Below, in pieces: positions 1 through 64,000 of a stretch of 64,000 nt of DNA. The DNA lies in contig CAIYJU010000011.1 of assembly GCA_903926565.1 (NCBI GenBank), positions 28,355 through 92,354 on the forward strand, written 5' to 3'. Numbering within the stretch: the stretch's first letter is position 1; each line of letters starts with the position of its first letter. Source of the DNA: an uncultured Bacteroidales bacterium (GTDB lineage Bacteria; Bacteroidota; Bacteroidia; Bacteroidales; FEN-979). Both the position numbers and the translations under genes were made by a program. The notes below the pieces were generated by a model. It did no database searches. It was not told where the DNA came from and saw nothing but the letters and a program-made list of their open reading frames with translations.

Positions 1-552
1 AACTCCTGCCGAATCGACATTGTAGGCGGTCAGGCAGACCTTGAATTTTCCGAAGTATGGAAACGTGTGAACCGGGTTCCGGTCGTCGGAAACATTGCCG
101 TCCCCAAAATCCCAGTGCCATCGGTTGATGTTTCCGCCCGACAGGTCCTCAAAATGGATTTTTAAACCGTTACCGGGATCGCTTGTGTATTGATAATCGG
201 CTACACAGGCACCTGGTTCATGAACTGTTAGTGAAATACATTGAACATCATGACAAATATTCAAGGGATCTGTGTTTGAGACGGTCAGGCATACAAAATA
301 GGTTCCCCCGGAGGAATAAGTATGTACAGGGTTTTGCATTGTGGCACTGGTGCCATCTCCAAAGCTCCATTGCCATAGTGCAATCTGCCCCTGTGACTGA
401 TCCTGAAAATGAAAGATCATCGGATTAACAGGGTCAACATTTGCTGAAAAAGCGGCATCACAGGAGGTGGTGTTCTCCATACCATCGGTATGTTGTCCCG
501 ATGCCTGGCCAAAAACCACCCATAATATTACGATCAGCAGGTTTGTTCTCAT
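1..552 (-). CDS. Secreted PKD-domain protein, 3' end cut by window edge
   Basis: The reading frame starts at the ATG at 552 on the minus strand and is still open at base 1 (184 codons seen). It is absent from the ORF track because it runs off the edge. I translated a signal peptide (MRTNLLIVILWVVFGQASG) and two PKD domains, one around WQWSFGDGTSATMQNPVHTY and one around HWDFGDGNVSDDRNPVHTF. PKD domains are Ig-like folds common in Bacteroidota surface and adhesin proteins. The ATG overlaps the stop of the upstream barrel gene (ATGA), so it is probably translationally coupled in the ECF sigma operon. The missing C-terminus may carry a T9SS or gliding-associated domain, but that cannot be seen. 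Confidence 0.85.
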   Translation of the reverse strand, partial: MRTNLLIVILWVVFGQASGQHTDGMENTTSCDAAFSANVDPVNPMIFHFQDQSQGQIALWQWSFGDGTSATMQNPVHTYSSGGTYFVCLTVSNTDPLNICHDVQCISLTVHEPGACVADYQYTSDPGNGLKIHFEDLSGGNINRWHWDFGDGNVSDDRNPVHTFPYFGKFKVCLTAYNVDSAGV

Positions 553-1961
553 GGGCTTGTCGTTTTTTGTCCGAAGTTGAACTGAAGTCCAACACCCAGG
601 CCAATCGCCCAGGGTGCCTTGAATTTGACATTTTCCCCGGTGGCAACGGGATTCAAATAGTATTTGAACGATGGGTCAAGGTATAAACTTAATTTTTTAT
701 TCAACCTCATCTCAAAGTACAGGTTTGTCCATATTTGCCAGTTGGTCTGAACCCGCGACGGCGTTTGATTCTCCATGGAGACCACCCTGCCATTGGAATA
801 GACCATGTCAGGTTCGGGAGTGTGGGAGCCCAGAAGCACGGAGATTGCGGGGCCAGCCTGAAAGGTCAGGCTGACCTTATTGGACACAAACAACTGGTAG
901 CCAAGCAATAATGGAACCTGCAAATAGGAATACCTGTTTTTCATGTAGGGGTTGTCAAGGTGGTATAAACTATCATAAACATTAACCGTTTGCGTATTGT
1001 ATGTAATTTCGTTGTTGTTCCCGATGGAGTAAGAAGTTACATTGTTGTAATATCCCACACTGTCGTTACTGATATACTCCACATGGTATTTGCCTTCATC
1101 AAAAACGTAGCCCAGTCCGATCCCTGACGCAACGGAAAAGCGGGAAATATGATAAGTTATCCCTGCATTTACCCAATAATTAGCCTTTGTCAGCGCTGCC
1201 GGTTCTGAATAAACCGCTAACTCAGGCACCAGCCCTAAATTGATGGAGAAAAACTGAGCCGCTTCCGGTTTTGTTTTCCTGACTTTTACGACCCCGGTCG
1301 GATTGCTGAACGTGATAATTGTGTCAGACCCCGGAAAAACTGGAAGCAAGGCTGTTTCAATTGGAACAAGTGAATTTATCTCTGCCAAAGAAACGGGCTG
1401 AGGCACCTGAATTGTTGAAACAGATTTTTCATTGAAGCTGTGGATCCCCTGAAGATCCTCTTTTGCAAACTCTGCACCATGTACTCTTTGAAAATTTGCA
1501 GCCTGAACGATTGGTTTGTTGCTTACATCCGATTCTTTTGTTTCATGCAAACCGCCAGCCTCCGGGCTATCCGCCTGATGTGAAGCGGTCATTTTCTTGT
1601 TTCTGTCCTGACTGGGATTGAGGAGTGCGCCTGCAGTGGGTTTAACATGAGGGCTCGCGGCAGTAAAACTTACCTGTGCGGATTTTCCAACAGGGTGGGA
1701 TGCTGTTTTATCCGGTGAGTCAACATGAAACCCAACATAAAGTCCTGAGACAATGGCCAGTAAACCAATGGTTGCAGTAATCCATATTTTCGGGGAAAGA
1801 TTGGTAAAGTCGAAACGAAGAAATTCCTTCCATAACAACTTTCGGCTGATGTCTTTCCAGATGCCGGGCTTGGGCTCAACACGATGACCCGACATGGTCC
1901 CGCGTAAAAACTGGTCGGCCCCGCCATCCTCAAAAGCCTTAAAATCTATTTTTTCACTCAT
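549..1961 (-). CDS. Membrane-anchored outer-membrane beta-barrel protein linked to an ECF sigma factor
   Basis: This 470-residue protein has three parts. Residues 1-57 are a soluble, charged segment with no signal peptide. Residues 59-79 (IWITATIGLLAIVSGLYVGF) form one strong transmembrane helix. After a low-complexity Ser/Thr/Pro/Lys-rich linker (about 80-235), residues 238-470 look like an outer-membrane beta barrel of the PorT/OmpA-like type, with alternating aromatic strands and the ending IGLGVGLQFNFGQ. The gene overlaps the 3' end of the ECF sigma gene by 8 bp and the next PKD gene by 4 bp. I infer that the N-terminus may act as an anti-sigma segment, with the barrel reporting on the outer membrane. 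No classical zinc anti-sigma motif is visible, so this role is a guess. Confidence 0.8.
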   Translation of the reverse strand: MSEKIDFKAFEDGGADQFLRGTMSGHRVEPKPGIWKDISRKLLWKEFLRFDFTNLSPKIWITATIGLLAIVSGLYVGFHVDSPDKTASHPVGKSAQVSFTAASPHVKPTAGALLNPSQDRNKKMTASHQADSPEAGGLHETKESDVSNKPIVQAANFQRVHGAEFAKEDLQGIHSFNEKSVSTIQVPQPVSLAEINSLVPIETALLPVFPGSDTIITFSNPTGVVKVRKTKPEAAQFFSINLGLVPELAVYSEPAALTKANYWVNAGITYHISRFSVASGIGLGYVFDEGKYHVEYISNDSVGYYNNVTSYSIGNNNEITYNTQTVNVYDSLYHLDNPYMKNRYSYLQVPLLLGYQLFVSNKVSLTFQAGPAISVLLGSHTPEPDMVYSNGRVVSMENQTPSRVQTNWQIWTNLYFEMRLNKKLSLYLDPSFKYYLNPVATGENVKFKAPWAIGLGVGLQFNFGQKTTSP

Positions 1962-2526
1962 TGACCGGTGATATATTTTTCATAAGATTGTGTTCTACCA
2001 ACTTTTTACGCAACATCCTGCGCGCTTTAAGCAATTGGGTTTTCGATGTATTTTCGGAGATGCTGAGCTCCCGTGATATCTCTTTATGGCTATATTCTTC
2101 AAACACATAAAGGTTAAAAACCATGCGGTAACCGGGAGGCAGCATTTGAATAAGTGCAGTCAGCTTGTCGGCGGATATTGGCGCATGAACACCAGACTGA
2201 TCCTCGTTTTCCATGATTTCTGTTTCATTGATGCTCTCAATATCTTCAAGAAATGGCAACTTTCTGTTTTTCCGGTAATAATTAAGGGCATGATTGATCA
2301 TGATTCGTTTCATCCATCCTTCAAACGATCCCTCCTTCCTGTACGAACTGATGTTCTGGAATATTTTAAGGAACGCTTCCTGAAGAATGTCTTCAGCCTC
2401 ATCATGATTTTGGGCATAGCGCAGGCATATCGCCAACATTACCGCAGCAGATTTACGGTAAAGGGCGCTCTGGGCACTGCGCTTTCCGGCTACGCAACCC
2501 TCGATTATGGAATCGTCAATGAGCAT
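1954..2526 (-). CDS. ECF (extracytoplasmic function) sigma-70 factor
   Basis: At 190 residues this is the right length for an ECF sigma factor, which has only regions 2 and 4. Region 2 is at about residues 22-95 (DEAEDILQEAFLKIFQNI, then SFEGWMKRIMINHALNYYRK). Region 4 is at about residues 125-178 (LPPGYRMVFNLYVFEEYSHKE followed by the helix-turn-helix ISRELSISENTSKTQLLKAR). It directs RNA polymerase to a small regulon. It is the first gene of a three-gene minus-strand operon and its stop overlaps the following barrel gene, which is the usual place for its regulator. Start chosen: the only ATG giving a complete region 2. Confidence 0.95.
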   Translation of the reverse strand: MLIDDSIIEGCVAGKRSAQSALYRKSAAVMLAICLRYAQNHDEAEDILQEAFLKIFQNISSYRKEGSFEGWMKRIMINHALNYYRKNRKLPFLEDIESINETEIMENEDQSGVHAPISADKLTALIQMLPPGYRMVFNLYVFEEYSHKEISRELSISENTSKTQLLKARRMLRKKLVEHNLMKNISPVNE

Positions 2527-2643
2527 CCAATAGTAACTATTAAGCAGACGTAAATCAAGAAATTAGGTTGCCTGATGGGTGTAAAAATACGAAAAAAGCG
2601 GACAGATGGAGAGGCCGGCAAAGGAAACCTGAGTGTTCCCGGC

Positions 2644-3267
2644 TTATGGGAGTGTGGCTTTGAATTTGGCGAAGTTGTTCTCAAAAAAAGTGCGGCCTTC
2701 ATGGCTGAGTATTCCCTGAAGATGGTACACGAATACTTCATGAAACATTGTAAGAGAAGCAAGTTCCTCGTATGTGAACATGTCATTTTCAATTAAATTC
2801 TCACTTCTGAAAACATGTAGTTTAGATATGATTTCAGAATTGAGTTCTTTGCGATAGAGTCCTTCTTTTTTTCCCTGGTCCAAATTGTTTGTAACCGATT
2901 TCAACATTCGCTCGCGTCGCACTTCCCGTATCTTCAGAAAAAGGCCCGGGTAATATTTCCTGATGTCATATTCCATGGAAGGATTAAATTCAATCAACAT
3001 GGAATTTATTACCTTGTAAAACTCAAACAACGCTTCAATTGCGTTGAGTTTCTTATTTTCAATGCTGGCCAGAAATCCGCATCGGTGGTCATGCTCATAC
3101 AGCAGTACCTGCTTAACCAGGTCCTCCTTATCACTGAAGTATTCGTAAATGGTTTTCTTTGAAATACCCAGATGACTCGCAACATCATCCATTGTCACGC
3201 TTTTGATTCCGTAACGGTGGTAGAGTTTTCCAACTTGCTCAAGAATGCTGATTGCTTTATGATCCAT
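2644..3267 (-). CDS. TetR/AcrR-family transcriptional regulator, divergent from RND efflux genes
   Basis: The N-terminal TetR helix-turn-helix (VTMDDVASHLGISKKTIYEY, residues 24-43) is followed by a helical ligand-binding half, 207 residues in all. It is transcribed away from the efflux pair that starts 133 bp away, the usual layout for a local repressor of an RND pump. It is clearly a paralogue of the second TetR gene at 9323-9949: both begin MD, share the same HTH layout and are about 207 residues long. A TATTTTTG element ends only four bases before the ATG, so the transcript may be leaderless. The ligand is unknown. Confidence 0.92.
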   Translation of the reverse strand: MDHKAISILEQVGKLYHRYGIKSVTMDDVASHLGISKKTIYEYFSDKEDLVKQVLLYEHDHRCGFLASIENKKLNAIEALFEFYKVINSMLIEFNPSMEYDIRKYYPGLFLKIREVRRERMLKSVTNNLDQGKKEGLYRKELNSEIISKLHVFRSENLIENDMFTYEELASLTMFHEVFVYHLQGILSHEGRTFFENNFAKFKATLP

Positions 3268-3271
3268 CCTG

Positions 3272-3279
3272 CAAAAATA
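3272..3279 (-). promoter_or_regulatory. Bacteroidota -7 element TATTTTTG of the first tetR gene
   Basis: On the minus strand the sequence reads TATTTTTG-CAGG-ATG. It matches the TAnnTTTG consensus exactly. The element ends four bases before the start codon, so transcription would begin at or next to the A of the ATG. No clear -33 TTG is seen. Confidence 0.5.
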
Positions 3280-3338
3280 AACAAAAGAGACATGGAAACG
3301 ATTTTCGATTGAAAAGTTTTTTGCATTACGAAAAATTC

Positions 3339-3346
3339 TATCTTTG
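3339..3346 (+). promoter_or_regulatory. Bacteroidota -7 element TATCTTTG of the RND efflux operon
   Basis: TATCTTTG matches TAnnTTTG and lies 53 bp before the membrane-fusion gene. A TTG at 3321-3323 could be the -33 element, but the 15-bp gap is shorter than the usual 17-19. This region is also where the divergent TetR would be expected to bind. Confidence 0.5.
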
Positions 3347-3399
3347 CTCTTCAGAATTCCTGCTTAAACAGCGACATTTTTATCAATATAATTTCAGCT

Positions 3400-4518
3400 A
3401 TGAAACACATTTTTCTTGTTACGGGTATTTTATTAATTCTTGCCGGCTGCGGCGGCAAGGGACTGGATAAAAAAGCCCGCCTGGACCAGCTTAAAAAAGA
3501 ACACGACAAGCTGACTGTAGAGATCATGACACTTGAAAAAGAGATTGCTCCTGCCTCTTCCGTTTCTTCTACCCTTGTAAAAGTCGAACTTGTCACAAAA
3601 AAACCATTTGACCACTATGTTGAGGTTCAGGGGAGAATTGACGGCAATGAGAACATTGCCGTCAACCCGCGAAACCAGGGCGGCATGGTCACCAGGATTC
3701 TTGTCCACCAAGGCGATGCAGTTACCAGGGGCCAGGTTCTTGCAGAACTTGATGCCGATGTTTTAAAACAGCAACTGACTGATCTGAAAAACAAACTGGC
3801 GTTCGTCACTGATCTCTATAACCGTCAGAAAACCCTTTGGGATCAAAAGATAGGATCAGAAATGCAATACCTGAAGGCAAAAAACGATATGGAGTCAGTC
3901 CAGAACGGCATAGCCACACTGGAAGAGCAGATACAAATGTCGGTCATCATGTCACCCATCAACGGCACTGTTGAGGATATCCCGATAAAAGTCGGGCAGC
4001 TGGCCTCACCGGCCTCACCGATTCCTGCATTCAGGATTGTCAACTTTTCAAAGGCCAAAGCACTTGCAGATGTTGGTGAAGCCTATTCATCACAGATTAA
4101 AACAGGGGACCAGGTGAAAATTTTCCTGCCCGACCTCAACAGGGAATTTACCCAGCAAATCACATTTTCAAGCAAATATATAAATCCAACCAACCGTACG
4201 TTCCTCGTTGAAGCCGCATTGCCCGGTTCCGATATTGTTTTTCGTGCCAACATGATTGCGGTTCTGCGGATCAAGGATTATTCAAATCCTGCAACCGTTG
4301 CAATACCTCAGAACTATATTCAGAATTCCAGGGATGACGGCCAGTTTGTGTTTGTGGCTGTTGAAGAAAACGGAAAAAAAATTGCACGGAAACGTACCAT
4401 TACATCTGGTGTTTCTTATAATGGTCTCACAGAAATTGTCAAAGGGCTCAGTGAAGGTGATAAAATCGTTACCGCAGGGTACAAAGATCTTTACAATGGC
4501 CAGCCCATCGACTTCTAA
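3400..4518 (+). CDS. RND efflux periplasmic adaptor (membrane fusion protein), lipoprotein
   Basis: This protein links the inner-membrane RND pump to a TolC channel. The N-terminus is a lipoprotein signal with the lipobox LAGC (acylated Cys17). A short coiled coil follows (residues 25-50), then a biotinyl-lipoyl-like half (GGMVTRILVHQGDAVTRGQV), a helical hairpin (about 125-185), the second lipoyl half (IMSPINGTVEDIPIKVGQ) and beta-barrel/membrane-proximal domains. Its 372 residues are normal for the family. The permease gene starts 12 bp after its stop, so the two are co-transcribed. The substrate cannot be told from the sequence. Confidence 0.95.
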   Translation: MKHIFLVTGILLILAGCGGKGLDKKARLDQLKKEHDKLTVEIMTLEKEIAPASSVSSTLVKVELVTKKPFDHYVEVQGRIDGNENIAVNPRNQGGMVTRILVHQGDAVTRGQVLAELDADVLKQQLTDLKNKLAFVTDLYNRQKTLWDQKIGSEMQYLKAKNDMESVQNGIATLEEQIQMSVIMSPINGTVEDIPIKVGQLASPASPIPAFRIVNFSKAKALADVGEAYSSQIKTGDQVKIFLPDLNREFTQQITFSSKYINPTNRTFLVEAALPGSDIVFRANMIAVLRIKDYSNPATVAIPQNYIQNSRDDGQFVFVAVEENGKKIARKRTITSGVSYNGLTEIVKGLSEGDKIVTAGYKDLYNGQPIDF

Positions 4519-4530
4519 TCTGAACCGGAA

Positions 4531-7500
4531 ATGAAAGAAAAACAACATAAACTTAAAGAGTTTTTTGCAACAAGCTGGTCTATTGACAACAAGGTGAGCA
4601 TCTACGTGCTTACAGTCATTATTACCACCCTCGGGCTCTTATCATATTTCAGCATACCGAAGGAACAGTTTCCCGAAATTGTAATTCCAACAATCCTTGT
4701 AAACACGGTCTATCCGGGAACTTCCCCCGAGGACATGGAAAACCTGGTGACCCGCCCGATTGAAAAACAGTGCAAATCGCTTGCTGATGTAAAAAAGATT
4801 ACCAGTAATTCTATCCAGGATTTTTCCACCATTGTTGTTGAGTTTAATCCCGGCATAGAAGTATCAGAAGCCAAACAGCGGGTGCGGGATGCTGTTGACA
4901 AGGCAAAGGCCAACCTGCCGAACAACCTTCCGAAAGACCCTGATATCAAAGAATTCGATATCGCTGAAATCCCCATCATGAACATCAACCTTGCCGGTGA
5001 TTATGATCTGCAGAGGCTGAAAAAATATGCGGAAGATGCCCAGGACAAAATTGAAACGCTGAAGGAGATTACCCGGGTTGACATCGTTGGCGCCCTGGAA
5101 CGTGAAATACAGATCGACGTGGATATGTATAAAATGCAGGCAGCCAGTGTCTCATTTCGCGACATTGAATCGGCCGTATCGGCAGAAAATGTAACTGTCT
5201 CTGCAGGTACGATCACCTCATTCGGAACAAAATACACCATTCGGCTGGCGGGCCAGTTCAAATCGCCCGATCAGATTAAAAACATCATGTTGAAATCGGC
5301 CAGCGGTGCCATCGTATATATTCAGGACGTTGCCGATGTCAAGGATTCATTCAAGGAGCAGGAGAGTTTCGCCAGGCTTGACGGGAAGAATGTCATTACG
5401 CTCAATGTCATCAAAAAAAGTGGTGAAAATCTGATCAATGCCTCTGACAAAATAAAGGAGATCATGGATTTGATGAAGAAGAACTCATATCCGCCAGATC
5501 TGAATGTACATATCACCGGCGATCAGTCGCGTTTTACAAAAAGCACCCTGGAAGAGCTGAACAATACGATCATCATCGGGTTTATCATGGTGATTGTTGT
5601 GCTGATGTTCTTTATGGGCTTTAACAATGCCTTTTTTGTCGCATTGTCTGTTCCTCTCTCCATGTTTGTTGCCTACCTGATCATGCCCAGCCTTGGTTTC
5701 ACCATGAACATGATTGTGATGTTCGGATTCATTTTTGCGCTCGGGATCATCGTAGATGATGCGATTGTGGTAATTGAGAACACCCATCGGCTGCACCGGG
5801 ATCAACCGGATATTGTCAAGGCGGCGAAAAACGCCGCAGGTGAAGTCTTTCTCCCCATCCTTTCAGGAACGCTCACGACACTGGCACCTTTCTTCCCGCT
5901 GGCATTCTGGCCCGGAATTGTCGGGAAATTCATGCACTACATGCCTGTCACCCTGATTCTGACCCTGTTTGCCTCCCTCTTCGTGGCCTACATTATCAAC
6001 CCGGTGTTCGCAGTCACCTTCATGAAGCACGAATATGATGAAGTAGAACACAAAGTCAACCGCAAAAGATTACTTATCACCAGCGGGCTGTTTCTGCTAC
6101 TTGCCATATTTTCGTATGCAGGCGGAGGCTTTGCCTTCGGGAATATCTTCATTTTTATCATGCTCCTGAATATTTTCTACAGGCTCGTGCTTAAAAGTGC
6201 CATTATCAGCTTCCAGACAGTTGCCTGGCCATGGGTGCTTAACATGTATGAACGAACACTGTACTTTGCACTGAAAGGCCGCCATCCATGGTATATCCTC
6301 ATCGGAGTCGTCTCATTGCTGTTTTTCAGCTTCTGGCTAATTGGCGTGGTTAAACCACCGGTGCTGTTCTTCCCGAATAACAATCCGACCTTTGTGAATG
6401 TCTTTATCAAAATGCCGGAAGGAACAGATCAGAATGTAACAGATTCCGTAACCACACTTGTTGAAAAACGGGTGGCCGGTGTGCTTGGGGAAAAGAATCC
6501 TGTTGTTGAGTCAATCATCACCAATGTTGGATTCGGAGCAGGAGATAACATGTTCGACCGCTCCGTATCTTCCAACAAAGGGAAGATTACTATCAATTTC
6601 ACTGAGAGCAAGTTCCGTAATGGTGTTTCAACACAGGCCATTATGGATAACATCAGGGCCAATATCAAAAACATCCCCGGTGCTACCATCAGTGTGGAAA
6701 AAAACAAGATGGGACCTCCTACAGGCAAGCCGATCAGTATCGAAATCAACGGTGAAAACATGGAGGACCTGATTGCCACATCCATTCAGTTCAAATCCTA
6801 TCTTGACTCCTTAAGAATCCCGGGGATTGAACAGCTTAAATCGGATTTTGACATGAACAAGCCCGAAATCATCATCGACATTGACCGGGTTCGTGCAAAC
6901 CGTGAGGGGTTATCTCTTGGCCAAATCGGCCTTGAACTGCGTACCGCCATTTTCGGAAAAGAGATCTCAAAATACAAGGAAGACGAAGATGAGTATCCCA
7001 TTCAACTGAGGTATTCGGAAAAAGAGCGTACCAACATCAATCAGATCATCAATGCCAAAATCACCTACCGGGATATGAATTCAGGCCAGTTAAGGCAGAT
7101 TCCGATCTCTTCTGTTGCCTCCATTCATTATAAGGATACATATGGCGGGGTCAAACGTAAAAATCTCAAAAGGGTGATAACACTGTCTTCTGAGGTTCTC
7201 TCCGGATACACCGCCAACGAGGTTGTTGCCATGATTAACCGGTCGTTGACAGGTTATAAACTGCCCAAAGGAGTGGAAATCAGCCTCACCGGCGAAAAAG
7301 AAGACCAGGCAGAAACAATGGCCTTCCTGATAAAAGCGATGATGATTGCCATTGGATTGATCTTCTTTATCCTGATTACTCAGTTTGGCTCACTCAGCAA
7401 ATCATTCATTATTTTAAGCGAAGTCATCTTTAGTGTGATCGGCGTACTGCTTGGCATTGCCATATTCGGCATGTCGATAAGTGTGATCATGACAGGACTC

Positions 7501-7920
7501 GGTGTTGTAGCCCTGGGAGGTATCGTAGTGCGGAACGGGATCCTGATTGTTGAATTCGGTGATGAACTTAAATCACGCGGGGTAAAGACGAAGCAGGCCA
7601 TTATCCAGGCAGGAAAAACCAGGATTACTCCTGTTGTACTTACTGCAACCGCCACAATGCTTGGCCTGGTGCCGCTTGCAGTAGGTATGAATATCAACTT
7701 TGTAACCTTGTTTACTGAACTGAATCCCCACCTCTATTTTGGAGGAGACAATGTCGCTTTCTGGGGTCCGTTGTCGTGGACCATCATTTTCGGATTGAGT
7801 TTCGCAACATTCCTCACGCTGGTATTCGTGCCGGCGATGGTGCTGATTGATGCGCAGATGATTGCCGGGATCAGGCGGAGAAGGTCAAACCGTATTGCAA
7901 GGAAACGTGCAAAATTGTAA
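4531..7920 (+). CDS. RND-family efflux permease (AcrB/MexB-like, HAE type)
   Basis: This inner-membrane, proton-driven transporter has 1129 residues, somewhat longer than E. coli AcrB (1049). TM1 is at residues 22-42, followed by the porter domain (YPGTSPEDMENLVTRPIEK). The TM4 proton-relay motif GIIVDDAIVVIEN carries Asp409 and Asp410, which correspond to AcrB Asp407/408. The second half repeats this layout (GLGVVALGGIVVRNGILIVE). A basic tail (RRRRSNRIARKRAK) ends the protein. A hydrophobic pair of helices near residues 510-555 adds to the usual 12. It is paired with the adaptor upstream and converges on tolC. Confidence 0.96.
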   Translation: MKEKQHKLKEFFATSWSIDNKVSIYVLTVIITTLGLLSYFSIPKEQFPEIVIPTILVNTVYPGTSPEDMENLVTRPIEKQCKSLADVKKITSNSIQDFSTIVVEFNPGIEVSEAKQRVRDAVDKAKANLPNNLPKDPDIKEFDIAEIPIMNINLAGDYDLQRLKKYAEDAQDKIETLKEITRVDIVGALEREIQIDVDMYKMQAASVSFRDIESAVSAENVTVSAGTITSFGTKYTIRLAGQFKSPDQIKNIMLKSASGAIVYIQDVADVKDSFKEQESFARLDGKNVITLNVIKKSGENLINASDKIKEIMDLMKKNSYPPDLNVHITGDQSRFTKSTLEELNNTIIIGFIMVIVVLMFFMGFNNAFFVALSVPLSMFVAYLIMPSLGFTMNMIVMFGFIFALGIIVDDAIVVIENTHRLHRDQPDIVKAAKNAAGEVFLPILSGTLTTLAPFFPLAFWPGIVGKFMHYMPVTLILTLFASLFVAYIINPVFAVTFMKHEYDEVEHKVNRKRLLITSGLFLLLAIFSYAGGGFAFGNIFIFIMLLNIFYRLVLKSAIISFQTVAWPWVLNMYERTLYFALKGRHPWYILIGVVSLLFFSFWLIGVVKPPVLFFPNNNPTFVNVFIKMPEGTDQNVTDSVTTLVEKRVAGVLGEKNPVVESIITNVGFGAGDNMFDRSVSSNKGKITINFTESKFRNGVSTQAIMDNIRANIKNIPGATISVEKNKMGPPTGKPISIEINGENMEDLIATSIQFKSYLDSLRIPGIEQLKSDFDMNKPEIIIDIDRVRANREGLSLGQIGLELRTAIFGKEISKYKEDEDEYPIQLRYSEKERTNINQIINAKITYRDMNSGQLRQIPISSVASIHYKDTYGGVKRKNLKRVITLSSEVLSGYTANEVVAMINRSLTGYKLPKGVEISLTGEKEDQAETMAFLIKAMMIAIGLIFFILITQFGSLSKSFIILSEVIFSVIGVLLGIAIFGMSISVIMTGLGVVALGGIVVRNGILIVEFGDELKSRGVKTKQAIIQAGKTRITPVVLTATATMLGLVPLAVGMNINFVTLFTELNPHLYFGGDNVAFWGPLSWTIIFGLSFATFLTLVFVPAMVLIDAQMIAGIRRRRSNRIARKRAKL

Positions 7921-7949
7921 TTGAAACCTGTTGATCCCGTTTCGTGGTA

Positions 7950-9317
7950 TCAATATTTTTCCAGCAGTTTATTAAGTCTTATTTTTTGACTTAACACGGT
8001 ATATATTGACTGAAAGTATTCACTGTTTGTTACCAGGAACTGGTTGTAACGCTGATTCAGGTCTGTACTGCCAACCATGCCCTGCTTATATTTCGCCAGG
8101 GTTTTTTCATAAATCTTCAGCGCTGTCTGAAATCCTTTGACCTTGTTCTGATATATCGCATAAGCATTGCTGAAATCGGTCTTTGCAGTTGCAACCTGCA
8201 ATTCCAGTCCCACTTTCATTTTCTCATCAGTTACTTTGGTCTTCTCTACATTAAGCCTCGCCTGATCAACAGCATACTTGCGACTGCCACTGCTCCATAT
8301 TGGAATTTGCATGGAGACACCAAAGATGGCCGTCGGGTACCAACTCTCCTTGGTATTGAAAAAATTCCATTCATTTCGCTGGGCAGCAGTCGATCCGGAT
8401 AAAAACCCGCTCAGCGTCGGCTGATAAGACGTTTTTGACAGCTTATACTGCATCAGTGTAAGATAATCTGCCTTTTTCAAAAGCACATAATCAAGATTAG
8501 AATTGTAATCAAACTGCTGATTTACCAAGGCATCACGGTTTACCTGCGCAAGAAAAAAATCGAGATTGTCTGTCAGAACCAACTCCTGGTTATCTTTCAA
8601 CCCAATTATAAATTTGAGGGTGGCATACCCGACGTTTCTCAGGTTCCTGGTATAGGTGATGGTCGCTTCAAGATTTGACTTGTTCAGGTCGGCCTGGTCA
8701 ACATCAATGTCTTCGATCAATCCTGCCTGGTAGCTCTTCTGTGCCTCTTCAACCAACTTGCTTACCACCGCATAAGTAGAATCAAGAATTTTAATTCCTT
8801 CGTCAACCACGAGGAGGCGGATGTATGCATCAGCAACCTGGTCGCGAACTTCTACCTTGTCCCTGACATTTTTCTGTTTGGAAGTTTCCAGGAAAGCCTT
8901 GGCCGTTTGTAAACCAACGAGGTACTGACCGCTGTATATTAGTTGCGTGATCGTAGCTTTGAGACTCGCATTAAACGGTGTGCCAAACTGTACAGGGATA
9001 TAAGTACCCGCCGGTTTATTCTGGATCTCTCCAGGCAGCATGGTGGTTGGGATCACCAGGTAATTTGTATAATCAATATTCCCACTGACCTGCGGCAATC
9101 CGATTGCGGTATTTTGCTTCACCATCCTCCTGGCTATCTCCACATCAGTCGAGGAGTTTTTCAGATCATAATTATTCTCAGAGGCATAAGTCTGGGCTTG
9201 CTCAAGAGAAAATTTCACAACTTCTTTAACCTGCCCCGCAGGAGCATTTTGCGCAAATAATTCAATACGCGCACTGAGCTGTAAGAGGATAAATAACAGG
9301 AATATCCGGTAGTTCAT
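7950..9317 (-). CDS. TolC-family outer-membrane efflux channel
   Basis: A signal peptide (MNYRIFLLFILLQLSARIELFAQ) is followed by two OEP-type repeats of long alpha helices and short barrel strands; 455 residues is standard for TolC. Recognisable pieces are the N-terminal SLEQAQTYASENNYDLK and the second-repeat helix AYAIYQNKVKGFQTALKIYE. It would complete the tripartite pump with the adaptor and permease, yet it is on the opposite strand, converging on the permease 29 bp away. It is instead preceded by its own TetR gene, 5 bp upstream, in a tetR-tolC operon. Confidence 0.94.
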   Translation of the reverse strand: MNYRIFLLFILLQLSARIELFAQNAPAGQVKEVVKFSLEQAQTYASENNYDLKNSSTDVEIARRMVKQNTAIGLPQVSGNIDYTNYLVIPTTMLPGEIQNKPAGTYIPVQFGTPFNASLKATITQLIYSGQYLVGLQTAKAFLETSKQKNVRDKVEVRDQVADAYIRLLVVDEGIKILDSTYAVVSKLVEEAQKSYQAGLIEDIDVDQADLNKSNLEATITYTRNLRNVGYATLKFIIGLKDNQELVLTDNLDFFLAQVNRDALVNQQFDYNSNLDYVLLKKADYLTLMQYKLSKTSYQPTLSGFLSGSTAAQRNEWNFFNTKESWYPTAIFGVSMQIPIWSSGSRKYAVDQARLNVEKTKVTDEKMKVGLELQVATAKTDFSNAYAIYQNKVKGFQTALKIYEKTLAKYKQGMVGSTDLNQRYNQFLVTNSEYFQSIYTVLSQKIRLNKLLEKY

Positions 9318-9322
9318 TTGAA

Positions 9323-9949
9323 TTAATTAAATTTTTTAAAGTTCACTTTTCTTTTTTGCTTTTCATAATAGTCAATCCCGTTCTTATTGGCAATGCCGCG
9401 GATAAAATTGTCGAACATGACATCGAATAAGGTTTGAAACGAGAATTTATCTGCCGGGAAAAATTCCGGATTATGAAGGTCAATCAATCTCCTGATATAT
9501 AACCTTGCCACCAATTCAATGCTGAGATCATCACGATACATTCCCTGACTGATTCCCTTCTGGAGATTTATCTGTATCTTATTGTATATAAATTCGATAC
9601 GATCATCAATGTGTTTATGATAAATATCAGGATAATATTTTTTCAAATCAAAAGTCATCGACGGACTTACATCACGAAACCGATCACCAAGGTCACGGCT
9701 TACAATAAGCAGGATATCTATGGCATTGACACCTTCAAAATTATGATGATCAAAAATGATTTCAAAATTCTGGCGCTCGAGTTCCAGCAACTTTGAAACC
9801 AATTCAGTTTTGCTGACAATGTGCTGATAAAGCCGCTTTTTCGACATTCCGAGATCCCTGCAGATATCATCAACAGAAACACTTCTGACACCATATTTAT
9901 AAAAGAGTTCTCTGACTCTTTCCAGAATGTCAACCAATGCTTTATCCAT
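9323..9949 (-). CDS. TetR/AcrR-family regulator co-transcribed with tolC
   Basis: The N-terminal HTH (VSVDDICRDLGMSKKRLYQH) is typical of TetR proteins and the length is 208 residues. It shares clear similarity with the TetR at 2644-3267, so the two flank the efflux genes as paralogues. It is the first gene of a two-gene operon with tolC (5-bp gap), so it probably controls itself and tolC. Whether it also acts on the pump promoter is not visible. Confidence 0.9.
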   Translation of the reverse strand: MDKALVDILERVRELFYKYGVRSVSVDDICRDLGMSKKRLYQHIVSKTELVSKLLELERQNFEIIFDHHNFEGVNAIDILLIVSRDLGDRFRDVSPSMTFDLKKYYPDIYHKHIDDRIEFIYNKIQINLQKGISQGMYRDDLSIELVARLYIRRLIDLHNPEFFPADKFSFQTLFDVMFDNFIRGIANKNGIDYYEKQKRKVNFKKFN

Positions 9950-10017
9950 TTGCTCTTCTTAATTAATCATTTCCTGCCATCATCCCCACCATTCATGAGA
10001 AATTTTTGCCGGGGAGA

Positions 10018-10025
10018 CAAAGGTA
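10018..10025 (-). promoter_or_regulatory. Bacteroidota -7 element TACCTTTG of the tetR-tolC operon
   Basis: TACCTTTG on the minus strand fits TAnnTTTG and lies about 70 bp upstream of the tetR start. Possible -33 TTG triplets are 15 and 22 bp away, neither at the preferred spacing. Confidence 0.45.
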
Positions 10026-10081
10026 GGAATATTCCGAAAACAAGAAACAAAACAGAGGTAAAAAGTTTCTGGATATCCTGA

Positions 10082-11641
10082 TCAGTTAACGACCATCTTC
10101 CGCTTCAGCGCGACCTCATTGCTGGTAAGCGAAAAATAGTAAACCCCGGGAGAAAGTCCATATTCACGCGGATTGAACTCTTCAATATGCTTTCCAAATG
10201 ACATCAAAACATCTTTAACAATGGTTGCCACTTCATGTCCGTAAATATCATACACCTGCAGGCTGATATATGCGGGAGCAGGAAGTTTGAATGAAAAACA
10301 GGTGATGCCGCTTGCCGGGTTCGGATAGTTCTGTTCCAGGGAGAATGGCACTAACTGTTCCTTCTCCGGGCTGATTCCGGTGAAAATGCTGTCTACCAGT
10401 GCCGTCATTACACTCAGTGCAGCATTATCCAGACGGGTCCAAATCGGGCGGACAACGTTGTTGTATGCGGCAATGTTTGTGTAGTCGCCAAAAAACACCC
10501 CGGAATTGGGATTGAATGGAGTTTCACTTACTTTAAAGTTGATGAAATTTTCCCCGCCATCTTTCGAAACAGCCATGTAAACATCAGTAAGATTATCCTG
10601 GTAATTACGCCTGTCATAAAAAACAGCGTATATGTACCCTGTTTTCTGATCAATGGTCATCCATGTGAAAAACTGCTGATGTCCGGCAGGGTCGTCATTG
10701 ACCCTCTTCGGAGAAGACCATGTCGAGCCTCCATCAGTTGATTTAACCATCCAGATGTCTGTGTCATTCTCTCCATTCCGCTGATCCGACCAGTTGATGT
10801 AAATAGTTCCGCGGTGAGGTCCATTGCTTAAATCACAAAGGGTAACCGGCAGCCCATTGGCGCGGTAAATTCCGGGAACACCGAAATCCCAGCCTCCGGG
10901 GATGTCTGTGATAGTCAGATTGTCCATGGGCCAGGAATTGCCTCCGTCTGTGGATTTTGTGAACACCAGTCCCAACGGGCCCGCCCAGGAAACATAGATC
11001 TCCCCGTTTGGTCCCACAGCCGGAACTGCCCCCTCAACCGTATTGTCCATGTCGAGACAATCCCCTGCCCTTTGGTTAATCCGTTTGGTATTGCTCCAGG
11101 TCATCCCGCCATCCGGCGAACTGCTGAACAGGATATTAGAACTGTCTTGCGGAGCTGAACTGTTATATGTATCAAACTGTGTCCAGCAGGCGTATATAGC
11201 GTTGTTAATGGGATCAACAACCGCCCACTCCTTGTCCTGGTTTTTTGCTCCGTTCAACCCCATAAAAGAACCATTATTCCAAGTTTGTCCTCCATCGACC
11301 GACTTTTGGCATACAATCCTGTCGAGCCATTGCGGCCACGACGGAACAGAAAGATGAAAAAACAAGAAATTACCTGCGGTATCGGCAATCACGACAGGGT
11401 CTCCCCAAACTCCAAAGCTGGAGGTAAGCACTCCTGAATTCCAGGTTAACCCTCCATTCGAAGAATAATGGTAATTATCGGTATTTGACCCGGCAACCAT
11501 CTGGTTTGGATCTTTTGGATTGATACAAATAGAAGGCTCGTTCGGTTCATTGTCAACGGTGACGAGGATATTCGGGTACTGGGCATTCAGCCCTGATGAA
11601 ATTATGACCAGGAGCAGGATACAGAGGAGTTTTATTCTCAT
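10082..11641 (-). CDS. Secreted Asp-box (BNR repeat) protein with T9SS C-terminal domain
   Basis: After a signal peptide (MRIKLLCILLLVIISSGLNA) the protein has at least six Asp-box motifs (SSNGGLTWNSG, SVDGGQTWNNG, SPDGGMTWSN, STDGGNSW, STDGGSTWSS, SKDGGENF), which point to a sialidase-like beta propeller. The C-terminal 85 residues are a T9SS type A sorting domain (SLEQNYPNPASG, then GLSPGVYYFSL and RKMVV), so export to the cell surface or medium is expected. The Arg triad and other catalytic residues of true sialidases were not recognised, so the enzymatic role is open; many such propellers only bind. It is divergent from the M14 peptidase gene. Confidence 0.88.
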   Translation of the reverse strand: MRIKLLCILLLVIISSGLNAQYPNILVTVDNEPNEPSICINPKDPNQMVAGSNTDNYHYSSNGGLTWNSGVLTSSFGVWGDPVVIADTAGNFLFFHLSVPSWPQWLDRIVCQKSVDGGQTWNNGSFMGLNGAKNQDKEWAVVDPINNAIYACWTQFDTYNSSAPQDSSNILFSSSPDGGMTWSNTKRINQRAGDCLDMDNTVEGAVPAVGPNGEIYVSWAGPLGLVFTKSTDGGNSWPMDNLTITDIPGGWDFGVPGIYRANGLPVTLCDLSNGPHRGTIYINWSDQRNGENDTDIWMVKSTDGGSTWSSPKRVNDDPAGHQQFFTWMTIDQKTGYIYAVFYDRRNYQDNLTDVYMAVSKDGGENFINFKVSETPFNPNSGVFFGDYTNIAAYNNVVRPIWTRLDNAALSVMTALVDSIFTGISPEKEQLVPFSLEQNYPNPASGITCFSFKLPAPAYISLQVYDIYGHEVATIVKDVLMSFGKHIEEFNPREYGLSPGVYYFSLTSNEVALKRKMVVN

Positions 11642-11663
11642 TATGCCGGAAATTATTGTAAAA

Positions 11664-11671
11664 CAAAAATA
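11664..11671 (-). promoter_or_regulatory. Bacteroidota -7 element TATTTTTG of the Asp-box protein gene
   Basis: TATTTTTG on the minus strand fits TAnnTTTG and ends 22 bp before the start codon. No good -33 TTG at 17-19 bp was found. Confidence 0.5.
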
Positions 11672-11715
11672 GACAATAATGAGCCCTGAACAGCCTGAAG
11701 AACCAATTTTTTATG

Positions 11716-11723
11716 TATGTTTG
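11716..11723 (+). promoter_or_regulatory. Bacteroidota -7 element TATGTTTG of the M14 peptidase gene
   Basis: TATGTTTG fits TAnnTTTG. It lies downstream of the ORF-track start (11679) and 21 bp before the ATG at 11745, which is one reason to prefer the later start. Confidence 0.5.
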
Positions 11724-11744
11724 ACCGCTAAGTCAAATTTTATT

Positions 11745-13529
11745 ATGAAAAGATTTTACATGTTCATCCCTGCAATGCTGTGCATCCAGTTCGCAATGGC
11801 GCAAACCACAGATTGGCAAACTTATTATGAAAAATCCGGGAAGATTGAAACACCAGGGTACCAGGAAACAATTGACTATTGCAATCAGCTTGCGTCAGGA
11901 TCAAAGATGATCACCTTTACCTCTTTTGGCAAAAGTGCTCAGGGCAGGGAACTTCCTTTGCTGATCCTTGACAGGGAGGGCCTGAGTAATCCGCAGGCTA
12001 TTCACGCTTCCGGCCGGACAATTGTACTCATTCAGGCATGCATCCATGCCGGCGAGTGCGAGGGAAAAGATGCCGGATTGATGCTTTTCAGGGATTTGGC
12101 TGTTAAAAATATCAATTCCAAAATATTGAAAAACGTGTCCATCCTCTTTATACCTATTTTTAACACGGATGGTCATGAACGATTCGGTCCGTTCAACCGC
12201 ATCAACCAGAATGGACCAAAAGAGATGGGTTGGCGAACCACTGCCAATAATCTCAACCTCAACCGTGATTACCTGAAGGCCGACTCCCCTGAAATGCAGG
12301 CCTGGTTAAGGATGTTCGACAAATGGATGCCCGGTTTCTTTATAGATTCGCATACCACCGACGGGGCAGATTACCAGTACGTCCTTACTTATCTGATGGA
12401 AATTTATGGCGACATGGATGCGGGTTTGACTGGCTGGACAAAGAACACCTTTGTTCAGCAACTGGAGACACATCTGAATGCTGGCGGATACCCGGTATTC
12501 CCCTATGTTGGATTCCGCAACTGGCATGATCCGCGCAGCGGTCTTATTACGGAAGTTGCGCCACCCATGCTTTCCCAGGGTTATACCGCCCTCAGGAACA
12601 GGCCGGGTCTTCTGATCGAAACACACATGCTCAAACCATATCCTCTGCGGGTAAATGCTACGTATGAATGCATGCTAGCCACACTTGAGATCCTTAGCAA
12701 CGAGTCGAAAAACCTGAACTCACTGATATTTAAAGCAGATCAGTTTGTCTGCAGTGATTCCTTTTTAAACACTCCCTTCCCTCTCCGGTTTGAAACCAGT
12801 TTGAAAGACAGTGCCATGGTCAGCTTCCTCGGGGTGGAATACAATAATGTCAAAAGTGATCTGAGCGGAGGCGACTGGTTTCAGTACAGCAAAATTCCGG
12901 CAACACTGAACATCCCCTATTTTTCCACTGCCAACCCGTCTGTGTCTGTTAAGCTGCCTTACGCTTATATCATTCCGGCAGAGTGGACCACCGTGATTGA
13001 CCGATTAAAAACACATGGAATCAAGGTTTCAGAACTTCCCAGGACCACCAAAATAAAGGTCAAAACCTGCCGTTTCAAAAATCCAAAATGGCAGCAGAAT
13101 CCTTATGAAGGACGTCATCCAATGACAAATATCGAATTCGACGATATTGAAGAGACCCGCTCCTACTCTGCCGGCTCTGTCGTGGTTGAAGTAATGCAGC
13201 AGGCCGGGCGCATCATTCCTCACATTTTGGAGCCAAACGGCAACGGATCTTTTGTGTATTGGGGATTCTTCGATGCCACCTTTGAGCAGAAAGAGTATGG
13301 AGAGTCTTATGTAATTGAGACAATGGCCAGAGATATGCTGGCCCGGGATCCGGCATTAAAACAGGAATTTGAGTTGAAGAAAGCCGGGGATACTGCTTTT
13401 GCAAAAAACCCTCAACTGATCCTTAACTGGTTTTACAACAAATCACCCTATTTTGACAACCGAAAAGGAATCTATCCGATAGGCAAAATATTCGATCTGA
13501 AAGTACTTGAATCGATCAGATCAGAATGA
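11745..13529 (+). CDS. Secreted M14-family zinc carboxypeptidase-like protein
   Basis: I chose the ATG at 11745 because it gives a clean signal peptide (MKRFYMFIPAMLCIQFAMAQ) and lies after a promoter element; the track start adds 22 residues of non-signal sequence. The M14 zinc-binding pair HxxE is seen in CIHAGECEGKDAG, and the third zinc histidine fits FFIDSHTTDGADYQY. The Arg/Asn substrate-binding region is likely NNLNLNRDYLKA. About 594 residues, much longer than a bare catalytic domain, with a C-terminal part of unknown role (about residues 340-594). It should trim peptides outside the cytoplasm. The gene converges on the selenium operon, with 14 bp of overlap at the stops. Confidence 0.88.
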   Translation: MKRFYMFIPAMLCIQFAMAQTTDWQTYYEKSGKIETPGYQETIDYCNQLASGSKMITFTSFGKSAQGRELPLLILDREGLSNPQAIHASGRTIVLIQACIHAGECEGKDAGLMLFRDLAVKNINSKILKNVSILFIPIFNTDGHERFGPFNRINQNGPKEMGWRTTANNLNLNRDYLKADSPEMQAWLRMFDKWMPGFFIDSHTTDGADYQYVLTYLMEIYGDMDAGLTGWTKNTFVQQLETHLNAGGYPVFPYVGFRNWHDPRSGLITEVAPPMLSQGYTALRNRPGLLIETHMLKPYPLRVNATYECMLATLEILSNESKNLNSLIFKADQFVCSDSFLNTPFPLRFETSLKDSAMVSFLGVEYNNVKSDLSGGDWFQYSKIPATLNIPYFSTANPSVSVKLPYAYIIPAEWTTVIDRLKTHGIKVSELPRTTKIKVKTCRFKNPKWQQNPYEGRHPMTNIEFDDIEETRSYSAGSVVVEVMQQAGRIIPHILEPNGNGSFVYWGFFDATFEQKEYGESYVIETMARDMLARDPALKQEFELKKAGDTAFAKNPQLILNWFYNKSPYFDNRKGIYPIGKIFDLKVLESIRSE

Positions 13530-15720
13530 GTGGTTCTCCATTTTCGATTCTGCCAATAATGGCTGCAACCGTATTGCCGGCATCATGAAGACGGTTTACA
13601 AATTCCGATGCCTGTTCCGCTGGCATTGAAACAAGCAATCCACCTGATGTTTGGGCATCTGCAAGGATGAATTTCAACAGCTCCGGCGTGTTTTCACTCC
13701 ATTTAACAAATTTCCCGGCATACTCCAGGTTGTTTCGGGTCCCTCCGGGAATAGCCCCTGCCGCCGCATACTCCCAGGCAGCGTCAAAGACAGGGATCTG
13801 ATCCGACAATAAAACAGCCTGCACCCCGGCCCCGCAAACCATCTCCTTTAAATGCCCCAGCAATCCAAACCCGGTGACATCGGTACATGCGTTCACTGAA
13901 AATTCAACCATGATTTCTGCTGCTGTCTTGTTCAGCTCAGCCATTACATGCATTACCAGGTCAATGGATACAGAATCAGCCAGACCCCGCTTGATGGCAG
14001 TGGTTATGATGCCGGTGCCAAGAGGTTTGGTCAGGATCAGCACATCGCCCGGTTTGGCCGTGGAATTCCTCAGAATTTTTCCCGGATGAACCACACCTGT
14101 CACGACCAGGCCGAATTTTGGTTCACTGTCTTCAATACTATGCCCCCCGATAACCTGAATACCCGCCTCTGCAACTTTATCATTCGCCCCCTTCAGAATT
14201 TGCTGCAACACTTCGATGGGTAATTTCCTGTCGGGAAAGCCTACAATGCTGAGCGCAAAAAGCGGTTTCCCTCCCATGGCATATACGTCACTTAAGGCAT
14301 TTGCTGCTGAGATTGCTCCATACATGTAAGGATCATCCACAACGGGAGGTATAAAATCCACGGTTTGAACGATTGCGGTATGCTCATCGATCATATAAAC
14401 TGCTGCATCATCTGCAGTTTCATGGCCGACAAGAATTGCAGGATTATTTTTGCCCGGAATCTCCTTTAAGATCTTTTCCAGCAGCTGGGGCCTGATCTTA
14501 CATGCACATCCGAGGGCATGGGTATATTCTGTCAGGCGGAAATCCGATTTTGCATTTTGCTGTCTGCTGTCTGAATTTTGAATTCCCCCTTTCAGCCTCC
14601 GATACGCTTCAACAATAATGGGTATTGTACGTTCGATTTCCTCCGTTGTGGTCATCCTTCCAACTGAAAAACGGACGGTTCCGATGGCAAAATCCCTGGG
14701 AACATGCATCGCGGAAAGCACACCCGACAGTTCGGCCTGATCTGCATGACATGCAGCGCCAGCAGATGCAGCCACACCTTTTATCTCATCCAGCAATGCG
14801 GAGGCTTCAACTCCGGGAAATCCCAGGCTCAGGGTATTTGGCAATCTCAGGCTGGTGTGTCCATTCAGGCGAACTTCAGGTATCTCAAGGCGGATGCCTT
14901 CATGCAACCGATCACGCAGGTCACCCATGGCATTGAAAGAAGCTGCGTTTAACAGTTGCTGTGCCACCTCTGCTGCTTTTCCCAATCCGACGATTTCAAG
15001 GACGTTTTCAGTTCCGGCGCGAAGGTTTGATTCATGGTCTGCGCCATGCATCAACTTCTCCAGTTTCACTCCTCTTCGGATATATAGGGCACCGACTCCT
15101 TTCGGAGCATACAATTTATGGCCGGCAACAGAAAGCAGATCAACATGAAGCTGCTCCACATCAACAGGGATTTTCCCAACCGACTGTGCCGCATCCGAAT
15201 GAAAAAGAATCCCATGGGCCCTGGCAATTTTGCCAATTGCCTCAACAGGCTGAACCGAACCAGTTTCATTGTTTGCGTGCATGACCGTGATCAAAATTGT
15301 TCCCGGGGTTATTGCAGAGCGGATATCTTCCGGATCAACAACTCCTGATTCATCTACAGGTATTAGTGTAATTTCAAAGCCGTTTTTTTCCAGGTACGTA
15401 CAAACTTCTCCAACGGCAGGGTGTTCAATGCAGGAGGTAATGATATGGTTTCCTTTTGACTTGTTGGCCAGCGCTACCCCTTTGATAGCGAAATTATTTG
15501 ATTCCGTCCCCCCGCTCGTAAAAACGATTTCGTCAGACCTGGCATTCAGCAGGGAAGCAACCTGCCTGCGGGCGTTTTCAACAGCAATTTTTGATTGTAC
15601 TCCATAGCTGTGAATGCTGGACGGATTCCCGTAATGCTGCTCAAGAAACGGGCGAATAGCTTCAACTACACGTGGATCAACCGGTGTTGTGGCATTATAA
15701 TCAAGGTATATCGTTTCCAT
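13516..15720 (-). CDS. selD: Fused cysteine desulfurase (NifS-like) and selenophosphate synthase (SelD)
   Basis: Residues 1-375 are a PLP-dependent cysteine desulfurase: PLP lysine K202 in SVAGHKLYAPKG and active-site Cys324 in SAGAACHAD. A short polar linker (GGIQNSDSRQQNAKSD) leads to SelD from about residue 395, with the catalytic pair Cys405/Lys408 in GCACKI (E. coli Cys17/Lys20), DDAAVY, and the Gly-rich core TGFGLLGHLKEM. The first half should free selenium from selenocysteine or sulfur from cysteine, and the second makes selenophosphate from selenide and ATP. I chose METIYLDYNATTP at 15720 over the longer ORF start. It overlaps the end of selU by 20 bp, its likely customer. The SelD key residue is Cys, not Sec. 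Confidence 0.95.
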   Translation of the reverse strand: METIYLDYNATTPVDPRVVEAIRPFLEQHYGNPSSIHSYGVQSKIAVENARRQVASLLNARSDEIVFTSGGTESNNFAIKGVALANKSKGNHIITSCIEHPAVGEVCTYLEKNGFEITLIPVDESGVVDPEDIRSAITPGTILITVMHANNETGSVQPVEAIGKIARAHGILFHSDAAQSVGKIPVDVEQLHVDLLSVAGHKLYAPKGVGALYIRRGVKLEKLMHGADHESNLRAGTENVLEIVGLGKAAEVAQQLLNAASFNAMGDLRDRLHEGIRLEIPEVRLNGHTSLRLPNTLSLGFPGVEASALLDEIKGVAASAGAACHADQAELSGVLSAMHVPRDFAIGTVRFSVGRMTTTEEIERTIPIIVEAYRRLKGGIQNSDSRQQNAKSDFRLTEYTHALGCACKIRPQLLEKILKEIPGKNNPAILVGHETADDAAVYMIDEHTAIVQTVDFIPPVVDDPYMYGAISAANALSDVYAMGGKPLFALSIVGFPDRKLPIEVLQQILKGANDKVAEAGIQVIGGHSIEDSEPKFGLVVTGVVHPGKILRNSTAKPGDVLILTKPLGTGIITTAIKRGLADSVSIDLVMHVMAELNKTAAEIMVEFSVNACTDVTGFGLLGHLKEMVCGAGVQAVLLSDQIPVFDAAWEYAAAGAIPGGTRNNLEYAGKFVKWSENTPELLKFILADAQTSGGLLVSMPAEQASEFVNRLHDAGNTVAAIIGRIENGEPLILI

Positions 15721-16750
15721 ACTCGCAGTATTTATAAGCAAATTCAATGATTCGTCCGGCTTCTTCAACCAGGTTCTCCCCGAAAATGGGAAACTCATGT
15801 ATTTTTTTACTCTTTCTTCTGGCCATCGAAAAGAGGTATGCCTTGTCGTAATAAGAGAGTGCGATCGCGGCTACCTCTGCAAATCGTTTGTTCTCCAGGG
15901 CCGAAAGCGCTTCTTTGGTCCTGCTGCCACCCAACCGTTCTCCTATCCTGGTGATCGCATCAGCCAGCGACTGAGGATCAAATCCGGCATACTCACGAAC
16001 CATGCGGTTAATACGAACCGTGATATCCATTTCAATTTTTATCAGCATACCATTGCTGATGTGCTCAACTGTCGGATCAGGCAGCGTAACCCGGCCAATC
16101 ATCCTGCTTTCGTCTTCCACCCATACCAATCCGGAGAGGTCAAGTTCCGACCACCTTGAGTACAGACTATTTTCAAATTGTTCGTTGGACGGTTGAGGCG
16201 GTTGTCCCAATGCACCGAAAACAGAGCCTTTATGGCTGGCCAGCCCTTCAAGGTCAATTACCTGTTCTCCCTTTTCTTTAATTGCATGGAGCAGGTCTGT
16301 TTTCCCGCTCCCGGTAAATCCGCCTAAAACGACAATATTTGCCTTCGCAGAAAGGCTCTCGCGGATAAATCTCCTGTATGCCTTATAACCACCATTTAAC
16401 AATTCTACATCATAACCTGCTTTATTGAAAACTTCAGCCATCATTGCACTGCGCAAACCACCCCTCCAGCAATGAAGCAAAATATTTCCCGGCACAGCTA
16501 TCTTTCGCAGAGTTTTGAGATACCAACCGGTTTTAGACAATCCGAAATCCAATCCTTTCTGTATGGCATCTTCTCTTCCGGACTGAACATATAAAGTTCC
16601 GACCACAGCCCGCTCGGCATCGGTGAAAAGCGGGATATTACATGCCCCGGGGATGTGACCCTGGGCAAATTCTCCCGGCGACCGGACATCAATAACAGGA
16701 AATTGTTTCACCTTATTCAGAAACTGCGGTGGGTCAATGGGTCGGATCAT
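15701..16750 (-). CDS. selU: tRNA 2-selenouridine synthase SelU (MnmH)
   Basis: SelU replaces sulfur by selenium in the wobble 2-thiouridine of tRNA-Lys, -Glu and -Gln, using selenophosphate. The N-terminal rhodanese domain (residues 1-125) has FPVIDVRSPGEFAQGHIPGA and the catalytic loop HCWRGGLRSAMM. A P-loop (GGFTGSGKTDLLHAI) follows at about residue 140. About 349 residues, normal for the family. I chose MIRPIDPPQF at 16750 because the candidate promoter at 16772-16779 lies inside the longer ORF. It overlaps the downstream NifS-SelD gene by 20 bp, so donor and user enzymes are coupled. Confidence 0.95.
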   Translation of the reverse strand: MIRPIDPPQFLNKVKQFPVIDVRSPGEFAQGHIPGACNIPLFTDAERAVVGTLYVQSGREDAIQKGLDFGLSKTGWYLKTLRKIAVPGNILLHCWRGGLRSAMMAEVFNKAGYDVELLNGGYKAYRRFIRESLSAKANIVVLGGFTGSGKTDLLHAIKEKGEQVIDLEGLASHKGSVFGALGQPPQPSNEQFENSLYSRWSELDLSGLVWVEDESRMIGRVTLPDPTVEHISNGMLIKIEMDITVRINRMVREYAGFDPQSLADAITRIGERLGGSRTKEALSALENKRFAEVAAIALSYYDKAYLFSMARRKSKKIHEFPIFGENLVEEAGRIIEFAYKYCEYGNDIP

Positions 16751-16771
16751 CGTACGGCATGGAGTATGCGT

Positions 16772-16779
16772 CAAATTTA
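16772..16779 (-). promoter_or_regulatory. Bacteroidota -7 element TAAATTTG of the selU-selD operon
   Basis: TAAATTTG on the minus strand, with a TTG 20 bp upstream (16800-16802) as a possible -33. It lies 21 bp before the chosen selU start. It shares a short intergenic region with the purF promoter facing the other way. Confidence 0.55.
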
Positions 16780-16820
16780 GAGTGGTTTTCTCATCTAAAC
16801 AAGGGATCATTAATAATTTA

Positions 16821-16828
16821 TACCTTTG
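16821..16828 (+). promoter_or_regulatory. Bacteroidota -7 element TACCTTTG of purF
   Basis: TACCTTTG fits TAnnTTTG and ends 23 bp before the ATG at 16852. It falls inside the extended ORF-track frame, which supports the later start for purF. No clear -33 TTG. Confidence 0.55.
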
Positions 16829-16851
16829 CAGTCCAAATAAAACTCATTCCA

Positions 16852-18753
16852 ATGAGCGATTCCATCCATCATGAATGCGGTATAGCAATGGTCCGCCTGC
16901 TTAAGCCACTTGAATTCTACCTGGCCAAGTACGGAACTGCATTCTATGGTTTACATAAACTGCATCTCCTGATGCAAAAACAGCATAACCGCGGACAGGA
17001 CGGGGCAGGAATAGCAAGTATCAAATTTGACCTGGAACCCGGGACCAGGTTCATCAACCGTATCAGATCGGTTGACAACGCCCCGATCCAGGACATTTTC
17101 AACAAAGTGAGCCTGGGCATTAAAGACATTGAGGAAAGGCACCCACAGCGGCTGAATGATGTAGAATGGTTGAAACGTAAGGTAGACATGCTTGGCGAAC
17201 TGTACCTGGGCCATTTGCGCTATGGGACATATGGAAAAAACGGAATTCTCAGCATCCATCCATTTATCAGGGAAAACAACTGGATGACCAAAAACCTTGT
17301 GGTTGCAGGTAATTTCAATCTCACCAACGTTGATGAGCTTTTCGAAAAACTGATCGACCTGGGGCAATATCCTGTTGAAACCAGCGACACGATAACAATC
17401 CTTGAAAAAATGGGTCATTTCCTTGACGAGGAAAATGAAGACTTATACCAGAAATTCAAAAAGAAAGGCTTTCCAAAAAGGGATATCACATTTCAAATTG
17501 CCAGGCACCTAAACATTCAGAAAATCCTTCGCGGAGCAGCAAAAACATGGGACGGAGGATATGTCATTGCCGGTATGTTCGGGCATGGAGATGCCTTTGT
17601 GATGCGTGACCCATCTGGTATCCGGCCGGCTTATTATTACCAGGATGAAGAAATTGTGGTCGTTGCCTCAGAGCGGCCAGTCATTCAGACTGCCTTGAAT
17701 GTGTCGTTCGAGACTGTTCACGAATTGTCACCAGGGCATGCGCTGATTATCAAGAAAGATGGCAAGGTAACTGAAAAAGAGTTCTCCAGGCCCCTGGAAA
17801 GGAAGCCATGCTCGTTCGAGCGGATTTACTTCTCACGAGGCACAGATAAAGAGATCTACCGCGAACGCAAAAATCTTGGGAGGCTGCTCGCTCCGGCTAT
17901 CCTGAAGGCCATCGACCATGATGTGGAACATTCCGTATTTTCGTATATTCCAAATACCGCCATCGATGCCTATTACGGATTGATTGAAGAGATGGATGCT
18001 TTTTGTGACAGGATCAAAATTGACCGGATTCTGGGTGCCGGTAAAACACTTAATGAAGAGAAGCTGAAAGCCATCTTTCAATTGAAACCCCGCGCTGAAA
18101 AAGTTGCAGTGAAGGATGTTAAATTGCGCACCTTCATTACCCGTGATTCCCAGCGGGACGACCTAGCTGCCCATGTTTATGATATCACTTACGGCAGCAT
18201 CAAACCCGGGGTTGACAATCTTGTTGTACTGGATGATTCCATTGTAAGAGGAACGACATTAAAACAAAGCATACTGCGGATCCTTGACCGGCTTGGGCCC
18301 AGGAAAATTGTGATTGCCTCCTCTGCTCCTCAAATCCGCTATCCCGACTGCTACGGTATCGACATGGCCAAGATTACCGATTTTATTGCATTTAAGGCAG
18401 CCATCGAATTGCTTAAAGAGACACACCAGGAGCACATAATCAACGAAGTTTATATCAAGTCAAAAGCACAGGAAAAACTCCCAAAGGAGAAAATCATCAA
18501 CTATGTAACAGAGATATACAAACCTTTTACTGCTGAACAAATTTCTCAGAAAATTTCCGAACTCTTAACACCTCCTTCCTGCAAAGCCAGCGTTCAGGTC
18601 GTTTATCAAACAATTGACGATTTGCATGAAGCCATTCCAAACCATACCGGTGACTGGTATTTTACCGGAAATTATCCAACTCCCGGTGGGAACAAGGTCG
18701 TTAACCGTGCTTTTATCAACTATATAGAGGGAAAAAATGTCAGGGCATATTAA
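16852..18753 (+). CDS. purF: Amidophosphoribosyltransferase, long Bacteroidota form (PurF-like)
   Basis: PurF makes phosphoribosylamine from PRPP and glutamine, the first step of purine synthesis. The start MSDSIHHECGIAMVRL leaves Cys9 as the Ntn nucleophile after removal of an eight-residue propeptide. KQHNRGQDGAGI belongs to the glutaminase domain and VVLDDSIVRGTTLKQ is the PRPP-binding loop. At 633 residues it is about 130-160 longer than E. coli or Bacillus PurF, with inserts in the glutaminase domain and a longer C-terminus. Similar long proteins occur in Bacteroides as far as I recall, sometimes beside a normal-length PurF, so it could be a paralogue with a shifted role. It converges on the HIT gene with a 4-bp overlap. 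Confidence 0.82.
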   Translation: MSDSIHHECGIAMVRLLKPLEFYLAKYGTAFYGLHKLHLLMQKQHNRGQDGAGIASIKFDLEPGTRFINRIRSVDNAPIQDIFNKVSLGIKDIEERHPQRLNDVEWLKRKVDMLGELYLGHLRYGTYGKNGILSIHPFIRENNWMTKNLVVAGNFNLTNVDELFEKLIDLGQYPVETSDTITILEKMGHFLDEENEDLYQKFKKKGFPKRDITFQIARHLNIQKILRGAAKTWDGGYVIAGMFGHGDAFVMRDPSGIRPAYYYQDEEIVVVASERPVIQTALNVSFETVHELSPGHALIIKKDGKVTEKEFSRPLERKPCSFERIYFSRGTDKEIYRERKNLGRLLAPAILKAIDHDVEHSVFSYIPNTAIDAYYGLIEEMDAFCDRIKIDRILGAGKTLNEEKLKAIFQLKPRAEKVAVKDVKLRTFITRDSQRDDLAAHVYDITYGSIKPGVDNLVVLDDSIVRGTTLKQSILRILDRLGPRKIVIASSAPQIRYPDCYGIDMAKITDFIAFKAAIELLKETHQEHIINEVYIKSKAQEKLPKEKIINYVTEIYKPFTAEQISQKISELLTPPSCKASVQVVYQTIDDLHEAIPNHTGDWYFTGNYPTPGGNKVVNRAFINYIEGKNVRAY

Positions 18754-19142
18754 ATTGCTGCAGAGATCTTTTCAGCAATCCGGGTGAACTCTTCCGGGGT
18801 AAAGGAAAGTTTGGGGTTTCTGAAGTCCATGTCGTGCATGGAATTCAAAGGGATCAGATGAATATGTGCGTGAGGGACTTCCAATCCGATCACAGTGATG
18901 CCAATGCGTTTGCAGGGAACAACCTTTTCAATTGCCTTGCCGATTTTCTTTGCAAAATTCCATAATCCGGCATGAAGTTCATCCTCTACATCAAAAATGT
19001 AATTCACCTCCGTTTTAGGAATCACCAGGGTATGACCTTCCTTCAACGGGTTAATATCCAAAAAAGCAAGATAATCTGCATTCTCAGCAACCTTGTAACA
19101 AGGAATTTCACCATTTACAATGCGGGTGAATATTGTTGACAT
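18750..19142 (-). CDS. HIT-family (histidine triad) nucleotide hydrolase
   Basis: At 130 residues with the C-terminal triad HAHIHLIP, this is a HinT-branch HIT protein, which hydrolyses nucleoside phosphoramidates or related AMP conjugates. The N-terminus STIFTRIVNGEIPCYKV is also typical. It starts 2 bp after the greA stop, so the two form a greA-hit operon. The physiological substrate is not known for most members. Confidence 0.95.
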   Translation of the reverse strand: MSTIFTRIVNGEIPCYKVAENADYLAFLDINPLKEGHTLVIPKTEVNYIFDVEDELHAGLWNFAKKIGKAIEKVVPCKRIGITVIGLEVPHAHIHLIPLNSMHDMDFRNPKLSFTPEEFTRIAEKISAAI

Positions 19143-19144
19143 AA

Positions 19145-19627
19145 TTAACTGTTTTGTCTTATTATCTCAATAATCTCAAAGGTGATTTTCCCGGCAGGCA
19201 CGGTAATTTCCACAGTTTGTCCGATACTTTTGCCGAGCAAACCTTTGGCAATTGGTGAACTGACAGATAACTTCCCAATTTTTATATTAGCCTCATTTTC
19301 CGGTACCAGTGTATAAATGACATTGGCATTATTCTGTGAATTACGCAATGTAACAGTGGAAAATATAAGAACTTTTGTATTATCCAGCTTTCGTTCATCT
19401 ATGAGCCTGGCATTGTTAAGAACTTCCTGAAGCTTTGAAATCTTTAATTCAAGCATGGATTGAGCTTCCTTCGCTGCAGCATATTCGGCATTTTCCGACA
19501 AATCACCCTTATCTCTTGCCTCAGCAATCTGCCGTGAAATTGATGGCCGCTCAACAGTTGTCAAGTGGTGTAAATCCTCTCTCAGTTTTTCTAAACCTTC
19601 AGGGGTATAATATTTGATATCTGACAT
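19145..19627 (-). CDS. greA: Transcription elongation factor GreA
   Basis: GreA rescues backtracked RNA polymerase by stimulating transcript cleavage. The 160-residue protein has the N-terminal coiled coil (about residues 8-76) with the acidic tip DKGDLSENAEY that reaches the polymerase active site, and a C-terminal FKBP-like domain (SSPIAKGLLGKSIGQTVEI). It is the first gene of a two-gene operon with the HIT protein. Confidence 0.97.
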   Translation of the reverse strand: MSDIKYYTPEGLEKLREDLHHLTTVERPSISRQIAEARDKGDLSENAEYAAAKEAQSMLELKISKLQEVLNNARLIDERKLDNTKVLIFSTVTLRNSQNNANVIYTLVPENEANIKIGKLSVSSPIAKGLLGKSIGQTVEITVPAGKITFEIIEIIRQNS

Positions 19628-19659
19628 TTTAATGATTGTATTTCATGTTATAATAAGCC

Positions 19660-19684
19660 AAAAGACCCTATGTCAGGGTCCTTT
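19660..19684 (-). terminator. Rho-independent terminator after the PorV/TonB operon
   Basis: A perfect six-base-pair stem GACCCT/AGGGTC with a five-base loop is followed, on the minus strand, by TTTT. It lies 45 bp after the stop of the PorV/PorQ-like gene and before the greA start region, so it should end the 19.7-29 kb operon. Confidence 0.7.
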
Positions 19685-19728
19685 TGCTTAAAGAAAACGA
19701 AGTTAATTATAAAAGTTGTACCGAAGTG

Positions 19729-20802
19729 TTAAAAGTTAAATTTAATCCCAACACTATGTGTTCCTGAGAACGGATTCGTTGCCCTATAGGAGTAATCTAT
19801 CGCCAATCCGGTCTCCTTTTCTTTGTTAAATGGCACGGAAACAGTAAAACCAGCACTGGGACCTGTGAAAACGGTACCCCTGTCGGCAACATTGCTGTTA
19901 AACATACCACTCTGATAGGTATAACCAGCTCTTAACTGCAAATAATATTTTAATGCATATTCAACTCCTAAAATAAACTGGTCTTTTGAAAACGAATTTG
20001 AATTAAAATTTCCGGCAACCGTAATCCTGTGCATGTCGGCGATATAAAAATCATACGAAGCACCAATGCGTAACGTTGCTGGCAATTCATAAGTAGCTGA
20101 CCTTTGTTCTACCGTAAACTGGTCATTGTTGTCACCATGGGTTGGAATAATTCCACGGAAAGATAATCCATCTCCGCTGAAATGCATTGGTGCTCCAACA
20201 TTTTTAAGCGCAATGCCGAATTTGATCTGTTCCTTTTCCCCGGTTACGTATTGGATCCCTGCATCAATGGCAAGCGCTGTTGCACTGGCATCAGAAATGG
20301 ATTCCGTAATCAGTTTAACGGCGATACCTCCATAAATACTATTAGAGAAGGCTTTGGCATAGCCAAGGTTGATATTCATATAATTAGGCTTAAAAACGCC
20401 TGCACCTTCCGGTAATGCCACCGTGGTGACCTGGATTTCCCCGAAAGTCATAGACATCACGGCAGCAGTGAGAACACCACCGTTTTGCCCTAGTTTCTGA
20501 CTGATTCCGAAGGCCATCAAATTGACATCAGAGCCCTTTAACCAGTTGGTATAGGAAAAAATAATGTCAGTTCCTTTGGTAAAACCTGTTCCGGCAATGT
20601 TGGTGAATAAGCCCTCGAGCCCATGTGTGCACGAAGTGCCTACTCCTCCCCACCCGGAACTTCTTGCCCATGGGTTGATCAACAATTCTGCAGCACCTGC
20701 CTGACCAGAACGGTCTTTGTTTCCGGCCGTTACCGTATCCATGGGTAAGAACACCATCCCCATCAGGAATATTGCAACTAAGCAGCTATATATATTTTTC
20801 AT
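19729..20802 (-). CDS. PorV/PorQ-family outer-membrane barrel protein
   Basis: I chose the ATG at 20802 because it gives a signal peptide (MKNIYSCLVAIFLMGMVFLP); the longer ORF start would overlap the upstream gene. The mature protein is a beta barrel of the PorV/PorQ (UPF0164) type: it opens with AAELLINPWARSSGWGGVGT and FTNIAGTGFTKGTDI and ends SVGIKFNF. PorV and PorQ serve T9SS by shuttling or attaching cargo. This copy sits at the end of a three-gene operon after a TonB receptor and a surface protein with a T9SS-like end, which suggests it is dedicated to that cargo. Confidence 0.85.
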   Translation of the reverse strand: MKNIYSCLVAIFLMGMVFLPMDTVTAGNKDRSGQAGAAELLINPWARSSGWGGVGTSCTHGLEGLFTNIAGTGFTKGTDIIFSYTNWLKGSDVNLMAFGISQKLGQNGGVLTAAVMSMTFGEIQVTTVALPEGAGVFKPNYMNINLGYAKAFSNSIYGGIAVKLITESISDASATALAIDAGIQYVTGEKEQIKFGIALKNVGAPMHFSGDGLSFRGIIPTHGDNNDQFTVEQRSATYELPATLRIGASYDFYIADMHRITVAGNFNSNSFSKDQFILGVEYALKYYLQLRAGYTYQSGMFNSNVADRGTVFTGPSAGFTVSVPFNKEKETGLAIDYSYRATNPFSGTHSVGIKFNF

Positions 20803-20849
20803 AATCCTGGAATTTTGTTTTGTTATCATGTTGAAAATCGCAAATGCCA

Positions 20850-23800
20850 TTATAATGAGTTCAAGTCGACAGGACGTAATATCCCGAACCATTTGATCGT
20901 ACGTTCTCCGAGTCCATCGGCTTTAACATGAATCAGATAGACCCCTCCCGCAATCGGAATCCCGGCAAAATTTTTGAGGTCCCAATCCACAGAAGTCTTT
21001 GCATCAGTATTCAATCCGGCATTTGAGGATTCCCTTGGAACTTTGACTTTGGAGAAATTAAGATTGAACTGGCGTATCAGCGTGCCACTCATGTCAAATA
21101 TGGTAACAACACAGGCATTAGGCAGGTTAACGATTTTAACTCTGTTATCAAGCTGATTCCTTTCATAGTCATCGTAGGCAAAATATGGATTTGGTACCAC
21201 ATTGATTTTATCAAGATCAGAAACTGACTTTTCCTGATTATTCTGTGCGGTTGTTATTGAATTTGTATTGAAAGTGTACATAGGATAATTGTTGTTGACA
21301 GTATCCTTGGCACCTGGAGATCCATAAGAATAGTACCGTTGATATGGTTTGGAAACCCGGATCTTTGTTGTTACAGCATTACTTAACCAAGGCTGACCCT
21401 GTACCGCAAGTGGAACGTTCACATACATGGCAGTTGAAAATGCCAGATGTTTATATGTTGCACTTTTCTTCATTTGGGTCATGAGAACATAACCGCCGTC
21501 ATAGGCAGGAAACTCTACTTTAATATCTTTAACATAAGAGTGACCAAAGACGTATACATAATGTTGCCCTCCGAACACAGGGGTCCCGGCTTCATTGTAA
21601 GTACGGCTGGAAGGGTTCCACAACATATCCCGACCATTGTCCTCCACGAGCCATGAATTCTCTCCAAACATGATGTTCAGCCTTTCGCCTGTTTCAATAT
21701 TAATTGCATAACCGGGAAACCAACCCATCCCCGTGGCACTGATATAATTCGAGTTGTACATAGGATCAGGAGAGGAGACCGCGCTGTCGCCGTCAACATT
21801 GACAGAAGCTGCTAAACGGGGCTCATATAAACGTGCTCCGCCTTGTGCAAGTTTATAATCTATGCCCATTTCAAGAACAGGACATCTTGTCCATAACTTC
21901 TTATCAGGGGTAATGACGATATCTACGCTGGAAATATTATACAGCTTTGTGTTGTCTTTTGATTTCTTTGAAAATGCAGGGCCAACGGTAGTTTGACCGG
22001 CAGTCGGGATGATGCTGATTTTATCATCAATAAATGCACGGGTAGCAGACAAAATATAGGGGGCCCATACACCAGTTTGAATTTTCTGGAAATTCTTATT
22101 AGGGTCAACCGGTTTATTCACAGATAAATCCCAGTCATAATATGCAGCTTCAGAACCCTTATAAGTTCCTGATCGTATCCAGTTTTCGGGGGAATCCGGA
22201 AGGTCACTGTCCTGAACGCCGGTAAGCCACCTTTTTGTACTATCGGCGAAAATCGGAGGAGACGCATATAACAAACCATTGGTCGGTGTCAGGTTACTGA
22301 GAATGGAGTCGCCGGGATTTGGCACCTGATAAATGGTCAATGCAATACCTAGATCCAGGAAACACTGTTCATACTGATAAATGGTTGTTGTATCAGATCT
22401 GTAAGATTTGCCGGTCGTATTATTTGTCAATGTCCATTTTCCAAACTGGATACGATCTTTAACCGTAAAAGGATTGTTTGTTAATACAGTATACATGGAA
22501 TCAAATCTCACAGTATAATCCCCTTTTACCACATTCAAAGGATCGATAACCTTAACCTGTAGTGGTCCTTTGCCAATCTGATAAGTAGGTTTATAGGCGA
22601 TTGGATAATCTGAGTCTCCAAATTTGGTAACAGAACTGTCTAACAGTGGTTTTAACATAATTTCGCTGATCGTTTCTTCAGAAAAATCAAGGATCATTCC
22701 TCCGTTCCCCTGACCCTGGATTCTTGTTATTACAGGACCCTGACCATAAGTTGAATTTGTCACAACTCCAAGCGGGATATGAGGTATTGCAGTATATGCC
22801 CGGATATTGTTACGTCCACGCAGGTAAGGTTTTTTCTGACCATCCCGGTAAGTAGGGTCATCCTGAATATACTTTTTATACTGATTAAATCCGTAGGCCA
22901 CAACCGTGTAGTAGTATTGTTTGTGATTGATAAGCCGGTCGTCACCAGTTGCAAACAAATCTTTGGTGAACACAAAGGAATGATTAATCCCTTTATTCTC
23001 GCCAGTAGTCATAACCTGTCCAACATTCCCTCCAAGGGTCTGATCAAAGGTCCAGTTAACTAATTTGGAAACACTGTTTTGTACATCACATTCAGCAACC
23101 AGACGAGCTTTACTCAGGTCATCAAGGTCTGCAGCGGATACACTGGCATCTTTCAGCTGGTATATCTGATAACCTTCAAAAACATATAATGAGTCCTTAT
23201 TCTTTATGGTTGGATCAACTTCCTTGTATTTTTCATTAAAATTATTTCCCAAATCGTTAATCTTGCGGTTCGACAGGTACAAAATCAGTGAATTCGGCAA
23301 CTCCTCGATCGTCAGATCAGGTGCATTCGGTCCGTTTAATACGGCAAAACAGTTGTCGAATAAACTTTGTGCTTTATCATCAGCCTGTTTCAATAAAATG
23401 ACTGACTCCTCCGGTGTTCCGGAAACAGTGCGTGCCCAGGGGATACCAACCGTAATATAGTTACATGCACCCGGCAACAAAGTAAAAGGTCCGGCCGACT
23501 GCATAAAACGACGGTCATAAGGATTGTTACCTGCAGTAACTTCTGTCCACTTCTTTGGACCGTTGGGTGGTTGGCCACCAGTTCCCCAATTACATTCATC
23601 AGATTCGTCAGGAAACATAAAATCACACTCAGGCCCATATCCTCCCCCGGGGTTCACATGCGCATTTCCCCCATAGATCATCGGTTGATTGTCTTTCCAG
23701 ATACCTTTCAGGAAAAGATAATATTCCGGTGCCTTACCAGGGTCGGTCATATAATCTCCACTTGTACCACCTGTGTTGTCATGATAGACAAAACGGCGCA

Positions 23801-25184
23801 TTCCAAATCGTTCATTGTCCACCACACCATCTCCAAAATTCACTCCGTTGATGGCTTCAGCTCGGACCAGAAAATCGGCTGAATCTTTTCCACCAATGCC
23901 ATATTTCATGTTCTTTTTTATCTGCCCGTCTTCATCCACAATATCACATGGTCTGGGATAGGAAGCAAAAGAGGGACCCTTTAAAGAATTTCCCTTAAAG
24001 GAAGGGTTATCATAATTGTCCGGATCCATATAAGGACCCTGAAAAAAGTCAACACCAATCGCTGGTGGATGTGCTCCGTAATTAAATATCTTTCCGGTTC
24101 CGTCAATTGCCTTTCCATTGTAGCAGTAACCTAGTCCCCTGTTAACATCACAACCGACGTAATCGTCATCAGAGGCACCCAGATCCGGGTCAACCCACTG
24201 GCTGAAATAGGTCTGGGTTAATGTATAGGTTGAACGATTGATCAGCTCATAAGAATAAAAAGTCATATTGTTGATGTCGTCGTTGGTGGCAAAGGCAAAA
24301 TACTGGGCACGAATTTCCATTCCCAGCGGTTCACCGGTAGTTTCAGAATGGTAACTGCCTTTATCGTTATAAACACTCCACAGCGTCTGGTCTCCTTTTA
24401 AAACCTGGTCTACCAGAATTCCCATGGTATCAGTTTCAATGCCGTTGATTTGCCCGCCATTTTTAATTTTTGCACGAGCGAGGCGTTCACCTGGTTTCAT
24501 CATAGACGGACAAAGCCTGTTGGATAAATCATAGTATGGATAGTCCCCTGATTTGGGATCATAGTTTCCATCTCCGTCTGCATCAAAGAAGGGTGCCAGG
24601 TAATATGCCTGACCTTTTGATTTGTTTCCATGTGCAGGCCACTCCATGATTGATTTAGGAATAGAATAATTCGGGTATTCTGCCTGATTTTCCCACCATG
24701 CCAGAAATTCCTGAACTTCAGCACGGGTAATGGGGAACAATTTGTCATATTCGGCACAAGTTTCAGAGCTGACAGCTGCGGTTCCGTCGATAGTCAGAGG
24801 CCCGGGCCAGAAATCATTTTTTGTGTGGGCAGTTCCACTTGTTCCCTGGCCATAGCGATATGCAGCCAGTTTCAAATTGTTGTTGACATCAATACCCCCG
24901 ATCCAAAGGGAGAAGGAGAACATGGAGGTCTTCTTGGATCCTTTGGGAATCTCATACTCGGCATTTTCAAGAAACCAGCCATTACCATAAGAATAGCAAA
25001 GGGTTCTGACATTATTGATATCAAGATATTTATAGCTTGATCCGGAAGCACATCCGGCAGCTGTTTCCTTCAGGTTGTTGGTGCTTTTTGTGCCACCCAC
25101 CATGTGGAGCTCTTCTGCAAGAGTCACATTTGAGAACACCATCAAACAGAGTGCAATCAGCAAAAAGCGAAAGATATTTTTCAT
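20850..25184 (-). CDS. Very large secreted surface protein with T9SS-like C-terminal domain
   Basis: The 1444-residue product starts with a signal peptide (MKNIFRFLLIALCLMVFSNVTLAEE). Chosen start: the ATG at 25184, since the upstream 17 residues are not signal-like. A calcium-binding-type loop DADGDGNYDPKSGDYPYYD lies in the first sixth, suggesting calcium-stabilised folds. The C-terminal 100 residues (NVVPNPYFAYDDYERNQ, then VVTIFDMSGTLIRQFNL and IAGGVYLIHVKADG) look like an FlgD/T9SS-type sorting domain, but with an extra tail after it. The bulk matches no enzyme I recognise. It lies between a TonB receptor gene (56 bp away) and a PorV-like gene (47 bp away) on the same strand. Confidence 0.85.
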   Translation of the reverse strand: MKNIFRFLLIALCLMVFSNVTLAEELHMVGGTKSTNNLKETAAGCASGSSYKYLDINNVRTLCYSYGNGWFLENAEYEIPKGSKKTSMFSFSLWIGGIDVNNNLKLAAYRYGQGTSGTAHTKNDFWPGPLTIDGTAAVSSETCAEYDKLFPITRAEVQEFLAWWENQAEYPNYSIPKSIMEWPAHGNKSKGQAYYLAPFFDADGDGNYDPKSGDYPYYDLSNRLCPSMMKPGERLARAKIKNGGQINGIETDTMGILVDQVLKGDQTLWSVYNDKGSYHSETTGEPLGMEIRAQYFAFATNDDINNMTFYSYELINRSTYTLTQTYFSQWVDPDLGASDDDYVGCDVNRGLGYCYNGKAIDGTGKIFNYGAHPPAIGVDFFQGPYMDPDNYDNPSFKGNSLKGPSFASYPRPCDIVDEDGQIKKNMKYGIGGKDSADFLVRAEAINGVNFGDGVVDNERFGMRRFVYHDNTGGTSGDYMTDPGKAPEYYLFLKGIWKDNQPMIYGGNAHVNPGGGYGPECDFMFPDESDECNWGTGGQPPNGPKKWTEVTAGNNPYDRRFMQSAGPFTLLPGACNYITVGIPWARTVSGTPEESVILLKQADDKAQSLFDNCFAVLNGPNAPDLTIEELPNSLILYLSNRKINDLGNNFNEKYKEVDPTIKNKDSLYVFEGYQIYQLKDASVSAADLDDLSKARLVAECDVQNSVSKLVNWTFDQTLGGNVGQVMTTGENKGINHSFVFTKDLFATGDDRLINHKQYYYTVVAYGFNQYKKYIQDDPTYRDGQKKPYLRGRNNIRAYTAIPHIPLGVVTNSTYGQGPVITRIQGQGNGGMILDFSEETISEIMLKPLLDSSVTKFGDSDYPIAYKPTYQIGKGPLQVKVIDPLNVVKGDYTVRFDSMYTVLTNNPFTVKDRIQFGKWTLTNNTTGKSYRSDTTTIYQYEQCFLDLGIALTIYQVPNPGDSILSNLTPTNGLLYASPPIFADSTKRWLTGVQDSDLPDSPENWIRSGTYKGSEAAYYDWDLSVNKPVDPNKNFQKIQTGVWAPYILSATRAFIDDKISIIPTAGQTTVGPAFSKKSKDNTKLYNISSVDIVITPDKKLWTRCPVLEMGIDYKLAQGGARLYEPRLAASVNVDGDSAVSSPDPMYNSNYISATGMGWFPGYAINIETGERLNIMFGENSWLVEDNGRDMLWNPSSRTYNEAGTPVFGGQHYVYVFGHSYVKDIKVEFPAYDGGYVLMTQMKKSATYKHLAFSTAMYVNVPLAVQGQPWLSNAVTTKIRVSKPYQRYYSYGSPGAKDTVNNNYPMYTFNTNSITTAQNNQEKSVSDLDKINVVPNPYFAYDDYERNQLDNRVKIVNLPNACVVTIFDMSGTLIRQFNLNFSKVKVPRESSNAGLNTDAKTSVDWDLKNFAGIPIAGGVYLIHVKADGLGERTIKWFGILRPVDLNSL

Positions 25185-25240
25185 AGTTGCATTATTTATA
25201 AACATATCGGAACTTCTACTAATAAATATTGTCAAACATC

Positions 25241-28200
25241 TTAGAAATTGAACATCAGACCTAATCTGATGGTCCTGGGCGAACTATAGCGATACGGGTT
25301 ATTCATCTGGATTGCGTACAAATCGCGATACGACTGTGGATCAACCTGTTGATTTATCGCATTTTGCCATTCCGGCGCAGTAAGAAAACCGTCGTCAGAT
25401 GCACTTCCGGTACCCGGGTAAACAGCGGTAACATTCTGCGTATTTAACAAATTGGCGAATTCAATATAAACATTGATGGTACCATCTTTCTTTTTGTTGA
25501 GCGCAAAATTAAAATCTTTGTCAAACCGGGCGCTGATGAGAAATTGCCAGGGCAGACGAGCTCCGTTGATGCTCCCCTTGATTGGCCCCATGGCTCCGTA
25601 AGGAAGAATTTTACTTGTCTGGGTATAAGGGGTTCCGGAACCACCGGTGAGGGTAAGGTTCGCGCCAAGGTTCGACAGAAACTGCACGGGAGCTTTACCG
25701 CTTTTCGTACGGTTGATTACCGGACCGTTATAATCTTTTCCACTGCCCCAACGATAGTCAAAGCTGATGTTGAACTGGTGACGACGGTCAAAATTCAGTG
25801 GGTTCAGGGTACGAAGGTTTGGCTGATCAGAACGAATAATGGAACTTGCAGCATCAGGATCAGAACCAGTTCCGTCAGCAAATTGCAAAGTATAGTTAAA
25901 ACGCAGTCTTGCATTACCCGAGCGACGGAGGTCATAGGTGAGGGTCAATCCTTTGACAGTTCCAAAGTCAATATTTGTATAAGAATAATATGTTTTAGGA
26001 TAGGCACCGGTTAAACGGTACTGCTGGATCTGGTCGCGCATTTCCCGATAGAACACCGCTAATTTAAGTGAGGATGAATTGTTGATCTTCTGCTGGAATC
26101 CCAGCTCATAGTCAATGGTCTTCTCTGGTTTCAGATTCGGATTGTTAATTGTACCTGATGAACCGGTTACGCCGATATAATAATAACTGATTGGTTGAAT
26201 CTGGACTTCTGCAGATGACGGACGCTGAGTTAAAATATCATAATGGGCATAGAACAGCGCATCATCACTAATAGGGAAAGAGAAAGAGATACGAGGCATC
26301 CAGTTGGTCTGTGGGTCATAGTCTTTGAAGGCAATGGACCTCGGGGCAGCACCAATCGTGTCAACAGCCGGATAAAGGAGGTATGGCTGGATTCCGCTTC
26401 CTGACGCAAGTAAACGTACCGGATCAGTGATCGGTGTGCCGTCCTTATTAAACCAATTGTTTTCGGAACGATAACCGGTAATTTTTGTCGGATCCCTTGA
26501 ATCATCAACATAAACCACATAGTCACTGCCCACTGTGCTGGGATGATCAACAGCAACGCCATTGATTTCTGACACTTCACCAACAGTTTTCGCAGGATAA
26601 AATAAGTAAGGATCTTTCAGTACCGGCTGATTTGCATCAAAACGGTCAACACGAACACCGATGTTAAAAATCAAATCTTTAAATGCAAATTTGTCCTGAA
26701 TATAACCTGCAATATAAATTGGCTGATAGGGTCCGATGGCCCTGGTATAATTACCGCTGGCATCCTGTTGTGAGAAGAAATCATCAAAACTTACGCTGCC
26801 GGACATTTTTTTACCGGTATAGTCATATCCATAATATCCAACTATGGGGGAACCATTATTTAAAACTTCCTCTGCACTGAACATATCCATGGTTAACAAT
26901 TGACCACCTGCAGATACGGTATGCAGTTGCATGTTATTATCATAATAGTTGATTGAATTGTTTGCAAAATCATATGAATACATATCAATCCAGTCACTGC
27001 CATCAATGGGAAGTCCAAGTTTCTTGCGAAGGTTAACGTCAAAATTACGTTGAAGTGTAGGAACATAATTACGGAAGTAATTAATCGTATCCATAAAAAC
27101 CCCGTTGCGATAAACGGGCTGCGGGTTATCCAGGTTCAAATCCTGTAACTGGGCATTTGTCAATCCCTTCATGGCATCCCAAAGCAGCGAACCGCTGTTG
27201 GCATAGCCTGAACTTTTCCGCTGCTGGTACTGCAAACCCAGCTGGATCTCATGATTGCCAAAGTCGGCGGCAAAGGAAGCATTAACAGCAATCTGATCAC
27301 TTTGGGATTCGTTGTAGGTATTTGGCCTGTTGCCAACACCTGCAAACATATTGTAAGGACCAATTGGTTCCATTCCATTAATCAAACCTTTACCGGAGAT
27401 GATCTGGTTTACATTCTCATAATGTCCGGTCGGATCATCATAGAATCCATAATACTGCTGGGTCCAGTTAGATGATTCAGGATTTAGATCTGAACCTTTA
27501 TATATTACGATGGTGTCCCTTGTCCCATTCTGTAAATGGCCCCAAAGTTTCAGCACAGAGTCATAAGCAAGGTTCGGTGTATATGCACGAATGGACTGAG
27601 TAGAAAAACTGCCTACATATCCATATTCAAAAAAGTTGTCTTTGTGGTCTGCATCTTCAGTTTTGGCAAAGCTTCTTGTAAAGTCGGCACCAATGGAATA
27701 ATAAACATTTTTAACAAAGCTCTTGCTATCGGGTCCTGTCGGGAAACGCTGGGTAAACCTCCCGTTTACACGCCATGTGTAGCCATTTGAGTGAGAATTG
27801 TTTTGCCAGTTCATCAGGGAATTTGCCAGGCTGAAATTACGGCTGTCAAACCATTGAAAGGTTCCGCCAAAGGAGAGGTTGATAGTTGGTGCAACCCTGA
27901 AATCAAGCTTTCCGGAAATATTGATGTTTGTTCCGGCAGAATTCAGGGTAGTTTTAGTCTTTTGCATGTCATTATAAGTCAGAAACTCTGAACTGTAAAA
28001 CACGGTATTATTTTCACCATACAGACGCAACGGGCTGGTTGACAGCCTGTTTTTAACATCATCAGTTACCCGGTAGTTAGGGAAGGCAGCAGGAGCTCCG
28101 TCTTTTTGATAGATAAGGTCACCTGCAACAAAAAAGCCCATGATCGGGGTTTTATACCCACGGACAGTATCTTTTTTGGACACCAGAGGCCCGGTAAAGT

Positions 28201-28975
28201 TCAATCCCAAACGGTTGTAGCCAAACGCGTCAAGATATTGCGAAGTTTGGAGGTCAACTCCTCCGGAGAAATCCTTGGAAGGGCCTTTTGTAGTAACATT
28301 GATGATACCACCGGTTGCATCCCCGTAAGCAGCAGGGGTTCCTCCCAGGATAACTTCAACCTGCTCAATAGCGCTCTGAGGCAGGGCGTTACCTCCTGTA
28401 ACACGCATACCGTCAATAAAATAAACAGTACCGGAAGAGCGTTGTCCACGCATACTGGTAATATTGCCATTGGCATCTGTTGATACACCACCCACTGTGG
28501 TAGCAACTGCAGAAGCCGATTTATTGGCCATTTTTGAAATTTCTTCTGATGTGACCGTACCACCGGATGTGGTCTGGTCCTTTGAAATCAGCGGAACCTT
28601 ATAATCCACAACTTCAATTTCATTGAGGGTGGTTGTGGAGGCCTCCAGTTCAAGATTCTGGAAGGTAATTTTATCCGGTGAAACATAAATGCCCCGGTAC
28701 ATAAAGGGTTTATATCCTACAAAGCTGGCCTTCAGATCAACTTTTCCGGGAGGAATTGGCTTTATTGTGAAGTTTCCATCGAAATCGGAGGTTGACCCCC
28801 CTACCTGAACACCTCCAACCTCAATAACAACGTTGGCAAATGAGATCGGTTCTTTGGTAGCCTTATCAATGATCTTACCCTTGAGCGTACCCGACCCGGT
28901 TTGTGCGAATACCAACATGCTTGTTGCCAGTACAAAACCAATAGTAAACAGTAAATTTCTTAACATACCATACAA
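25241..28975 (-). CDS. TonB-dependent receptor with N-terminal carboxypeptidase-regulatory-like domain
   Basis: This 1244-residue outer-membrane receptor has a signal peptide (LLFTIGFVLATSMLVFAQ), an N-terminal CarboxypepD_reg-like beta sandwich (GTLKGKIIDKATKEPISFAN), a plug domain (GNITSMRGQRSSGTVYFIDG, then EVILGGTPAAYGDATGGIIN) and a 22-strand-type barrel ending IRLGLMFNF with the terminal phenylalanine needed for assembly. No TonB box could be picked out with confidence. There is no SusD partner; instead a very large secreted protein and a PorV-like barrel follow. Start could also be the second Met at 28966. Confidence 0.93.
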   Translation of the reverse strand: MYGMLRNLLFTIGFVLATSMLVFAQTGSGTLKGKIIDKATKEPISFANVVIEVGGVQVGGSTSDFDGNFTIKPIPPGKVDLKASFVGYKPFMYRGIYVSPDKITFQNLELEASTTTLNEIEVVDYKVPLISKDQTTSGGTVTSEEISKMANKSASAVATTVGGVSTDANGNITSMRGQRSSGTVYFIDGMRVTGGNALPQSAIEQVEVILGGTPAAYGDATGGIINVTTKGPSKDFSGGVDLQTSQYLDAFGYNRLGLNFTGPLVSKKDTVRGYKTPIMGFFVAGDLIYQKDGAPAAFPNYRVTDDVKNRLSTSPLRLYGENNTVFYSSEFLTYNDMQKTKTTLNSAGTNINISGKLDFRVAPTINLSFGGTFQWFDSRNFSLANSLMNWQNNSHSNGYTWRVNGRFTQRFPTGPDSKSFVKNVYYSIGADFTRSFAKTEDADHKDNFFEYGYVGSFSTQSIRAYTPNLAYDSVLKLWGHLQNGTRDTIVIYKGSDLNPESSNWTQQYYGFYDDPTGHYENVNQIISGKGLINGMEPIGPYNMFAGVGNRPNTYNESQSDQIAVNASFAADFGNHEIQLGLQYQQRKSSGYANSGSLLWDAMKGLTNAQLQDLNLDNPQPVYRNGVFMDTINYFRNYVPTLQRNFDVNLRKKLGLPIDGSDWIDMYSYDFANNSINYYDNNMQLHTVSAGGQLLTMDMFSAEEVLNNGSPIVGYYGYDYTGKKMSGSVSFDDFFSQQDASGNYTRAIGPYQPIYIAGYIQDKFAFKDLIFNIGVRVDRFDANQPVLKDPYLFYPAKTVGEVSEINGVAVDHPSTVGSDYVVYVDDSRDPTKITGYRSENNWFNKDGTPITDPVRLLASGSGIQPYLLYPAVDTIGAAPRSIAFKDYDPQTNWMPRISFSFPISDDALFYAHYDILTQRPSSAEVQIQPISYYYIGVTGSSGTINNPNLKPEKTIDYELGFQQKINNSSSLKLAVFYREMRDQIQQYRLTGAYPKTYYSYTNIDFGTVKGLTLTYDLRRSGNARLRFNYTLQFADGTGSDPDAASSIIRSDQPNLRTLNPLNFDRRHQFNISFDYRWGSGKDYNGPVINRTKSGKAPVQFLSNLGANLTLTGGSGTPYTQTSKILPYGAMGPIKGSINGARLPWQFLISARFDKDFNFALNKKKDGTINVYIEFANLLNTQNVTAVYPGTGSASDDGFLTAPEWQNAINQQVDPQSYRDLYAIQMNNPYRYSSPRTIRLGLMFNF

Positions 28976-29011
28976 TTTTATGTTAGATTATAATTGCGCT
29001 TTAAAAGGGCG

Positions 29012-29019
29012 TAAATGTA
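29012..29019 (-). promoter_or_regulatory. Possible -7 element (TACATTTA) of the TonB receptor operon
   Basis: TACATTTA differs from TAnnTTTG only in the last base and lies 36 bp before the receptor start. A TTG is 15 bp upstream. Weak. Confidence 0.3.
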
Positions 29020-29157
29020 ATAATTATTTAAAATCAAACTGAAATTTTTTAATTCGTGATTCAAATATATAACCATTCTAAATTAGTCTGAAGCCAAATA
29101 TGTAAACAGTTTCAAACGATCTGTCAACCCTGTTTGGGAGGGGTTGAAACAGAATAT

Positions 29158-29412
29158 TTAATATTTAAGCGGTGTTGCCTTTTTGGCTGCTTTTTTTGTT
29201 TTTTTCATACTTGCCCTGGTGGACTTAGACTGCATTTTGTTATGCCGTTTAACAGCCTGGTCGTAATCCCTCTCAGACTGTTTCTGTTTTTTCTCCCGGT
29301 CCTTTTCAATCTTCTTCTGATTTACCTTTGCCTCCTGGGGTTTAAGAGAAAGCAAAACAGGCATCAATGCAATAATAAAGGAGATCCACAAAATCTTTTT
29401 TCCTGACATCAT
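29158..29412 (-). CDS. Small lysine-rich exported protein of unknown function
   Basis: The 84-residue frame begins with a likely signal peptide or anchor (ILWISFIIALMPVLLSL) and continues as a highly charged segment dominated by Lys, Glu and Gln (KKIEKDREKKQKQSERDYDQA), predicted to be one long helix, then a strongly basic C-terminus (MKKTKKAAKKATPLKY). I do not recognise a family. The basic tail could bind nucleic acid, LPS or peptidoglycan, but nothing in the context settles this. It is a single-gene unit between two divergent transcripts. Confidence 0.6.
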   Translation of the reverse strand: MMSGKKILWISFIIALMPVLLSLKPQEAKVNQKKIEKDREKKQKQSERDYDQAVKRHNKMQSKSTRASMKKTKKAAKKATPLKY

Positions 29413-29472
29413 ATAAAATCAATGCTTTTATAATATATAATGCAAATCAAACGTTAAAATTACGAATTTTGC

Positions 29473-29922
29473 ATGATGGAAGATCAAATAAGAATAAAAA
29501 AAATGAGATTCTTACTGCTGCTGACCCTGTTCCTCATGGGCACCTTTTCCTGTAAGAAGGAGGAACAGGCTCCTGAGATTCCTTACGTATATGTGAATTT
29601 CACACTCAACCCAAACGGAACACAATACATCAACCTCAATGTTGTGAATGGCTGGGAAACCGTTACCGGGGGATATAACGGCATCCTCATCTTCCGCAAA
29701 GCCATCAGTGAGTTTGCTGCATTTGAAAGAGCGTGTCCTTATGATCCGACAACAGCAGGTGCACAGGTCAGGGTTGACCTGTCGGGAATTACCTGTACAT
29801 GTCCGGTGTGCGGTTCAAAGTATATCATGGTGGATGGTACTCCTTATGAAGGCCCCTCACACTACCCGCTCAAGCCGTATACCACCTATTATGACGGGGC
29901 AATGCTCTATATTTCAAACTGA
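29473..29922 (+). CDS. Rieske-like lipoprotein with cysteines in place of the usual histidine ligands
   Basis: The protein has a lipoprotein signal with Cys27 after LMGTFS (ORF numbering), so it should be membrane-anchored in the envelope. The rest (residues 35-149) has the length and end pattern of a small Rieske domain. However the canonical CxH...CxxH is replaced: ERACPYDP (Cys88, no histidine) and ITCTCPVCGSKY (Cys108, Cys110, Cys113). Four cysteines could still hold a metal or cluster of another kind, or form disulfides. PYEGPSHYPLKPY matches the proline loop of Rieske folds. The true start may be the Met at residue 11. A stand-alone gene converging on ahcY. Confidence 0.75.
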   Translation: MMEDQIRIKKMRFLLLLTLFLMGTFSCKKEEQAPEIPYVYVNFTLNPNGTQYINLNVVNGWETVTGGYNGILIFRKAISEFAAFERACPYDPTTAGAQVRVDLSGITCTCPVCGSKYIMVDGTPYEGPSHYPLKPYTTYYDGAMLYISN

Positions 29923-29941
29923 GGCGTGTGCCGGTAAAAAA

Positions 29942-29979
29942 GTAAACGGGTAAACAGGACTCTGTGTGCTCCCGTTTAC
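29942..29979. terminator. Hairpin between convergent genes (Rieske-like lipoprotein and ahcY)
   Basis: GTAAACGGG pairs perfectly with CCCGTTTAC across a 20-base loop. There is no long U tract, so it may act as a weak two-way terminator or simply protect the 3' ends. Confidence 0.45.
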
Positions 29980-30001
29980 CCCTTTAAAGGTTTACTCAAT
30001 T

Positions 30002-31423
30002 TTAATATCGATAATGTTCCGGCTTGTATGGACCGTCGGGGTTAACATTAAGATAATCTGCCTGTTCTTTTGTGAGTTTCGTCAATTTCACGCCGATTTG
30101 CTCCAGGTGCAGGCGGGCAACCTCCTCATCCAGTCTCTTTGGCAGGCGATAAACAGCCACTTCATAATTGTGCTGCCATAAATCCAGCTGTGCCAGTGTT
30201 TGATTGGTGAACGAGTTCGACATGACGAACGACGGGTGTCCGGTTGCACATCCGAGGTTGACCAGGCGTCCTTCGGCGAGCAGGTAGATACACCTGCCGT
30301 CAGGGTAAACATACTTATCAACCTGTGGCTTGATATTGATCATTTTGATACCAGGCCAGTTGGTAAGTTGTTCCACCTGGATTTCATTGTCGAAATGTCC
30401 GATATTGCAAACAATAGCCTGGTCTTTCATCTGCGAAAGATGTTTCGCTGTGATGACATCTTTATTGCCGGTGGTTGTAACATAAATGTTGCCTTCGGCA
30501 AGCGCATCTTCGATCGTGCTGACCTCAAATCCTTCCATCGCAGCCTGAAGGGCGCAAATGGGATCAATTTCGGTAACGATCACGCGTGCTCCGTAGGAAC
30601 GCATTGAATGGGCACATCCTTTGCCAACATCACCGTAGCCCAGTACCACCACGACTTTTCCGGCAATCATCACATCGGTTGCGCGTTTGATTCCATCAGC
30701 AAGTGATTCGCGGCAACCATACAAGTTGTCGAATTTCGATTTAGTTACAGAATCATTCACATTGATGGCGGGTACAAGCAAGGCTCCCTTTTCTTTCATC
30801 TGGTACAAACGATGCACACCGGTGGTTGTTTCTTCAGAAACCCCTTTCCATTCTGCAACTGTTCTGCTCCACCTTGTTTTATCTTCGACATAAATCTCCT
30901 GCAGTTGTTTCATAAAAGCCTTTTCATCGGCATTTTCAGCAGGAATTTTCAGCAATTCAGGGTTCTTTTCAATCTCAAATCCTTTGTGGATCATCATGGT
31001 AGCATCACCACCATCATCAACAATCAGGTTCGGTCCTTTACCTTCAGGAAAACAAAGCGCCATATTGGTACACCACCAATATTCATCAAGGGTCTCCCCT
31101 TTCCATGCAAAAACCGGGATTCCTTTTGCAGCAATGGCAGCAGCAGCATGATCCTGTGTAGAGAAAATATTGCAGCTGGCCCAGCGAACATCGGCACCAA
31201 GTTCAATTAAAGTCTCAATAAGCACTGCAGTTTGGATTGTCATATGCAGCGAGCCACTGATACGCGCTCCTTTCAAAGGCTTTTCAGCCGAATATTTTTT
31301 ACGGATTGCCATGAGTCCAGGCATCTCCTTTTCGGCAATTTCAATCTCTTTTCTGCCCCATTCTGCAAGGGACATATCGGCAACTTTATATTTCATACTG
31401 GCCGTCATTGCAATGTTTTCCAT
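30002..31423 (-). CDS. ahcY: Adenosylhomocysteinase (S-adenosylhomocysteine hydrolase)
   Basis: AhcY splits S-adenosylhomocysteine into adenosine and homocysteine with a bound NAD. The NAD-binding motif is [18 protein letters not shown]; other family blocks are [38 protein letters not shown] and [13 protein letters not shown]. The C-terminus KPEHYRY, whose Lys and Tyr reach the neighbouring subunit's NAD site, is complete. 473 residues is usual. It is divergent from the operon holding metH and metF, which reuse its homocysteine. Confidence 0.98.
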
Positions 31424-31475
31424 GTTTCCGGATGTTAGTTATGATGCGTAATAGTCATTCCACTTAATTGGGCGG

Positions 31476-31483
31476 CAAAAGTA
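31476..31483 (-). promoter_or_regulatory. Bacteroidota -7 element TACTTTTG of ahcY
   Basis: TACTTTTG on the minus strand fits TAnnTTTG and lies 53 bp before the ahcY start. No -33 TTG at the right spacing. Confidence 0.45.
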
Positions 31484-31517
31484 CGAAAAATATCAATATC
31501 AGGATGTGTTATTGTCG

Positions 31518-31525
31518 TATTTTTG
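31518..31525 (+). promoter_or_regulatory. Bacteroidota -7 element TATTTTTG of the pptase-metH-metF operon
   Basis: TATTTTTG fits TAnnTTTG and ends 26 bp before the ATG at 31552. It lies within the longer ORF-track frame and so argues for the later start of the phosphopantetheinyl transferase. Confidence 0.5.
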
Positions 31526-31551
31526 TCCCGAATAAAAAACAATCAGCATCT

Positions 31552-32190
31552 ATGCCCTTTTTACGGGAAATCACGCCTGGTATCGGAATCCGCGCTGGAA
31601 TCTGGCAAATCACAGAGTCCGAAGAGACCCTGCTGGGCATGGTAAACTTAAGCTCATCAGAAACAGCAACTTACGCCTCTTTTGGCAATGAATTACGGAA
31701 AAGGCAATGGCTGGCTTATCGCATTTTACTTAAACATTTGCTGACACCCCAATCATCTGATATCATATATGATTTACATGGCAAACCATTTCTCAGGTCA
31801 GGGAGTCACTGCATTTCGGTATCCCATGCCGGCGAACTGGCTGCCGTGGTTTGCAGCCCGCTGCATCCTGCGGGTATCGATATTGAAAAAATAAAAGATC
31901 GGGTCATACGTGTAAAAGAGCGGTTTCTCCAGGAAAAAGAGTTAAAGGTTCTCCCGGCAGAGAACCATCTTGAACAATTGTATGTATACTGGGGCGGAAA
32001 GGAAGCTCTCTACAAACTACATGGCAAACCGGATGTTGATTTCAGAAATGACATCTATATTCATCCATTTGATTACCTTTGCATTACCAATAAGCATGGC
32101 AGGGCGACGTTAACAGTTGGCAGTCACTCAAAAGATTACGAACTGTTTTATCAGAAAATCGGCGAATACATGCTGGTTATAGCATATTAA
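31552..32190 (+). CDS. 4'-phosphopantetheinyl transferase-superfamily protein
   Basis: These enzymes move the phosphopantetheine arm of CoA onto a serine of carrier proteins. The Sfp/AcpT signature is present: CISVSHAGELAAVVCS, then PAGIDIEKI (metal-binding D110, E112) and YWGGKEALYKLHG (W147xxK150E151A152). 212 residues fits the Sfp-type group. I chose the ATG at 31552. It is the first gene of an operon with metH (10-bp gap), an unexpected partner; the target carrier protein is not in the window. Confidence 0.9.
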   Translation: MPFLREITPGIGIRAGIWQITESEETLLGMVNLSSSETATYASFGNELRKRQWLAYRILLKHLLTPQSSDIIYDLHGKPFLRSGSHCISVSHAGELAAVVCSPLHPAGIDIEKIKDRVIRVKERFLQEKELKVLPAENHLEQLYVYWGGKEALYKLHGKPDVDFRNDIYIHPFDYLCITNKHGRATLTVGSHSKDYELFYQKIGEYMLVIAY

Positions 32191-32200
32191 ATGAAATATA

Positions 32201-35200
32201 ATGACGAATGATATTTATCAAACGATTAAATCAAGGGTTCTTGTACTTGACGGTGCGATGGGAACCATGGTTCAACGTTACAAGCTGGATGAGTCGGATT
32301 TTCGGGGTGAACGGTTCAAAGCATTCCCTTATAACCTGAAGGGGAACAATGACCTTCTGGTTCTGACAAAACCGGAAGTTATCCGCGAGATCCACGAAGC
32401 ATACCTTGAAGCGGGGGCCGACATCATCGAAACGGACACGTTCAATGCAAACCGGATTTCTCTTTCCGATTATCATCTTGAGGATCTGGCATATGAGCTA
32501 AACCTTGCTGCCGCCATTCTGGCAAAGGAAGCAACTGCTAAATTTACCCGGTTAGCTTCTGACAAGCCACGCTGGGTTGCAGGATCAATTGGCCCCACAA
32601 GCAAGACAGCTTCAATGTCGCCTGATGTTCAAAACCCCGCATTTCGGGCGGTAAGTTTTGACAATCTTTATCATGCATACCGCGAACAGGCCAGGGGTCT
32701 CCTGGATGGTGGTGCCGACATACTGATGGTTGAAACCATTTTTGACACCCTGAACGCCAAGGCCGCCCTGATCGCCGTTTTTGACGAAATTGCAGAAAGA
32801 GCCGGCTCCAATTTCCCCGATCCTGCATCACGGATTCCTGTCATTGCCAGTGTCACTATTTCCGACAACAGCGGACGTACCCTTTCCGGTCAGACACTCG
32901 AAGCATTTCTGTTTTCCATCATTCATTTCGATCTCTTTGCTGTTGGAATCAATTGTTCATTGGGCGCAGAAGAACTCAGGCCTTATATTGAAGAATTGTC
33001 AGCGAAGGCACCATTTCCGGTTATCGCTTATCCCAATGCAGGTTTGCCGAACCAGTTTGGTGAATATGATCAATCACCAACCGAAATGGCAGGGTATATT
33101 AAAGATTTTCTGGAGAACCGTTTTGTCAACCTTGTTGGTGGTTGTTGCGGTACAAATCCGGAGCATATCCGCAAATTTGCAGACCTTGCAAAAAATGCGC
33201 CGGTCCGTCTTGTTCCGGAAAGGGCCCACGAACTGAGGCTGAGCGGACTTGAACCCCTGACCATATTCAAAGGGAGTAATTTTATCAATATCGGGGAGCG
33301 CACCAATGTAAGTGGCTCAAGAAAATTTGCGAGGCTGATCAAGGAAGATAAATATGAAGAGGCGTTGTCTGTTGCCCGGCAACAGGTGGAAAGTGGTGCC
33401 CAGGTAATTGACATCAGCATGGATGAAGCCATGCTGGATGCAGAAAAAGCAATGGTGAACTTTCTCAACATGGTGGCATCCGACCCTGATGTATCGAAAG
33501 TGCCTATCATGATCGACTCTTCAAAGTTTTCGGTTATCCATGCAGGATTAAAATGTATTCAGGGTAAGCCGATCGTTAATTCGATCAGTTTGAAGGAGGG
33601 AGAGGATGCATTCAGGGAACACGCCACCCTTTTGCGCAAATTCGGAGCAGCCACTGTGATCATGGCCTTTGATGAAGAAGGTCAGGCCACGACACTCGAC
33701 CGTCGTATCGCCATCGCCTCCCGGGCATACCGCATCCTGACCCGGGAATTGAATTTTCCACCCGAAGATATCATTTTTGATCCCAACATCCTTACGGTAG
33801 CTACCGGAATTGATGAGCATTCCAACTATGCTGTTGAATTTTTACATGCAGTTAAATGGATCAAAGAAAACCTTCCGTATGCCCATGTCAGCGGAGGTAT
33901 CAGCAACCTCTCCTTCTCATTTCGCGGCAATGACCCGCTGCGTGAATCGATGCATTCTGCATTTCTTTATCATGCCATTAAAGCAGGGCTGGATATGGGT
34001 ATTGTGAATGCCGGGGCACTGCCCGTATATGATGAAATTCCGAAGATGCTCCTGAAACTGGTGGAAGATGTCATCCTGAACCGCCGGAAGGACAGTACCG
34101 AGCGTTTGCTTGCTTATGCAGACCAGGTAACTGATTCAGGAAAAAAGGTGGAGACAGAGGCAGAATGGAGGGCACTTCCGGTTGTGGAGAGACTCAGACA
34201 TTCACTGGTAAAAGGCAATGCAGAATTCATTGACCAGGACATTGACGAAGCCATGCCGCTGTTTAACCTCGCCCTGAAGATCATTGAAGGCCCGCTGATG
34301 GATGGAATGAACCAGGTAGGCGACCTTTTTGGAAGCGGCAAGATGTTTCTTCCCCAGGTAGTTAAAAGTGCGCGGGTGATGAAGAAGGCAGTTGCCAGGC
34401 TTACCCCCCGGCTCGAGGCAGAAAAAGCAGAACTGAAAGGATCTCCGAGGAATAACGGGAAAGTTCTTCTTGCAACCGTAAAAGGGGATGTCCACGACAT
34501 TGGCAAAAACATCGTCGGCGTAGTGCTCGCCTGCAACAATTACGAGGTGATTGACCTGGGCGTGATGATCCCTGCCGACAAAATTCTTGCTGCCGCCCGT
34601 GAACATCAGGTTGATATTGTAGGCCTCAGCGGCCTTATCACCCCTTCTCTCGAGGAGATGGTACATGTGGCCAAAGAGATGGAGCGCCAAAAATTCACGA
34701 TCCCTTTGCTCATCGGCGGAGCAACCACTTCCGACATCCATACGGCAGTCAAAATTGAGCCGTTCTATTCTCAGTCAGTGATTCATGTAAAGGATGCTTC
34801 CAAAGCTGTCGGAGTGGTATCAAACCTGCTTTCGGCGGAAGTTAAGAAGGATTTTACCGAATCCATCAGAAAAAAATACGAGGGAATCCGCAACACGTAT
34901 GATAAAAAAGCTGATTATTCCTATCTGCCGCTGCAGGATGCCCGTAAAAACAAATTGAAAATCGACTGGGCGGCTACTCAAATTTACAAACCCCAATTCA
35001 CCGGGAGCAAAGTGTTTTTTGATTATTCCCTGGAAGAAATCGCAAAATACATTGACTGGACCTTCTTTTTCCATGCCTGGAAAATGAACGGTAAATACCC
35101 GGCAATCCTTACAGATCCTGTCAAGGGAGCCGAGGCGACAAAGTTATTCAATGATGCCGGGCGTCTTCTCAAAGAAATCACCGGAAAGAAGATGCTGATT

Positions 35201-35896
35201 GCCAGAGGAATTATCGGTATTTACCCTTGTAATTCAATCGGTGATGATATTGAAGTATATGATGATGAGAAATGTACGAACCTCTTAACCACCTTTCGGT
35301 TCCTTCGCAACCAGCAACTAAAAGATCCCGGTCAGCCAAACTTGTGCCTGGCCGATTACATTGCACCGAAGGGATCGGGACTGGTGGATTATATCGGAGG
35401 CTTTGCTGTGACCGCCGGCCTGGGTGTTGAAGAATGGGCCAATCGATTCGAACGGGAGCTGGATGATTACAATGCCATTTTAATTAAAATTCTTGCAGAC
35501 CGGCTTGCAGAAGCATTTGCGGAACTGATGCATGAGCGGATCCGCAAGGAATTCTGGGGCTATGCCAAAGATGAACAACTCGATGTGTTTTCGATGATTC
35601 GCGAAGAGTACCAGGGCATCCGGCCTGCACCCGGATATCCCGCCTGCCCTGAACATTCGGAAAAAAGAACCCTGTTTGATCTGCTGGATGCTGAGAAAAA
35701 AGTTGACATCCAGCTTACTGAAAATTACGCCATGTACCCGGGTGCCTCTGTGAGTGGCTTCTATTTTTCACACCCGTCGTCCCAGTATTTTAACCTTGGA
35801 CGCATCAGTAAAGACCAGCTGACAGATTATGCAAAGCGTAAAAACATGAGTTTAGAACATGCAGAAAAATTACTTAATACAAATTTGAACTATTAA
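32201..35896 (+). CDS. metH: Cobalamin-dependent methionine synthase MetH
   Basis: Full-length four-module enzyme of 1231 residues. The homocysteine module (1-330) keeps the zinc cysteines in [12 protein letters not shown] and [11 protein letters not shown]. The methyltetrahydrofolate (pterin-binding) module follows (about 350-610, with [20 protein letters not shown]). The cobalamin module has the cap and the B12-binding [17 protein letters not shown] with His765 as the lower cobalt ligand. The C-terminal AdoMet reactivation module (about 910-1231) has the [12 protein letters not shown] motif. It transfers methyl from methyl-THF, made by the next gene metF (2-bp gap), to homocysteine. No cobalamin riboswitch was seen upstream. 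Confidence 0.98.
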
Positions 35897-35898
35897 CA

Positions 35899-36855
35899 AT
35901 GAGAGTTATAGACCTGATTAATAAATCTGACAAAACACTTTTTTCATTCGAATTGCTTCCTCCGCTAAGGGGGCACAATATCAACAGCATCTACCGGACA
36001 ATCGACCCTCTGCTGGAATACAATCCCTCATTTATCAATGTAACCTACCACCAGGAAGAGGTTGTTTATAAAAAACACGAAAACGGGCTGCTTGAGAAGA
36101 AAACCGTAAGAAAACGTCCGGGAACAGTTGCTATTTCTGCGGCTATCAAATATAAATATCCTGATGTTGAAGTGGTTCCTCATTTAATCTGTGGAGGTTT
36201 TACCAAAGAAGAGACCGAATATGCACTGATTGATTTTCATTACCTTGGCATTGACAACATACTTGCCCTGCGTGGAGATGCCCCAAAAAACCAGCGTACC
36301 TTCACCCCGGAAAAAAATGGGCATGCTTATGCAAACACTCTTGTAGCGCAGATAACAGACATGAACAGGGGCAAATATCTTGACGATGAGATGCAAAACA
36401 CCTTCAGCACCAATTTCTGTGTCGGAGTTGCCGGTTACCCGGAAAAGCACATAGAATCGCCCAACCTTGCCTACGACATGAAGTACCTGAAAGCCAAGGT
36501 GGACGCAGGAGCTGAATACATCATCACCCAGATGTTTTTCGACAATCAAAAGTATTTCGATTTTCTGGAAGCGTGTCACAAAGAGGGGATTAACGTGCCG
36601 GTAATTCCGGGTATTAAGCCCATATGCACCATTAAAGAGATCAATGTACTTCCTCAGATCTTCAACATCGACATCCCTGATGAACTTGTTAAAAAAATAA
36701 TGGCTTGCAAAAACAACGAAGATGCCTTCAAAGTCGGCATTGAATGGGGTATTAAGCAATCGAAGGAACTGATCAGTTTTGGCGTGCCTGTTGTTCACTA
36801 TTTTTCCGTCGGTATCTCTGAGAACATACGTCAGATAGCCAAAGAAGTATTTTAA
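35899..36855 (+). CDS. metF: 5,10-methylenetetrahydrofolate reductase MetF
   Basis: This FAD-dependent TIM-barrel enzyme reduces methylene-THF to methyl-THF, the methyl donor for MetH encoded just upstream. Typical blocks are FSFELLPPLRG at the N-terminus (catalytic Glu), FINVTYHQEE, PHLICGGF, NILALRGD and the methylene-THF pocket ITQMFFDNQKYFDF, then PVIPGIKPI. 318 residues is usual. The 2-bp gap to metH shows one transcript. Confidence 0.97.
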   Translation: MRVIDLINKSDKTLFSFELLPPLRGHNINSIYRTIDPLLEYNPSFINVTYHQEEVVYKKHENGLLEKKTVRKRPGTVAISAAIKYKYPDVEVVPHLICGGFTKEETEYALIDFHYLGIDNILALRGDAPKNQRTFTPEKNGHAYANTLVAQITDMNRGKYLDDEMQNTFSTNFCVGVAGYPEKHIESPNLAYDMKYLKAKVDAGAEYIITQMFFDNQKYFDFLEACHKEGINVPVIPGIKPICTIKEINVLPQIFNIDIPDELVKKIMACKNNEDAFKVGIEWGIKQSKELISFGVPVVHYFSVGISENIRQIAKEVF

Positions 36856-36865
36856 GCACCCTTTT

Positions 36866-37594
36866 ATGAATATCTACCAACTTCTGCTCAGGGATACTTT
36901 GGCAGGCAAAAAGAAATTTGCAGTGCTGATCGATCCGGATAAATATTCGGTCGACACCCTTTCCCGGGTTGTAAAACTTGCTGTGGCAGCCGGGGTTGAT
37001 TACTTTTTTGTGGGTGGAAGTTTGCTCATCCATGATAACCAGACCGCTTTAATCAACTACATCAAAGAATACACAGATATTCCGGTTGTCCTGTTCCCCG
37101 GGAACAACATGCAGTTGTGCAACGAGGCAGACAGTATTTTACTGCTGTCGCTGATCTCCGGCAGAAACCCTGACATGCTGATCGGCCGGCATGTCATATC
37201 AGCACCTTACCTGAAGGCGAGTAACCTTGAGATTCTCGCGACGGGATACCTGCTTATAGACAGTGGCCGGACAACTGCAGTAACATACATGAGCAATACC
37301 ACACCCATTCCTTCGCATAAAAGCGATATTGCAGCCTGTACTGCCATGGCCGGTGAAATGCTTGGAATGAAGCTGATCTATCTTGATGCCGGCAGCGGGG
37401 CTGAGAAAACAGTTCCCACATCCATGATTTCCAGTGTAAAAAGGTCGATCGGGCTTCCGCTGATTATCGGGGGAGGGATCACTACTCCCGAATTGGCAAA
37501 TGCCGCGTTTGAAGCAGGGGCCGATATCATCGTTGTGGGCAATGCCATCGAAAATGATCCTGATCTGATTACCCGGATTGGGGCAATCAAATAA
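36866..37594 (+). CDS. Geranylgeranylglyceryl/heptaprenylglyceryl phosphate synthase (GGGPS)
   Basis: GGGPS makes the first ether bond of archaeal-type lipids by joining sn-glycerol-1-phosphate and a polyprenyl diphosphate. The TIM-barrel family blocks are present: LIDPDKYS near the N-terminus, YFFVGGSL, PVVLFPGNN, YLLIDSGRTTAVTYMSNTTP, LIYLDAGSGAEKTVP and the phosphate-binding LIIGGGITTPE and IIVVGNAIENDP. 242 residues. Many Bacteroidota carry this gene; the role of its product there is not settled as far as I know. It is last in the operon after metF (10-bp gap). Confidence 0.93.
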   Translation: MNIYQLLLRDTLAGKKKFAVLIDPDKYSVDTLSRVVKLAVAAGVDYFFVGGSLLIHDNQTALINYIKEYTDIPVVLFPGNNMQLCNEADSILLLSLISGRNPDMLIGRHVISAPYLKASNLEILATGYLLIDSGRTTAVTYMSNTTPIPSHKSDIAACTAMAGEMLGMKLIYLDAGSGAEKTVPTSMISSVKRSIGLPLIIGGGITTPELANAAFEAGADIIVVGNAIENDPDLITRIGAIK

Positions 37595-37610
37595 TATTGA
37601 TCAACATTTT

Positions 37611-37643
37611 AAACCTTCCAGGTTTTAAAAACCTGGAAGGTTT
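37611..37643. repeat. 33-bp perfect palindromic repeat, copy 1
   Basis: AAACCTTCCAGG followed by its exact inverse around a TTTTAAAA-like centre. An identical copy is at 52226-52258. Here it sits between GGGPS and the S9 peptidase gene, where the hairpin could also act as a terminator. Confidence 0.85.
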
Positions 37644-37676
37644 GACCTACATCTGAACTTTGTAACTCATTTCTAT

Positions 37677-39836
37677 ATGCACAGATTCACAACCTTCCTG
37701 TTTCTTTCTCTACTTATCCCTTTTATTGGAACTTCCCAGACGAAATTACTCACGGTTGAGGATGCCAGCTACATGAATCCGAAACTCAACCCGGCATCAC
37801 TCAGCCAGCTTCAATGGCGTCCCGGCACCAACCAGTTTCTTTATGTAGCAAAAAACAGCCTTGTTCAGGGAAATTCCATGAAAACCGGCCGTGATACCCT
37901 TGTCCGGCTTGCTGACCTGAACCTGTTACTGGGAATCAACAAACTGGACACCCTTAAACGCTTTCCTCTGCTCACCTTTCTGACGGCAGATCAATTTTAT
38001 TTTACCAGCCAGAATAAGCTTGTTCTTTGTGACATCATGAAGAACACCGTCACAGCAGCAAACTGGTGGCCGGATAAGATGGAGAACCTGGATATATCCC
38101 GGGATGGAAAGAGCGCAGCCTATACCATGAACAACAACCTGTATATTTCAGAAGGAGGAAAGGAAACTGCCATCACTGCTGAAAACAACGAAGGAATCGT
38201 ATATGGATCAAGCAGGGTTCACCGCAACGAATTCGGCATTTCAAAAGGCACCTTCTGGTCGCCCGACGGACACTACCTGGCATTCTACCGGATGGACGAA
38301 ACCATGGTGGCCGCCTATCCGCTGGTGGATATCACCCCGCGTATTGCTGCGGTAAATATGACAAAATACCCGATGGCAGGGATGGCCAGTCACAAGGTAA
38401 CTGTCGGAGTTTATTCAATGAGCAGCAAGAAAACCATTTACCTCCAGACAAATGATTCATCTGTTGCGGATTCTGCATCCCGCATTGAATATCTCACCAA
38501 TATTACATGGAGTCCGGATGAGAAATTCATCTATGTTGCATGCCTCAACCGTGACCAGAATTTCATTCAGCTGAACCGGTATGAAGCCGCCACAGGGAGG
38601 TTCATTAAAACTCTTTTCGAAGAACGCAATGCCAGTTATGTCGAGCCGCTTGAGGGGCCAAAATTCCTGGCGGGCGATCAGGAAAAATTTATCTGGGAGA
38701 GCCGCCGTGACGGATATAATCACCTTTACCTGTATGATATTAATGGTATTCTTATCAAACAGGTTACCAAAGGTCCCTGGGAGGTGTCTGAATTTTACAC
38801 TGCTGATTTAAAAAGTCAAAAAGCATGGTTTCATTGCAACATAGACAACCCCCTCGACCGCAAACTATGCATGGCTGATCTGAAGAGTGGCAATATTTCA
38901 ACCATTACCACTTTGCCGGGAACCCACGCCGCGAAAATCTCCGACGACGGACAGTATATTCTCGATAATTTTTCAAACACAAAAGTTGCCCGTCAGGTTG
39001 AGCTCCTTGATGCCAAAGGAAAGCAATTGCAGGTTCTTTTGGACAATGACAATCCACTTAAGGACTACCGACTTGGAGAGATGTCGGTTTTCACCCTTAA
39101 AAACTCAGAGAACACGGAACTTTACTGCCGGCTGATCAAACCTGCCGATTTTGAACCAGGCAAGCGATATCCTGCAATCATTTATGTTTACGGAGGCCCT
39201 CATTCCCAACTAATCACAAACTCGTGGCTGGGAGGTGCCGGTCTGTTCCTGAACTATCTTGCCGACATGGGCTATGTTGTTTTCACACTCGATAACCGTG
39301 GAACATCAAATCGTGGCCGTGACTTTGAGCATGCTATTTTCCGGAACCTGGGAATGAATGAAGTGACAGATCAGATGGTTGGCGCAAATTATCTTAAAAC
39401 ACTCCCTTTTGTTGATTCTGCGCGCATTGGAATCAATGGCTGGAGTTACGGTGGATTTTTGACGATTTCCATGTTCCTGAAACATCCCGGCACTTTTAAG
39501 GCTGCCGTTTGCGGCGGTCCCGTTACTGACTGGAAATATTATGAGGTCATGTACGGAGAACGTTACATGGATACACCGGGAAACAATCCAGATGGTTACA
39601 AAAATGCCTGTCTCCTGAACTATGTTAAAGACATGAAGGGAAAACTCCTGATTATTCATGACGATCAGGATGGAACAGTTGTACCCCAAAACTCGCTTAC
39701 CTTTCTGAAGAAGTGCGTGGATGAAGGAAAACAGGTTGATTTTTTTCTATATCCGGGCCACGAGCACAATGTTCGCGGTAAAGACCGCGTACATTTGAAC
39801 CAAAAAATGGTGCAGTATTTTCAGGAAAACCTGTAA
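37677..39836 (+). CDS. Secreted S9-family (dipeptidyl peptidase IV-like) serine peptidase
   Basis: After a signal peptide (MHRFTTFLFLSLLIPFIGTSQ) there is an N-terminal beta-propeller (about residues 40-460, DPPIV_N type) and a C-terminal alpha/beta-hydrolase domain. The catalytic triad can be placed: Ser590 in NGWSYGGFL, Asp665 in IIHDDQDGTVVPQ, His697 in YPGHEHNVRG. 719 residues matches DPP IV-type enzymes, which remove dipeptides (often Xaa-Pro) from peptides in the periplasm or outside. It stands alone behind the palindrome. Confidence 0.95.
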   Translation: MHRFTTFLFLSLLIPFIGTSQTKLLTVEDASYMNPKLNPASLSQLQWRPGTNQFLYVAKNSLVQGNSMKTGRDTLVRLADLNLLLGINKLDTLKRFPLLTFLTADQFYFTSQNKLVLCDIMKNTVTAANWWPDKMENLDISRDGKSAAYTMNNNLYISEGGKETAITAENNEGIVYGSSRVHRNEFGISKGTFWSPDGHYLAFYRMDETMVAAYPLVDITPRIAAVNMTKYPMAGMASHKVTVGVYSMSSKKTIYLQTNDSSVADSASRIEYLTNITWSPDEKFIYVACLNRDQNFIQLNRYEAATGRFIKTLFEERNASYVEPLEGPKFLAGDQEKFIWESRRDGYNHLYLYDINGILIKQVTKGPWEVSEFYTADLKSQKAWFHCNIDNPLDRKLCMADLKSGNISTITTLPGTHAAKISDDGQYILDNFSNTKVARQVELLDAKGKQLQVLLDNDNPLKDYRLGEMSVFTLKNSENTELYCRLIKPADFEPGKRYPAIIYVYGGPHSQLITNSWLGGAGLFLNYLADMGYVVFTLDNRGTSNRGRDFEHAIFRNLGMNEVTDQMVGANYLKTLPFVDSARIGINGWSYGGFLTISMFLKHPGTFKAAVCGGPVTDWKYYEVMYGERYMDTPGNNPDGYKNACLLNYVKDMKGKLLIIHDDQDGTVVPQNSLTFLKKCVDEGKQVDFFLYPGHEHNVRGKDRVHLNQKMVQYFQENL

Positions 39837-40148
39837 CAAATATGTGAATTTACGAATACAGGCAATCTGAAAGCCTGATCCTTCGCGTTATAAGCCAATA
39901 ACGCCACATATACTATTGATATCAAGCACATTGCATGTTCATCGTTGAAAAACCGGCATTCGTCGGGTATTAACAACTTCTCATCGACTTTCTTTAAACT
40001 GATTCCAGATAAGCAACTACATTTGCATTACAAATTATTAATTATCAATCGTTTGTTAAATAATTGTTAAATACTCAACGAACTGTAACATTGAATTTGT
40101 TGTTGCGTCAGATGGACACTACAAAAACCAAATAGTAAAACACAAAAA
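39837..40148. other. 312-bp AT-rich intergenic region
   Basis: No gene seen. It holds one TAnnTTTG match, TACATTTG at 40018-40025, that could start transcription of the repeat-protein gene with a leader of about 120 bases. No stable terminator hairpin was recognised after the S9 peptidase gene. Confidence 0.4.
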
Positions 40149-40571
40149 ATGAAAACCACGAATATGATTACAATGAAAACCATATATACGCTTGTTGCTT
40201 TTCTAGGCTTACAATTCAACTCAATCTATGCAACGGCAAATTCCGGAGAGACTCCCACCATGACAAAATATGCTGCAGCCTTCATTTCAGGTGCAATGCT
40301 TACCCCGGCTACACCGCAGGAGGCACTATTCGAAGATTTAACTGAACTGCCCGTGGTGATGCCAGGCGTTTCTGAATTAACCCCATCCATTCCGATGATG
40401 GCAGATTTCAGTGATGGTGCCCCTGATGCAGAAACCAGCACACTCATTCTTGCCCCGGTAACTCCGATTGAGGCAGATTTTGAGGATGGCAACGAAACTT
40501 TAAGCGCTTCACCAACCAAAACGCTGGCCCCGGTAACACCTGCCGACGCCGACTTTGCAGATCAACTTTAA
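40149..40571 (+). CDS. Small exported protein with four copies of an LxPxxPxxADFxD repeat
   Basis: The 140-residue product has a signal peptide (MKTIYTLVAFLGLQFNSIYATA, if started at the Met at 40173; the track start adds eight residues). The mature part contains four related units: LTPATPQEALFED (51-63), LTPSIPMMADFSDG (77-90), LAPVTPIEADFEDG (101-114) and LAPVTPADADFADQ (126-139). The units are acidic and proline-rich and separated by 10-14 residues of Ser/Thr/Glu-rich linker. I do not know a function. No T9SS domain or lipobox. Its stop overlaps that of the convergent SRPBCC gene. Confidence 0.75.
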   Translation: MKTTNMITMKTIYTLVAFLGLQFNSIYATANSGETPTMTKYAAAFISGAMLTPATPQEALFEDLTELPVVMPGVSELTPSIPMMADFSDGAPDAETSTLILAPVTPIEADFEDGNETLSASPTKTLAPVTPADADFADQL

Positions 40572-40957
40572 CCTTCCTGGTAAAACTCGCGAAGTACACC
40601 GAAATAGCTGTTGTTCCATCCATCCACCATATCATCATAGTCCTCATCGGGTATGTTGGTATGGAGTAACTCAACAGATGTACCCAATCCCTTTGTGTGC
40701 AGCAGGATGGTGACAACGGATTTTTCTGGCTGATCTCCGAAATACCACTCCTGAACCAATTTCTTACCTGGTACAAATTCAATATTTATTCCGGTGATGC
40801 TACCATCCCACACAGAAAATTCAGATCCGGGAATGGTGGACATTTCAGCAGGTTCACCTGTCCAAAGTTGCAGGGTAACCGGGTTGGTGAGTGCAATATA
40901 AACATCTTCAGCCGGTGCCGGTATGCTATAATATTTTTTAAAGTCTTTCATCTTCAC
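40568..40957 (-). CDS. SRPBCC (AHSA1-like START-fold) protein
   Basis: 129 residues of the activator-of-Hsp90-ATPase-like SRPBCC family: the opening YYSIPAPAEDVYIALTNPVT, the central LVQEWYFGDQPEKSVVTILL, and the C-terminal helix DYDDMVDGWNNSYFGVLREF are all typical. These small proteins form a deep hydrophobic pocket; bacterial substrates are mostly unknown. Either MKMKD or the second Met is the start. It overlaps the convergent repeat-protein gene by 4 bp. Confidence 0.85.
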   Translation of the reverse strand: MKMKDFKKYYSIPAPAEDVYIALTNPVTLQLWTGEPAEMSTIPGSEFSVWDGSITGINIEFVPGKKLVQEWYFGDQPEKSVVTILLHTKGLGTSVELLHTNIPDEDYDDMVDGWNNSYFGVLREFYQEG

Positions 40958-40989
40958 TGATTTATTTTGAGATTTCGGTCTGCGATATT

Positions 40990-41187
40990 CTAAAGCTGCT
41001 TGCGCAACTCATACCGGTACCTGGTTTCGGCTTCCATGCTTTTATCGGCAATAAATATGATCGTTTTCCCTCCATCCAGTATCACAGGGTATTTATCTGC
41101 AATGGAACCTGTCATCAACTTTGAATGAGGAATACTTAAACGGTGATTTGCCAGGTTCATTCTGTTTGACAATACATCATTTTTCAT
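40990..41187 (-). CDS. Small hypothetical protein upstream of the SRPBCC gene
   Basis: I prefer the ATG at 41187 (65 residues) over the track start, since the extra 15 residues are poorly coding-like. The sequence (SIADKYPVILDGGKTIIFIADKSMEAETRYRY) reads like a compact alpha/beta unit with no signal or membrane segment. No family recognised. It lies 32 bp upstream of the SRPBCC gene on the same strand, so the two may be co-transcribed. Confidence 0.5.
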   Translation of the reverse strand: MKNDVLSNRMNLANHRLSIPHSKLMTGSIADKYPVILDGGKTIIFIADKSMEAETRYRYELRKQL

Positions 41188-41540
41188 AGCTCGCTTGATT
41201 AGTAATTGTTGCATGAATATACATTTGTGCAACTAAATTACATATCATTTGAATCGTTTCCTGAAGGTTATAGAGATAGTTATGAACAATAACTGTCTAT
41301 AAGTTCCAGGCAGTTAAAAACTTTACGAACGATAAAGTCTGAAAAGGCATACGTAAGATCCTTGCGTCCTTTACGTGTTTTACTTATATTCCATACGTAT
41401 TTTTCTTATTTCATTGAATTTTAAACATTTATCAAAAAAATCTCCCGATAAATGTCTTTACTGTCAGAATATTTGTCTAATATTGTGAATTATTTCACAC
41501 TTTATAAAACTACAACATTCAATCATTAAATTATTCAACT
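41188..41540. other. 353-bp intergenic region upstream of gdhA with palindromes
   Basis: No gene seen. It contains the perfect inverted repeat GTTGCA-N14-TGCAAC at 41208-41233, near the small-protein start, and the CRP-like palindrome next to gdhA listed separately. A TAnnTTTG match (TACATTTG) at 41220-41227 faces gdhA but is over 300 bp away. Confidence 0.45.
41484..41499. promoter_or_regulatory. CRP/FNR-type palindrome TGTGA-N6-TCACA upstream of gdhA
   Basis: TGTGAATTATTTCACA has perfect five-base half-sites at the spacing used by CRP-family regulators in other phyla. It ends 41 bp before the gdhA ATG. Bacteroidota encode many CRP/FNR-family proteins, so an operator for one of them is plausible; its identity is unknown. 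Confidence 0.5.
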
Positions 41541-42899
41541 ATGAACAACGACATGTTAAAAAAACTGCTCGACGAATTCATGGCCAAGATTATCGCCAAG
41601 AATCCGGGTGAAAAAGAATTTCATCAGGCTGTAATGGAAGTTGCTGAATCACTGATTCCTTTCATTGAAGAAAACCCCAAGTACAAGCAGGCTAAAATCC
41701 TTGAGCGGATGGCTGAAGCTGAGCGTACGATCATTTTCAGGATACCATGGTTGGATGACAAAGGTGAAATCCAGATCAACCGGGGTTTCCGTATTGAGAT
41801 GAACAGTGCGATCGGTCCTTACAAAGGCGGCATGCGCTTTCATCCAACTGTCAACCTCGGCATTCTGAAATTCCTTGCCTTCGAACAGGTACTGAAGAAC
41901 AGTTTGACCACACTGCCGATGGGTGGTGGCAAAGGTGGCAGCGATTTTGATCCCAAAGGAAAGAGTGACAATGAAGTAATGCGTTTCTGTCAGAGTCTCA
42001 TGACTGAGTTGCAACGTCATATTGGCCCGAATACGGATGTACCCGCCGGTGATATTGGTGTGGGTGGCCGTGAAATCGGATTCATGTTTGGCCAGTACAA
42101 ACGTCTTCGCAACGAATTCACAGGCGTTCTTACCGGCAAAGGCCTCGAATGGGGTGGTTCACTGATCCGTCCTGAAGCTACAGGTTATGGCCAGGTTTAT
42201 TTTGCAGAAGAGATGTTAAAGACCCGTGGTCTTGATTTCAAAGGCAAAATCGTGACTGTTTCCGGTTCAGGAAATGTTGCCCAATATGCTACTGAAAAAG
42301 TTACTTTACTTGGTGGTAAAGTTGTCACATTATCAGATTCCGAAGGTTACATCTACGATCCCAAGGGCATTGATGCCAGCAAACTGGCTTTTGTCATGCA
42401 CCTGAAGAATGTGAAACGCGGACGTATTAAGGAATATTGCGACAAATATCCTGAAGCCTCTTATGTTGCCGGGAAACGCCCATGGGAAGTTAAATGCGAT
42501 ATCGCCCTTCCAAGTGCAACCCAGAATGAAATCGACGGCAATGATGCCAACACTTTGATGGCCAATGGTTGTTTCTGTGTTTCCGAAGGAGCCAACATGC
42601 CTTCAACACCTGATGCTATCGAGATCTACATTGCCAAGAAGATCCTGTACGGTCCTGGTAAAGCTGCAAACGCCGGTGGTGTAGCCACTTCAGGCCTCGA
42701 AATGTCACAGAATTCCATGCGTTTATCATGGACACGTGAAGAGGTTGATATGCGGTTGCACAACATCATGATTGATATTCACAAAAACTGTGTAAAATAC
42801 GGAACCGAGCCCGATGGATTCATCAACTATGTTAAAGGTGCCAATATCGGCGGCTTTGTAAAAGTTGCTGACGCCATGATGGCACAAGGCCTTGTTTAA
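41541..42899 (+). CDS. gdhA: Glutamate dehydrogenase, NADP-type
   Basis: The enzyme interconverts 2-oxoglutarate plus ammonia and glutamate. At 452 residues it is a hexameric-type GDH. Substrate-binding blocks are GPYKGGMRFHPTVNLGILKF and the catalytic lysine region LPMGGGKGGSDFDP; the Asp for catalysis lies in TDVPAGDIGVGGREIG. The nucleotide fold has VSGSGNVAQYATEK, and Ser-Asp-Ser-Glu at the end of the second strand (TLSDSEGYIY) suits NADP(H), suggesting an ammonia-assimilating role. A strong terminator follows. Confidence 0.97.
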   Translation: MNNDMLKKLLDEFMAKIIAKNPGEKEFHQAVMEVAESLIPFIEENPKYKQAKILERMAEAERTIIFRIPWLDDKGEIQINRGFRIEMNSAIGPYKGGMRFHPTVNLGILKFLAFEQVLKNSLTTLPMGGGKGGSDFDPKGKSDNEVMRFCQSLMTELQRHIGPNTDVPAGDIGVGGREIGFMFGQYKRLRNEFTGVLTGKGLEWGGSLIRPEATGYGQVYFAEEMLKTRGLDFKGKIVTVSGSGNVAQYATEKVTLLGGKVVTLSDSEGYIYDPKGIDASKLAFVMHLKNVKRGRIKEYCDKYPEASYVAGKRPWEVKCDIALPSATQNEIDGNDANTLMANGCFCVSEGANMPSTPDAIEIYIAKKILYGPGKAANAGGVATSGLEMSQNSMRLSWTREEVDMRLHNIMIDIHKNCVKYGTEPDGFINYVKGANIGGFVKVADAMMAQGLV

Positions 42900-42924
42900 T
42901 ACCAGGAATTGTTCATTTTGATTC

Positions 42925-42963
42925 AAACGGGGGCCCGCGAAAACGGGTTCCCGTTTTTTTTTA
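42925..42963 (+). terminator. Rho-independent terminator of gdhA
   Basis: AACGGGGGCCCG pairs with CGGGTTCCCGTT (two G-U pairs) around a six-base loop, followed by a run of T residues reaching the stop of the convergent flippase gene. A classic strong terminator. Confidence 0.9.
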
Positions 42964-44202
42964 TTATTCTGGCAGACGTTTGCCTGAGAAGTAGGAAAGA
43001 ACCATGATAAAACCAGCGTAAAGCAAGGATGTCAGGAGCAGGCTCAGAGAGGAGGCCACAAGACCGTAACGGGGAACAAAAATCAGATTCAGCGCAAGGT
43101 TTATTATGACAATTCCGCCAATGGCAGCCAGCATATAGGCTGAACGGATGGAAAGCTCCAGGAAACGCTGAAAAAGGAGTGCAACCTGCCATATAAATGC
43201 TGCTAGCACGAGCGGAAGGTATATGAGCCAGGTATTCAACCCGGGAATTCTCAGGACATCCTCGAAAAGCTTTTGTTTAAACACCATAAATGCAATAAAA
43301 AAAATGATAAAAATGAGGATCTCGAAACTCAGGGCCTCTTTTACAGAAACCCATGCATCCCTGCGATGTTTTGAATTCCACTCATCCTGAATCTTAGCCT
43401 GGTAGGAGATATATATTGGGAAACTGGCAAAGGTTATCCCCTTATATATCAGGTCTTTCAGAGCTGAATACGCGCCAGCGTCCCGATATCCCATATATTC
43501 CATGATAATAAACCTGTCCATGGCCATCATCAGATGGGAAAGAAAAAGCCAGATAGCAATTCCGTAACCGAATTCCATCACTTTGGCTGAAAAGCGTGAG
43601 TCCCAGTGAAGGTGAGTCATGTCAACCGTAAGCAGGCCTTTCACGCGGATCAGCGACCGTAAAATCAGAACACCAATAAGTCCTATAACGAGGGAACCCA
43701 CAAGCAGCATAGATGACTTCCAATGAAACACGAACAGTCCGACAATTACGGTGATCAGGATCAGCAGTTGTTCTGATCCTTCAAGGATAGCAGTACGGAT
43801 CGATTTATTGTATGCGTGCAGGATCGCCTGATGAAAAAGGTAAAAGTGGTTAAGAAATGCAAAAAGTGCAACCAAAGATAATTCCACCAGGCTTAAATGG
43901 AAATACCAATGACCGGCAGCAGCAACAATCGCAGTGGATACAAGCGCACTTAAAACTGTCAGGTCGAAAAAACGGCTCATCACAACACCTGATTCACGCG
44001 GCATTCCTGAAAGGAACCGTAATATGCTCACCTGTACCCAATGAAAACAAAGGGTTGTAACCAGTGCTACAACATAAATAATCAGTGAATACCGCCCGTA
44101 GATCACAGGGCCAAGGAAGTGAATGGCAATAACAATCACTGCAACATTTACGATTGCAGGAATAAACCGACCGGCAAGGTATTTGATGATCTCCTTTTTC
44201 AT
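42964..44202 (-). CDS. Polysaccharide flippase (Wzx/MATE-like oligosaccharide transporter)
   Basis: 412 residues with about 12 hydrophobic helices spread over the whole length (for example FIPAIVNVAVIVIAIHFLGP and LALNLIFVPRYGLVASSLSLLL), typical of the MOP superfamily that flips lipid-linked sugars across the inner membrane. Short charged loops and no soluble domain. It is last in the minus-strand run after DUF4340 (30-bp gap). No glycosyltransferases are next to it, so its sugar substrate is unknown. Confidence 0.85.
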   Translation of the reverse strand: MKKEIIKYLAGRFIPAIVNVAVIVIAIHFLGPVIYGRYSLIIYVVALVTTLCFHWVQVSILRFLSGMPRESGVVMSRFFDLTVLSALVSTAIVAAAGHWYFHLSLVELSLVALFAFLNHFYLFHQAILHAYNKSIRTAILEGSEQLLILITVIVGLFVFHWKSSMLLVGSLVIGLIGVLILRSLIRVKGLLTVDMTHLHWDSRFSAKVMEFGYGIAIWLFLSHLMMAMDRFIIMEYMGYRDAGAYSALKDLIYKGITFASFPIYISYQAKIQDEWNSKHRRDAWVSVKEALSFEILIFIIFFIAFMVFKQKLFEDVLRIPGLNTWLIYLPLVLAAFIWQVALLFQRFLELSIRSAYMLAAIGGIVIINLALNLIFVPRYGLVASSLSLLLTSLLYAGFIMVLSYFSGKRLPE

Positions 44203-44232
44203 GGCAACAGTATGCCAACCCCTGATACCTGG

Positions 44233-45300
44233 TTATTTTTCAGATCCGGCATCTTTCAGAAAAAACGGCTTGGGCCTTAAAACTTTATCAAATGAAAAGT
44301 ACTGAATGATCGTAAAATCTTTTCCATCATTAACGGAGGCATACAATCTGTCAAGATCATATGGCAGGGGCATCCCCTTAGGATCTGTTTGCCCTTCAGG
44401 TCCTTGTTTATGATATGTTTTTATCGTCTTGCTAACCCCGGCTGTGTCAGTCAGGGTAATGATGATAAATGGCCGGGATTTCAGGATAGAATCTTTACGG
44501 ACTTTATCCATGTCATTTATTATGGCTTCATAATTCAGATTTCTGAATCCTGACAGAAAATTCAATAATTTAAGGGTGTCGTAGTTGAACACTTCCTTGT
44601 TGTCTGAAAGTGAAATCAGCACAAATTTATTGTTGCCATTATTTCTCACTTCATAGGAATAATCAGGTGTTGCCGGCACTTCTATCCTGACTGATGCGAT
44701 TTCGGGGATGGATTTTTTGAACACATTGTAATCCCGCCAATACTTCTCAATCGGACTATATCTTGGTGATACAAACCCCCGGAACCCCGGTTGAAACACA
44801 ACAAAAGGTTCTGAGGAGCCCTGCATGAGCATGAAACACCCGAGGTTGCTCTGAGTCGCTCCGCCAACATAATATACTTTTGTCAATTTTTCATGCCGGA
44901 ACCAGCGGATCAGGCCAAAGAGGTCAACCCGGTATACCATCTGATAAATTTCAACTTTTACAGCGTTCACAGCAAGTTCTTTGACAATATTGTCATGTGC
45001 GGCATTTGCCACTGGCTGATAAACTTCGAGTTGCGCCATTGTTTTCAGCAACAGGTTGATGTTTTGATTCTGCCCGGCATACTGATCATTTACGGTCCAA
45101 TTGCCCGGGGCCTTCTTTTCAAGGGTGACACTGTTATTATTTTTATCCGACATGAAGATCCTGGTGACATTTGAAGAGTCGTTAAGTTTGAAATCACTTA
45201 AAGAGCGATTGAATGTCGTGGTGGATTGGGTCAGCCAAAGCATGAAGGCGACCAAAGCCAGCAGGATGAAAGCAATGAGAATGTTTCTGTTTCTTTTCAT
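44233..45300 (-). CDS. DUF4340-domain protein linked to the GldFG ABC exporter
   Basis: 355 residues with one N-terminal membrane helix (ILIAFILLALVAFMLWL) and a periplasmic part with DUF4340-like repeats (LEKKAPGNWTVNDQYAGQNQ, then FGLIRWFRHEKLTKVYYVGG). DUF4340 proteins are often encoded after GldG-like genes, as here with a 2-bp gap, which suggests they are an accessory part of that ABC system. No biochemical role is known to me. Confidence 0.85.
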   Translation of the reverse strand: MKRNRNILIAFILLALVAFMLWLTQSTTTFNRSLSDFKLNDSSNVTRIFMSDKNNNSVTLEKKAPGNWTVNDQYAGQNQNINLLLKTMAQLEVYQPVANAAHDNIVKELAVNAVKVEIYQMVYRVDLFGLIRWFRHEKLTKVYYVGGATQSNLGCFMLMQGSSEPFVVFQPGFRGFVSPRYSPIEKYWRDYNVFKKSIPEIASVRIEVPATPDYSYEVRNNGNNKFVLISLSDNKEVFNYDTLKLLNFLSGFRNLNYEAIINDMDKVRKDSILKSRPFIIITLTDTAGVSKTIKTYHKQGPEGQTDPKGMPLPYDLDRLYASVNDGKDFTIIQYFSFDKVLRPKPFFLKDAGSEK

Positions 45301-45302
45301 GG

Positions 45303-47054
45303 TTAATTTTTTCGAACCGTTCCGGCAAAAGCCCTTTTTCGCAGCCGGTATTTTACGAGACCAAAACCGGCAATTAAAAGAATTGGCAGTAAAATATTGA
45401 GCAGTTGCCAGAACAGGCGTTGTTTTGCGACCCGGGCTGTATCGAGCATCCTCAGTTTCAGTTCACGGGAACGAACAGATATCAGGCCGGAATCATCGCA
45501 TAAAAAATTTACTGCATTCATTACCAGATCTTTGTTGCCAAAGGTTTGTTTCGTATATTGATCATATCCGAGTGGCATAGGAAATCCCTTAGAGTAGTGA
45601 AACTGGTTTTTAACCAGGTCTCCATCAGCGATCACGATCATCTTCGTTTTTTTACTGGTCGGTTTAAACCCCAACGAGGCGTTGCCTGCCAGATCGGGTG
45701 GAATGCGATAGAGGTAGGATGAGGTAAACTTGCCTTCAAGCAGGACTGCCACCGGAAGAGGCCCTTTATTGAACATCCGCTCGTTCGGTTGCTTTTTTAA
45801 GATCTCGAGGTCAATCAGTGCAGGAGCATTGACGGTTCGGGAATAGGGAGAGGATTCCAGAAGGATGGTCTTGGTTATCCCGGGAGCTGTTACAGTATCC
45901 AGGGTGCTGAGGAATTCAGTTTTAATTGCGTTTAACCCATTCACAATCGGGTGTTTAACAGAGGGGGTTAACACCGGGAAAAAATACCATTTGAAAAAAT
46001 CAAACTGGGGCTGGTTTCCAACCTGGCCTGTTTTAACCGGGATCGGCAAGGCATTCATATCCTGAACAAGGTTGATATTCAGCCGGACCCCGTAATTAAA
46101 CAGCATATCTTCAAGATTGATGTCATTGGGAATGCCCATGGTGGTACTATACTTCTGAAGGCTGTCCATACTGGCAAATACAGGATCGATCAGCCAGAGT
46201 ACTTTACCCCCGCGCATGATGAACTGGTCGATCAGAAATTTATCCCGTTCCTCAAATGGTTTTGTTGGCTTTGCAATGATAATTGCCCTGTATTTATTGA
46301 GCAGGGCATCATGGGCCGAGTCAGATTTGATACGGATCGCCAGGCTTGAAATCTTGCTGTTGATCGTAACCCTGTCAACATTGTAAAATTCAGATAGAGC
46401 ATTTTGGAAGTCAAGCGTTTCCAACTGGTCAAGTTCACCCTGTCCTTCGATGATGGCAACCCTCGGTTTAATTGCCGTGGTAAGATTTTTAATCGCGCTG
46501 GCCAGGTTGTATTCAAGTGACTGGATGCTGTTGTTGAGCACTTTGTTCGGATCTTCCTGCAACTGTGCCATAAGTAACTGCACAGGGACCTCTTTCCCAT
46601 GGTATGAGACCATGGCCCCGGGGAAAATTATGAGTTGTGAAGAGGCCCCTTTTTTTGTAACCCTTAAGTCTGTTGGCTGCAAACCGCGTTCAACAAGCAA
46701 CCGGTAGGCATCATTCCTGTCTTTGTCGCTGGGGTAAGAGGAGGGATTGACAAATTCATATTGAATATTATCACTATATGCCCTGAATTCGTCGAGCATC
46801 TCCTTTGTTTCATTTGATAACCTCTGGAAACCTGGTGGCAGGTCGCCGGCCAGATAGATTTTGAAGAAAACAATATCGTCAAGCTTTTTAAGCAACTTTT
46901 TTGTTGCGGGCGACAGAGAGTATCGCTTTTCGGTGGTAAGGTCGATCCTGGTAAAAACAAAAGCCGCAATGATATTCACCAAAATGACAATAGCCACACC
47001 CAGAATCAGCGCGGTGATATTACCTCTTTTAATATTTTTCTTTTTATCCTGCAT
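45303..47054 (-). CDS. gldG: Gliding-motility ABC transporter auxiliary protein GldG
   Basis: GldG has an N-terminal membrane helix (ALILGVAIVILVNIIAAFVF), a large periplasmic domain (VFFKIYLAGDLPPGFQRLSN; KPRVAIIEGQGELDQ; RGGKVLWLIDPV) and a C-terminal membrane helix (LFWQLLNILLPILLIAGFGL). 583 residues from the chosen ATG at 47054. With GldF and the GldA ATPase it forms an ABC system required for gliding in Flavobacterium johnsoniae, though many non-gliding Bacteroidota also carry it. GldA is not in the window. The order gldF-gldG-DUF4340 is seen here. Confidence 0.92.
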   Translation of the reverse strand: MQDKKKNIKRGNITALILGVAIVILVNIIAAFVFTRIDLTTEKRYSLSPATKKLLKKLDDIVFFKIYLAGDLPPGFQRLSNETKEMLDEFRAYSDNIQYEFVNPSSYPSDKDRNDAYRLLVERGLQPTDLRVTKKGASSQLIIFPGAMVSYHGKEVPVQLLMAQLQEDPNKVLNNSIQSLEYNLASAIKNLTTAIKPRVAIIEGQGELDQLETLDFQNALSEFYNVDRVTINSKISSLAIRIKSDSAHDALLNKYRAIIIAKPTKPFEERDKFLIDQFIMRGGKVLWLIDPVFASMDSLQKYSTTMGIPNDINLEDMLFNYGVRLNINLVQDMNALPIPVKTGQVGNQPQFDFFKWYFFPVLTPSVKHPIVNGLNAIKTEFLSTLDTVTAPGITKTILLESSPYSRTVNAPALIDLEILKKQPNERMFNKGPLPVAVLLEGKFTSSYLYRIPPDLAGNASLGFKPTSKKTKMIVIADGDLVKNQFHYSKGFPMPLGYDQYTKQTFGNKDLVMNAVNFLCDDSGLISVRSRELKLRMLDTARVAKQRLFWQLLNILLPILLIAGFGLVKYRLRKRAFAGTVRKN

Positions 47055-47099
47055 ATAACTATTGTACAATCTGTTATATCAACATGTCACCCTGTGGCC

Positions 47100-47831
47100 T
47101 TACCATTTTCGACTCTCCAGCGACAATTTTGTCATCAGGATGAAAATTGCAGTCACGCTTAAAAAATAGATAAGATCGCGGATATCGATAACACCACGGC
47201 TCATGGAAGAGTAATGTGCATTGAGGCCAAGCGACTGGATTACCAGCCCGGCTTTTCCTGAAACCAGGAATGAATAGACAAATTCAAACCCCATATAGAG
47301 GATGAAGCTGATAAATACTGCCAGGATGAAAGAGACAATCTGGTTGTCGGTTATGGAAGAGGTAAAAATCCCGACGGCGACAAAACTGGCTCCGAGGAAG
47401 AACAGTCCGGTATAAGAACCCCAGATGCTGCCGGAGTCAAGGTTGCCAGGGGGAAGGCCAAGTTTATAGACAGAAAAGTAATAAACCAGGGTGGGTAAAA
47501 GGGAGATCAAGACCAACACCACGCCGGCCGCATATTTTGCAATGATCACCTGAAGATCGGTAAGTGGCTGAGTCATCAGCAGTTCAATTGTGCCACTTTT
47601 CTTTTCATCCGCAAATGAGCGCATGGTGATGGCAGGGATCAGGAACAGAAACACGAATGGTGCGATGATGAATAACCCGTCGAGCCCGGCGAAGCCGAAA
47701 TCGAGAATATTGAATTCGAGTGGAAACACCCAGAGGAAAAGACCCGTCATGAGCAGAAATACAATCATCACGATGTAACCGATGAGTGAGTTCAGGAATC
47801 CATTGATCTCTTTTTTAAAAAGCGTCAGCAT
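47100..47831 (-). CDS. gldF: Gliding-motility ABC transporter permease GldF
   Basis: About 243 residues with six membrane helices of the ABC-2 type (first helix SLIGYIVMIVFLLMTGLFLWVF, then FIIAPFVFLFLIPAITMRSF). The characteristic block DEKKSGTIELLMTQPLTDLQ follows. I chose MLTLFKKEINGFL at 47831; the longer ORF overlaps mgsA and its extra residues are not membrane-like. It is followed by gldG after 45 bp. Confidence 0.92.
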   Translation of the reverse strand: MLTLFKKEINGFLNSLIGYIVMIVFLLMTGLFLWVFPLEFNILDFGFAGLDGLFIIAPFVFLFLIPAITMRSFADEKKSGTIELLMTQPLTDLQVIIAKYAAGVVLVLISLLPTLVYYFSVYKLGLPPGNLDSGSIWGSYTGLFFLGASFVAVGIFTSSITDNQIVSFILAVFISFILYMGFEFVYSFLVSGKAGLVIQSLGLNAHYSSMSRGVIDIRDLIYFLSVTAIFILMTKLSLESRKW

Positions 47832-47901
47832 CTGCGCGTTGATTTTAAGGCGTGCAAAATTAGTGTTTTTCAGGCTTGAAATTTTATGGAAACTGAATAT
47901 T

Positions 47902-48372
47902 TCAGGGTATTTCTCTGGCGACATAACCCGAATAATCAATCAGGCGTGGCTGGTATGGTTCCTTCAGCAGGTGGGAGGATATTAAAAAATCCGCAGTGGA
48001 ACGGTTACATGCTGTAGGTATGTTATAGACAACAGTTATTCTGAGGAGCGCTTTAACATCAACATCATGGGGTTGAGGCTGCATGGGATCCCAGAAGAAA
48101 ATGAGCAGGTCGATCTTTCCTTCAGAGATCATGGCTCCGAGTTGCTGGTCGCCACCCAGCGGACCAGACTTTAATTTTACGATGTCGAAGGTGATCTTCT
48201 CCTCTTCTTCAAGTTTGTTGAGAATCGTCTCCTCCACAAGTTTTCCTGTGGTACCGGTACAGATGAGGTGGTGCCCGAGGAGTGTTTTATAGTTGAATTC
48301 TACCCACTCAACCAAATCTTTCTTGCGGTTGTCGTGACCAACCAGTGCGATATTTTTTGACTTTTCCATCAT
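47902..48372 (-). CDS. mgsA: Methylglyoxal synthase
   Basis: MgsA turns dihydroxyacetone phosphate into methylglyoxal and phosphate, a bypass of lower glycolysis. The catalytic Asp75 is in SGPLGGDQQLGA and the catalytic histidine (His102) in PMQPQPHDVDVKAL; the phosphate-binding loop is CTGTTGKL. 156 residues fits the family. It lies between the SAM hydrolase and gldF on the same strand. Confidence 0.96.
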   Translation of the reverse strand: MMEKSKNIALVGHDNRKKDLVEWVEFNYKTLLGHHLICTGTTGKLVEETILNKLEEEEKITFDIVKLKSGPLGGDQQLGAMISEGKIDLLIFFWDPMQPQPHDVDVKALLRITVVYNIPTACNRSTADFLISSHLLKEPYQPRLIDYSGYVAREIP

Positions 48373-48383
48373 GGTGTGTGAAG

Positions 48384-49163
48384 TTACTCAAGTTCAATGG
48401 TAACGAGCTGATCCATCTTTAAACCCAGCAGGCTGCCTGCTTTGCCCTCACGTATGGCGATTTCGATATAGCCGCTGGTTGAGAAGAGCGCAAGCATTTC
48501 ACCCTGGCTAACATCCTTATACGATTTACTGATCTCCGTAATGCGATAGTTGAAAGAGCGGAAGGTAATTGCAAATTTGCGGTTCTTTACAGCGCTTTTA
48601 AATAAGGATTCAGTAATATTGATAAATACATTCTCATAATTGTCGATGTAGATCACTTTCCCTTTGATCAGATCACCCTGTATCACAGGCTGAAATGCCA
48701 TCCGCTGAAGGATCTTTGCCTTTGAAAAACCGAGGCTTTCAATTGGCTCGCCACTGGCGATGTGGCAGGCAACTTTCACAAATACATCGCGGGTTGAAAA
48801 GGTGAAATAATCCGAATCCTGTATAATATCCAGTTCGATGATTTTTTCCGGTACCTCATCAAAAATCAGTGAGAAAATACCATTATCGGCCCCGATAAAG
48901 TAGTGACCCCGATGAAATACCAGGGTATGCGGGGTTTCCACTGCCGCCTCGGTATTAATGGCAAGAATGTGGATGGTACCCTCAGGGAAATTCGGATAAA
49001 AATTCCGGATGATGAAGGCAGCCTGATTCAGGTCGAATGCAGGGATGTGATGTGACACATCCACAATCTGGGCATCAGGCAACAGCCGCAGGATTGCTCC
49101 CTTGACGGCTCCGGTATAGTGATCCTTAAGTCCCCAGTCGCTTGTAAGCGTAATAATAGCCAT
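48384..49163 (-). CDS. SAM hydroxide adenosyltransferase (DUF62 family)
   Basis: This family splits S-adenosylmethionine with water into adenosine and methionine; it is related to fluorinases. The N-terminal signature LTSDWGLKDHYTGAVKGAIL (with the SAM-binding Asp) and DVSHHIPAFDLNQAAFIIRN are clear, as is HYFIGADNGIFSLIFDE. 259 residues. Its physiological purpose is uncertain. It heads the minus-strand run (mgsA is 11 bp downstream) and its promoter overlaps that of phoH. Confidence 0.93.
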   Translation of the reverse strand: MAIITLTSDWGLKDHYTGAVKGAILRLLPDAQIVDVSHHIPAFDLNQAAFIIRNFYPNFPEGTIHILAINTEAAVETPHTLVFHRGHYFIGADNGIFSLIFDEVPEKIIELDIIQDSDYFTFSTRDVFVKVACHIASGEPIESLGFSKAKILQRMAFQPVIQGDLIKGKVIYIDNYENVFINITESLFKSAVKNRKFAITFRSFNYRITEISKSYKDVSQGEMLALFSTSGYIEIAIREGKAGSLLGLKMDQLVTIELE

Positions 49164-49174
49164 GGAAATATTCG

Positions 49175-49182
49175 TACATTTG
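49175..49182 (+). promoter_or_regulatory. Bacteroidota -7 element TACATTTG of phoH
   Basis: TACATTTG fits TAnnTTTG and ends 24 bp before the chosen ATG at 49207, inside the longer ORF-track frame. It lies only six bases from the opposing -7 element of the SAM hydrolase gene. Confidence 0.5.
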
Positions 49183-49188
49183 CGTATT

Positions 49189-49196
49189 CAAAGGTA
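49189..49196 (-). promoter_or_regulatory. Bacteroidota -7 element TACCTTTG of the SAM hydrolase operon
   Basis: TACCTTTG on the minus strand, ending 25 bp before the ATG at 49163. The two divergent promoters here must overlap. Confidence 0.5.
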
Positions 49197-49206
49197 TAAA
49201 TTTTTC

Positions 49207-50160
49207 ATGAGCGAGAAGCTAATTAACATTGAATCCTTTCATCCGCTGGATATTTTCGGCGCAAATGACCAGAATCTGGAGGTAATCAGAAATTTCTTTC
49301 CAAAACTTAAGATTGTAACGCGCGACAATTTCATCAAAGCTTTTGGTGAAGAGTCGGACCTGGTTGAGTTTGAAGAGAAGTTCACCTCCCTCCTTCTCCA
49401 TTTTGAAAAGTTTGGCCGCCTGACAAAATCCGATATTGGTCTGTTGCTGAATTCCCCCCCGAATGGCCAGTCGATGGGGCCTGAGGGGCAGAATGATGTG
49501 CTGGTGCATGGTAAAAACGGACTGCTGATCAGGGCACGTACGGCAAACCAGCGAAAACTTGTTGAAAGCAGTCTTAAAAACGATCTTGTTTTTGCCATCG
49601 GACCCGCCGGAACCGGAAAGACATACACCGCCGTTGCAATGGCAGTGCGTGCATTGAAGAACAAGGAGATCCAGCGGATCATCCTTACCCGTCCGGCTGT
49701 GGAGGCTGGTGAGAACCTTGGGTTTCTTCCGGGGGATCTCAAAGAGAAACTTGATCCTTATATGCAACCCTTATATGATGCGCTGGGAGATATGCTTCCG
49801 ATGCAGAAACTTTTGCAATACCTTGAAGAACGGGTGATCGAAATCGCTCCGCTGGCCTTCATGCGCGGCCGGACCCTCAACAATGCCTTTGCCATTCTCG
49901 ATGAAGCACAGAATACAACTCCAAGCCAGCTTAAGATGTTTCTCACCCGCATGGGCGCATCGGCCAAATTCATCGTAACCGGCGACATCACCCAGATCGA
50001 CCTTCCAAAAAATCAGACCAGCGGGTTGCTGCATTCGCAGAAAATCCTGAACAATATTCCCGGTATTGACTTTGTCTATCTTGACAAATCAGATATCATC
50101 CGGCATAAGCTGGTGGGAAGGATTATTGATGCGTATGTTGAGGAGAATCAGAGGGGCTAA
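49207..50160 (+). CDS. PhoH-family ATPase
   Basis: 317 residues from MSEKLINIESF. The PhoH domain has Walker A AIGPAGTGKTYTAVAMAV, the conserved LTRPAVEAGENLGFLPGDL, Walker B AFAILDEAQNTTPSQLKMFL and TGDITQIDLP. N-terminal to it is a KH-like region (residues 1-100) as in PhoL/YbeZ proteins, which are linked to RNA and ribosome metabolism. The stop overlaps the convergent MazF gene by 4 bp. Confidence 0.94.
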   Translation: MSEKLINIESFHPLDIFGANDQNLEVIRNFFPKLKIVTRDNFIKAFGEESDLVEFEEKFTSLLLHFEKFGRLTKSDIGLLLNSPPNGQSMGPEGQNDVLVHGKNGLLIRARTANQRKLVESSLKNDLVFAIGPAGTGKTYTAVAMAVRALKNKEIQRIILTRPAVEAGENLGFLPGDLKEKLDPYMQPLYDALGDMLPMQKLLQYLEERVIEIAPLAFMRGRTLNNAFAILDEAQNTTPSQLKMFLTRMGASAKFIVTGDITQIDLPKNQTSGLLHSQKILNNIPGIDFVYLDKSDIIRHKLVGRIIDAYVEENQRG

Positions 50161-50489
50161 AAAGTCATGATATCAATTAATCCCTGTTTTATCCGGGATA
50201 ACTCTACTTCTGTTATCATACCCAATTTTCTGATCAGCCGATTTTTCGAGATCACCCGGATCTGAAAAACCAAAACTTCTGAGTCCTCAGAAAGGCCGTT
50301 TTTCTTGCTAATCTTCAGTACTACCGAACCGGGATAATTTTTAATTATTGAAGTGAGCGGACAAACAATGCAGAGATCGGTCATCTCATTCATGGCATTG
50401 CCGCTGATGATGAGTACCGGACGCACTCCCTGTTGTTCGCTGCCAACAGAAGGGTCCAGCTCGGCCAGGTATATTTCCCGTTGCATCAT
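50157..50489 (-). CDS. MazF/PemK-family toxin (mRNA interferase-like)
   Basis: 110 residues with the MazF/PemK fold marks: REIYLAELDPSVGSEQQGVRPVLIIS at the start (loop plus RPVLI strand) and CIVCPLTSIIKN in the middle. Such toxins cleave mRNA at short sequences when freed from their antitoxin. The gene overlaps the upstream antitoxin by 4 bp, the usual translational coupling for such pairs. Confidence 0.9.
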   Translation of the reverse strand: MMQREIYLAELDPSVGSEQQGVRPVLIISGNAMNEMTDLCIVCPLTSIIKNYPGSVVLKISKKNGLSEDSEVLVFQIRVISKNRLIRKLGMITEVELSRIKQGLIDIMTF

Positions 50490-50746
50490 TTGCCTTCCGA
50501 TTCGTTTTGTTTAATGATATCCAGGTAGTCATTGATGCCCGCCCCGGCCAGGTCATTCATTTCAGCATCGCCTGCTGCCCTTTTAAATCCTTCCCGGAAA
50601 TCTTCCTGCTTTACCTTGAAAAAAAATTGACGAAGTGCTTTTTCAACGACCTGGTTTTTTGAAATGTGATTTATTTCGGAATAGTCATTGACAGAATTCA
50701 GAACATCCTCAGGCAAAGTGCTGGTATAAATAACTTTCTTTGGCAT
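50486..50746 (-). CDS. Antitoxin with ribbon-helix-helix-like N-terminus, partner of MazF
   Basis: I chose MPKKVIYTSTLPEDV at 50746 (86 residues). The N-terminal strand and two helices (VIYTSTLPEDVLNSVNDYSE, then ISKNQVVEKALRQFF) look like an RHH DNA-binding domain; the acidic C-terminus (DYLDIIKQNESEGK) would cover the toxin. It should also repress the operon. Confidence 0.85.
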   Translation of the reverse strand: MPKKVIYTSTLPEDVLNSVNDYSEINHISKNQVVEKALRQFFFKVKQEDFREGFKRAAGDAEMNDLAGAGINDYLDIIKQNESEGK

Positions 50747-50833
50747 AGTCAATATTTTGTTTTTACAAATATAATACATATTTACGTTTTATAAATATAT
50801 TTTTATTTTATCTGATAATTTCAAATCCAAAGA

Positions 50834-50980
50834 GGTTGTCTCAAAAGTGTTTTATTTAACCACAAAGGACACGAAGTTAACCACAAAGAGACACGAAGTG
50901 TCTGAATATCTTTATATTTACTTTGTGTCCTTTGTGCCGTACTTTGTGATACTTTGTGGTTAAGGACTTTTAAGACACCC
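50834..50980. repeat. 147-bp imperfect inverted-repeat element (MITE-like or REP-like)
   Basis: The ends GGTTGTCTCAAAAGT and ACTTTTAAGACACCC are near-inverse. Inside, CACAAAGGACACGAAGT has a near-perfect inverse ACTTTGTGTCCTTTGTG, and TTAACCACAAAG recurs as CTTTGTGGTTAA. The 5' half also carries two direct copies of TTAACCACAAAG-like sequence. The whole could fold into one long hairpin. No ORF inside. Confidence 0.7.
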
Positions 50981-50994
50981 TTCTTTTAGGGTAG

Positions 50995-51243
50995 CTCATT
51001 ACAATATTAGGTAATCAGGAATATTTTCAGTCAGATGTAATTAATGGAGGATATTGGACTAAATTTACTCTTTGGCAGCAAATGTTGCTACCTCGTTATC
51101 CAAATTGCAGGTATCTTATAATAATCGTGGAGGGAGGGCTGGATATTACAAGACATGATTTTTCAATTTATAAATCCCAAAATATAGTGATTTTCAAACC
51201 GTTGATGGCAATACTCGAAAAATTACAACATACTTTAAGATGA
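50995..51243 (+). pseudogene. Possible remnant of an unrecognised gene upstream of the small T9SS protein
   Basis: One frame is open for 82 codons between the inverted-repeat element and the next gene, with its TGA overlapping that gene's ATG. The translation (for example LDITRHDFSIYKSQNIVIF) has the composition of a real protein, but there is no ATG until 51082, which would give only 53 residues. I do not recognise it. It could be a 3' fragment of a gene cut by the repeat element, or chance. Confidence 0.3.
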
Positions 51244-52109
51244 AAAATTTTACGGTTAAAAGTCTGTTATTATCAACCTTTCTTCTGGTTGTTATAAATT
51301 CATCCTCTCAGGTTTTTCTGGCAGGACAGCATAATTCCGGCAATTACTATTATGATATAGATCCTGATACGACGCTTATCGGGCCACAGGTTCACGGACC
51401 ATATTTTCCTCCTGCTACCTATCCTTTTGACATCAACAATGATGGAATTAATGATGTTTATCTTTATGCATGGGGTTCACAATCCCAGGGATTTAATGAG
51501 AAAGAAGTAAGCATTAGGATTAATGACACTAGTGCAAGCCAGGTAGCATTTGGAGACAAATTTTTCTGTTTATCGGAACAAGGTGATACTCTCTCATTCA
51601 ATACCGTAAAATTTCTACAGAAAAATGACACAATTGGCAATAACCTTTTCTGGACGAATAAAGTGCTATATTTAAGTTGCCAAGATTGGATCTTACATGG
51701 TCATGCCTGCTATTATAATGGTTTTCCTAATTATTCGAGCGGCAATTACCTTGCTGTCAGATTCATAAGGCCTTCTGATACAATTTACGGCTGGATACGA
51801 GTTTCGAATATTAACGATCTGACATATACTGTTGAAGAGTTTGCCTTCAGTAACAACAGCACTGGCATCGATCAGCAAAAGATTATTGCGCAAGTTCAAC
51901 CTAATCCAACAAACGACATGGTTATGATAGAAACCCAATTACCTGGCTTTAACCTGGTCATTTATAATCAATTTGGCAAACTAATAATCGAAAAAACACT
52001 TTTATCGACAAAGACGGAAATTGATTTAAGAACTTATGCCAGTGGGTTATATGTTTTTAAGATATGTAAAGATCATTCTTTTCATACAAGAAAGATTATT
52101 AAGATGTAA
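51240..52109 (+). CDS. Small secreted protein with T9SS type A sorting domain
   Basis: 289 residues: a signal peptide (VKSLLLSTFLLVVINSSS), a beta-rich middle with a calcium-type loop DINNDGINDVYLYAW, and a C-terminal T9SS domain (QPNPTNDMVMIETQ, LVIYNQFGKLIIEK, YASGLYVFKI, RKIIK). It should be exported through T9SS and attached to the surface or released. Function of the middle part is unknown. It lies in an AT-rich stretch between two toxin-antitoxin pairs. Confidence 0.85.
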   Translation: MKNFTVKSLLLSTFLLVVINSSSQVFLAGQHNSGNYYYDIDPDTTLIGPQVHGPYFPPATYPFDINNDGINDVYLYAWGSQSQGFNEKEVSIRINDTSASQVAFGDKFFCLSEQGDTLSFNTVKFLQKNDTIGNNLFWTNKVLYLSCQDWILHGHACYYNGFPNYSSGNYLAVRFIRPSDTIYGWIRVSNINDLTYTVEEFAFSNNSTGIDQQKIIAQVQPNPTNDMVMIETQLPGFNLVIYNQFGKLIIEKTLLSTKTEIDLRTYASGLYVFKICKDHSFHTRKIIKM

Positions 52110-52225
52110 TAATTGGACAGGTCAAACGGAAACGATTGTAATCACAACACACGGACTTACTATTTGAAAACGAATTGCGACTTGATTTGCTAACCCTGGC
52201 GGTATTTTTGATCCCTACTAAACCA

Positions 52226-52258
52226 AAACCTTCCAGGTTTTAAAAACCTGGAAGGTTT
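52226..52258. repeat. 33-bp perfect palindromic repeat, copy 2
   Basis: Identical base for base to the copy at 37611-37643. Its right arm continues into the 40-bp-period direct repeat listed next. Confidence 0.85.
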
Positions 52259-52322
52259 AAACATCACCCAACAATCCAATTTATAGCCTGGAAGGTTTGA
52301 ACATCACCCAATACTCCAAATT
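52247..52322. repeat. Two tandem imperfect direct repeats, 40-bp period
   Basis: CCTGGAAGGTTTAAACATCA and CCTGGAAGGTTTGAACATCA begin two units of about 36 bases at 52247 and 52287, which go on to match over CCCAA and TCCAA blocks. It looks like a local duplication of the palindrome's right arm with flank. Confidence 0.7.
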
Positions 52323-52395
52323 GAATTATCTTTGCTTCACAAAAAAACAGAAGATTACCAGCTTCCTGTCTGAATGAAAATCCATGGTATTCTTG

Positions 52396-52403
52396 TACCT
52401 TTG
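52396..52403 (+). promoter_or_regulatory. Bacteroidota -7 element TACCTTTG of the VapBC-like operon
   Basis: TACCTTTG ends 19 bp before the antitoxin ATG at 52423 and lies in the longer ORF-track frame, supporting the later start. A second match, TATCTTTG, is 69 bp upstream of it. Confidence 0.45.
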
Positions 52404-52422
52404 TATCAAATACCAATTTATC

Positions 52423-52635
52423 ATGACCACCATTGAAATCCAAGTGACAAATAGCAAAACGCTCAAACTCCTTAAGGATTTGGAAGCCCTGCAATTGCTT
52501 CGGATAGTAAGGCACCGGAAAAAGAAAAGCACAAAATTATCTGAGAAAGTTTCCGGAGCTTTGCCCGCAGAGGTAGCAGAAGAGATGCAACAATATCTCA
52601 CCAATTGCAGAAATGAATGGAACAGAGATATTTGA
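52423..52635 (+). CDS. Small antitoxin of a PIN-domain toxin
   Basis: 70 residues from MTTIEIQVTNSKTLKLLKDL. The beta-strand start followed by helix LKDLEALQLLRIV and basic stretch RHRKKKSTK is common for small antitoxins encoded with PIN toxins. The toxin ORF starts 19 bp before its stop. I cannot name a DNA-binding family with confidence. Confidence 0.75.
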   Translation: MTTIEIQVTNSKTLKLLKDLEALQLLRIVRHRKKKSTKLSEKVSGALPAEVAEEMQQYLTNCRNEWNRDI

Positions 52636-53003
52636 TCGACAGCAATATTGTCATTGATTATTTGGCGGGAAAACTTCCGGCATTTGGAACTAAATTCCTG
52701 GATGATCTAGTGAATGCGTCTCCAAACGTTTCCGTAATCACAAAAATTGAGGTGTTGGGATTTGCCACTACAGAAAAAGTCAAATCACCGCTTCTATCTT
52801 TTTTCGCAGCATCATTGGTTATCAATCTGAATGACCCAATTGTAAATAAGGCTATTGAATTAAGGGAAAAAATAAAAATCAGAATTCCGGATGCCATAAT
52901 TGCTGCAACCGCTTTATGTGAGAACATGATTCTTGTGACCCGCAACACAGGGGATTTTGACAGAATACCTGAACTCACCATCATAAATCCATGGAAAATC
53001 TAA
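52617..53003 (+). CDS. PIN-domain toxin, VapC-like ribonuclease
   Basis: 128 residues with the four acidic positions of PIN nucleases: Asp8 in YLIDSNIVIDYL, Glu45 in ITKIEVLGFA, Asp92 in IRIPDAIIAATAL and Asp113/115 in VTRNTGDFDRI. VapC toxins cut tRNA or rRNA when not held by their antitoxin, here the overlapping upstream gene. All key residues are kept, so it is probably active. Confidence 0.92.
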   Translation: MEQRYLIDSNIVIDYLAGKLPAFGTKFLDDLVNASPNVSVITKIEVLGFATTEKVKSPLLSFFAASLVINLNDPIVNKAIELREKIKIRIPDAIIAATALCENMILVTRNTGDFDRIPELTIINPWKI

Positions 53004-53143
53004 AACCCTGAATGGGCTGAATATCAGCACAATTCAACCCTTACAGTGCTGATCACAGTGGATGATTCAACTGATCCGGCTATTCAATTGCCAAAATGGG
53101 GTAGGCTTCAATAAAAAAACACCTTGTGGGATTTCAGGGATGA

Positions 53144-53172
53144 TTGCCCTTCAATCAATTGAATTATCTTTG
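53144..53172 (+). promoter_or_regulatory. purC promoter: TTG-N18-TATCTTTG
   Basis: Best promoter match in the window: a -33 TTG at 53144-53146 and TATCTTTG at 53165-53172 with an 18-bp gap, inside the Bacteroidota range of 17-19. The leader to the ATG at 53193 is short, about 15 bases. Confidence 0.7.
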
Positions 53173-53192
53173 CGTCATAAAAAAAACGACAG

Positions 53193-54143
53193 ATGACCAA
53201 CGTTCTCCTCAAAACAAATTTTGAATTCCCGGGCCAGAAGAGCCTGTATAAAGGCAAAGTGCGCGATGTTTACAATATCGACGGGCAATACATGGTGATG
53301 GTTGCCAGCGACCGGATCTCTGCGTTTGACGTGGTGCTTCCGAGGGGTATTCCATACAAAGGCCAGGTTCTGAACCAGATCGCCTCGAAATTCCTGGATG
53401 CTACGGCTGATATTTGTCCCAACTGGAAAATCACCTCCCCCGACCCAAATGTGACCATTGGGCGTTTCTGCAGCATTTACCCTGTTGAGATGATCATCCG
53501 CGGTTACCTCACGGGAAGTTCATGGCGGACTTATCAATCAGGCGCCAGGTTGATCTGCGGTGTGCCGGTTCCTGACGGAATGAAAGAACATCAGCGTTTC
53601 CAGGTGCCGATCATCACTCCTACCACCAAAGCGGCAGAAGGGCACGACGAGGATATTACAGAGGCTGAACTTCTTGCGCAGGGATTGGTTCCGGCTGAGG
53701 AATACGCCCTTATCAAGAAATATACTTTTGCCTTATTTCAGCGTGGTACCGAGATGGCTGCAGAGAAGGGGCTGATCCTGGTGGATACCAAATATGAGTT
53801 CGGGAAGGGTCCTGATGGGAAGATTTACCTTTGCGACGAGATCCACACGCCCGATTCTTCCAGGTATTTTTACCTCGAAGGATATGAGGAGCGCCAGGCA
53901 GCCGGGCAGCAGCAGCGCCAGCTTTCAAAGGAGTTCGTACGTGAATGGCTGATGGCCAATGGTTTTATGGGTAAGGAGGGACAGCAGGTACCTGAGATGA
54001 GCGATGCCTGGATCAGTGAAATTTCTGACCGGTATATTGAACTTTATGAAGGGATTACCGGGGAGAAATTCAACAGAACCCAATCTGACGATATTCTGAC
54101 CAGGGTTGAAAACAATATTCTTGGTTGGTTGAAAACCATATAA
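53193..54143 (+). CDS. purC: Phosphoribosylaminoimidazole-succinocarboxamide synthase
   Basis: PurC (SAICAR synthetase) adds aspartate to CAIR using ATP in purine synthesis. Typical blocks are [31 protein letters not shown], the aspartate/CAIR region [20 protein letters not shown], and [20 protein letters not shown]. 316 residues, the longer (yeast-like) form also seen in other Bacteroidota. A single-gene unit with its own promoter. Confidence 0.97.
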
Positions 54144-54175
54144 GAGATATCTTTAAAAACTCTAAAAAACAATAT

Positions 54176-54228
54176 TTGGCTAAAGCCAAGCATAACTGTA
54201 CCTGGCAATACCCGGCCTAAAGGCCGGG
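54176..54228. repeat. Pair of short palindromes between convergent purC and thiolase genes
   Basis: TTGGCTAAAGCCAA (54176-54189) and CCCGGCCTAAAGGCCGGG (54211-54228) are both perfect palindromes sharing the loop sequence CTAAAG. They may serve as terminators for the two converging genes, although no long T run follows, or be REP-like. Confidence 0.65.
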
Positions 54229-54248
54229 ACAATTGAAAAACTGAACAG

Positions 54249-55460
54249 TCAGGATTCGCGGCGTATGATCATTGCTGAGGTTACGCCCCCACCACCGCAG
54301 ATGGATGCAATCGCATGTGTTTTTCCAAGTCGTTTGAGGGCATGGTAGCCGGTAACCAGAATCCGGGCACCGCTGATGCCGGTGGGATGGCCCAGCGCAA
54401 TTGAACCGCCATGGACGTTAAGTTTCGACCGGTCCCATTGCAGAATCTTCTCATTTGACAACACTTGTATTGCAAACGCTTCATTGACCTCCATGATATC
54501 CATCTCTTCCATGGTCATGCCTGCATTTTTCAAAGCAGCAGGTATGGAAAACGCAGGGCCCTCGCCCATAACTGAAGGATCAACGGCAAGCTGGGCATAA
54601 GAGACAACGGAGAAGAGTGGTTTCAGGCCAAGTTCCGTGGCTTTTTTCCGGTGGGTAACCACAAGGGCAACAGCTCCGTCGCTCAACCCGCAGGCGTTGC
54701 CGGCCGTTACTGTTCCGTTTTTCCGGAAGGCCGGTTTCAGGGCAGCCATCTTATCGATGCTGAGTTCATGACGGATGGTTTCGTCGCAGATGAATAAGAC
54801 AGGTGAAGGAGGCGAGTCGCTACCCACAGGATAATTACCTGAGGGTAAGGGGACCGGGACAATCTCATCGTTGAACCATCCGTTTCTCTGAGCTGCCGAG
54901 GCCTTCAGGTGGCTGGTGACCGCATATTCATCCTGATCCCGGCGCGAGATGGCATGTTTATCATACAGATTTTCAGCAGTATCGCCCATGCCTTGTCCGA
55001 TGAGTGGATCGATGCTGTCACTCCAGCCATCCTCGAGGATTTTGTTTCCCATTTTAAAACCATCCCAGCGGGCGCCTTTCAGCAGGTATGGAATGGAACT
55101 CATGCTGTCGAATCCGCCGGCTATCACGACATCTGCTTCGCCGAGGCGGATTGCCTGCGCGGCCATTGCGACCGATCGCATCCCGGAAGGGCAAGCCATA
55201 TTTAATGTAACAGCGGGAACAGAAACGGAAACGCCGCCGCGCACTGCCGCAGTCCTGGCCGGGTTCGGGCCATTTCCTGCCTGCCGGCAATTGCCAAGAA
55301 TGACCTCATCCACCTGGTCACCACGAAGACCGGCACGGCTGAGCGCTTCACGGATGACCACGGCTCCCAGGTCGTAAGCCGGAATATCTTTCAACGTTCC
55401 CCCGAAGCGGCCCATGGCCGTACGGCAGGCGGCAACTACAACGATATCATTTAGTTCCAT
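54249..55460 (-). CDS. Thiolase (acetyl-CoA acetyltransferase type)
   Basis: 403 residues with all three active-site marks: Cys90 in [11 protein letters not shown], His358 in [17 protein letters not shown] and Cys388 in [11 protein letters not shown]. It can split acetoacetyl-CoA or another 3-ketoacyl-CoA with CoA, or run in reverse. It is the last gene of the acyl-CoA operon, 12 bp after the SDR gene, and would finish the route from glutaryl- or crotonyl-CoA to acetyl-CoA. Confidence 0.95.
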
Positions 55461-55472
55461 CGGTAAATCATA

Positions 55473-56216
55473 TTAGATATATTGCCCTCCGTCAACCTTG
55501 ATCACTTCACCGGTAATATGCCGTGCCAGGTCAGAGCAAAGAAAAGCTGCCAGGTTGGCAATATCCTCCGGCTGACCAAGCCGTTTCAGAACGATCTCAT
55601 CCAGGGCGGCAGTACGGACTATCTCATCCGCATTCTTCATCATTTCAGTCTCGATCAGGCCGGGGGCGATGGCATTGACATTGACATTGTATTTACCCAG
55701 TTCTTTGGCAACTGTCTTTGTCAGGCCAATGATGCCGGCTTTGGCAGCAGCATAGTTTGCCTGCCCGAATTTTCCACGGAGCCCGTTGATGGAGGTGATG
55801 TTGACGATCTTGCCAGATTGCTGCTCCCGGAACAGCGGGGCGACCGCCCTGATAAAATTAAAATATCCTTTCAGATTGACATTGATGACCTCATCCCATT
55901 GTTCTTCGCTCATTTTCCAGATGACCCCGTCGCGGTTGATCCCTGCATTATTCACAAGGATATCGATCCTGGTAAAAAACTCTACCACACTCTGCATCGC
56001 AGCATTGGCCTCTTTAAAGTCGGCAACATCCGCTTTGATAAAAACAGCAATGCCTCCAACCTCTTCAATCCTGCTAAGGATTCCATCGGCATCAACCTTG
56101 CTTCTGCAGTCAATGATTGCAACCCGGGCACCGCAAAGTGCCATTTCAAGTGCTATCGCTGCGCCAATACCGGAAGCACCTCCGGTCACCACGGCGACTT
56201 TATTTTTAAGATCCAT
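55473..56216 (-). CDS. Short-chain dehydrogenase/reductase, FabG or acetoacetyl-CoA reductase type
   Basis: 247 residues of the classical SDR family: cofactor motif VTGGASGIGAAIA (residues 10-22), NNAG (89-92), and catalytic Ser142, Tyr155, Lys159 in TSINGLRGKFGQANYAAAKA. It interconverts a 3-oxoacyl and 3-hydroxyacyl thioester; with the thiolase next door a CoA substrate is likely. The Asp36 at the end of the second strand (IIDCRS) favours NAD(H). It starts 3 bp after the FAD subunit's stop. Confidence 0.9.
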   Translation of the reverse strand: MDLKNKVAVVTGGASGIGAAIALEMALCGARVAIIDCRSKVDADGILSRIEEVGGIAVFIKADVADFKEANAAMQSVVEFFTRIDILVNNAGINRDGVIWKMSEEQWDEVINVNLKGYFNFIRAVAPLFREQQSGKIVNITSINGLRGKFGQANYAAAKAGIIGLTKTVAKELGKYNVNVNAIAPGLIETEMMKNADEIVRTAALDEIVLKRLGQPEDIANLAAFLCSDLARHITGEVIKVDGGQYI

Positions 56217-56219
56217 AAA

Positions 56220-57155
56220 TCAAATTAGTTGTAACTCTTTAAAACTCCTGTTCAGAAACACACCGACCATCTCTTTTCTGTAGGTCCGTGAATAGGTATC
56301 GTTATCAACAATCCTGGTAGTTGAGACTGCCCGGCTGATCAAGTACGGAAGATCATCGGTTACCGAGCCATCCACAATCACAGGTTGTGCATGAACACCG
56401 CCCAGCACAATCCTGATCCTTCCATCATTATGAAATGAAACTGCCGATGTAAGGGAGGTGAAATCAAGGGTTTCCCGTTTACGGAGTTTTTTATAGATTG
56501 TTCTGCAATCCTCGCCGAGCGGGAGAAGAATGGCGTTGATGATCGCTGTTTTGCTTAACCGGCGTGGGTTTATCCCATCACCAGTATAGATTATTTCGAG
56601 GGGTATCACCACAACGCCGTCATTATCTGCAACTTCGATTGATGCATTCAAACCAATCAGGGCAACAGCCGTATCCGATACGAATTTTGAAAAACAATTT
56701 TTATTCCCACCGGTGGCCAGGCATATCGGTCCGTCACATTTAAGGCAATGGCCTGCCGCATCCCTCCACCATTCACTTTGATTGTAGAATGAGCAACGGT
56801 TTTCACAAAGAAGGTTTCCGCCGAGGGTTGCTGTTTTTCTGATTATGGGAGATGCCACTGACTTTGCAGCTTCAGCCATAACAGGAAAATAACGGGTAAC
56901 GAGCGGGTGGACAATCAACTCTTCGAGGGATGTTAAAGCGCCAATCCTGACAAATGAATCATTGATGGCAATTCCCTTTAAATCCGAAATTTCAGAAATG
57001 TCAATCAACAGAGACGCTTCGTCATTACCCTGGAACTTATTCACCATCACATCCGTTCCGCCAGCCAGGTAGCGAAAATTACCGGTGTGTCCGGTGGCAC
57101 AGGAAATTGCCTGTGTGACGGATGCTGCTTTGATATAGGTTTTCGGTGAAGTCAT
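56220..57155 (-). CDS. FAD subunit of a molybdenum hydroxylase with 4-hydroxybenzoyl-CoA reductase-like [4Fe-4S] insert
   Basis: 311 residues of the CoxM/HcrB family. FAD-binding blocks are YLAGGTDVMVNK (residues 29-40) and KTATLGGNLL (107-116). Between residues 118 and 163 is an insert with cysteines 121, 137, 145 and 154 (NRCSFYNQSEWW; GHCLK; GPICLA; NKNCFSK), plus Cys140. The 16/8/9 spacing is that of the [4Fe-4S] cluster of 4-hydroxybenzoyl-CoA reductase beta subunit as I remember it, and ordinary xanthine dehydrogenase FAD subunits lack it. The gene abuts the Mo/[2Fe-2S] gene directly. The extra cluster would suit a low-potential reductive reaction; the actual substrate is inferred, not shown. 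Confidence 0.9.
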   Translation of the reverse strand: MTSPKTYIKAASVTQAISCATGHTGNFRYLAGGTDVMVNKFQGNDEASLLIDISEISDLKGIAINDSFVRIGALTSLEELIVHPLVTRYFPVMAEAAKSVASPIIRKTATLGGNLLCENRCSFYNQSEWWRDAAGHCLKCDGPICLATGGNKNCFSKFVSDTAVALIGLNASIEVADNDGVVVIPLEIIYTGDGINPRRLSKTAIINAILLPLGEDCRTIYKKLRKRETLDFTSLTSAVSFHNDGRIRIVLGGVHAQPVIVDGSVTDDLPYLISRAVSTTRIVDNDTYSRTYRKEMVGVFLNRSFKELQLI

Positions 57156-59975
57156 CTATACACCATTTTTTTTCTCTGCTGATTTGTGCTCTTTCATTTT
57201 TGTGAGGATATCCTCCGCATTGATTGGCAACCTCGTGATTCTCACGCCAACTGCGTTGAACACGGCATTGGCGATGGCCGGGATAACGGGATGTATTGCA
57301 CCTTCTCCGGCTTCCTTGGCCCCGAACGGACCTTCCGGGTCAATGGTTTCAATGATATTTGCATGAATTTCAGGGGTATCAAGCGATGTTGGAATTTTGT
57401 AATCCAGGAAGTTATTGTTGAATAAGAGTCCCTTATGGTACTTCATCTGTTCACTGATCGCCTGACCTGTGCCCATGTGCCATGAGCCTTCAAGCTGCCC
57501 TTCGACTGCCAGCGGATTCAATGCCTTTCCGCAATCATGGGCGCCCCAGATATCCAAAACTTTCACATAACCGGTTTCCAAATCAACCTCAACTTCAGCC
57601 ACACAAGCTCCGAATGAATAGGACGGACTGAGTCCTGCCCCGGCACCCTTAAAGTCACCACCAAGTTTCGGGGAGATGTATTTCCCACTGACACAGACTG
57701 CGCCCCGGTTAGAGGTCAACAAATCAACAACTTCCATCCAGGACAGATCAATTGCTCTGTCATTGCTAAAGACCCGGTCGTCATAAAAGTTGAATTCTTC
57801 AGAGCTCAAATCATGCCTTCGAATCAGTGCATTTACAATCTCTGTTTTCAGATTTTCGGCAGCATCTTTTGCAGCATTGCCAGCCATGAAGGTCACCCGG
57901 CTTGAATAGCTGCCGAAATCGACCGGTGTGAGCAGGGTATCTGCGGCGAGAACAAATATCTTATCCATTCCTATTCCAAGGACTTCGGATATGATGATGG
58001 CCAGCATCGTGTCGCTGCCCTGGCCGATGTCGCTGGAGCCGGAAGTCACAAGGACCCTCCCGTCAAAATCAAGTTTCAGGTGTACCACAGACTGCGGCAG
58101 ATCATTCCAGATTATGGGCAGTGCACTGCCACTGATAAAAAACCCGCAGGCGACGCCCAGGCCTCTGCCCATCTGCATCTTTCCGAAGCGGTTTTTCCAT
58201 TGCGACTGTTCCATCACCTTCTCAAGGGATTCACGGCTGCCGTTGGAGGTGATGCGATAGTGCCCAACGGTCAATGTGTCTGAATCGAGAAAATTTTTCA
58301 TCCGCATGTCACAAGGATCCATGTGGATGCGGGATGCCAGGTCATCGATAAGCGATTCCACTGCAAAACGAGAATTCACAGCACCATGTCCGCGCATTGC
58401 GCCACATTGCGGTTTGTTGGTATAAACACGGTATGTCCGGAACCCGAAATTATCCAGTTTATACGGCGCCTGCAGTAAAACCCCGTTGTAGTATGAAGTC
58501 ACAACGCCAAAGCTTCCGTAAGCCCCGCCATCGATTGCGATGTCGGCATCCAGTACTTTTAGAATTCCATCATTTGAAATCCCCAATTCCACGGTCATCC
58601 TGGAAGGATGCCGTCCATGGTTGGTTAGGAAAACCTCTTCACGGTTCAGGCGAACCCTGACTGGTCTTCCGGTTTTACGGGCGATGTGAGCCACAATAAT
58701 TTCATGTGGAAAAGGATCGCTCTTTCCTCCAAATCCACCTCCGAGGTAAGGTTTAATCACACGTACCCGGCTGAGCGGGACTTCAAGAACCCTGGCAAGT
58801 GCACGATGCAGGTAATGAGGCACCTGGGTAGCCGTGGTGATTGTAAGTCCGTTCTCATCCCAGGAGGCTGTGGCGGCATGGGGTTCGGTAAATCCATGGT
58901 TTACCCCGTCAAATTCGAAAAACATTTTAGATGTAAGATCCGCATCACGCAGGCCCTGCAGCTGATCTCCAAACCTCAATTCCGCTTTTTTATGGATGTT
59001 GTTGTTGAATTTCCCATAGTCATGGATCTTTTCATCCATACCTGCGTCATTCAATGAATCATCGATGGTCAAAAACGCTTTGACGGGAGCGTATTTCACC
59101 TTGATGAGCTTACATGCTGCGGCTGCGGTTTCCTCGCTGTCGGCGGCCACGGCAGCAACTATTTCGCCAATATACCGGACTTTGTCAACAGCCATGGCTG
59201 TTTCATCCTGTGAAACCGGAAGCACGCCAAATTTCACTGGAAGCTCCTTCCCGGTTGCGATATAATGTACCCCCGGCAAAGCCAGGGCTTCCTGAATGTC
59301 AATTCCCTCTATCCTGGCATGGGAATAGGTTGAGCGCAGGAATTTGCAGTGCAGCTGATTTTTTGAAACAATGTCATCAGCATATTCAGCAGCACCTCTG
59401 ACTTTCTTCTCCGCTTCGATGTAAGGTCGCCGGGTTCCGACAGCCCCTCTCAGGGCAGGTTTGACTCCATCTGATTCTTTTTCGGGGAATTTGATGGCAG
59501 AGGATTCCATGACATATTCCGCAACTGCTTCGATTACTTTTTTATAGCCGGTACATCTGCACAGATTTCCCGATAGTCCTTCCCTGATCTGGTGAATCAA
59601 ACCGGGGATCCCTTCTTTGCTGATGAGCGTTTTGGAAAGGCTAAGCGCGGTCATCACCATCCCGGGTGTACAGAATCCGCATTGGACAGCACCTTTTTCA
59701 ACAAATTTTTCCTGCAACAGGTGAAGTCTGCCATTTTGGGAAAGCGCTTCGATCGTGGTTATTTCGGCGTTGTCGCAACGCATGGCCGGAGTAATACAAC
59801 TAAGCACAGCTTTGTCGTTGACCAAAACCGTACAGGCGCCGCAGCTGCCCTGTTCACAACCAACTTTTGTTCCGGTCAGCCCTGCTTTTTCGCGAATTAC
59901 ATGCGACAACATCTCATGGTCACCGACCAGGAGATCATATTTTCTGCCATTTATTTTTAAGCTGATTTGCTGCAT
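57156..59975 (-). CDS. Molybdenum hydroxylase, fused [2Fe-2S] and molybdopterin subunits
   Basis: 939 residues. Residues 1-155 are the two [2Fe-2S] domains: Cys40, 45, 48, 60 (GCEQGSCGACTVLV) and Cys99, 102, 139, 141 (VQCGFCTPGMVM; GNLCRCTGYKKVIEAV). From about residue 180 the molybdopterin domains begin (VGTRRPYIEAEKKVRGAAEY), with the Gly-rich KPYLGGGFGGKSDP and the catalytic Glu region GAKEAGEGAIHPVIPAI near the C-terminus. In most relatives these are two chains; here they are one. It pairs with the FAD subunit encoded next. Annotated by homology it would be called xanthine dehydrogenase, but its partner and operon point to an aromatic or acyl-CoA substrate. Confidence 0.93.
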   Translation of the reverse strand: MQQISLKINGRKYDLLVGDHEMLSHVIREKAGLTGTKVGCEQGSCGACTVLVNDKAVLSCITPAMRCDNAEITTIEALSQNGRLHLLQEKFVEKGAVQCGFCTPGMVMTALSLSKTLISKEGIPGLIHQIREGLSGNLCRCTGYKKVIEAVAEYVMESSAIKFPEKESDGVKPALRGAVGTRRPYIEAEKKVRGAAEYADDIVSKNQLHCKFLRSTYSHARIEGIDIQEALALPGVHYIATGKELPVKFGVLPVSQDETAMAVDKVRYIGEIVAAVAADSEETAAAACKLIKVKYAPVKAFLTIDDSLNDAGMDEKIHDYGKFNNNIHKKAELRFGDQLQGLRDADLTSKMFFEFDGVNHGFTEPHAATASWDENGLTITTATQVPHYLHRALARVLEVPLSRVRVIKPYLGGGFGGKSDPFPHEIIVAHIARKTGRPVRVRLNREEVFLTNHGRHPSRMTVELGISNDGILKVLDADIAIDGGAYGSFGVVTSYYNGVLLQAPYKLDNFGFRTYRVYTNKPQCGAMRGHGAVNSRFAVESLIDDLASRIHMDPCDMRMKNFLDSDTLTVGHYRITSNGSRESLEKVMEQSQWKNRFGKMQMGRGLGVACGFFISGSALPIIWNDLPQSVVHLKLDFDGRVLVTSGSSDIGQGSDTMLAIIISEVLGIGMDKIFVLAADTLLTPVDFGSYSSRVTFMAGNAAKDAAENLKTEIVNALIRRHDLSSEEFNFYDDRVFSNDRAIDLSWMEVVDLLTSNRGAVCVSGKYISPKLGGDFKGAGAGLSPSYSFGACVAEVEVDLETGYVKVLDIWGAHDCGKALNPLAVEGQLEGSWHMGTGQAISEQMKYHKGLLFNNNFLDYKIPTSLDTPEIHANIIETIDPEGPFGAKEAGEGAIHPVIPAIANAVFNAVGVRITRLPINAEDILTKMKEHKSAEKKNGV

Positions 59976-60008
59976 GCTGTTTTAATTGGCCAAATTTTGC
60001 CGGAAGGT

Positions 60009-61187
60009 TTATTCAAACGCATTTTCACCTGTGATGTCATTCCCGGTGATGAGCAAATGGATATCGTGGGTTCCCTCATAGGTAATCACTGACTCCAGGT
60101 TCATCATATGGCGCATCATCGGGAAATCGCCGGTGATTCCCATGGCACCCAGGATCTGGCGGGATTCCCTGGCAACATCGAGTGCCATCTTTACATTGTT
60201 CCTTTTGCACATCGAGATCTGCGCCGGAGTGGCCCGGTCTTCATTTCGGAGGACCCCGACACGCCAGGCAAGCAACTGGGCCTTGGTGATTTCTGTAAGC
60301 ATTTCAGCCAGTTTCTTTTGGGTTAACTGGAATCCGGCAATCGGTTTTCCGAATTGTTTGCGCTCTTTGGAATATTGCAGTGCACAGTCGAAGCAGTCCA
60401 TGGCAGCACCAATCACACCCCAGGCAATGCCATATCTTGCGGAGCTAAGGCAGCTTAGCGGCCCTTTCAACCCTTTGACGCCTGGCAAAATGTTCTCTTT
60501 TGGGACTCTGACATCATCAAATACCAGTTCGCCGGTAGAGGAGGAACGCAGCGACCACTTTTTAAGAGTTTCCGGAGTTGTAAAACCTTCCATGCCCCGC
60601 TCTGCGATCAATCCTTTCACTGTGCCTGTTTCATCTTTGGCCCAAACAACAGCAATATCGCAGATGGGAGCATTGGTAATCCACATTTTCGAACCGTTCA
60701 GCAAATAATGGTCACCCTGATCCGTAAACTTACAGAGCATGCCTCCAGGGTCTGATCCATGGTTCGGTTCCGTAAGGCCAAAGGCACCGATCATCTCGCC
60801 TGAAGCCAGTTTTGGCAGGTATTTCCGACGCTGTTCTTCCGTTCCATACTTATAGATCGGGTACATCACCAGGGAAGATTGCACTGAAGCCATGGAACGG
60901 ATGCCTGAATCACCTCTTTCCAGTTCCTGCATGATCAGACCATACGAAATCTGGTCCATACCGGCACCCCCGTATTCCACCGGAATGTAGGGGCCGAAAG
61001 CGCCGATTTCACCGAGTTCCTTCACCAGGTGGCGCGGGAAAGCATGGTGCTGATTGGCCTCATCGATGATGGGGATCACGGCCCTGTTCACCCAGTCCCT
61101 GATTGTTCGGCGGATCAGCTTATGTTCGTCGGTTAAGAGTTCATCGACCTGGTAATAGTCGGGGGATTTGTATCGGATTGTTGACAT
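60009..61187 (-). CDS. gcdH: Glutaryl-CoA dehydrogenase-like acyl-CoA dehydrogenase
   Basis: 392 residues of the acyl-CoA dehydrogenase family. The GCDH hallmarks are kept: Arg97 in SGIRSMASVQSSLVMYPIY (human Arg94, which binds the glutaryl carboxylate), FGLTEPNHGSDPGGM, and the catalytic base Glu371 in TYEGTHDIHLLITGNDITG. It should oxidise and probably decarboxylate glutaryl-CoA to crotonyl-CoA, using FAD and an electron transfer flavoprotein not seen here. The Mo hydroxylase starts 33 bp downstream and the BRO-N gene ends 2 bp upstream. Confidence 0.9.
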   Translation of the reverse strand: MSTIRYKSPDYYQVDELLTDEHKLIRRTIRDWVNRAVIPIIDEANQHHAFPRHLVKELGEIGAFGPYIPVEYGGAGMDQISYGLIMQELERGDSGIRSMASVQSSLVMYPIYKYGTEEQRRKYLPKLASGEMIGAFGLTEPNHGSDPGGMLCKFTDQGDHYLLNGSKMWITNAPICDIAVVWAKDETGTVKGLIAERGMEGFTTPETLKKWSLRSSSTGELVFDDVRVPKENILPGVKGLKGPLSCLSSARYGIAWGVIGAAMDCFDCALQYSKERKQFGKPIAGFQLTQKKLAEMLTEITKAQLLAWRVGVLRNEDRATPAQISMCKRNNVKMALDVARESRQILGAMGITGDFPMMRHMMNLESVITYEGTHDIHLLITGNDITGENAFE

Positions 61188-61189
61188 GG

Positions 61190-62026
61190 TTATGGTTTTA
61201 TCTCTTTGGGTGATTTCACAACCGCATTGGCATTTAATGCAGTTACAACTCTTTTTCCTGTTTTCTCCTCCAGTTCCTTTCTTGCAACTTTGGCTACATT
61301 ACCACCTTGTTGCGCAACTTTTTTACTTTCCTCGAATGTTCCGGGATTCACTGCTTCTGAAATATCTTTGGTGGAGGCTTCGGCCAGCATATTCAAAATC
61401 AATTCTGTATTGGTCATGTTGTCCCGCAAATTTTCCTTTTTTAATCCTTTAAGAATTTTGTACTCTTTGGTTGTTTTATCGGCCCAGGCTTTGGTAATAA
61501 TATCAGTAAGAGTGGCAAACTGACCGCCTTCTTTTAGTCCTCTTTTTTTCCATTCATCAGTAAGTTCTTTTCGTATTTCAATGCTTTTTAGACGTTGGTT
61601 GATCCAATTTTCTGAATATCCTAATTGCAAATACTGCTCTAACGCCTTATCAATGCTAAGTTCAGGGTCTTGCATTTCATCTAACCTTTCACTGGCAACC
61701 TGGGCCAACCATAGTTTAAATGGTTCTGCCCTGGGAGAAGGTACTGACTGGATTAACCGGAAGAGTTGCTCAGTATCAGCAACATCAGTTTTATATGTTT
61801 TGCCATCCGTGGACTTGATCTTCAGTTGTCCGATTTTTTCGGACAACTGACTACCTTCCTTATTAAGTTTGGTTTTCAGATCGCTCCAGTATTTCCTGGG
61901 TCGCTCACTGTTTGTTAAAACCTTAATTACATCAATAATTGAGAAGTACCATTTCTCTTTTGCGCTGTCCCAGATAGCACGGACTCTCTTATCTTCAAAT
62001 ACTTTTATATTATCCTGTTCTTTCAT
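61190..62026 (-). CDS. BRO-N domain protein (DinD/antirepressor-like)
   Basis: 278 residues. The N-terminal 110 residues match the BRO-N fold (KVFEDKRVRAIWDSAKEKWY, FSIIDVIKVLTNSERPRKYW, then LFRLIQSVPSPRAEPFKLWL). The C-terminal part resembles the DinD/Bro-type proteins of bacteria (KSIEIRKELTDEWKKRGLKE, ending in a charged helix). Such proteins are found in phages, baculoviruses and mobile regions, and DinD is a damage-inducible inhibitor of RecA in E. coli. It ends 2 bp before gcdH inside a metabolic operon, so it looks like an intruder. Confidence 0.85.
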   Translation of the reverse strand: MKEQDNIKVFEDKRVRAIWDSAKEKWYFSIIDVIKVLTNSERPRKYWSDLKTKLNKEGSQLSEKIGQLKIKSTDGKTYKTDVADTEQLFRLIQSVPSPRAEPFKLWLAQVASERLDEMQDPELSIDKALEQYLQLGYSENWINQRLKSIEIRKELTDEWKKRGLKEGGQFATLTDIITKAWADKTTKEYKILKGLKKENLRDNMTNTELILNMLAEASTKDISEAVNPGTFEESKKVAQQGGNVAKVARKELEEKTGKRVVTALNANAVVKSPKEIKP

Positions 62027-62112
62027 AACATCCGATACTAAGATTCAAATATAAACCGCAACCTGCATTAAAACCCTCTCCTGGTTTTGAATCCTTTGAC
62101 CACTACGTATTC

Positions 62113-64000
62113 CTAAGGATAATATAGTTTGTCATAGTTATTCTCCCACCCCGGTAATTTACCCTGCGGGGCGAGGTTAACCGGTGGATTCTGGCCTCCG
62201 ATATTGAGTAACCGCAGTAATGCCGTGGAAATATAGGGATTTTTTTCGGGATTGAAGGTTTCACCACATTCTTTCGTCAGCTGATTATCGTTGCACCCTT
62301 CAGCCAGTGCATTCTTCTTTTGAAGGTTATACAGTGCAACTGCATAAGGAACAGCATACTTCTGTTTCAGCCGGGCCAGTTCGAATGCTTTCTCAAGTAA
62401 TTCATACTCATCTTCACTCACACCATTTGATAATCCGAGTTCATAGGCCCTTGTCGCTGTCAATCCCTGGAGGAATAGTTCGTCAATAAGGGATTCACCA
62501 AAACCGAGGCGCACCAGCTCCTGAACAGCACCAAAGCCACCCAGGATCCCGTATTCGATCTCCGGCTGGTTGTAATTTTTCTTGACACGGAACACATTTT
62601 TCCGTTTAAGTGAGTCGAATTCAACCCCGTGATGCAACAGGTCGAACCGCTGGTTCAGGAAATAGGTAAATTCTGCTCCTCCGCCCCATTTCTCACCGAA
62701 AACACCGATGGTCCAAACCGGCATCTCCTGTATAAACCGGAACAGCTTCATCCCGGCTTTGGTGAAATAAGAGGCTTCTTCCTCTCCAAGGAAAGAATAG
62801 CCGGTTTTTGCATCGAACCATCCCTTGTTGAACTGCCTGGCATCGGCTCCGAGCATGCGCATTCCTTTGCCGGAAGCTGTAAATAACAATGCACCCAGCG
62901 CACCTTTCTCAAACAGGCTGACAGAAACCCCGATTGCATGGTCAAGCTGATCGAGGGTATTGCGGTTCCATACATTCCCACGGAGGGGATTGTCGAAAAT
63001 AATGGAGGCAACACGTTCTTTTTTTGAAGGATGGATATAACGGAGGTCATTGTAATAAATATCCATCTCTCCTGTTGTGAAATTACGCTGGCTTACCGGA
63101 GTGCCGTATATCCGGCCATAACCCAGGAGATTTGACCAGCCTCTTTTTTTCATTGTAAGCAGAAGTACAGGAGTTCCTTTTCGTGGTCCGGTGATCCCAT
63201 CGACATCAAACAGCTCCACCCTGTCAGGGTTCTCTTTTGCAGATTTTTTAACCAGCGCCATGAAGGCCTCGATTCCGAAATGGTCGAGGAATTTGTCGAT
63301 GATTTCGCATAACCCATATTTGAACCGTAATCCCACCTTGGTGGAGGAGTCAATATCCGCAGCGGTTGCATACCCATCCTGGATGAGATCCAGGGCATAG
63401 AGCATGATGGGAATCACATATCTTCTGAAGGTTTTTCCGCCTTTATCATCAGATTCTGCAATCCGGATCAGTCCGCCTATACTTTTAATGGAGGATTCAC
63501 GATGGTCGAGTGCGGCAGCTTCTGACAAGGACCAGAAATCGAGATGACTAACCTCCGCTATTGCAACATAGTCTTTTGCTGCAGGATCATACACCCCGCT
63601 GATTTTCTCCTTGTTGTCAGCTCCTGTCCACTTGAAAAACCCCTCCTTCCCTTTTGAAGAAAGACCGATCCTTCCGGATTTCTCAAGATCTTCAATCCAT
63701 TGCGGGTAGTGCATTCCACCCTGGTTATAAACGCTTTTCAAGCGATCGTTTGCAGGCAATGCCTTTCCAAGATGTTTTGCACATTCGGTATAGGGCATGT
63801 GCCCGGTGCGGTCGAGCACCTGGAACGGGTTGGCTGTAAGCAATGCAAATACCTGTGGAAGTTCAACCAGGTCCTGCCCGGATTGAATATCCCATTGCAT
63901 GATGGCCGCCATTCCTTCGAAGATGGGGTCGGCCACATAGCCATGATGGTCGTTCCTCAGGGCAATGACTTTCTTTTCCAATACCTGCTCTGCAAAAGCA
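62113..64000 (-). CDS. 3-hydroxyacyl-CoA dehydrogenase/enoyl-CoA hydratase fusion, 5' end cut by window edge
   Basis: The frame is open to the window edge (AFAEQVLEKKV upstream of the track start, which is a TTG), so the N-terminal NAD-binding domain lies outside. Seen here are the 3HCDH C-terminal domains (NPFQVLDRTGHMPYTECAKH; GYATAADIDSSTKVGLRFKY) and, from about residue 310, a crotonase-like domain (RVASIIFDNPLRGNVWNRNT; GEKWGGGAEFTYFLNQRFDL; QPEIEYGILGGFGAVQELVRL). It should hydrate crotonyl-CoA and oxidise 3-hydroxybutyryl-CoA, linking gcdH and the thiolase. The oxyanion-hole loop (GKGMRMLGADARQF) is unusual but aligned. Confidence 0.88.
   Translation of the reverse strand, partial: AFAEQVLEKKVIALRNDHHGYVADPIFEGMAAIMQWDIQSGQDLVELPQVFALLTANPFQVLDRTGHMPYTECAKHLGKALPANDRLKSVYNQGGMHYPQWIEDLEKSGRIGLSSKGKEGFFKWTGADNKEKISGVYDPAAKDYVAIAEVSHLDFWSLSEAAALDHRESSIKSIGGLIRIAESDDKGGKTFRRYVIPIMLYALDLIQDGYATAADIDSSTKVGLRFKYGLCEIIDKFLDHFGIEAFMALVKKSAKENPDRVELFDVDGITGPRKGTPVLLLTMKKRGWSNLLGYGRIYGTPVSQRNFTTGEMDIYYNDLRYIHPSKKERVASIIFDNPLRGNVWNRNTLDQLDHAIGVSVSLFEKGALGALLFTASGKGMRMLGADARQFNKGWFDAKTGYSFLGEEEASYFTKAGMKLFRFIQEMPVWTIGVFGEKWGGGAEFTYFLNQRFDLLHHGVEFDSLKRKNVFRVKKNYNQPEIEYGILGGFGAVQELVRLGFGESLIDELFLQGLTATRAYELGLSNGVSEDEYELLEKAFELARLKQKYAVPYAVALYNLQKKNALAEGCNDNQLTKECGETFNPEKNPYISTALLRLLNIGGQNPPVNLAPQGKLPGWENNYDKLYYP

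Follow-up and report, generated by a model that had tools for sequence, protein, structure and literature searches.

A repeat-protein family of uncultured Bacteroidales with putative LytTR-read and ECF-sigma-type promoters

Described systems and the locus under study

CpxP and Spy are small periplasmic envelope-stress proteins of enterobacteria that carry short LTxxQ motifs and form alpha-helical cradles. The envelope-stress effectors of Bacteroidota are, to our knowledge, poorly known. The protein described here resembles CpxP and Spy in its presumed role only: it is small and exported, appears to be under envelope-stress control, carries a short repeated motif and lacks an enzymatic signature. 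It differs from them in having another motif and no confidently predicted fold where they have the helical cradle, and shows no sequence relation to them (LTxxQ is absent from the window sequence, and no Pfam match was obtained). The window is the whole 64-kb stretch of Bacteroidales DNA that was analysed.

Three described regulatory arrangements are relevant for comparison. LytTR operators are 9-bp repeats with a 12-bp separation, placed upstream of the promoter and subject to autoregulation (PMC6193735). One promoter type found here has the same layout, with 9-bp direct repeats at 12-bp spacing that are common to the repeat-protein genes and the operon of a LytTR regulator, but the repeats number three where that layout has two, their sequence differs, and the promoters are of the Bacteroidota −7 kind. 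That operon, encoding LiaF (PF22570, PF09922), a His_kinase protein (PF06580) and a LytTR response regulator (PF04397), is akin to the LiaF-LiaRS/LytTR operons of the Toastrack and LiaI-LiaF-TM systems (PMC11237479); repeat proteins are found in none of the described Lia or Psp systems, as far as searched. The other promoter type resembles those of ECF sigma factors, whose mark in Flavobacterium is taken to be a CGT box in the −10 region (PMC9723704). The ECF promoters of motif SM6 in Flavobacterium psychrophilum are tied to type IX secretion genes (PMC9723704), whereas no type IX component was identified among the genes downstream of the corresponding sites here.

The gene that was studied codes a protein in which an N-terminus resembling by eye a type I signal peptide is followed by four units of L-[TA]-P-x-x-P-x-x-A-x-F-x-D (Table 1). 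PxxPxxAxF is present four times, whereas 200,000 shuffled versions of the mature part had it twice at most, which bears out the original prediction of a small secreted protein built from four repeats. That prediction had also held the phenylalanine and the acidic positions to be the most constant. The phenylalanine is indeed invariant but the acidic positions are not: unit 1 carries ALF instead of ADF. Real constancy is confined to P, P, A and F, which a 19-member alignment shows to be invariant in all four units.

Table 1. Coordinates of the repeat-protein gene and its upstream elements in the window, and of phage-borne family members in their own records.
Feature	Position	Strand	Basis or remark
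Direct repeat box A, TTCATCGTT	39938..39946	+	matrix trained without this locus; 11 orthologous loci
Direct repeat box B, TTCGTCGGG, 21 bp after A	39959..39967	+	matrix; 11 orthologous loci
Direct repeat box C, CTCATCGAC, 21 bp after B	39980..39988	+	matrix; 11 orthologous loci
TACATTTG, Bacteroidota housekeeping −7 box (TAnnTTTG)	40018..40025	+	class alignment, matrix, orthologues
TGTAAC, −35-like, downstream putative ECF-sigma-type promoter	40084..40089	+	class I alignment, orthologues
CGTCAGATG, −10-like, 16 nt after TGTAAC	40106..40114	+	consensus CGTCTTATG; orthologues
ORF, secreted four-unit repeat protein	40149..40571	+	140 aa, stop included in coordinates
Putative N-terminal signal peptide, residues ~1–31	40149..40241	+	judged by eye; orthologue dN 0.14–0.17
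Unit 1, LTPATPQEALFED	40299..40337	+	ORF translation, 19-member alignment
Unit 2, LTPSIPMMADFSD	40377..40415	+	ORF translation, 19-member alignment
Unit 3, LAPVTPIEADFED	40449..40487	+	ORF translation, 19-member alignment
Unit 4, LAPVTPADADFAD	40524..40562	+	stop codon 2 residues further on
Phage member L333 (LR756501.1)	82491-82673	−	
Phage member L058	4896-5132		
Phage member L305	3965-4198		

An unnamed family of uncultured lake bacteria

Profile searches of Pfam-A, NCBIfam and PHROGs with the whole protein gave no significant match (best PHROGs E value 0.33), in agreement with the earlier remark that no named family was known, and the searchable literature contains no mention of the motif strings. 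Homologues exist nevertheless. One to seven matches per genome were identified in 36 of the 37 sampled genomes of the uncultured Bacteroidales family to which the window belongs, with five members in the window's own genome; there, a motif-pattern search gave clustered matches only in these five, the remainder being single and near control level. No member was found in 296 other genomes of the phylum, nor in the order sample outside the bacterial family. Weak matches in the class sample and in genomes G051 and G056 were discarded because the repeat proved absent on inspection. There is thus no convincing member beyond this bacterial family in the phylum, order and class samples, phage contigs excepted. 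A scan of named genomes with the single protein confirmed no relative; those present in named records were found with an alignment of a closer subgroup and belong to uncultured Bacteroidales from stratified lakes and cold sites (Lac Pavin, Loclat, Kiruna, Alinen, Chersky). The repeat proteins are an undescribed, unnamed protein family of uncultured lake bacteria.

The 90 distinct sequences of the member set are 76 to 202 aa long (median 122). P-x-x-P-x-x-A-x-F recurs two to six times in each, mostly every 22–26 residues, so that homologues with varying repeat number do exist as envisaged, and the family-wide motif reads [LIF]-[AS]-P-x-T-P-x-E-A-[DTS]-F-x-[DE]. In 76 of the 90 the last recognised phenylalanine is at most four residues away from the C-terminus. 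The window protein conforms to this architecture in its signal peptide, in the number and spacing of its units and in the position of the final one. Four-unit members prefer ATF in unit 1 and ADF in units 3 and 4, which indicates that the units have positional identity and derive from an ancestral repeat array. In a subgroup (L111, L115, L165, L100, L101) unit 1 is immediately preceded by a CxxC motif. One member (L144:8032-8637, in G025:C33) has just two units and an additional folded-looking C-terminal domain; its assignment as TonB-like was dropped as neither Pfam nor PDB supported it.

Selection acts very differently along the protein. Comparison of four orthologous copies of the window locus gave 69–83% identity (dN 0.14–0.24) for the motif columns and 74–81% for the signal peptide, against 21–32% (dN 0.61–1.00) for the linkers; dS is near saturation and the contrast between motif and linker was used alone. 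AlphaFold2 run on a 20-sequence alignment yielded a mean pLDDT of 58 and a pTM of 0.20, with the signal peptide as sole long helix. The mature protein is probably intrinsically disordered, a low-confidence model being no proof of disorder. The conserved signal peptide thus favours the export that had been proposed, and the model together with the fast-evolving linkers favours an unfolded state. The mature sequences are acidic, having a median pI of 4.05 and a net charge of about −0.16 per residue; lysine makes up 1.6% and arginine 0.7% (2.3% together), and most members have no cysteine. None of the 90 carries a lipobox with a cysteine at the cleavage site, or an EF-hand-, dockerin- or RTX-like motif (DxDxDG-like, GGxGxD); the latter result lends no support to the calcium binding that the original prediction had listed for testing. 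A role as a binding protein is plausible in that the motif is conserved beyond composition, but no partner was found.

Members are lone genes at unrelated places in the genomes. The window gene comes after metF, a GGGPS-like gene and a gene for a DPP IV-like S9 peptidase and is followed by an AHSA1-domain gene on the opposite strand. Synteny of this locus extends to roughly a dozen species. Other members adjoin a methyltransferase gene or sit at rimP-nusA-infB, where a diverged group is found in several species (L110, L114, L150, L152, L161). Neighbourhood comparison identified no gene that recurs beside members at different loci; the neighbours that do recur (on the metF-GGGPS-DPP4 side, at rimP-nusA-infB and beside the methyltransferase) were rejected as partner genes since these are orthologous housekeeping loci.

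Two putative promoter types upstream of the window gene

The upstream regions of unlinked members resemble each other. Alignment of 56 of them on TAnnTTTG revealed three boxes, TTCACCGAT, TTCRTCGGG and YCARCCGAA, exactly 21 bp apart and followed by TATATCTTTGC and TTCATCAA (class II promoters). Of 90 upstream regions, 48 have the arrangement CG-21-CG-21-CG; shuffled sequences gave a mean of 0.8 and a maximum of 4. In eight genomes the strict class II pattern has 23 matches and its reversed control none: 20 are directly upstream of members, two are upstream of liaF and one is a relic. The latter (L145:5963-6059, in G016:C93) is an intact promoter with no repeat-protein gene behind it and a truncated methyltransferase gene next; the repeat-protein gene seems to have been deleted. 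Copies of the liaF operon with two of the three 21-bp-spaced boxes in the promoter were found at L262:1513-4153 (G012:C94) and L263 (G017:C118). More generally, of the 24 genomes of the family where liaF was detected, most show boxes B and C with the 21-bp period ahead of the gene, and the position weight matrix scores above 0 in 22 of these 24 upstream regions (99% background quantile, −16.9). The liaF promoter has no clear box A and scores below the member promoters. Since members and the liaF operon have these boxes in common, in the published LytTR layout, class II promoters are probably under LytTR control. No liaF was found in the window's own assembly (94% complete), and for this genome the LytTR link is thus drawn through promoter similarity only.

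The second type (class I) has the consensus TGTAAC-N16-CGTCTTATG. Its 27 members, the window gene and its orthologues included, all have a spacer of exactly 16 nt between GTAAC and CGTC, with one GTCAC and one AGTC as the only departures from these sequences. An exact search for TGTAAC-N14-18-CGTCTTATG in eight genomes gave eight matches, all directly upstream of members, and none for the reversed control. We infer that these are promoters of a putative ECF-sigma type. The window's own genome has no exact match because its −10 diverged. When up to two mismatches were allowed, matches did not exceed the reversed control, so that the case for a wider ECF regulon comes only from recurrence at orthologous genes. 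Loose sites, with diverged spacer, recur at orthologous positions in several genomes upstream of an outer-membrane efflux operon that includes an HlyD-type gene, of an ABC ATPase gene and of an OMP barrel gene; one genome has such a site upstream of an S46 peptidase gene.

The window gene carries both types. Its −7 box follows box C by 29 nt, as in other class II promoters, and a class II matrix built with all class I members left out has its single positive site on either strand of the 64-kb window here (position 39936, score 31.8; next best −4.5). TGTAAC-N16-CGTC spans 40084-40109, the −10 element departing from the consensus after CGTC. Across 11 orthologous upstream regions the intervening sequence drifts, while box B, CG in all three boxes, TTTG in the −7 box and CGTC are kept, as is TGTAAC with one exception.

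A third promoter type was observed in L111, L146, L147, L149, L162 and L165, where an inverted repeat, CGTAAAAATACG (CGTA-N2-5-TACG), lies about 100–130 nt before the start codon and upstream of the −7 box.

Proposed role and phage-borne copies

An export signal, a conserved multivalent motif, a paralogue family and shared promoters are established at the sequence level; control by envelope stress is suggested by analogy, through LiaF and the co-regulated genes, and the binding and protection of an envelope target by the motif is our guess. We consider it probable that the protein is a disordered, multivalent envelope-stress effector under LytTR-read and ECF-sigma-type promoters. The acidic, intrinsically disordered product would be exported to the periplasm or the exterior and display several copies of [LIF]-[AS]-P-x-T-P-x-E-A-[DT]-F-x-[DE] as a binding motif on flexible linkers. 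It would be made on demand: the LytTR regulator from a system of the LiaF-LytS-LytTR type would read the upstream TAnnTTTG promoter with its three 9-bp repeats, an ECF-type sigma factor would read the downstream promoter, and both inputs would converge on the window gene. The envelope target could be a folded receptor or envelope components that have become exposed or damaged; the repeated motif may bind several copies of it and protect or buffer it, a role like that of the unrelated CpxP and Spy. If so, the partner should be findable with a synthetic 13-residue peptide. The DNA by itself offers a complete testable circuit, made up of a defined binding motif, promoters of two types and an operon with a candidate regulator.

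The composition of the proteins (pI about 4, few basic residues) would also suit a polyanion secreted to mop up cations or cationic antimicrobial peptides, its motif having no specific receptor, as would the finding of these promoters at LiaF-type and efflux genes. We regard this as unlikely, for selection keeps P, P, A, F and the leucine, beyond charge, and a pure polyanion has no need of PxxPxxAxF. Similarly small is the probability that we give to a feedback ligand whose motif would attach to LiaF, to the sensor kinase or to an anti-sigma factor and so turn the response off again: members and the LiaF operon do have promoter boxes in common and phage copies precede a membrane protein whose N-terminus is anti-sigma-like by eye, but members show no consistent adjacency to any regulator gene in bacterial genomes and up to seven paralogues per genome seem many for this task.

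A structural coat or matrix protein, the latter proposed in the original prediction, would likewise be secreted, repetitive and present as several paralogues per genome. The proteins are short, however, and mostly devoid of cysteine, and their genes have stress-type promoters instead of forming structural gene clusters. No evidence for a matrix function was obtained, the shared promoters pointing to an envelope-stress response, and we judge this option quite improbable. Repeated units separated by variable linkers are also what a precursor of several proteolytically released signal peptides would look like; given the near absence of lysine and arginine, dibasic sites in just seven of the 90 members and no processing protease or transporter linked to them, such a precursor is very improbable. 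The effector reading stays our preferred one.

Two-unit members with signal peptides were also found in phages: on two IMG/VR contigs (L058/L304 and L305) and in LR756501.1 and LR756503.1, both 735,411-bp phage records. Each is preceded by TGTAAC-N16-NGTCTAA, which is the class I promoter type with an equal spacer. L058 has neighbouring genes in common with the 735-kb phage, which makes them relatives. Their presence hints at an intervention of large phages in the envelope stress of their hosts. It is possible, and we put it forward tentatively, that huge Bacteroidota phages, the 735-kb one among them, took up a member together with its ECF promoter, which would be driven by the host envelope stress that infection induces, and that a hitherto undescribed class of disordered proteins with a multivalent short motif is what two envelope-stress pathways of a single uncultured Bacteroidales family chiefly produce. 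Within a few genes downstream of the phage members lies the small membrane protein mentioned above; its assignment as an anti-sigma factor was rejected, one of three giving a match, a weak one, to DUF5056. The 735-kb phage is described as occurring in Lac Pavin and has a predicted Bacteroidetes host (PMC9875498, PMC7162821). The same lake is the source of several of the bacterial genomes.

Follow-up and report, generated by a model that had tools for sequence, protein, structure and literature searches.

Most descriptions of anaerobic aromatic-ring degradation via benzoyl-CoA concern Proteobacteria and a small number of other anaerobes. Among described systems, the closest to the locus reported here is the 4-hydroxybenzoyl-CoA reductase (HBCR) of the proteobacterium Thauera aromatica, HcrABC (1rm6/1sb3), a three-chain enzyme with FAD, Mo and two [2Fe-2S] domains, whose genes lie among those of a class I benzoyl-CoA pathway. 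Other enzymes share parts of this design. Desulfovibrio aldehyde oxidoreductase (Mop) has no FAD subunit, and both Mop and the selenium-dependent xanthine dehydrogenase family carry the [2Fe-2S] part followed by the Mo part in one chain. E. coli PaoABC, with separate chains, has an additional cysteine insert at the same place in its FAD subunit as HcrB. In the literature searched, no description was found of Bacteroidota that carry a complete benzoyl-CoA cluster together with HBCR, nor of an HBCR whose alpha and gamma parts form one chain. In a study of methanogenic phenol degradation, the putative HBCR of Cryptanaerobacter is given as two consecutive gene numbers, so that a two-gene HBCR may exist elsewhere (PMC5946492).

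A two-gene enzyme with an HBCR-type insert

The window, the whole stretch of 64,000 nucleotides that was analysed, comes from a lake-dwelling Bacteroidota bacterium. Two adjacent genes in it (Table 1) quite probably encode a fused, two-gene variant of an HBCR-like enzyme, most likely one that dehydroxylates 4-hydroxybenzoyl-CoA with electrons from ferredoxin. All three parts of HcrABC are present, gamma being joined to alpha at the latter's N-terminus. In the long chain, the eight [2Fe-2S] cysteines are all present at the N-terminus, the Mo part is complete, and the Pfam domains Fer2, Fer2_2, Ald_Xan_dh_C, MoCoBD_1 and MoCoBD_2 are found. The first-pass annotation had described a fused Mo/[2Fe-2S] chain; the open reading frames bear this out, and the same gamma-alpha fusion is seen in 72/72 full-length long chains, the window's included.

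Table 1. Features of the locus in window coordinates
Feature	Position	Strand	Basis or remark
Acetyl-CoA acyltransferase (thiolase), last gene of the cluster	54249..55460	minus	TIGR01930, 432.9 bits, above cut-off
Short-chain dehydrogenase (FabG-like), 3-hydroxyacyl-CoA dehydrogenase candidate	55473..56216	minus	Family matches; adjoins hcrB in sister clusters too
FAD / [4Fe-4S] subunit (HcrB-like, beta)	56220..57155	minus	311 aa open reading frame; TIGR03195; 1rm6_B
Insert Cys121 to Cys154 (RCSFYNQSEWW...), putative extra [4Fe-4S] ligands	56694..56795	minus	HcrB alignment; invariant Cys
Fused [2Fe-2S] + molybdopterin chain (HcrC-like + HcrA-like, gamma-alpha)	57156..59975	minus	939 aa; TIGR03194; 1rm6_A
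Acyl-CoA dehydrogenase, glutaryl-CoA dehydrogenase-like (lower pathway)	60009..61187	minus	NF045552, 271 bits, below cut-off; neighbour kept in sister clusters
3-Hydroxyacyl-CoA dehydrogenase / crotonase fusion, cut by contig end	62113..64000	minus	Runs on into contig C32

The insert of the FAD subunit opens with RCSFYNQSEWW, which reads RCTFYNQSEWW in Thauera. Cys121, Cys137, Cys145 and Cys154 align without gaps to HcrB Cys122, Cys138, Cys146 and Cys155 in 1rm6_B, the positions given in the first-pass annotation, with the same 16/8/9 spacing. These four cysteines are invariant in 81/81 sequences (80 related loci and the window), and this invariance, together with the constant fusion, indicates that the form did not arise by chance. 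A further insert cysteine, Cys140, occurs in 80/81, and Thauera has Tyr at that place. By analogy with HcrB, the four cysteines would be the ligands of an extra [4Fe-4S] cluster. The AlphaFold models back the folds of the chains but not the geometry of the cluster, pLDDT in the insert being about 46-62.

Relationship to other molybdenum enzymes

The closest PDB relative of both chains, by sequence and by fold, is Thauera HBCR. The FAD subunit matches 1rm6_B (E 6.9e-38; fold match with TM 0.84), and the long chain matches 1rm6_A (E 1.4e-182). Identity to HcrABC is 42% for alpha and 35% for beta. The [2Fe-2S] domain does not resemble HcrC in particular, since 4zoh_C, 5y6q_A and 1t3q_A outscore 1rm6_C. 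Among the curated NCBIfam models, the Mo part scores highest with HBCR alpha and the FAD part with HBCR beta, and all three HBCR scores fall below the cut-offs: 828.5 bits against 994.55 for alpha (TIGR03194), 204.7 against 404.55 for beta (TIGR03195) and 156.6 against 257.8 for the gamma domain (TIGR03193). Because of these low scores, the pair is regarded as a divergent branch of HBCR.

In the Mo-chain tree, the window's chain was placed with Thauera HcrA at 100/100, apart from the xanthine-dehydrogenase-like and PaoC rows; this tree has one characterised HcrA only, on a long branch, and no nicotinate dehydrogenase among its rows. The first-pass annotation had raised the question of whether both chains would fall inside a xanthine or nicotinate dehydrogenase clade, and for the Mo chain the answer, within that set of rows, is its position beside HcrA. 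With a second type of chain added (type 2, see below), the HcrA clade was recovered at 100/99. Uniting all fused chains in one clade gave an AU p of 0.229 in the Mo-chain tree with its one characterised HcrA. The position of Thauera HcrB was not settled in the FAD-subunit tree, from which the insert columns had been removed, and a search on plasmids for reference HBCRs of other phyla found none. The HBCR residue Tyr326 corresponds to Tyr496 in the window's chain; it is Tyr in 72/72 fused chains and missing from the xanthine-dehydrogenase-like chains compared.

An ordinary molybdenum hydroxylase, such as a xanthine, nicotinate or aldehyde dehydrogenase, could have been misread through its insert, for a fused [2Fe-2S]-Mo chain also occurs in Desulfovibrio aldehyde oxidoreductase (1sij) and cysteine inserts also occur in the PaoB-type FAD subunits of PaoABC-type enzymes. 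This explanation is very improbable: the PaoB-type insert is spaced differently and lacks YNQSEWW, PaoC lies outside the HBCR clade, the scores favour HBCR, and the context is that of benzoyl-CoA degradation. For the selenium-dependent xanthine dehydrogenase family, which has the same domain order, the window's chain gave 467 bits (TIGR03311) versus 828 with TIGR03194.

Three particular identities were considered and rejected. For xanthine dehydrogenase, the Mo part reached 547.1 bits with XdhA (cut-off 780) compared with 828 for HBCR alpha, the FAD part 113.1 bits with XdhB (cut-off 310) compared with 205 for HBCR beta, and the chain lay outside the xanthine-dehydrogenase-like rows. A PaoABC-type aldehyde oxidoreductase was set aside on insert length and motif and on the placement of PaoC, and nicotinate dehydrogenase on scores, context and the tree, in which no nicotinate dehydrogenase was included.

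Genomic context and proposed function

The strongest evidence for 4-hydroxybenzoyl-CoA reduction is the position of the genes in a benzoyl-CoA degradation cluster. The two HBCR-like genes stand at the end of a class I cluster that also comprises bcrCBAD, had, oah, dch and beta-oxidation genes and is intact in sister genomes; its gene order is common to G013, G015, G022 and G459. As in the Thauera-type cluster (bcrCBAD-dch-oah-had), bcrC, bcrB, had and oah exceed the NCBIfam cut-offs (in G022, BcrB 638 bits against 486.55 and BcrC 462.8 against 421.15; had 447.8 and oah 591.2 bits), while bcrA and bcrD (430.7 and 307.5 bits, below cut-off) and dch are recognisable. Unlike the Thauera-type cluster, a single Bacteroidota operon also holds an ADP-forming acyl-CoA synthetase, a PanE-like protein, an HgdB/HgdC-like pair and the 3-hydroxyacyl-CoA dehydrogenase-crotonase fusion along with the HBCR genes. 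In the window's own genome, where BcrB scores 627.9 bits, the pieces are spread over contigs C174, C32 and C11, the last being that of the window. The end of C32 overlaps C11 by 367 bp at 97.3% inside one gene. C174 (bcrC, bcrB and the 5' part of bcrA) overlaps C32 by 142 bp at only 80%, and these two are presumed contiguous from the sister genomes. A dedicated benzoate- or 4-hydroxybenzoate-CoA ligase was sought in the genome, and none scored above its cut-off (best benzoate-CoA-ligase match 260 bits versus 375).

The earlier proposal of a two-gene HBCR-type enzyme for an aromatic or other hydroxylated acyl-CoA thus gains support from the NCBIfam scores, the match to 1rm6, the Mo-chain tree and the benzoyl-CoA cluster. 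Direct observation covers the sequence, the order of domains, the conserved cysteines, the place of the Mo chain in its tree, the membership of the gene cluster and the co-occurrence with BcrB. The mechanism, in which cluster binding, electron path, substrate, reaction direction and cofactor form are all inferred, would be as follows. Each unit of this xanthine oxidase family member would pair a fused gamma-alpha chain with a single beta chain. Reduced ferredoxin would pass electrons to the [4Fe-4S] cluster in the insert of the FAD subunit, from which they would travel through FAD and the two [2Fe-2S] clusters to a Mo-cytosine-dinucleotide centre, where 4-hydroxybenzoyl-CoA would lose its hydroxyl group to give benzoyl-CoA. 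Benzoyl-CoA would then be dearomatised by the class I reductase encoded in this gene cluster, dch, had and oah would account for hydration, oxidation and ring opening, and the ring-opened product would be converted via glutaryl-CoA and crotonyl-CoA to acetyl-CoA.

The reductive dehydroxylase might instead act on another hydroxylated aromatic CoA thioester, for example 2- or 3-hydroxybenzoyl-CoA. Such a substrate would agree with an HcrA identity of only 41.9%, with HBCR scores that all stay below the equivalog cut-offs, and with the second Mo-enzyme type in the same slot, between which and the present type substrates could be divided. It is nevertheless unlikely, as the insert motif, the ligand spacing and the position of Tyr326 match the 4-hydroxybenzoyl-CoA enzyme, and known dehydroxylation of the xanthine oxidase type removes a hydroxyl para to an electron-withdrawing carbonyl (PMC12771579).

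Dehydroxylation of free phenolics, with the neighbourhood being incidental, deserves very little credence. Gut urolithin C dehydroxylases of the xanthine oxidase family, compared here by published description, do exist and have been likened to HBCR in mechanism (PMC12771579), but the contiguous acyl-CoA operon is kept in several genomes, and BcrB accompanies the enzyme: in the 43 genomes of the window's family, the enzyme is found in 6 and BcrB in 10, including 6/6 of those with the enzyme.

Distribution among Bacteroidota

The first-pass annotation was right about the host phylum and understated the scope, because many lineages of Bacteroidota have the form (79/80 loci are labelled Bacteroidota). 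It is rare overall, with 2 clear cases, the window included, in a 396-genome sample of the phylum. Beside the pair, genes for maturation of the Mo cofactor are found in many loci (MocA-like in 37/80, XdhC-like in 36/80), and those for 2-oxoacid:ferredoxin oxidoreductases in fewer (NifJ in 12/80, KorAB in 7/80). Such neighbours fit a ferredoxin-fed Mo enzyme and are only suggestive. At 49/80 loci, bcr, had, oah and dch are absent from the DNA retrieved, many loci being cut by contig ends.

A second enzyme type in the same slot and implications

Other members of the family fill this operon slot with a second fused HBCR-type Mo chain (type 2), whose FAD subunit is without the [4Fe-4S] insert. The type 2 Mo chain scores 941 bits with TIGR03194, versus 828 for the window's form, and in one type 2 cluster a class II (BamB-type) reductase replaces bcr. 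It is possible, though somewhat doubtful, that two fused 4-hydroxybenzoyl-CoA reductases, one with the insert and one without, alternate in the slot of Bacteroidota aromatic-degradation clusters, the extra cluster being dispensable if the substrate is shared.

Since every HBCR model stays below its cut-off, databases would label these chains as generic molybdenum oxidoreductases, which probably leads to an underestimate of the capacity in lakes, wetlands and groundwater. Operons that otherwise match carry either the insert-bearing or the insert-less form, and this swap offers a natural experiment on the purpose of the extra cluster: if both types reduce one substrate, the cluster, which has been linked with HBCR's inverted electron flow, would be dispensable.

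A fused two-gene enzyme of the 4-hydroxybenzoyl-CoA reductase type

The two genes lie where the first-pass annotation had placed them. Residues 29-262 of the FAD subunit align with HcrB of Thauera aromatica 4-hydroxybenzoyl-CoA reductase (HBCR; 1rm6_B, E 6.9e-38), and the stretch from Cys121 to Cys154 is ungapped (RCSFYNQSEWW in the window, RCTFYNQSEWW in Thauera), so that the insert cysteines 121, 137, 145 and 154 coincide with HcrB 122, 138, 146 and 155, as had been proposed. The joined [2Fe-2S]/Mo protein is likewise borne out by the domain order in one chain (Fer2, Fer2_2, Ald_Xan_dh_C, MoCoBD_1, MoCoBD_2), and over its whole length the Mo part can be aligned with HcrA (1rm6_A, E 1.4e-182). 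This form, a fused chain with a four-Cys FAD subunit, is called type 1 below. A fifth insert cysteine, residue 140 (CLKC), is kept in 80/81 type 1 FAD subunits and is Tyr in Thauera HcrB.

Coordinates of the genes and loci discussed (L, fetched locus; G, related genome; C32, a contig of the window's own genome)
Feature	Location	Strand	Remarks
FAD subunit (beta)	window 56220-57155	minus	311 aa
Fused [2Fe-2S] + Mo chain (alpha-gamma)	window 57156-59975	minus	939 aa; upstream end 59975
Bro-N domain ORF	window 61190-62026	minus	278 aa
HgdB-like + HgdC-like pair	L028:13241-15322; L036:8031-9278, 16379-17176		L036 on C32
Two large proteins	L036:9653-16382		1701 and 528 aa
Hemerythrin-domain gene	L104:10944-11459		also L048, L066, L112
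Type 2 pairs in aromatic cluster	L156:3840-7622; L157:10193-13897; L158:8682-12432; L159:16193-19917; L160:9156-12890; L161:5552-9252		L156 from G036
Class II reductase genes	L164:68-7749		G028
Three-gene Mo enzyme	L130:7191-11085		G406

Family assignment

HBCR is the top curated NCBIfam model for both the Mo part (828.5 bits, then XdhA at 547.1) and the FAD part (204.7 bits, then XdhB at 113.1), each score being below the HBCR cut-off (994.55 and 404.55). The [2Fe-2S] part has no special resemblance to HcrC, and 1rm6_C ranks fourth among its PDB matches. In a maximum-likelihood analysis of Mo chains, the window's chain groups with 13 fused relatives (100/99), and this clade joins Thauera HcrA at 100/100; E. 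coli XdhA and PaoC, several XDH-like chains from plasmids and two paralogues from the window's own genome all fall outside. The alignment column of HcrA Tyr326 holds Tyr in all fused chains; in the XDH-like chains compared and the two paralogues, the residue there is A, V, N or R. The tree of FAD subunits, with insert columns removed, does not resolve the position of HcrB. The best fold matches of the AlphaFold models are 1rm6_B (TM 0.84) and 1rm6_A (TM 0.84 by target). Because pLDDT in the insert is only about 46-62, its [4Fe-4S] cluster site is a putative one.

From sequence, insert and context, the pair most likely works like HBCR, in keeping with the earlier reading of a two-gene enzyme of this type, but it differs from HBCR in composition (two genes, one fused, against three chains) and in its scores below the curated cut-offs. 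We regard as new the fused two-gene form, its occurrence across Bacteroidota that have complete benzoyl-CoA clusters, and an insert-less counterpart in the same operon slot; no earlier description was found in the open-access library searched. A separate three-gene Mo enzyme of G406 has a [2Fe-2S] subunit beginning with a Tat-like RRKFLK signal and a FAD subunit with a PaoB-type cysteine insert.

Aromatic-degradation cluster

The window stops at the end of contig C11, within a 3-hydroxyacyl-CoA dehydrogenase/crotonase (HADH/crotonase) gene. A search of the window's own genome found a BcrA/BcrD-type ATPase pair on C32. The gene order on this contig is bcrA (3' part), bcrD, ADP-forming acyl-CoA synthetase, PanE-like gene, had, oah, dch, HgdB-like gene, two large proteins, HgdC-like activase, thiolase and the beginning of the HADH/crotonase gene in which the window breaks off; the ends of C11 and C32 overlap by 367 bp at 97.3% identity. 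At the end of C174 lie bcrC and bcrB, with the 5' part of bcrA. Sister genome G022 has the entire run on one contig: bcrC, bcrB, bcrA, bcrD, synthetase, panE-like, had, oah, dch, hgdB, hgdC, thiolase, HADH/crotonase, glutaryl-CoA-dehydrogenase-like, fused alpha-gamma, beta, SDR and thiolase. BcrC, BcrB, Had and Oah there exceed curated cut-offs; BcrD is slightly below (307.5/312.85), and BcrA (430.7/578) and Dch (222.8/292.5) are also below. The same order is found in G013, G015 and G459, and in G012 from acyl-CoA dehydrogenase onward.

The HgdB-like and HgdC-like pair (2-hydroxyacyl-CoA dehydratase / BcrB-like) is constant in clusters of the window's family. The two large proteins between them on C32, both secreted-looking, are missing from this position in the sister clusters examined. 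The Bro-N ORF lies between the acyl-CoA dehydrogenase and HADH/crotonase genes and, having no counterpart at this site in the sister clusters examined, is probably a recent insertion into the operon.

Proposed function

By homology to HcrABC, reduced ferredoxin would pass electrons into the [4Fe-4S] cluster of the FAD-subunit insert, and from there FAD and two [2Fe-2S] clusters would reduce the Mo centre. The Mo centre would take the para-hydroxyl off 4-hydroxybenzoyl-CoA, and the benzoyl-CoA would pass to the class I reductase of the same cluster. While the domain make-up, the conservation, the Mo-chain tree and the gene context are direct observations, the route of the electrons, the substrate and the direction of the reaction are transferred from the Thauera enzyme, which reportedly works in this way (Unciuleac et al. 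2004, cited in PMC12771579). A search for benzoate-CoA ligase gave none above cut-off; the ADP-forming synthetase of the cluster is a candidate for activating the free acid.

Distribution

The best 80 loci of one genome-collection scan comprise one from Thermoanaerobaculia and 79 from Bacteroidota, the latter either labelled as such or from uncultured-bacterium bins of the group that carry no label (Bacteroidales, Flavobacteriales, Saprospiraceae, Chitinophagaceae, Flammeovirgaceae and others). With the window included, the four insert cysteines are conserved in 81/81 FAD subunits and the fusion in 72/72 full-length long chains (917-941 aa). An even sample of 396 genomes of the phylum gave a clear member in two: the genome of the window, and G119, which does not belong to the window's class, is assembled as one contig and has the pair adjoining bcrCBAD. 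Thus, the fused form is widespread but rare. Within the window's family (43 genomes), the type 1 FAD subunit occurs in six genomes, all among the ten with BcrB; by hand calculation, with shared ancestry ignored, the chance of such nesting is 210/6,096,454 (~3e-5). Genes for bcr, had, oah or dch were seen in 31/80 fetched loci, which often end at contig ends. MocA-like genes were seen in 37/80 loci, XdhC-like genes in 36/80, a pyruvate:ferredoxin oxidoreductase in 12/80 and KorAB in 7/80. A hemerythrin-domain gene match is present in 40/80 loci, often directly 3' of hcrB at a distance of few bases; its product may be an O2 or iron sensor, or a protector, of the enzyme.

An insert-less counterpart

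Four of the ten BcrB genomes are without the type 1 FAD subunit. In G029 the contig stops directly after acyl-CoA dehydrogenase. In G002, G033 and G036, a fused alpha-gamma chain of about 935 aa (identity to that of the window ~41%) occupies the HBCR position together with a 295-307 aa FAD subunit, adjoined by the SDR gene. This type 2 is also found within the bcr cluster of G355 (3.86 Mb, one contig), and in a different gene neighbourhood in G034; XdhC and MocA genes often directly adjoin the pairs inside aromatic clusters. Its Mo chain scores 941 (G036) and 948 bits (G355) on the HBCR alpha model, against 828 for the window, keeps the Tyr326 column and falls in the HcrA clade at 100/99, and its FAD subunit is XdhB-like with no insert. 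The Mo-chain trees do not resolve the branch order of type 1, type 2 and Thauera HcrA, and no genome of the 43 was found with both types. In G028, the type 2 pair shares its cluster with a class II benzoyl-CoA reductase (a BamB homologue, 1281 bits to 4z3w, and BamC-F-like neighbours). Because these genes stand beside had/oah/dch, where sister genomes have bcrCBAD, the dearomatising module is exchangeable in these clusters. If type 2 shares the substrate of type 1, the [4Fe-4S] cluster would not be essential for dehydroxylation.
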